Origin: Utricularia gibba
Lineage: Eukaryota > Streptophyta > Magnoliopsida > Lamiales > Lentibulariaceae
Reading direction: 5' to 3'
Assembly: GCA_002189035.1 (NCBI GenBank)
Contig: NEEC01000252.1
Coordinates: 1 to 29,006 of the forward strand
Length of the DNA stretch: 29,006 bases
Position 1 is the stretch's first letter. Every line of letters begins with the position of its first letter. Positions 1-29,006 of this stretch are shown one piece after another. The notes under the pieces were generated by a model. The model did no database searches, was not told where the DNA came from, and worked only from the letters and a program-made list of their open reading frames with translations. The translations under genes and the position numbers were made by a program.

Positions 1-1
1 T

Positions 2-1863
2 GCAGATGCCAAAATGTGGAAGCTGGCGCTTAAAATTAAAGAAGACATGGAGATGCACGGAGTCATTCCCAATGCCATCACATGGTCTTCATTGATCACT
101 GCTTGTGCAAATGCAGGTCTCGTTGAACAGGCCATTAAATTATTTGATGAAATGCTCCTAGCTGGTGTGAGGCCAAATTCTCGATGCTTCAATGTCATTC
201 TCCATGCGTTCGTTGAAACTTGCCAATTTGATCGTGCCTTCGGACCTTTAAATGCTGGAAGGATTTTGGGTTCCGAGTGAGAATTGGTGATGATGTGTGG
301 AAAAAACCAGCAAATTAATGAAATATGATCTGATGGAAGTATCAATGTGTCACCCCTCATCCTCAACAGTTAATGTTCCTTCCAACCGACTACTACAACA
401 TACAACATTCTGATGCAAGCCTGTGGTGCTGACTATCACCGTGCTAAAGAGTTGATGGAGGAAATGAAGAACGTTGGCCTTTGTCCTGACCGTATAAGCT
501 GGTCAATATTAATGAATATTTGTGGGACTTGGGAAATGTTGCTGGCACCATACAGGTAAATTTTTTCTTTGTTGAAGAAAAAAGTGTCGTTGATGTAGAA
601 GCATTGCTATATGGGATTCTATGTATCCAAGAAAAGTATCTCACTCTTGCAGATCCTGAGATCCATGCGTGAAGATGGTGTGGAACCTGATGTCATCGCA
701 TACACAACGGCTATCAAGGTGCGAATGCTTGTTCTTGAATTAGTATCCCAGTTATAAAGGCGGGAGTGGTTTTGTTGGCGTACATTTGAATACAAGGTCA
801 TTTCTGGTGATCTGAAGGATTAAATTATGAATCTGCAGATTTGCGTGAAACACAAGAACCCAAAACTTGCGTTTATGCTTTTCGGAGAGATGAAAAAATA
901 TCACATAAAACCAAATGTGGTAAGATTTTATGCCTATTTTTCTATCCATGTCGGCATCATCAATGTGTAAGCTGCCGATGCTTAAATTTCAGGTTACTTA
1001 TAGAACAATGCTCAGAGCTCGTAGTAGATATGGCTCCCTAGATGAAGTACAGCAATGCCTTGTTGTGTATCAAGATATGAGAAAAGCAGGGTGGGTATGC
1101 ATGCTACCAAGTGTCTCTTTACTGCATGATGAGATGAAACCACAGCATGTGGATGAGTGATAAATGGGTCGTTTTTTCACCATCCTTCTGAAGGTACAAG
1201 CCTAATGACTACTACCTCAAACAACTGATCGAAGAGTGGTGTGAAGGCGTGATAGAAAATGAAACTTCAAAGAACGGCCAAGTTCAGCGTAGCAGAGCAG
1301 AGTCTGGTTCTCGAAGTGTGCTACTTGAGAAGGTCGCCGAGCACCTGAAGGATAGAAATGCCGAGAACATCTGCATTGACCTCCGAGGTGTCACCAAGGT
1401 ACATAGTCTAGAGTAATTGTTGGAAGCAGGTTATTTTCCTGAAGAAGCAGCCCTAATGATAGTGTTGAGTCAACAGGTGGAAGCACGAATTGTTGTCCTT
1501 GCAGTTCTGAGGAAGATCAAAGAGAAGTATAGTAGGGGTTCCTTGATAAAAGAGGACGTCCTTATCATACTTGGGCAGCATCAGGATGGTTTCAGGGATG
1601 AAGGATCTAAAGACGAAGATGGAGTCAGGGAAGCGGTGACTTCACTGTTACGGCACCATCTGGGGCTTGAGGTTTTTGCGGCAGGAAAGGAAGCCAACTT
1701 GGAGAAAGAAGGCCCGAAGTCGGAAAAACGCAGCAGCAGACAGAATGAATCCCCAAAATCATCGAAAGCTTTTTCCAGAAGGCCTGCGGTGCTTCAAAGA
1801 CTGATGGTCACCAAACACTCCTTGAATCGATGGCTGCAAAGAAAGAGCGTCCCACGCCATTAG
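2..1863 (+). CDS. PPR-SMR protein, 3' part, upstream exon disrupted (At5g02830-like)
   Basis: This is the C-terminal part of a pentatricopeptide-repeat protein with a C-terminal SMR-like region; the 5' end lies outside the window. PPR proteins bind organellar RNA, and by family knowledge PPR-SMR proteins act mainly in plastids or mitochondria. Segments I can place: 2-555 (an exon or exons with broken frame), 653-718, 839-919, 993-1090, 1194-1398 and 1477-1863. All introns from 556 onward are GT-AG and phases agree. Visible PPR motifs include GVIPNAITWSSLITACANAG, YNILMQACGADYHRAKELM and GVEPDVIAYTTAIK. The SMR-like part begins IDLRGVTK and continues EARIVVLAVLRKIKE. The stop is TAG at 1861-1863. 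Exons from 653 on are clean. The segment 240-535 carries two stops and several frame changes (see findings), so the locus may be a pseudogene or may contain sequence errors. The closest remembered homologue is Arabidopsis At5g02830. Confidence 0.8.
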
Positions 1864-2113
1864 CGAGCATTCGCCTGCAATCTCGATTGGCGAACAGGAT
1901 GATGATACGAACATTTTATGTCGTGTCTAATCTTCAAGCTTCTTTGCTTCACACAGCCTCCACATTCCAAAGTGTCAAGACAGTGTATTAAAACACCTAA
2001 GGTTCAGCCCACCTCATACTCATCATCTTCATATCAAGATCTTGAAATCTAAGTCTGGGAAACAGAGCAGCAGCAGGTAGTAGTTCACGCAAATCTAAGC
2101 CATCCAGATGGTT
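1864..2113. other. Convergent intergenic/3'UTR space
   Basis: This is the short tail-to-tail gap between the plus-strand PPR-SMR stop and the minus-strand RS2Z stop. It must hold both 3' UTRs. I see no other gene in it. Confidence 0.6.
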
Positions 2114-4067
2114 TCAGGGAGACTCGCTGCCTCGCGGGGAAGCTCCATTTTCACCGCCATCAACCGAGGCCCTGTTATGCCCAGGACTAGGACTCGGACT
2201 GGGGCTGCCACGGCGGCCATTCGCGGCGTAAGGGCTCTCGTTATACCTCCGACCTGCGGGGCTGCGGCTGGTCTCCTTGGGGCTCTCACCATAACCATCT
2301 TGCTCTTCCGTCTCCATTTTACCTCTCACGGGAGGCGAAGCACTTCTCTCCAACACAACATCTCTATCGGGCGTCACACTGCGCTTCCTCGAGTCGTAGG
2401 GAGAAGATCCACGCCTTTTTGGACCAGGGCTACGATCAACAGGGCTTCTTGATCTCCTGTCCTTGTAATCAGAATCACGCCCTCCTCTCACAGGTGAACG
2501 ACTAGATGAGAGAAAACGCTGTTACCCTCAGCCTTCAGACACAACCCCCCCAACATGCACCACACAAGGAAAAAGAACAGGGTACCTATAGCTTCGGCTA
2601 CGGCTGAAACTGCGGCTTCGGCTGCGGCCCCGGCGAGGAGATCGAGATCTCGCGGGTGAACGCGAATAGCTCTGACCACGTCCACTGGAGCACCATTCAA
2701 CCGAACAACAATTAGCATCAACAAATGCAAAAACTGCAGAGGTGTCCGGTGAAATTGCAGCAGACAGCCTACAAACCTCAGTTTCTTTGGACTATTCTGG
2801 CAGTTTCTTTCGACGTGACCCCTTTCCCCGCAGCGATAGCACTTATTTTTCCAGTCACCAGCCTTGCAGTCTCGAGCCCAATGACCGTCAATGCCACAAT
2901 TGAAGCAACGTCCTGAGCCTGGAGCAGGACCTCTTCCAACATATTCCTTAACTCCTCCAGGCCCTCGTGGCACCTGAGTGTAAGAAGCAAATCCCGAAAA
3001 TGCCACCAGGAAGAAGAATAACGGGGAATGAAACCAGCCATGCAGAAAGAAAGAAATGCAGCAAGCGGAAAACAAAAACGCTCACTCCTCTAGCAAACTC
3101 CACAGTAATACGACGGCCATCAACATCTCTCCCATCCAGGTTGTATCTAGCATCATCAGCATCTCTTGGATCACTGAATTCCTGCATGATTACGGAAATG
3201 CAAAACACACGAGAACCTCGATATTTTACAGATCCAGAATGCAACCATACCATGAAAGCATTTAATAAGGCATTCACGATCAAGCGATGAGATAGGGTGG
3301 TGAAACATACAACAAAAGCGTAGTCTCGCTTCATGTCCACGTCTCGCACTCTGCGCAAATGGTTTCCAGAAAAGTAAGGCATCATAACTACTTACGTACT
3401 TCATTGGATCATACTTGGTCCTCAAGACGAACTAAACACCAGTTTGATTGTTCCAAATTCCATATAAACACGCAAAGATAACATAGAAAATCGCCAAAGA
3501 CTTCTAACAATCGGCAAAGAACCACCAAGTCCACCCTCCCACCATTGACAATCAGGTCAGGGAATCTCCACCCTCCCACCATTGACCACCAAGTCAGGCA
3601 AAGGCTCAGAACCTTCAACAGAATCATAAAGTCAAAACAAAAGAGCCCAGGAGATTTTTGGCCTTGTTCTTTGGTTAGTTTCAAAAGCTTAGTTGCGGAT
3701 TATTTTTCTAGAAGTTGGGGTAAACAATACAAAACAAAACTAATAGTATAAAAATTAAAACTTGCGCCGTTTATTGGCTTTCTCAAAAAGCATCGTAAGA
3801 TGCAAGCGAAATCCACGCTTGGAGAATGGCTAGCTCTTACTCACATTTGGGATACAAAAATAAATTACAAGTGCTACGGGAAGCAGTCAGCAGCTTCATG
3901 ACTCTCTACTTATCTGAGCAATACGGAAATTCAAGAATAAACAAACTTGTGGAGTACCTGCCATATCTACTGAAAACGTGCTCCAGATCTCGCGAGCGAG
4001 TCCTTGAGGACAAGTGGCCGACATAGAGACGGGTAGTACTTCCATACCTATCTTCGTAGCGAGGCAT
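2114..4067 (-). CDS. RS2Z32/33: RS2Z-type serine/arginine-rich splicing factor (RRM, two zinc knuckles, RS/SP tail)
   Basis: This encodes a plant-specific SR protein that acts in nuclear pre-mRNA splicing. CDS exons on the minus strand: 4067-3958, 3350-3311, 3181-3086, 2973-2777, 2684-2586, 2501-2114. All introns are GT-AG; the total is 930 nt, or 309 aa. It starts [13 protein letters not shown]2 is TRLYVGHL (about residues 12-19) and RNP1 is RDYAFVEF, spanning the exon 2/3 junction (about residues 45-52). Two CX2CX4HX4C knuckles follow: [14 protein letters not shown] (about 105-118) and [14 protein letters not shown] (about 127-140). Then comes an RS region ([19 protein letters not shown]) and an SP-rich acidic tail ending in SPRGSESP. 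The order RRM, two knuckles, RS is diagnostic of RS2Z. Length and structure fit the family and the frame is intact throughout. RS32 and RS33 paralogues cannot be told apart here. The long first intron (607 nt) is typical of the autoregulated intron in this family (family knowledge). Confidence 0.95.
3351..3957 (-). other. Long first intron of RS2Z, with a tandem duplication
   Basis: This 607-nt intron splits the RRM between codons for YGR and [10 protein letters not shown]. It holds a 20-bp perfect direct repeat (3530-3549 and 3567-3586, period 37) next to a second, looser repeat around 3490-3526. Plant RS2Z genes are known to make alternative transcripts from a long intron within the RRM. 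Which alternative sites are used here cannot be read from sequence alone. Confidence 0.6.
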
Positions 4068-4384
4068 TCTTTTTCTGTCAATTTAAGATTTAGGAGGAAG
4101 AAGAATGAAATAAAAAGCAAAATGAGAATCAGGCAATTCTATCCCCAAACTCTGGCAGGAAAGAGCTAAACTAAGGAAATCGTGAAAACAAGAAACGCGC
4201 ATCACCACTTAAGAAGAATAAAAGAGATATGCGAACTACAGCCACACAAAAAAAGGAAACTTCAAATACACAAGTAATTTAGAGAAAGGCTAGAACAATA
4301 TAACAGTCGCGGCTCGCGAGAGTTCAAAAGCAACCGAAGCACGAAAACGCGTACCTTCAGGGGCGAATTCTCGATCTCGAGCAG

Positions 4385-4555
4385 AACCCTAATTTTTTTT
4401 TTCTACAAACAAAACAACTAGCGGAGGGAGAGCCAGACCTCCAGGACTTGAATGAGGTGCCTGCCTATTCGACGGCGAAATGATTGATAGATATATAACG
4501 CAACTATGAGCGAAGACTGGGCTGGGCCAACTAATCCGACCCAAGCACAGGCCCA
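4385..4555 (-). promoter_or_regulatory. RS2Z promoter: telo-box and three site II elements
   Basis: Upstream of the RS2Z start there is an AACCCTAA telo-box (4385-4392) and three TGGGCY/RGCCCA site II elements (4518-4523, 4523-4528, 4550-4555). Telo-box plus site II is the known arrangement in plant genes for translation and RNA processing active in dividing cells. The motifs are seen directly; the role is inferred. Confidence 0.55.
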
Positions 4556-4560
4556 ACAGA

Positions 4561-5820
4561 CCTAACGGTATTCATTTTTGAACATATTGATATTCTATTA
4601 GTAGTATACCTTACTTTTAAAATTTATTTACAAATTAACTTTATATTACATCGGACATTGTTAATGAACATATTATAATATATTTTTAAATAAATATAAT
4701 ATTTAATTTCAATAAAAATAACTTATGATTATATTCATTCTTAAATTTCAAAAAATATATGTTTTAATTTTATTTTTAAAAAAAATTGATTATTTTTAGT
4801 ATATATTACAAAAAATATTATTTATGATGTTTTATAACATTATGAATAAATTATACATGTTATTTATGGAATTACAATGCTTTTTATAAAATGTTTATAT
4901 CCATTTTAAATATATAAAATGAAATATAAAAATCATATCGATTGATTAGCATTTAATGAAAAAATTTAAATCTTAATTGATTGGTTTTATTTTTTATGTG
5001 AATATTTATTTTAGTAAAATTGCTTAATTTTATTATAAAAAAACAAGAAAGCTTACCTCAATTGGTTAAGCATTTATTTAGATCTCAAATTTTAGTATCA
5101 ACATATATTTTTCATATATATATAATTATTATTTTGAATTATGTGTGGTTATTTATTTAGTTTTTATTAATGATAGGGGTGTCTTGGAAATTTAAATGGG
5201 ATATACATTTAGGTAAAAGTCTGTCTCAATGAACAAGAACAATATCAAATTAAAAATGAATATACTTATTTAAACATATTTGGTGTGTGTGATGTAAAAA
5301 TGAGATTTACATACATATTATTTGGATAGGAAAGATCAATCACAAATAATAGAGTTTTACTCAATGCTCTTATAAGGAATAATGGATTTCATATTATTTG
5401 AGATATATTCTTGTTTATTGTTGTTGTATGAAGTGTTTCAATTTATCAAAATCAAAATAGCTTCACTTATTTTTCAATTAGATTGTCAAATTGTTTCAGT
5501 AAGCTATTATCTATGTAATAATAGTTATATGAATTATGAAGTATTCATTATATCCTATTATGAAGTTCGATAGCAATTGAAATAATTTACCAATTAATTT
5601 AAAAATCTTAATAATGTTGCAAATTATTAAACAAATGGTATTCTTTAAAAATAAAAATACAGTAAATAAATATGAATGTTTTTAATTTAATTATTTTTAA
5701 TACAAAATTTTTTAATTTAAATATGGAAAATGTAAATTTCACAAAAGTGTTTCCTAAAATCTGCGCCCCGTGCAAATTATGTATTGTCTTTACCAAGGAA
5801 ACGTCAACTTCAAAATCTAA
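4561..5820. other. AT-rich intergenic spacer, no gene seen
   Basis: This is about 1.26 kb of very AT-rich DNA with an abrupt left edge next to the RS2Z promoter. No conserved reading frame, RNA gene or TE protein domain is visible. Short frames at 5382-5573 and 5608-5796 look like chance AT-rich ORFs. A weak tRNA A-box-like match lies at 5054-5065. Confidence 0.6.
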
Positions 5821-5919
5821 GCATTGGTTAAACTATTAAGGAGCAATGGAGATGACGTTGCACACACCAAACAGGTGCTGAAGAAGGAGAGGGCGTCTAG
5901 AGTTCATTGTTCTTGGGAT

Positions 5920-8892
5920 TCACCGCGTCCCTCGGAAAACCCAACTCAACAACTGGAGAATCCTGGCAGCGAAGGAGGGTCGCACAGGACAAGAGGAATC
6001 CGCAGCAGAGCAAAGTAGATTGTAGTCGTGCTTCAAATGAGGGGCAGCTATCCTTTCCTGGCGGGGGCATTGGCATTTTTGTCAACCAGTGGAAACAAAG
6101 GGGGATAGAGGTTTGAGCAAGTTGTGTCCTACCTTGAAAACTTCAAAGGGACAAAAGTCTGAATCGCCACAACCCTGCACATGGACACACAATGGAGAGC
6201 ATTAGCTCTGGGGCATCCGAAATAGATGTATCAGGAAGCTCACCGCCAACGGGATTGGGCGTTCGTTGTGCAGCACTTGCACAAAATATTTGTTGGAGTT
6301 GTTTGCTGAACATCTGTACAATACCAGCATGCTATTTCCCGCAAATGGGACGATGGTACTTCCATGCCAAGCTCTCTTTTGCGGTGGCTGGGGAGGTATG
6401 TTTAATGGCTGTTCCCGCAGTAAAAGTTCGAACTCTGAAGCTCCACAAGAAAATATATCAGTGGACAGAAATGGCAAATCAGCAAAGAGGAAAACATAGG
6501 GAAGGTGTCAATCATGCTTACCAGGTTGATCAAGAAACAGTCCGATCAAACAGGAAAATGGGAGTAGTGTTTCTGCATGAGCGACCCTTATCCTTGCCTT
6601 CTCATGGTTCCTAGCTGCATTTCCATCTATCAATGTGGAAAACAAAAAGGTTGTGCAATGAAAAATCTCATTTCATGGGAGTAAAAGTCTAGGGAATGCC
6701 CAAAAATTCAACTGTCTAGGCAAATCAATGCGGTGGGAGCTAAACACAAGGAAAGCTGAGAAAAGGAAAAAAAAGATGGGAGGAACCGTGCCTTCACTAG
6801 CATTCACCGCTTGTTCCATTGAATGAATGACATCTTTAAGCAATGCAACGCCCATCCGATAATTTAAGGAATTACCATAACCCTTCAATATGAAGAGCTC
6901 AAGATCATCCGTCCACTCAAGCATCCTAACCTGCAAGTCTTACAATCAAGCCACGTTTTAAAGAAGAGTAGCATGCTAGTCTCCATTAGAGAATAAAAGC
7001 CACGAGTTAAATGGACGTCCATTTGGCAACAATACCGACCTGAATGTGTTATCATAAAGAGAAAGAAAATAAAACTACCTCATTAGGATTAAAAAGAGCA
7101 CAGGCTTGATCGGTTGTGTTCAGTAAAGAAGCTTCCTGGGATAGATGGAGCGAATAATTAAAGTTGGATACAGATAAGAATACAATGGAAAAAAATATGA
7201 GGCAACTTACCTGCTTACATAGATACCATAGGGACGATACATCATTTCCTGTGACATTCATGCCCCAACGAGAAAAAAATGCGTGGGCTATTTCATTTAG
7301 AACAGGTAGTTTCAGATTATTGACAGAAGGTTCCTGGCTCTTCCTGAATGTCTGAAAAGTCATCGCAAATCTTAGCTTCTTTACAAAAGTACACAGATTT
7401 CACAACTTGAAGGAAATATTTAATGACACGATTACCTGCTGCAATTAATATATTATGAAATGGGATACCTTGTAGTTTTGGCAGCAATCATGGAATCTCA
7501 GCATTATGTCACTGGCACGACTCTCACTGATAACTGCAAAAGCACGATGATGTTCTTGCCCAAGACTTCCTTTGCCTCTAAAGAGGCCCATGCCAAATGC
7601 TACAGCACTAGCTGATGCTCGAGGAACCTTATTACAACCATACCGTTGAAGGGAATTTGGATTAGAAAATGAAGGACAATTAAACGAAGGGGACAAGAAG
7701 CAACAGAAAAGGTTGATAAAATAGCTACTAGCAGCCTGGGTTTCCATGAAGAGGACTCCGGACAAAATTGGTGAATACATATATTATACTTATATAGTTT
7801 ATTCAGTAACTAAGGCTACAAAATTATGTATGCAAGAAAAGCTCTATGATCAAATCCAAACCTGGGTGGCTATAATTGGATAGGTATCAGGATGATACTC
7901 CTCTTCAAATAGTTCCGTAAATCTTTCTATGGTTCTAACACCTAGCTCAAACAGCTCACTTTCTCCTGCGCTAGTCAACTCTCCACCACGGTACATTCTG
8001 GTCCAAGGTGACTTCCATCCAAACAGCCAGCCGGGAATCAAATTTGAGTTTTTGTCCACATTTTCTAAAAGGACCTCCAGGCGGGTAGCTAAAGATTCCA
8101 ATTCTTTCAATTTCTTTTTGGTGGGAGCACGAGTGCCATGCCTTGCCTAAAACCAACCGATCAGGTTACCATAATGACAGGGACGCAGAAGCAGAATGGG
8201 CATAGCAAATAACTTGGTAAGCCATATCACTTTAAAAAGCCTTAGGTTTACATCAATAATAGAAATAAGGCAATAAAAACAAAACCTAGTATGGCATCTT
8301 GGATGGTCCAAAAAAGGGAAAAAAAACTCAACTGTAGATGCCAAAATAGCAGAATAAATGATTTATAACAATAGAAGCTCAATTAAAAAAAAAATGAAGT
8401 CATGATTACCAAAAGGTTTAAATGCATAGGTTTGCAATAACTAGGAATACTTGAAGGCACAAATTCCCTCCCTGGGATGCCTTTTGCGGCATCATATCTG
8501 CAAAGTGTTCAAGAATGTCATCATTATGGGGTTTTTTAACCAAAAACAAGAGTAGTCTTCACTGGGAACCTGCACTGATTTCTCTACGAAACATAATAGC
8601 GACAGTGTAGCACCCCAAAATCTAACAACTCAAGCATACTAAACCCACGGAATGAAAAGAGGTTCAAGGGACAGGAAACCTGGTCACGGTTGATAAGTGC
8701 AGGCGAACATCAAAAGAATCCTCGGCTCTGGCGAGAATTCCCATGGCACAAAAGTAGGAAGAGTAGGATGAACCTGCAGAACACTTTGTACAAGGAGTTA
8801 ACCAGGTAATTTTAGCACAATTTATGCAAATAATTCAAGAACAGAAGTTAAAAACGCAACACAGAAACACAATTTTGTAAAATACCTGCCAT
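5920..8892 (-). CDS. MINPP1-like: Multiple inositol polyphosphate phosphatase / histidine acid phosphatase (phytase family)
   Basis: This is a histidine acid phosphatase that hydrolyses inositol polyphosphates; plant members normally enter the secretory pathway. CDS exons on the minus strand: 8892-8886, 8773-8680, 8497-8410, 8146-7862, 7627-7469, 7351-7211, 7135-7079, 6930-6798, 6614-6522, 6440-6244, 6174-6133, 6057-5920. Phases agree and the total is 1434 nt, or 477 aa. The catalytic motif RHGTRAP is at about residues 65-71 and the proton-donor motif HAET at about 334-337. Other family blocks are DVRLHLSTVTRYD, PRASASAVAFGMGLF, LEWTDDLE, LKGYGNSLNYRMGV, YFVQVLHNERPI and CPFEVFK. The exon ending at 6798 uses donor A|GTGAAG; a GC donor four bases further on would also fit. 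The N-terminus is odd: only ATGGCAG is coding in exon 1, and a hydrophobic stretch in exon 2 lies in another frame (see findings). The C-terminus ends FRGTR, with no ER-retention signal. Confidence 0.88.
8680..8773 (-). other. MINPP exon 2 with an out-of-frame signal-peptide-like segment
   Basis: In the enzyme's frame this exon reads SSYSSYFCAMGILARAEDSF and then DVRLHLSTVT. In a neighbouring frame, 8772-8746 reads FILLFLLLC followed by HGNSRQSRGFF, which looks like a signal-peptide core. That frame hits TGA just after the TTTT run (AAAA at 8712-8715 on the plus strand). Removing one T from the run would join the hydrophobic stretch to FDVRLHLSTVT. Confidence 0.6.
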
Positions 8893-8960
8893 ATCAGCTG
8901 AAATAAGCTCAGGACTCTCGAGAGCGAGTCCTCCTTGGATATAATGGGTTACGCAGAAAC
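8860..8960 (-). repeat. Partial duplicate of RS2Z coding exon 1 and adjoining intron
   Basis: On the plus strand this segment resembles 3935-4036, the RS2Z first coding exon plus the start of its intron. TACCTGCCATATC is identical across the splice donor in both. Further on, TCTCGAGAGCGAGTCCT here matches TCTCGCGAGCGAGTCCT there at 16 of 17 bases, at nearly the same spacing. Orientation is the same. In RS2Z the end of the exon reads RYG in frame; here the aligned bases include an in-frame TGA for that frame. It now forms the splice donor and start codon region of the MINPP gene. Confidence 0.6.
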
Positions 8961-9491
8961 GGATAGGCTAGATCAAGAGAGACGTATGACTCCGGGAAGA
9001 GAACCGAAGGTTACAGAAGAAACCAACGGATTTAGCGTCAGAATGAAAGAAAATCTCAATCCGACAGCAGGCTTAATTTTTCCGTAAAAACAGAGAAGAC
9101 GGACACCTGGGCAGCTCCGGGGAAGACGCCAATTTTCATGGAAGTGCAATGGAGGGAGAAAAATTAGAATTGTCGCGCTGGAACTTGACGGGAGGGGGGA
9201 GCGCAGATGGCTGCTATGCAGTCTCAACACATGGGCCGCCCAACGGTGAGTGAATGACGGCCGACTGTTCTCTACATGGGAAAATTGGCCCAATAGGCCT
9301 GGAAAATGACAGGGTGCGTGGAAAGAAGATCACCAGGACGTGGATTCGACTCGCACTGCCGTCGACCCGCGGTGTCGAGACCTTGAGAGAGTGGACGAGG
9401 CGACCGTCAACAAGCGATCGTGTTTCCCTCCCTCCAAGAAAAACTCATTTACAAGCCAGCAGAAGATGAAGCGTTCATTCTCTATACCTAC
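8893..9491. promoter_or_regulatory. MINPP upstream region and TRM 3' flank
   Basis: This gap lies between two minus-strand genes. It should hold the MINPP 5'UTR/promoter and the 3'UTR of the TRM gene. GCCCA/TGGGC motifs occur at 9232-9237, 9238-9242 and 9287-9292. No TATA box stands out. The short frames here match nothing I recognise. Confidence 0.4.
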
Positions 9492-12400
9492 CTAATGCAT
9501 AAAGTGGATGGCTGTTGTTGCCCGGCTTCCTCTTATTGTTCTCCGGATTCCGTTTGCTGTGACTAAAAGGCAAACCCAGATACTTTTACGCAGACAGACC
9601 TCGGATATAACCTCATCTATCAACAACTTCTCAATGTCCACGCCTACACCGTCGATTTCTCCCTTGACATCTGACCACTGCATCTCCTTGTCCAATTCTC
9701 CTTGTGATGCTTCCACTTCCCACTTGGAAAAATCCCGGCTGATCAGTTTGTCGATGGCATCACCAACTGCTTCTTTTTCCCGTCTGGAATTCATCCCCCC
9801 TACCAATTTCGGCATCACCCACGGGTAAGAGTCAACATGGTCTCGGAAGACATCTAGGAGGTCTGCATTTAACATGTCAAAAAGTAGCTTCCTTTCTGAC
9901 TTCGACCCACTTGTTCCAGTCCCGTACTTCTTCTCAAGTTCGTCGAACAGACCAGCGTCCAGAGGGTTCTCTGGATAGTGCCAGTTTGTTCCTAAGAGGC
10001 TAAAATCCGTCTCTTCAAGGCCTGAGCCGATCAGCACGTTCACTGCGTAAGTCGTCCGCCAGCATTCAGATTCTTCTCCCAAGTTGCTTTCAGATGCTAC
10101 GCTCGTGGTCTCTTCTTCAACGGGAGCAATGGTGGATGCAGCACATGTACCAGACTCCAGCTTCAAAAGCTGCAAGTGTCTTCTTAGTTCTATACGAGAA
10201 AGATGAGGGTAATGGTTACAACCTGCTGAATTTCTGTCCCAAATGCTCCCTAACCAACTAGCATGCGAGAATTTCGAAGAGCTCCATACAGATAAGGTTA
10301 CTCTGTAAGACAAGTTCCATACCATGTAGTTCGGCGCTGACTCTTTCAAAATTTTCACAGGTTGATATATACTCCCGAGACGGGATTTCAAGAACTGAGA
10401 CTGGGCTTGGATGATCGGCCTCTTTAGAGCTCTCAGATGAATCAGGCTCGGTTTTTCGGCATCGTGAGGGAGGAGAACTTTGGGCAAATGTTCCCTGGGG
10501 AAGTTCCTGGAGGATCACAAACACATTTTAACAATCAATCAACAAAGTAGATGTAGATCCGTCATACCACAGTAACTAATACACATGACCCTGCCTGATG
10601 CTATGTAAACCAGAAGCTCACTTTGTAGAAGCAAAGATCTAATTCAAACCTGGAGATTGGAGTCTTTGCAGCATGAAGGAACGCACTCAGGATTGTCAGA
10701 TAACTGCTTTTCTGGTATGTTGGGTGCTGAAGGGTCTGCTTCACTGGCATTTAGATGCCGAAAAGAACGAGGCTTCTTGCTACAAAAACTTGAATTTTTA
10801 TACAAATTATTTTCTATGTCATCGCATTTTCCTTTCGCCTCGTTTTTACCAAAGTGCACCCCACTGCTGTGCGGCAGACGCTGAGTTCCAATCATCTCAT
10901 TTTTTATATGGTTTATCTCACCTAAAGAAGTAGGCTTTGATATTGATCTAGATGAATTCAAGCTTTTGCCATCTTCCCAACCATCCTTGCTACTGATGCC
11001 CAAAGGAGCATGCTGTATAGAGGCTACACTACAGCTAACAAAAGGGTTCTTCTTTGCCACATCAGAAGTGCTTTCAGGAGTTAAATCCATTGGTCCAGAA
11101 TCCCTTTCCGAGAAGGCAAGCGTTTCAGCTATTGTGCTGCCACTGTTAAACATCTCCAACTCCTGATATTTCCGAGAACTTTTCAGTTTCCCAGATAACC
11201 ACTTTGTATTTTGCCTACTCATTGATGGTTCTCCAGAACGAGAGGATGAGCATGCATGGAGTACACATTGGTCAAGTGAATGTCGGTAGGGAAATCTAAA
11301 AGGTTCAAACTTGCTTCCTGAATCACTTTCAATCGACTCAGATGAGCTACCATCTCCGACATATCCACTAAAAGCGGAGGAAACTACCTCAGCAGTTTCA
11401 TCCTTATACTCTCTCATTCTCGAAGCAACTTGAAAGGCAATCTCACCAGCCTCTCTAGGCATGCGCCTTAGCAAACCCATTTGATGAGATGAATATCTTT
11501 CCGTCGAAGTTTCCTTTACTGATTCAGTTGTACATTGATTTCTCCTTACATGGTAGTTATGCAGATGGCCATAAGGCACATCAGCTAACGAGCAGGATGC
11601 CCCTGCATTCCTGATCTTCCCCAGGTTCGGCTTTAGCACCACAATCCTTGTAGGTAGTGTAATCCTATCAACCCCTTTCTCGAACGAAACAGTGAGCGAA
11701 TTATCACTAGAATCAAGGAGAAGGCCATCTTTGCGCATCAGGTGAGTAGCGGAGTGTAACATACCAGAGAAATGCCTCCTTGATCTCCTAGCTTTTGAAT
11801 TTCTTTCAGTTTCAGGGCTCAAATGTTTTAAAACTGTGATAGGGCTCCCAATAGAAGCCTGGCCATCATCCTGGAAACCAATTGAATGCCTTGGAACCAA
11901 AGAACCTGGTTGCTTGAAAATTTTCTGCGGTTTCACTTTGGCACAGTCAAGCATATCTAACTCCCCATCCAGATCACCTGAGTCTTGAAGCATTTCGTCA
12001 GTTGAAAGTTGCTCAGCATCAACATCATGATCCGCCAGAAATGAATTCGTGTTCCACCTTGAAGAATACACACGATTTATGCAGTGCGGCCCTCCCATAT
12101 CCTCATGCACATCCTTAAACACCGGTTGGTTCGTTGAGCTTCTATGATTGATTAGGTTCTCAAGAAAATGGGGGCTCCAATTAGCAGAATTTGAAGCATT
12201 CCTCTGTAGATAGAAGTCCGGTGATTCCTGTTGTTTTCTGTGAGCATTGCTAGGAGATGGCAATCCTTCATCGCCCATTAACCGCGCAATAACACTCTGC
12301 GTTGTCCTCTTGTGTTGAATTTCCTTGGACATTTCCTCTGCTAAAAGCTTCCTCATTGGTAATCCAGTGGCTCGGGCACTGGGCCTCTTCCTCATCTCGA

Positions 12401-12515
12401 GGGTGTACTGATGAAGCCAAAACTGATTACTCGAGATTTCGATAAAGCATCATGTTCTCAGAGTGAAGAGAAGTTGAGAAGTGCATACCATATCATCTCT
12501 TTTGCTAACATCCAT
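9492..12515 (-). CDS. TRM (TON1-recruiting motif) family protein with C-terminal DUF4378
   Basis: This belongs to the plant TRM superfamily, whose characterised members recruit TON1/PP2A complexes to microtubules and affect cell shape and division-plane placement. CDS exons on the minus strand: 12515-12489, 12407-10650, 10506-10323, 10189-9492. Introns are GT-AG and phases agree; the total is 2667 nt, or 888 aa. It starts MDVSKRDDM and continues with RATGLPMRKLLAEEMSKEIQ and VIARLMGDEGLPS, the N-terminal DUF3741-associated (VARLMGLD-type) motif. The middle, about residues 70-650, is low-complexity and serine-rich. DUF4378 covers roughly residues 697-860, with YAVNVLIGSGL, NPLDAGLFDELEKKYG, ERKLLFDMLNADL and the terminal LLIDEVISEVC block. 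The closest remembered Arabidopsis relative is At3g53540. The frame is fully open. The motif reads LMGDEGLP where LMGLDGLP is usual. Which TRM subgroup it belongs to is not certain. Confidence 0.87.
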
Positions 12516-13655
12516 ATAAGAATGTGAATCTGCAGACAGCTTCGGAGTAGATTTGTGGATCTCGCCCCGTCGGATCCCTGTCAAACACCCAAAATTGTAC
12601 ATCATTCTCTTTCCAGACGAAGCAAGGTAGTAATATTCAAAAGCACTTCTGTTCTCATGGCCACATTAGAAGAACTGCAAGAAATAACCTTCAATGCCGA
12701 AGGCACTTTTCGACTTTCCGTACGGAGCTTTCCTCATTTCCTTTTTGTGAACTCACTACAACAAGCAAAGAAGCCGGTATAGCCAAAGAAAGATGCTGGT
12801 ACCCACAGCCCACCATTTACATTACTAAAAGAAAAGCAGAGAAAGTGAAGAACCCTTACCGATGCTCATTTGAAATCAGAAATTTCGAGCAAGCGAGCCA
12901 CAGACGGTGCCACCTCGAAAACCGTCGCCATCCAGAATCCAGCTGATGTCATTCACAGATCGAGATCTTCACCTACACAAAACAAAACAAAAAAAAAAAA
13001 AAAGAGTAATGAATGCGCAGATCCAGGTCCTTGGAAACACACTGCGCTCCACCATCCTGTGTAGAGAACAAGGAAAGAGAGCAAGCCAAGTAGAGAGAAG
13101 GGCTAGCACACATACCATAGGAGTAGCGGGCCTTCTCAGCAGATGACAAAGACGAGGTACGCACACACATCCCCACCTATAGAAGGAAAGAGGAAAGAGG
13201 CACGGAGAGCATGTGAGAGAGAGGAGTGGAGCCGGTGGGCAAGGCGGGGGGCGGGCGGGCAAGCATTAATGGCGGAACTGGACTCCCCCAGTTTGAAAAC
13301 TTTCCTCCTCACTTTCCCACATTTGAACATGAAAATTCATTGCATTTCTAACGCTAAATGGAGCGGCATATGCACGTGGCATTCCTATGATCAGCCACGT
13401 ATGACAAACGTAGAAACCCGGAGCAGCAAGGGGTTACTCTTGTTCCTACAAAAAAATGAAAACAAAAAAAAGGGCGTTGGACTTCGTACGGGCAGAGATG
13501 CCCCGGAGGTGGGGGCGGGGCCACCGCTAGTGGCTGCCAGTTTCGAGAAATAATGCGAACTAGAGAGAGAGACTGGTACAGAATAAACAAGGAACCCCCG
13601 TCCAGTAGCGGGAGAGCCTAGGCCTTTAGTCTCACTAGAAACAAAACAAGACGAC
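12516..13655. other. TRM 5' flank and intergenic region, no gene seen
   Basis: This is upstream sequence of the TRM gene, probably holding 5'UTR exons and the promoter. It includes a long A tract ending near 13003 and a purine-rich stretch around 13180-13260. No conserved reading frame is visible on either strand. Confidence 0.45.
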
Positions 13656-13700
13656 GAGCCGAGCCGAGTCTAGCCTAGCCGAGCCGAGCCGAGCCGAGCC
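13656..13700 (+). repeat. GAGCC pentanucleotide microsatellite
   Basis: Short tandem units of GAGCC run here, with variant units (GAGTC, TAGCC) in the middle. There are nine or so units, the last five nearly perfect. It lies between the divergent TRM and RPL23A promoters. Confidence 0.8.
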
Positions 13701-13881
13701 GCTCTTAATGAATAATGTATGTGGGTAGGCAACAGCAGCTGGAGCCGGAGGTATGTTTTGTTTCATTTCATTCGGTAGGAGGAGTTTAGTAGGCGATGTG
13801 AATGAAGCCAGAGACCACAACGAGCCAGACGACACGTGTAGCATAAACAAAAAGAGTTAGCCAGCACGGGAGTTCTGTTGC

Positions 13882-13988
13882 GGCCCACGGGAGAAACAGC
13901 GCTTCTAAGTAGCCCACATCGATTCTTCAGAAGCCCATTCACATGACCTGGGCTTTAATGATGGGCTTGGTGTTTCAACAACTATAAA
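13882..13988 (+). promoter_or_regulatory. RPL23A promoter: five site II elements and a TATA box
   Basis: Five TGGGCY/RGCCCA site II elements lie at 13882-13887, 13911-13916, 13932-13937, 13949-13954 and 13962-13967, followed by TATAAA at 13983-13988. A pyrimidine-rich start (TTCTCTCTTTCAC, around 14034-14046) follows at a suitable distance for transcription initiation. Dense site II motifs are well known in plant ribosomal protein promoters. All motifs are read directly. Confidence 0.75.
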
Positions 13989-14149
13989 GTCTGCAACTTC
14001 CGCACCCGGAACCCTTAGCCGGCGGCAGTTCAGGTTCTCTCTTTCACAGCGTTGTTCGGATTGAATCTTGTGGCTTCACCCATCTCATCTTCTTAATTTT
14101 TTCGCAGCGGAGTGCTTTTATCGAGAGGTACAGGCAACATCTGGTTACA

Positions 14150-15135
14150 ATGGCCCCTGCGAAAGGTAATTGCTTTTCCTCGCCTTAATTGGAACGAATG
14201 ATCTTCTCTGATTTGTGTTTCTTAGAGCGTAGAGCCACTCTGAATTCCCGGTATTGCAGTAAGATATGGTTTCTGTGCACTCAAGATTCGTTTTTGGTTG
14301 TCTTTATCCATGGCGCTTTTATGCTGTAGCCCTATTCTCATGATAAGGAAGCTCCCTGAGGCCATTGTTAGGGTTTTACGTGAGGTGCTATGCGCCTCTA
14401 GGGTTACATGATCCGAGTCTAAATTATTATGTTTTGAATATCTTTTATAGCTGATGCCACCAAGAAGTCGGACCCGAAAGCTCAGGCGTTGAAGGCAGCC
14501 AAAGCTGTGAAAGCTGGTTCAACCACCTTCAAGAAGAAGGCAAAGAAGATACGCACGAGCGTTACCTTTCACAGGCCAAAGACATTGAAGAAGGACAGGA
14601 ATCCCAAGTATCCCCGTGTCAGCGCCCCAGGACGCAACAAGCTTGACCAGTACCAGATTCTGAAATACCCGCTTACCACGGAGTCTGCTATGAAGAAAAT
14701 TGAAGACAACAACACATTAGTCTTCATTGTGGATATCCGTGCTGATAAGAAAAAGATCAAGGATGCTGTCAAAAAAATGTATGACATACAGACCAAGAAG
14801 GTCAACACTCTTATCAGGTACTACTCGTTCTCTTATCTGAAACTCTGTGTGAGGCGGCATTATTTGCTGCAGGGGTCAAGACATAGTTAATCACTATGCG
14901 CTGATGCCCTTTTTTGATATGGATGCTCGTTCATTTACCTCTTAATGGTGCTTCTTGCGTATGAATTTGTGGGTCGTGAAAGAGTCATGTCAAGCATTCT
15001 CATTACGTTTAGTAGATGATTCCTTGGGCTCTATTGTCTTCATCTTTCAGGCCGGATGGTACTAAGAAGGCATACGTGAGGTTGACACCGGATTATGATG
15101 CTCTGGATGTTGCCAACAAGATTGGAATCATATGA
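14150..15135 (+). CDS. RPL23A: 60S ribosomal protein L23a (uL23)
   Basis: This is a large-subunit protein that binds 25S rRNA near the polypeptide exit tunnel and forms a docking site for SRP and other nascent-chain factors. Exons: 14150-14165, 14451-14817, 15051-15135. Introns are GT-AG and the total is 468 nt, or 155 aa, the usual plant length. The start is ATG at 14150 ([20 protein letters not shown]), giving the basic eukaryotic N-terminal extension. The uL23 core includes [60 protein letters not shown] and [18 protein letters not shown]. It ends in the conserved [13 protein letters not shown] tiny first exon ending after codon 5 is common in ribosomal protein genes. The frame is intact, with no oddities. 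Confidence 0.97.
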
Positions 15136-16213
15136 CTTTTGATAGCTCTCTCTGGTTTCATTCCTCCTCGGTAGAATGTTATGATGGCACTTGGATTTTC
15201 TTTGAATACTATTTTTGTTATGTTACCGATGTTTAAGAAGTGGTTTGCACCGGATATGTTTTGCCATTTTTCTTTGTATTTGGGTCAGTATCAATCATGG
15301 GATTTTCCTATTGTTCTCTTACTAATGGGGTTGAGTATCCATCCATCTCTTCACAAGCAAGTGGTTTATGGCAAGAGTAAGGGCAGGTTTGGTCGTCTGG
15401 TTTAGGGTTCAGATTCAAGAAAAAACAGGTGTTTGTCTGAGGGTTTACCCAAACACCCGATTCAGGAAAACTGGTGTGAAATCCGCGTACTTGAATTTAC
15501 AAAGAATCCATCTGCTCCATGGTTCTTGAAATCTTTCTTGGTGATGCTCATGCCCCTCAATTCAAATTGAGTGTTTTTGGAAATTCTATGATCAAGTAGA
15601 AAAATTTTTCGCGATGTGCCACCTCCAATTTTCTAGATTGGGTAAATTTTCCAGTGTGTTGTAGTTGACAATTGGGGCTCGGGTCAGGTTGAGACCCGAT
15701 TCTATAGGATTTTAAAATCGATAAATATAATTCATTCGGGTCGGATCAATCCTTCTTTTTTTAAAAAGATATTTTATAAAATTAAATAGTTGAATTATAA
15801 ATATTAATTTTAATCAAATAATTAATGTAAATTAATAAAAATGTAACATAAATTCTCATTATTTATAAAAAAAATATAATGTGATTTGTATTTAAATAAA
15901 ATTATGCAAGTTAAAAAATTATATAAAAATAATTATAAATAATATTTAACTTTTATATTCAAAAAAATATGAAAAACATGTAAGATCAATTTTGATTTAA
16001 AGTCGAATCAATCTTAAAGATTTTGATATTCTAGTCATAAAGTTCAATGAAAGTCTAGATGGCCAACCGATTACCGGACTTAAACCTAAGTTTTCATTTC
16101 TAATCATTGATGACATGTTCTTCAATATTTGTATTTTATATGATTGCTTTAAGTTCTAGGTGTTTGTTAGTTCTATGACACCACATTTTCACTATTGCAT
16201 TTTAGTGTCATTA
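15136..16213. other. RPL23A 3' region and AT-rich spacer
   Basis: The first few hundred bases are probably the RPL23A 3'UTR. A small hairpin-forming inverted repeat, GGTGTTTG with CAAACACC, lies around 15428-15458. From about 15720 the sequence becomes very AT-rich. No gene is seen. Confidence 0.5.
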
Positions 16214-16513
16214 TGTTAGCTAATATTACAATTGTGACAATTATATCATAGAGTGTAGAGTGTAGAACAACAATTTTGAGGAATAGATTCTATTAGTTTT
16301 CAAAAGGATATTTACAACTCACACACTTCCAAATTCTTTAATCTCCTATTTATACTATAATATGAAACATTTTATATAATTCTAAACTCATTATTTTTAG
16401 ATTATTCTATGTTTTTTTAAATTCTTCTTGAAGTTTACCACCATTTTCTAAAATACTCTAGGCTTTTCTTAAATTGGGTTGGGCTGTACTTCTTCATTGT
16501 TGAGCTCTTATCC
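16214..16513 (-). repeat. Copia 3' LTR
   Basis: This matches 18212-18444. Both share TGAGCTCTTATC at the high-coordinate end and CTCATTATTTTTA further in. Read on the minus strand both carry a TATA box (TATAAATAGGAGATTAA here, TATAAATAAGAGATTAA there), and both end in CA. A purine tract, GAGGGGA, precedes the LTR on the minus strand as expected for a PPT. The low-coordinate edge is inferred from the terminal CA. Confidence 0.65.
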
Positions 16514-17304
16514 CCTCAATATTAACTTCTCTAGAATTAGTGATTTATGGACTACTCCAAATTATTCTCCCATTTCTTGAAATTTGGTGATAAAGAGTCC
16601 TTTGGTGAATATGTCAACTATTTGATTTTCAGTTGTGATCAGCTTCATATCAATCGTTTCCTAGAAAATCTTCTCTCAAACAAAGTTATAATATACCTCA
16701 ATATGTTTAGTCTTTGCATGGAAGATGGATTTTCGAAAAAAAAAAACAAACAATCGATCTATTGTCACAAAATACAGTAGCTCGATTTACCGATTGATGT
16801 AAATCTCTAAGTAACCATGCTAACCAAGTGCTCTCTTGTGCAGCTGTAGTAGCAGTTCTATATTCTGCTTCGATTGTTCATAAAGACACCGTGGGTAGTC
16901 TTTTGTTGCATCAAGATATACCTCCAGATCCAATTTTGAACGCATATCCAATAGTTGATCCTTGTATCACAATTTTCTGCGTAATCACAGTACCTTATCA
17001 CATGCAACTTATCCTCTTTACGATACCAAATATCATAATTTAAAGTACTCTTCAAATAACGCAGAACTCCCTTGATTGCTTCAAGATGAGGCTTCTTGGG
17101 TTCTTGCATATGCCGACTAACAACACCTATTGCATAGGATATATCTAAGCAAGTGATCGTGAGATAGATAAGACTTCACACTAGTTGTCCATACAGCCTA
17201 GTGTCTTCTAGATTTTTTTCTTTGACGCCACTTAATTTAGCTCTTGACTCTGTTGGCATAGCCAATGGTTTGCACTTTATCATATTTTAAGTTTTCAGGA
17301 AATC

Positions 17305-17307
<3 letters not shown>

Positions 17308-17347
<40 letters not shown>
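17308..17347. repeat. (TA)n microsatellite inside copia RT
   Basis: About 20 uninterrupted TA units interrupt the reverse transcriptase remnant. Confidence 0.95.
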
Positions 17348-17351
<4 letters not shown>

Positions 17352-18211
17352 CTCATTTCTTCTTTAGTTCTCTTGACTTCAAATTCCAAAAAATGCTATA
17401 ACTCGTCTAATTCCTTCTTGTGAAATCTCACTAAGAGATTTTTTAATTTATTGAATTTCTTCAATGAAATCTTCAGTTAGAATTAGATTATTGACATAAA
17501 CCAAGATCACAGCCAATTTCTTCCCTATGAACTTAATGAATAGGCTTGGATCTAAGGTTGCCATTTTATAATTATTGTGAATGAGAAACTTACTTATCTT
17601 TCCATACCAGGCTCTTGGCACTTATCTAAGGTTACCATTTTTACATTTATTTTTCAGAGCTTACATCCTTTAATTGCTACTAAGGTTATAAGAGCTCGGG
17701 CTGTAGTTATTTTAGCCATCCGGCTAAAAGTTTCATCGTCGTCTAGTCCATATTATTGAGAAAAGTCTCTTGCAACCAAACAAGCCTTGTACCTCTTGAT
17801 TTTATCGTCTGGTTTAGTCATTATTTAATAAACCCATTTGCAAGAAATAGGCTTTATTTCTTTTGGTTTGGGCACAAATCCCACATTTGGTTCTTTTAAA
17901 GACCATTCATTTCTTCTTTCATTGGTTTTTTCCATACTTCTTTCTTAGCGTCTTCTTCATAGATAATAGGCTTATGTATCTCTTCAAGTATTGCAGAATC
18001 TGTATACTTCGGATTTGCTCATCTTTCTCTTGAAGATCGACATAGGGTGGAGGGAGTTCTTCCAATTCTTCTTGCTATTGAGAGTTTCCTTTTTCTTAAT
18101 GATGAACTCTTGTTTGCCATGGATTTTTCACACTCACTTAAACTATAGCATAGAACATTCTAAACCTACCATATTTAAACTCCTGTGTGCTCTAGTATAC
18201 TTTTTCTACCA

Positions 18212-18444
18212 TGTTGCTATAGTATGGTAGAAGTAGCAAATATGGGAGTTCTTCTTGATGATTCCCAAATACTTAATCTCTTATTTATACTGCAGCATAA
18301 AACATTTTAAATAATTTTGGACTCATTATTTTTATACTATTCTATATCCTTTTAGATTTCTTGAGGTTTACCGTCATCTTTAAAGATTCTAGACTTTTGT
18401 TAGACTAGGTTGGGTCTTAATTTTTCAGCACTGAGCTCTTATCA
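18212..18444 (-). repeat. Copia 5' LTR
   Basis: This is the partner of 16214-16513. On the minus strand it begins TGATAAGAGCTCA and ends CTATAGCAACA. It is followed directly by TGGTAGAAAAAG, which keeps the first bases of an initiator-Met primer binding site (TGGTATCAGAGC). The two LTRs are clearly diverged, with indels, so the insertion is old. Confidence 0.65.
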
Positions 18445-19790
18445 GAGTGCATAGTTTTGAAGTTGACTATATGTTTATATAGTTTGATAGCGTTTTTGTT
18501 CATTGTGTCCCTGATTTACTTGGTAGATATTTAAGAGTCAGATTGGCTACATTTATTCCTCTTCATTTAGTTGGCCTGCAAATGTTATGAGGCACCATGA
18601 TTCCATGAATTTGGTTATGCCACTTTGATTATTTAAAGAAAAAAAATTCATTCTTCATCAAGCCTCCAATGATGCTTGGTTTTAATTTCATCATCAATTC
18701 TTCCTAGAGTATGCATCCACTGATGGATTTCTGCTCTGATCATTATTATGACATAAAAAAAAGGGACGAGTGCACCAAAACAACACCTAAGTGTAAAATT
18801 AGAGCAAACCTTAGGTAACTGCTGCAGAAGAAAGATTCCTGTATGCCTTCACTCTAAAAATTTCATCCAAGTCCACTAACTATAAACCAACAAAAATGCA
18901 CCTGAAATCCCACAAACACCAAATCGATTTTGCTACTAAGACAAACATATACCTCATCACTGAAAAAATAAAATAACCTAAATAATAGCATTATTTAGTT
19001 CCACATGAATCTTCCATTTATGGGTTAGATGCAAAACATTGTGAGTTGTCAAATTGGCGTCAAGAAGAGACTCATGCCTACACTCTAGGCAACCTTGCTG
19101 CAATAGCGTTACACTCATTCTAAATGACCTTTGAATACTATTTATAGAATTATATTGATATAATCACAATTTATGTAGAATGTTTTTGATGATTGAATGA
19201 ATTCATTGTCTTCTTCACACCAAACTAACATTTATTCAAACTGCATTTAAATAGAGTCTTATTTATTCAAAATTTTTAATGAATAAAATCTTCATTATCA
19301 TCTTTTGAGGTTAGAAACTTCATTATTACCGCATAGTGGAATGGATTTAACACTTGAAAAATTTGAACAATCAACTTCTGTTAATTATATTATTAGAAGA
19401 AAATGAATCAGAACGAAATTACTAGAAATTCCAATTCCGACAATACTCCCAGATTGAAATAGTGAACTGAAATCGAAACGATTGACAAATATTGTACCTG
19501 AACCGGTCCCGGTTCGAACTACTCCCAAGTCCCAACCAACAATGTCCGTATAAATTTGATTGCTACGAGTGGGAGAGGCGGAAGTTGCTTTTTCAGATAG
19601 TGGAGCGTGAGTGGTGAATCCACCAAGAGCAAAACAAGAGTGGTTTCAATCCCCACGTGACATGGACATTGCGTGTGGGTGAGTGTTGGGTTAACCATGT
19701 CCTAATCACATACGCCACGCCACACCTGTGCTCTTTATTACTTTCGCACATTTGTCATTCATAACTAATGTCGTCTAATAAACTTCTTTA
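18445..19790. other. Intergenic region, no gene seen
   Basis: Moderately AT-rich sequence between the copia element and the 3' end of the transporter gene. The part near 19500-19790 is probably 3'UTR and flank of the minus-strand transporter. No conserved frames or RNA genes are visible. Confidence 0.5.
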
Positions 19791-21412
19791 TCACTTTACT
19801 GTAATTCTCTCATCTTCTTCTCCTCCTGCTGCTGTCGCTGTTGAAACTTGTTCCAAGCTGGGGGTTTGCTGCTGCTGCTGCTGCTGCTGCTGTTTGATAG
19901 GCAATTCTTGCTCTCCGTGGAGTTTGTAGTCATGTTGCTTGCCCCAAACTACGAAATAGAGCCCTATCACGATTACTGTTGCCCAAGCACCCTGCATGCA
20001 CAGTTCACGACCTCTGATCATATGATCCATTTAGCATCAAGTTAGGTAATTTAAGTGGTTGATATTTACCTCCCTAAAAACATTTTCTCGGAAAATATGA
20101 AGGAGCTGAGCACTGCAACAATGATCATGCTGAGAGGGCTGAATGCTGTCACGAAGACGGGGCCTCTCTCTTTCATCACCACTCCTTGTACGTAGTATGT
20201 AATTCCTGAGCAGAACACACCCTGCCAAATTTTCCCAAAGAAGTGAGTCTGCGACCAAGTCAGAGAATTCATGATTGTGCGTTTCTTGGTGTTGGGCGTA
20301 CACTGTAGACTGCAGCGAGAAACTTAGTATCCCATTTGATGGACCAGGCAGCTCGGTTTCCCTTCTCCATCACCAGCGCCACCGCTGATCCTTGTAAGCT
20401 GCCCAACAAGCAAATCCATGCGGTCAAGGACAGCTCTGCTGGATAAGTTTTCAACGTCACCGCCTGCAAATAGTGTTAGCTCAGTGGCTATGAAGACACA
20501 GTATTACGTAAGAGAAGAGTTGGATGAGTGTCTACTTGCAGGATCATGAAAGAAGCCCAACTGATGCATCCAATGGTGATGAAAACAGCTCCTTTGATGG
20601 AATGTTCCAGCGAGATTACCCCTTGCTGTTCAGGATGGGCATGAGAGCTTCCATTTCTAGTCCATGGAAGGCCGATGTCGGGGCCCAGTACCAAGGTCAT
20701 GATCATGGCGCCCGCCACCGTCGCCACCGTCCCAATTATCTTGGCTTGGCTTCGGATGCTCTTTAGCTTCACCTTCTCCAGCCTGCAATCCAAACCCAAT
20801 ATCCTCCTCAAGTTTAGAAGAATTAGGAGTAACATGAGGAGGAGCAAGCAACAAGATGAACCTGAAAGCGAAGGCCATGAGGAAAGTGATAGCTGGAAGA
20901 ACATTGGCCATGGCCGCCGCAAAGGTGGCCGTCGTGTACTTCATGCCAAGAAAGTATAAGTTTTGATCGATCACCGGCCTGATGATCACCTCATCATTAA
21001 CCAACTATTTCAAATTCGAAAAGAACAAAAACATGAACAGGCAAAACGGAGCTGCGTCTCTTACTCGAGGAAACTGAGGAGCATAACTTTTCCGAAAATG
21101 GCGAGCGTCATTCTTGGCCTCACTTTCCTAAAACAAAACAATATGCATGATTACACAGAAATGAACTGGAAACAAAGAAACCCACAATGAGAATAAGTTT
21201 TTCTGCACTAACTTGTCGAAGGCTAAGGCGAAGGGAGCAATAACGATGGTGGCGACTACGTGGCGATAAACAACGAACACGTAGTTGCTCATTCCATCGT
21301 TGAGAGCAGCTTTGGAGATGATATCCATTCCAGCGTACCCAGCTTGCAAGAAGACCATGGCCAAGAAGGGTTTGGCCTTCTGAAGCAACACCAATACCCC
21401 GTTTCCACACAT
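19791..21412 (-). CDS. UMAMIT14-like: UMAMIT / WAT1-related (nodulin MtN21, EamA-type) transporter
   Basis: This is a plant EamA/DMT membrane transporter; UMAMITs are usually amino-acid exporters with ten membrane spans. CDS exons on the minus strand: 21412-21213, 21127-21065, 20978-20862, 20782-20536, 20463-20302, 20221-20070, then 20013-19791 (387 aa) if the frame is to stay open. Family blocks: KAKPFLAMVFLQAGYAGMDI, VYRHVVATIVIAPFALAFD, PVIDQNLYFLGMKYTTATFA, NVLPAITFLMAFAFRLEKV, KTYPAELSLTAWICLLGSLQ, YYVQGVVMKERGPVFVTAF and SPLSMIIVAVLSSFIFSEKM. The tenth span would be TVIVIGLYFVVWGK, followed by nine Q. The last intron is the problem. The conserved-looking acceptor at 19992 gives LGRVLGQQ and a stop at 19973-19975 (319 aa). 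The in-frame acceptor gives an intron of only 56 nt. Either the last span is lost or an unusual splice is used. Confidence 0.87.
19868..19892 (-). repeat. CAG/CTG trinucleotide repeat (poly-Q codons)
   Basis: Eight GCT units on the plus strand give a run of nine Gln (eight CAG and one CAA) near the C-terminus of the transporter, provided that exon is translated. Confidence 0.85.
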
Positions 21413-21480
21413 CTTGGTCTCTCCCTCTCTTTATCTTCTGTGAAGGGCAAATAGTCTTTTGCATCATATAACAAGTCCCT

Positions 21481-21490
21481 CTATTTATAA
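21481..21490 (-). promoter_or_regulatory. TATA box of the UMAMIT-like gene
   Basis: CTATTTATAA on the plus strand reads TTATAAATAG on the minus strand, about 70 bp upstream of the ATG. This leaves a 5'UTR of roughly 40 nt. It is a good consensus match at a sensible distance. Confidence 0.65.
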
Positions 21491-21499
21491 GCATGTCAA

Positions 21500-23302
21500 C
21501 CTGCAGCAATAAAGCAAAAGCATGTCTCTTTTTAATAAAACATTTCGATGACTCTATTGTATTATGGATTGGCAATCGCATTTTTCTTCTGAACAAAGAC
21601 GTCACCACACCATCTTCCTCAGTCCTTTGAATCTCACACGCCTTCTTCAAGGTGTGCAGTTACATTAGCACTCACTTGAGAGCTAAAAACTAAACTGACA
21701 TCCTCAATTCATCTAAACCCAACTCACAATCTTACGTAGCATATGATGACTAATGACCGGTTAGTGTTCTTTATATTTTTCTGTAACCCGCAAGATAGTT
21801 TTTTTCTAGGGGATGTGCAAAAAATACTCGCTGTTAGCAACTACTTTTTGTCGGCAGAATGAGATGAAAGGGTCTCGGTGATGGACATGAAGCACACGAG
21901 AGCTTTGTCGTCATGTATGGCGTAAGTGTAGAACCACTTTTCATTTTATTATTTCATATCCGTAGAATCATATGGTGGTTTCTGCATTGGAAGCGCACCA
22001 AGGGCTGGTTGCTAAATGGAATCCCAGTGTTGGAGCCATTCAGCGCTGTAGTCCCCTTCCAGGTAGACTATTTTTGTGGAAGAAAGTAAAGGTTCAGAAG
22101 AGATGCACAATTCCAGTTGAACTACTCACGTGGATATGCTTCAAATACCACAGAAGATGACATCATCATCGTGCCATAATTCATTCACTCACACTCAGAG
22201 TCCCTGATTCCACCAGAAGGTAAACTTTTTCTGATTAAGAAAGTGGGACTAATGATGCTTATCGAGAAGCACAAGCAACCAACCCGGCTGATGAAAAGGT
22301 ATCTTTTTTTCAATTTTTTCTTGTTTTCTGGCCGCTTGGAAGACTGCATGGTGGTAATTTACATGTATTTGGCTTATGAACCGGTCTGGGGTCTCTGCCT
22401 TGCTTCTTACCCAGCTCATCCTCGACAGTCAACACTTCAAAGCATTTGATCAGCAATGGGGTGAAGGAGTAGCATATGCGTGTCGCTATGGCTGGTGTCT
22501 TTCGGTTGATAAGAAGCTGATGCATCCAGGCACCACCAAAAGCATGTCACTTTACCACAGCAGCAGACACGAACAAGAACTGGGGGAGTTGCGTTGCGTG
22601 CGATAAGTCTGAGTTTCAGAATCTTCACCACGTTGGTTTTTTTCAACACTCAGGGAAGGGATTGCTGGGCACGGATTATGCGTCCAACAAGTCCACACAT
22701 GAACAGGGTGAAGGTTAAGAAAAAAAAGAAAAAGCCGTGTTCTCGAGTGGCAGTAACACATGCAGGTTAAACCTGTAAAAAGAAAAGTTCATGAAGGATT
22801 TGGCTGTTGCAATTGGTAATCTGATGCCAAGTTCAACTGGAAATGTGTGTTGCATCATGTCACACGTCCCGTTTCATGTTCCTGAATTATTAAAAGGGAG
22901 ACGATTGCAAGGGCCCTGCGCTGTGCCCCAAAGATTTCTCATTTCCCACTACCATAGACAAACCATGTTGGAACAGATCAAATCCATCCCAAAGTCTAAA
23001 GCTAAAGTGATTGTTTTTTTTTTTCGACATCAATAATTCAACTCCATCATCATCTTATTGGACGGCCCTGAGAAATGGAAAAGGAATCGTCATGCCCTGG
23101 AACACCAAAATTGTACACAAAACAAATCTCTAGAAAGAGATCCAAAGCACACATTGCTGTGGCAGCAGGGAAAGCATTACTTGATAAGTGATCAAACGAG
23201 GATCCAGGCGTATGGAACACACGCAATCCAGAACTAAGGAAAAGAAAAAGAGGAATCCAATTGAGTTGATTCCTCAGGCTTGGACTGGGTTTGTTTCATG
23301 CC
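21500..23302. other. Intergenic region, no recognised gene
   Basis: The transporter's upstream region followed by about 1.5 kb of mixed-composition DNA. Short frames at 21972-22160, 22376-22606 and 22791-23036 match no family I know and have no clear splice partners. Confidence 0.4.
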
Positions 23303-23389
23303 TCAACCAATTGAGAAGACCACCGCATCATCATTCGAGATCAGTATGAGTTGCTGCTGCATGCACCAAATATTCCGGTCACAAATGCC
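23303..23389 (-). other. Possible orphan terminal coding exon
   Basis: A very strong acceptor (a tract of almost pure T, then CAG; plus strand 23390-23409) precedes a frame reading GICDRNIWCMQQQ, then LILISNDDAVVFSIG and a stop (23303-23305). It has the look of a last exon. I cannot name the protein, and no upstream exon is recognisable before the repeat region begins at 23980. Confidence 0.2.
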
Positions 23390-23981
23390 CTGAAAAAAAA
23401 GAAAAAAAACTGTTCCTTATTCATGGGAACAGCCTGGAATGGGTGACAGAACCAGCGAGAGAACAGGAAAAAGTAGGGAGCCAAAAGACCCGTCCCAAGA
23501 TCATTTTTTTATCAACGCATTAGTTTCAAAAAATAATGAGCATCACACGCCCTTTACAGTGAAAAAGTGCATAACTAAGCAACACAATACTCTCACCCTC
23601 TCCTACAACAACCAGAATGAAATAGTATTTAATCGTGGAGATGACATGCCAGACGCACCTTTCAGAATTGGAACAGACCATTTACCAAATCCATCCATGA
23701 TAGCCGACTCATCCAGTTTTTTGCTTGTTGACTTTCATTATAGGATCTTAGCTAATCTGCATGTTGTAAGTTCACGAACACCAAATTACTATCATACCTT
23801 ATATATGGGCTATGCATTGTGTTTTATAGCAGAGAAAGAAAAATGACACAATGGTTACATGGAAAACCTGAAGGGAAAAAATAGTGAGTTGGAAATGCCA
23901 TCAAAACCTGAAAAAGTTCAAGAGATTACATAATACACAAGACATTATAGAATACACTCATATTGAGGCCACCAAATTACT

Positions 23982-24060
23982 AAACCTTGAACCCTAAAAC
24001 CTAAACCCTGAACCTTGAACCCTAAACCCTAAACCCTAAACCCTAAACCCTAAACCCTAA
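23982..24060 (+). repeat. Interstitial telomere-type repeat (CCCTAAA)n
   Basis: About eleven units of the plant telomere heptamer. The left units are degenerate (AACCTTG, AACCCTAAAACCT, AACCCTG, AACCTTG), and from about 24018 the CCCTAAA units are perfect up to 24060. The array abuts an LTR remnant directly. Confidence 0.9.
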
Positions 24061-24161
24061 TCTTGCATGAGGCCCTTGCCCCAGAAGGGGAGAACGTAAA
24101 ACCATGAGGGTTGGGTGCCCAAAACGGACAATATCGTGTAAGACGAGTATGGGTCGTGACA
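24061..24161 (+). repeat. Truncated 5' LTR (U5 end)
   Basis: About 100 bp containing GGGTGCCCAAAACGGACAAT and ending GGGTCGTGACA just before a primer binding site. The upstream part of the LTR is missing and replaced by the telomere-type array. The wording resembles LTR ends I remember from non-autonomous plant retrotransposons. The family name is not certain. Confidence 0.55.
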
Positions 24162-24163
24162 AA

Positions 24164-24179
24164 TGGTATCAAAGCCAGG
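24164..24179 (+). promoter_or_regulatory. Retrotransposon primer binding site (initiator tRNA-Met)
   Basis: TGGTATCAAAGCCAGG matches the complement of the 3' end of plant initiator tRNA-Met (TGGTATCAGAGC) with one change. It lies two bases after the CA end of the LTR remnant, the standard position. Confidence 0.8.
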
Positions 24180-27024
24180 TTGTGTCAAGGGCTAGGAACA
24201 GGAATAGGAAACTCGCTCCCCTTGCTGCCCCACTGCTGCTAGGTATGATAGGAGAGAGTACATGTTGATTCTAATCGTGAGCATTTTGCTAGATGAACAA
24301 GAGATGGGGACTTGGTATGGGAGTTAGCTCAATGAGTGGTGAGTGTATTGATACTGAGGAAGAGAGCTCGTGCAGTTAAGTGTTCGTACATAGATTGTGC
24401 CTACAGGGATTTTTGAGTCCTAGTGGAGGTGGGCTCGTGATTGGCATGGGAAACGCCATGAGTGGAGATTGATAGTAGCACGTGCAACAAGAGCTATACA
24501 CCCTCAAAGGGTGAGCTGAAGCCAACACACCACATGGAACATGGAAGGATGGGTATTCTTGTGAAAGCATGACACTAATAGAGAATGGAGATGTCATTGA
24601 TGGACATACAAGGAAGTTTGGGCGACATGGTATCTCGGTGAGCATATGTTCAGTATTGGGGGCAGATTATTTCGATGGTGCAACAAATACAGTTGGTTAG
24701 CAAAGGTGTGGGCAATGAGCAATCTACGAAAGGGCATAGCAATGAGATATAGCAATGAGAGGAGTGATTTCAACTCTAAGAGTGTCTTCTCTTCAGAACT
24801 TGAGTTAAGGGCACGAAGTCAAGGGCTACCATGGCATGAGATGCTTGCGATAAAATGCACGGGACAAGGTGTACCACACACGAGCCCCAAATAAGAGAAC
24901 ACAGGAAACGACTATGGGGAGCAACGACGGTGCCGCATGGTAAAAGTAGGAGGTATGGAATCAAGCATGTGCAATCTTGTAAGCGCATACATGCATGGTG
25001 ACACACCGATGAGTATGGGAAGAGCTCGAAAATAATCCTAGGGAGGTAGTGGGTGCGGTATGACATATGTCGAATCAGTGATGTGAAGGAGGTAGGGGAA
25101 CTAACGAGTAGACACACTACATATACTCAGCGTGAGCACAAGGATGGGAGGGAATGGAGGAGCAGGTGATTGAACGTGTGACTAGAGCATCCAAAGTGAC
25201 TTAGGAAGCAACATGGGCGGCAATGATGGGTGCCCTCGGGGAGTGCAACGATATCCTTTTTGTGGAACACTCTAGATTTGCACCAAGGAGGAGGTCGTGT
25301 GGAAATCAAATATAGGAGGACATGAGGGTCACCTCAAGGTACTATGCGAGATGATGCTAGCTTAGTCTGAGGATGGACGCAGCTAGAGGATATCTAGGAG
25401 AATGGACTCCCAAGGTTGGGAGATGGTCATACAAAAGCACTCACGTTAATGGAATCAACGAGGTGACGGGGTGGCACATAAACTAGTGGGAGACCGAATA
25501 TGGTGATCATAGACATCAGCCCCTTGGATACACCTTGAACTAATGTTGGACCAGCAACGTGGTCGAGCACTCCAAGATGAATGTGGAATTCAGGCACTAG
25601 CCACCTCAAGAAGTGGGAGAACATGACTACAAGGCCACCTTGAGTGTACACTGTGTACACCATGGTGTAGGCGGGATATATGAGCTTGGTAGTAAACTGT
25701 GAGATGGTGGATGGCACTAAGAAGGCAATAGGGTGGAAGCACAAGGATGCAAGCAATCACTAAGACAAAGTTGCAAGACCAGTTTCGTTCAAGGTAGTGT
25801 CTATGCCAAGGAAGGTCGTGGGGAAACAACTAATACCCCCAGGCGTGATCGACAACCAGCATCAAGGGAACTTCTCCTAGGAAAAAGGATGTGGCAAGGT
25901 TAGGGCGACCAGCTAAGGACTTCATAACAACCAAGTAGAGTAGCAACGAAGATGGATGAACTGAGTGAGGTTAGACAAGCGGGACGAGCTATGCATGGGC
26001 ACGGGGCAGGAATAGTGAGGAGAACGACAGCAATACATAAATGACTCCAAGGTTAAGGGATCGTGGGTAGGTAGGAGCTAGATAGTACTTGGGAAGAATA
26101 CATGATGCAGTAAGGGAATGGTTAAGAAGTTGACAGCACATGAAACCTAGAATTGATCCAGGGCTACTACAAGAATTGAGATGCTAGGCATGAAGGAACT
26201 AGGGATGCGATGGAAAAGAATGCATATACATGCCTTGCAGCCTTGAGTACACCCTGGTAGGAACGAGGCATACGTGGACAAGGACAAGACCATCGATGTG
26301 TGAGGGTGAGCATATTGAAGCCCTCGCCTAGAAGAGCAATCAGGAAAAGCAGCAAGGCACTAGAGGACTCGTCATGGACGAAGCTGACATGAAGAGGCGT
26401 ATGGCTTGTGTAAGGTGATATACACTATGTGGAGCCAGCATCTAGCGTTATACAAATGGTACCCGTACATAAAGGCGTTAGGGCTTGAATTGATCATGCC
26501 CAAGAGAATGATGGCTCAAGTTCCTCGAGAAAGAGAGACAGTGGAAATCGGCGACGCTGGTGAGTAGAGTATGTGGGGGATGACGTAGTCAAGTGGCCAT
26601 AATCCCCATGGGAGTGATTTTGGTGAGGTGAAGAAGTTCTGACATGTAAGGGAATGAGGCTCCCAAGACCTTGTGAGGGCGATGTATAACCAGCATGACG
26701 ATTGATCAAACTACTAACGAGTAGGAGCAGTGAAGCATGGTGCAACACAAGGAGGTTGCACAACCAAGATGTGTTCATCGTAGAAGGCCACCAGATGTGG
26801 GGAGCGAAGCCAGTGAGTATGGCGAAGTGACAAGTAACACTTTCAAGGGACAAAGGCGAGACCTAAGCCTAGTAAGGAGTGTAAGGAACGATGAACTATA
26901 GCGATAGACAGCAGAGCGGCAATACTGACGAATCAGCCAGAGGGTAATAGTTGTGTTAGGTGTGGAGAATGAATTGTGATGCCATGTTGACGCTTGGGGA
27001 CGAAGCGTCTTAAGAGAGGGAGAT

Positions 27025-27330
27025 TGTAATACCCTGAACCGAATCCGCAACAAGGTGACTAGGACAAGAGCTATGAGTTGGTGAGAGACATGGACCATAG
27101 GTGACCATGGCTGGCCCGATGAAGAATATAGAGTATCAGGTCACGAAAGTTCTGCCCACGGGCTCAAATAGGGCCTAATAGGGTTAATTAAGGGTATAAA
27201 TAGGGGGAATAAGACATGATAAACGGAAATTTCCTAATGTCGTTGCAAAAATAGAAATTTCGTTATCAAATAAATTTATAAGCCCTAATCTACATAAAAT
27301 ACAAATTTAGAAAACTTGCATAGTGGATTT
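27025..27330 (+). repeat. 3' LTR start (U3) with TATA box
   Basis: It begins TGTAATACCC right after the polypurine tract and carries GGGTATAAATAGGGGG (TATAAA at 27195-27200), an LTR promoter. AATAAATTTATAA-type polyadenylation-like sequence follows around 27268. The 3' edge is not defined. Confidence 0.5.
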
Positions 27331-28600
27331 CGGGATTGATCACGAGAAGCTTGTGCTTGCTAAGTGTTTTAGTAAATGCATAGTTCGGAATAATAGTAAG
27401 TCTTAGTCGAAGCTCGGACCAATAGTGGTAAACAAGTTCAGTAAACAAGATCAGTAAACAATATCAGGTCTGAATGCTAAAGGTAACAAGGACTGGTTCT
27501 AACTCAAAATAATACGAAGATGCCTTAAGGATCTGCCGGTGGTGTGGTGCTAAAATGTCTAACTTAAATTACCATGTTCCTACATTCACAACTTCAAATA
27601 AACTAAGTCTACCCAGGTCATTTGCCATATTTTCGGCTAAGCTAGTCCTGCCATCACCAACATTACAATTAGGTCTACCCGCATGCAAAGTGTATAGAAC
27701 TAGGTTTACCTGGTTCTACTGGTTCTACCCTGGACTAACACTTACTATGGCCGCCTTGATTTATTAGTCTATCTCTAAACCAAGCTTCTTAGTTGCGAAG
27801 TCACTTGTTTCTCTCCTTAGTCTACCCATGGAATGATAGAAACAAGAACTAAGTAACAATACTTAATTTTATTAAGAATTCTAGACCCACACCACCATGC
27901 TTCACCTCAAGACATTCCTAAAGCTTTAGCTACTCATATTTGGAAGGTAAAAAGTAATGACATTAACATAAAACAACGAAAATGTCAAGAACATCGTGAA
28001 AGAGTTGGTTGCAGAAACTGAAAACATCAACAAACGAAAATAAAGCAGTAAGAGTTCTGGTTCCCGTCTGCTACTGTTCCCTGGCCAGAACAATAGCGCT
28101 GGACTGGGCTCTGATGCTGTTCTTGAGGATGAAGTTCTTCTTCTCCTCTCCTGGTTCAATACTCGTCGTGTTGGGGGAGAAGACCCCTCCTCGGGTCTGC
28201 CTCGTTTCTCTTCCTTGTCCCCCCTCCAAAAAATATCTTCAATCTTTTTTCCATTTTTCAAAATCAGTCTACTGCTCTTGACATCTGTACTGTCCTGGCT
28301 TAAACCTGCAGACTGGGACGGCCGAACAGTGCATTATGTCTCCTCTTTTAATGCTGCCCATTCTTCCAAATCTCTACATGCACAAAATTCATGTCTCATC
28401 CTTGATTTTAGAACTTTGTTGCTGGATTAGAAAAATGTTAATAATATGGGATGTGCTAAATCAAAGGATTTGGCCCATTAACACATAAAATCATATTATG
28501 TCCTAAAATTTGGTAAAAATACTAAAAACTATAAGATAAACACTTAAAACATGATTCAAAAGCATAATTTTCTTACTCTAATAAATAGGAAAATTCATGT
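27331..28600. other. Unassigned sequence after the retrotransposon
   Basis: This may include the rest of the 3' LTR. It has repeated CTACC/TTCTACC and GTAAACAA words around 27420-27730 but no coherent gene. Frames at 28009-28281 and 28215-28430 are unrecognised. Confidence 0.35.
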
Positions 28601-29006
28601 GTTATCAAGACCCTTGTGTAGGGGGATTAGGCTGGAGAGGAAGGGAGGCAGCCACCAAGGGGGAGAAGAGAGAACCCATACAAGGGAAGGTCAAGGCTGA
28701 TGGTCATGAGGATGCTGAATTGCGTAGCTGGATGGGTACTTCTAGGCTCGGGACAAGGCTGGTTGAGATGCACATGGAGAGAGGAGAACTGAATGGCGAA
28801 GGATTTGTGATGGGATAGATGTGTGGTGACAACAACAGCATGGAAGGCGATCCGATGAGCAGTGGAGGATGAAAGGTAAGGGCTTTACGGTAGAATTGTG
28901 ATGAGTTTTGGTTGAAGCTAACCCTCGGTTGTGAGAGATATGGTACCTTGATACTTAAGTCCTCGCTGCGTGATCGAGGGACTATGAGCTATGTGCGGGA
29001 TTGGGG
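28601..29006 (+). other. G/A-rich repeat-like segment
   Basis: The composition and word use (GGATG, AAGG, GAGAGG) resemble the internal region of the 24-27 kb retrotransposon. It may be part of a second, related non-coding element running out of the window. I cannot align the two by eye. Confidence 0.3.

Follow-up and report, generated by a model that had tools for sequence, protein, structure and literature searches.

A piece of roughly 70 bp from an RS2Z splicing-factor gene of Utricularia gibba has been copied to the front of the phosphatase gene next to it, and there it probably (at a rough probability of 0.6 for the reading as a whole) serves as the 5′ exon and carries the start codon. 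The window (the whole stretch of DNA analysed, 29,006 nt) is the entire contig C57, and its features are collected in Table 1; the genome searched comprises 100.1 Mb in 516 contigs. A near-identical second copy of the region lies on contig C451 (about 3448267-3475376), in four aligned pieces of 99.0–99.8% identity. The copied piece spans the border of RS2Z coding exon 1 and the following intron, splice donor included; it now lies about 4.9 kb upstream of its source, with unchanged orientation, at the 5′ end of a MINPP-like phosphatase gene. About 70 bp of genomic sequence can be assigned to the copied piece with confidence, and by alignment it may extend to 100 bp.

Table 1. Positions in the window of the two genes, the copied piece and neighbouring features.
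Feature	Position	Strand	Remarks
Gene presumed to be of pentatricopeptide type	1-1863	+	
RS2Z gene, source of the copy	2114-4067	-	RRM_1, zinc knuckle; lower end is the open frame limit
RS2Z first coding exon	3954-4067	-	Donor preceded by GGCAG; RRM_1 match (piece joined by eye)
Copied part of RS2Z	3934-4004	-	Last 51 exon bases and 20 (perhaps 26) intron bases; from alignment
Phosphatase gene including proposed start	about 8892-5897	-	
Phosphatase exons 2-12	5897-8773	-	Histidine phosphatase branch 2, MINPP-like; PF00328, E 3.6e-53; lower end approximate, mapped from C451
Phosphatase exon 2	8680-8773	-	Leader and EDSFDVRLHLSTVTR; mapped from C451 3466653-3466745
Contested T run	8750-8753	-	Four T in C57 and three in C451; the leader's frame depends on it
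Proposed intron 1	8774-8885	-	112 bases, GT...AG; 31% GC, 45% T
Proposed phosphatase start ATGGCAG	8886-8892	-	Part of RYG codons in RS2Z, here one frame over
Copy	8863-8932	-	47 bases resembling the RS2Z exon end, then 23 resembling the intron start; two TGA in the RS2Z frame; from alignment
DUF4378 gene	12449-9492	-	
Ribosomal protein L23 gene	14438-14890	+	

Sequence comparison confirmed that the resemblance of 8863-8932 to the RS2Z exon 1/intron border is real. The 13-mer TACCTGCCATATC, which the original prediction had placed at both exon 1/intron 1 borders, is present in the window at 3955-3967 and 8883-8895 and nowhere else. A second block (TCTCGCGAGCGAGTCCT at 3988-4004, TCTCGAGAGCGAGTCCT at 8916-8932) is identical at 16 of 17 bases and has the same orientation, as had been described; it starts 33 bases past the start of the first block at both places, so the spacing is identical rather than almost so. 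The splice donor was likewise found to be conserved as claimed, with GATATGGCAG/GTA (the slash marking the exon/intron boundary) at both places in the window and also in the C451 copy. When 3934-4004 and 8863-8932 were aligned jointly in the same orientation, 56 of 73 columns were identical, with 12 mismatches and five gap columns. The score of this alignment was 54. No score above 32 arose in 2000 dinucleotide shuffles and none above 27 in 4985 stretches of 201 bases drawn at random from this genome (15 of the 5000 draws contained the RS2Z exon of contig C414 and were removed); the next best unrelated place in the window scored 26. The pairwise likeness is therefore better than that of shuffled sequence and stands above all controls, which upholds the idea that the border of an SR-protein exon was duplicated locally, together with its donor, and lies immediately ahead of the phosphatase. 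A 48.2-bit match between window 3941-4004 and the C451 fragment would be expected about 5e-5 times for a query of that length in 2 x 100 Mb (calculated by hand).

The two sides of the donor were also scored separately against 215 other AG/GT sites of the C451 region. The exon side (45 bases) scored 24 against a maximum of 9, and the intron side (26 bases) scored 9 against a maximum of 8, a narrow margin. Chance, or convergence on the splice donor consensus, is an extremely unlikely source of the resemblance. The 13-mer taken alone is weak evidence (0.61 matches expected at two or fewer mismatches, and at least two found in 10 of 100 shuffles), but the observed scores were reached by none of the 2000 shuffles, none of the 4985 real stretches and none of the 215 AG/GT sites, and at these sample sizes the explanation is ruled out. 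Because the likeness runs across the donor into the intron, it points to a copied genomic piece and not to convergence on a donor.

Within the introns the likeness is short. Loose gapped alignment of the whole introns, with the RS2Z intron taken from four bases past its GT, scored 32.0 for the fragment against the adjacent RS2Z (equalled by 1416 of 2000 shuffles) and 44.5 against the C414 gene (equalled by 661 of 2000). As these values are not above shuffled sequence, the case for intron homology is confined to the first 26 or so intron bases, with their score of 9 against a null maximum of 8, and one 10-mer, which counts against the preferred reading. The 10-mer, TTCTTGAATT, lies in both introns (3928-3937 and 8832-8841), at +17 in that of RS2Z and +45 in that of the phosphatase, and has three matches in the window against 0.28 expected. 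It may represent a conserved intronic element. The third match, at 732 (+), is elsewhere in the window, and the 10-mer is also present near the start of the C414 RS2Z intron, though the two RS2Z intron starts otherwise differ. A genome-wide search with the 76-base fragment (E up to 10) returned the fragment's own two copies and did not list RS2Z, which likewise weighs against the preferred reading; the absence of that pair is attributed to the first-look step of the search, which scores first-look candidates only.

The adjacent gene gave an RRM_1 match on an 82-residue piece (joined by eye) and zf-CCHC matches in two stretches, i.e., the single RRM and two zinc knuckles of an RS2Z SR protein. 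Together with an RS-rich tail, recognised by eye, this agrees with the RS2Z subfamily of plant SR proteins as described in PMC3173450. The phosphatase-side copy departs from that description in encoding no RS2Z, its RS2Z frame reading RTRSRES*AYFS*YGR, with two stops. On this sequence evidence the direction of copying is from RS2Z to the phosphatase, because the RS2Z copy encodes part of the RRM and the phosphatase copy has two stops at the same place.

A genome-wide DNA search with the RS2Z exon returned three matches, namely both copies of the adjacent gene and a second RS2Z on C414, which shows 89.5% identity over 124 bases of the first coding exon. A match to the DUF4378 gene lies about 9.4 kb ahead of the C414 RS2Z, and that segment is therefore probably homeologous to the segment in the window. 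Between the two C414 genes no phosphatase remnant was detected at E up to 1, and the family search listed PF00328 on C57 and C451 only. In the C414 interval from the DUF4378-gene match to RS2Z (3074500-3084300) there are long open frames of other genes or unnamed reading frames but nothing matching the phosphatase, so the two segments appear to have lost or gained different genes. The copy scored 54 against the adjacent RS2Z and 31 against the C414 gene; for the intron starts, the scores were 9 (copy and adjacent RS2Z), 5 (copy and C414) and 3 (adjacent RS2Z and C414), with a null mean of 2.8. Since the C414 intron start differs and the copy is nearest to the adjacent RS2Z, the comparison, made without an outgroup, suggests that the copying was local and took place once the two RS2Z genes had split. 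The fragment is present on C57 as well as on C451.

The likeliest route would be the repair of a break with filler DNA templated nearby, as inferred from the size, distance, orientation and lack of element ends. The copy is short (about 70–100 bp), its source is 4.9 kb away, and no transposon ends were found around it in 8500-9400. Filler DNA of 1–131 bp, templated by sequence near the break, is described in maize, where it went along with the origin of a chimeric gene (PMC2686159). That p2/p1 case shares with the present one the nearby-copied repair filler and the chimeric gene, and its filler sizes include the present copy; it differs in that the filler is intronic and the gene halves were brought together by a deletion, whereas here the copied piece would be a 5′ exon with an ATG and a donor. 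Parts of one gene used with the exons of another are also described for 310 fusion genes across four Oryza species (PMC9199173) and for fragments carried by CACTA elements in soybean (PMC1947982). The Oryza fusions involve larger gene parts and the soybean fragments were carried by a transposon; the present case would involve some 70–100 bp of a neighbour, read in another frame. Filler DNA and numerous plant fusion genes have thus been reported, and the kind of event is known. Literature searches found no paper on Utricularia gibba with MINPP, and no RS2Z chimera among the matches listed.

Two other routes were weighed. What is left of an ancient tandem copy of the entire RS2Z gene would also be nearby, in the same orientation and inclusive of intron sequence, but this origin is improbable: no other RS2Z piece was found when the window was compared with the C451 stretch covering 3893-13957 (E up to 0.01), and the remaining minor matches lie in AT-rich sequence. 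Still less credible is delivery of the fragment by a Pack-MULE, CACTA or Helitron transposon. Elements of this kind transport pieces of genes and may give rise to chimeric ones (PMC1947982), but no inverted or direct repeat of at least 12 bases was found in 8500-9400, the source is a nearby gene in the same orientation, and the genome-wide search listed no additional copies of the fragment. Transposon capture was rejected for want of terminal repeats or element ends within 8500-9400.

The recipient gene was modelled on C451 with 11 exons (2-12), in a single open frame from FILLFLLC to the stop. It contains a complete PF00328 (His_Phos_2) domain (E 3.6e-53, profile 4-354 of 354), which places it in histidine phosphatase branch 2, and its 18 matches include solved fungal phytases and MINPPs. 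From the open frame, the complete domain and these relatives, it is likely to be a working gene. Presumably it is a MINPP and not another branch-2 phosphatase. The donor after exon 8 (C451 3468633) has GC in place of GT (AAG/gcacgg). At the 3′ end of the gene (about 5897-5932), the protein ends in NPKNNEL with the C451 base at 5932 and in FRGTR with the C57 base; NPKNNEL is similar in appearance to an ER-retention tail.

The copied piece is likely to be used as the 5′ exon of this gene. It is homologous to an exon of another gene, and the copied splice site is retained. The proposed intron 1 (31% GC, 45% T) resembles nine other introns of the gene (37% GC, 41% T), and it has a strong acceptor, tgttctgcag/G. 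The copy has lost its RS2Z coding and kept the exon edge, the donor and an ATG. Under the preferred reading, transcription would begin upstream of it, the copied donor would be spliced to exon 2 over the 112-base intron, and translation would start at the ATG that spans the RYG codons in RS2Z. A possible further donor, in phase 2, was seen by eye within the copied intron.

Alternatively, the copy may be inert or an untranslated leader, with translation starting at the exon 2 Met (MGILARAED) or in an exon further upstream, in which case the copied ATG would open a short upstream reading frame or lie outside the mRNA. That the internal Met could serve as the start counts against the preferred reading; its ATG stands in a GCCATGG context, and the simple splice from the copied donor is out of frame with the C451 sequence. 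This alternative is nevertheless rather unlikely, as the internal start would leave little of the hydrophobic leader (best hydropathy over eight residues 0.67, against 2.34 for the leader with four T in the contested run and 3.47 for that with three) and the copied donor is intact although the RS2Z frame has decayed. Furthermore, the copied ATG (C451 3466534) is the only one between C451 3466287 and the exon 2 Met at 3466681, a stretch of roughly 390 bp.

The frame of the copied exon with the recipient coding sequence depends on the contested T run. The original prediction joined ATG GCA G to 8773, and the frame of this proposed splice is open on C57 and closed on C451. With four T, as in C57, ATGGCAG/GTTC is open, giving the N-terminus MAGSSYSSYFCAMGILARAED and, for the simple splice from 8886 to 8773, the predicted product MAGSSYSSYFCAMGILARAEDSFDVR. 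When the T at 8753 is missing, as in C451, the simple splice is out of frame and the reading closes after 31 residues. With three T and the acceptor AAAG/TG, the predicted product is MAVFCRFILLFLLCAMGILARAEDSFDVR. It counts against the preferred reading that C451 puts the proposed splice out of frame and that the alternative restoring the frame needs the weaker AAAG acceptor.

This latter arrangement is a variant in which the copy is still the 5′ exon, joined to an acceptor 10 bases upstream (AAAG/TGTTC; 8783), with three T at 8753, giving MAVFCRFILLFLLCAMGILARA/ED, a fuller secretory leader. Its unbroken hydrophobic run ends in ARA, which resembles a cleavage site under the usual cleavage rule. 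C451 does have three T, and one of the 11 acceptors in the gene model (exon 5) is also AAG. The variant is possible, if doubtful: the TGCAG/G acceptor ten bases on looks much stronger, and conflicts between the contigs elsewhere speak for four T. To judge these, 14 places of conflict between C57 and C451 were compared by eye with open frames, and in all eight events that the frame could decide the longer version was right. The longer version was that of C57 at 12210 and 12174 (decided together), 11675, 9992, 20611 and 2656, and that of C451 at 309 and 380. Conflicts at 9597 and 5932 lean to the longer version (C451), and those at 10667, 3250, 3381, 14220 and 1728/1746, which decide nothing, were left out of the count. 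The eight of eight favours four T at 8750-8753; the better signal peptide of the three-T leader speaks for three, or for three as the ancestral state followed by a frameshift that the new start tolerates. The notion that C451 is simply the better sequence was rejected, as the frame-decidable conflicts favour the longer version on either contig.

Just before exon 2 (8774-8793; C451 3466633-3466652) lies TTGTACAAAGTGTTCTGCAG, which would start the leader in the three-T frame if its TTG were ATG. As a speculation, this TTG is possibly the ancestral start codon, lost once the copied ATG took over. On the minus strand at 8912-8931, within the copied exon, is the near-palindrome GGACTCGCTCTCGAGAGTCC, which could fold into a hairpin some 20 bases ahead of the proposed start codon.

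If the transcript is confirmed, a repair-sized copy of the edge of a neighbour's exon gave a gene its start codon and donor, in a different frame, and the case would show how little sequence suffices for a new first exon. The case also shows that a claim of this kind can hang on one disputed homopolymer base of an assembly. A further reading, that the copied exon edge is one at which RS2Z proteins regulate their own mRNA and that it put intron 1, the start codon and the secretory leader of the phosphatase under RS2Z control, is very unlikely. If true, the level of splicing would decide between a leader-bearing and an internally started phosphatase. According to PMC11514476, the tomato proteins RS2Z35 and RS2Z36 bind the mRNAs of their own genes, with a preference for UGGAG/GGAG in exonic sequence next to introns. 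In the RS2Z exon of the window, a TGGAG ends 23 bases ahead of the donor. This motif has been lost from the copy, which has a GGAG ending 45 bases ahead of its donor and lying in part beyond the aligned stretch. RS2Z control of the phosphatase is thus a weakly supported possibility.

Alignment of C57 1-29006 with C451 3446300-3475600 contained 90 events. Of these, 37 were counted as substitutions, some of them adjacent to indels, and 53 as indels; 40 of the indels involve a single base, many in homopolymers. In view of such indel conflicts, gene models from either copy need checking. A stretch of about 1.87 kb at 16539-18407 is present in C57 and missing from C451, and this large insertion in one contig only suggests that the two contigs are haplotypes. 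Within it, 16858-17175 looks by eye like a Copia reverse transcriptase (no Pfam match was obtained), and the insertion also contains a perfect inverted palindrome of 38 bases.
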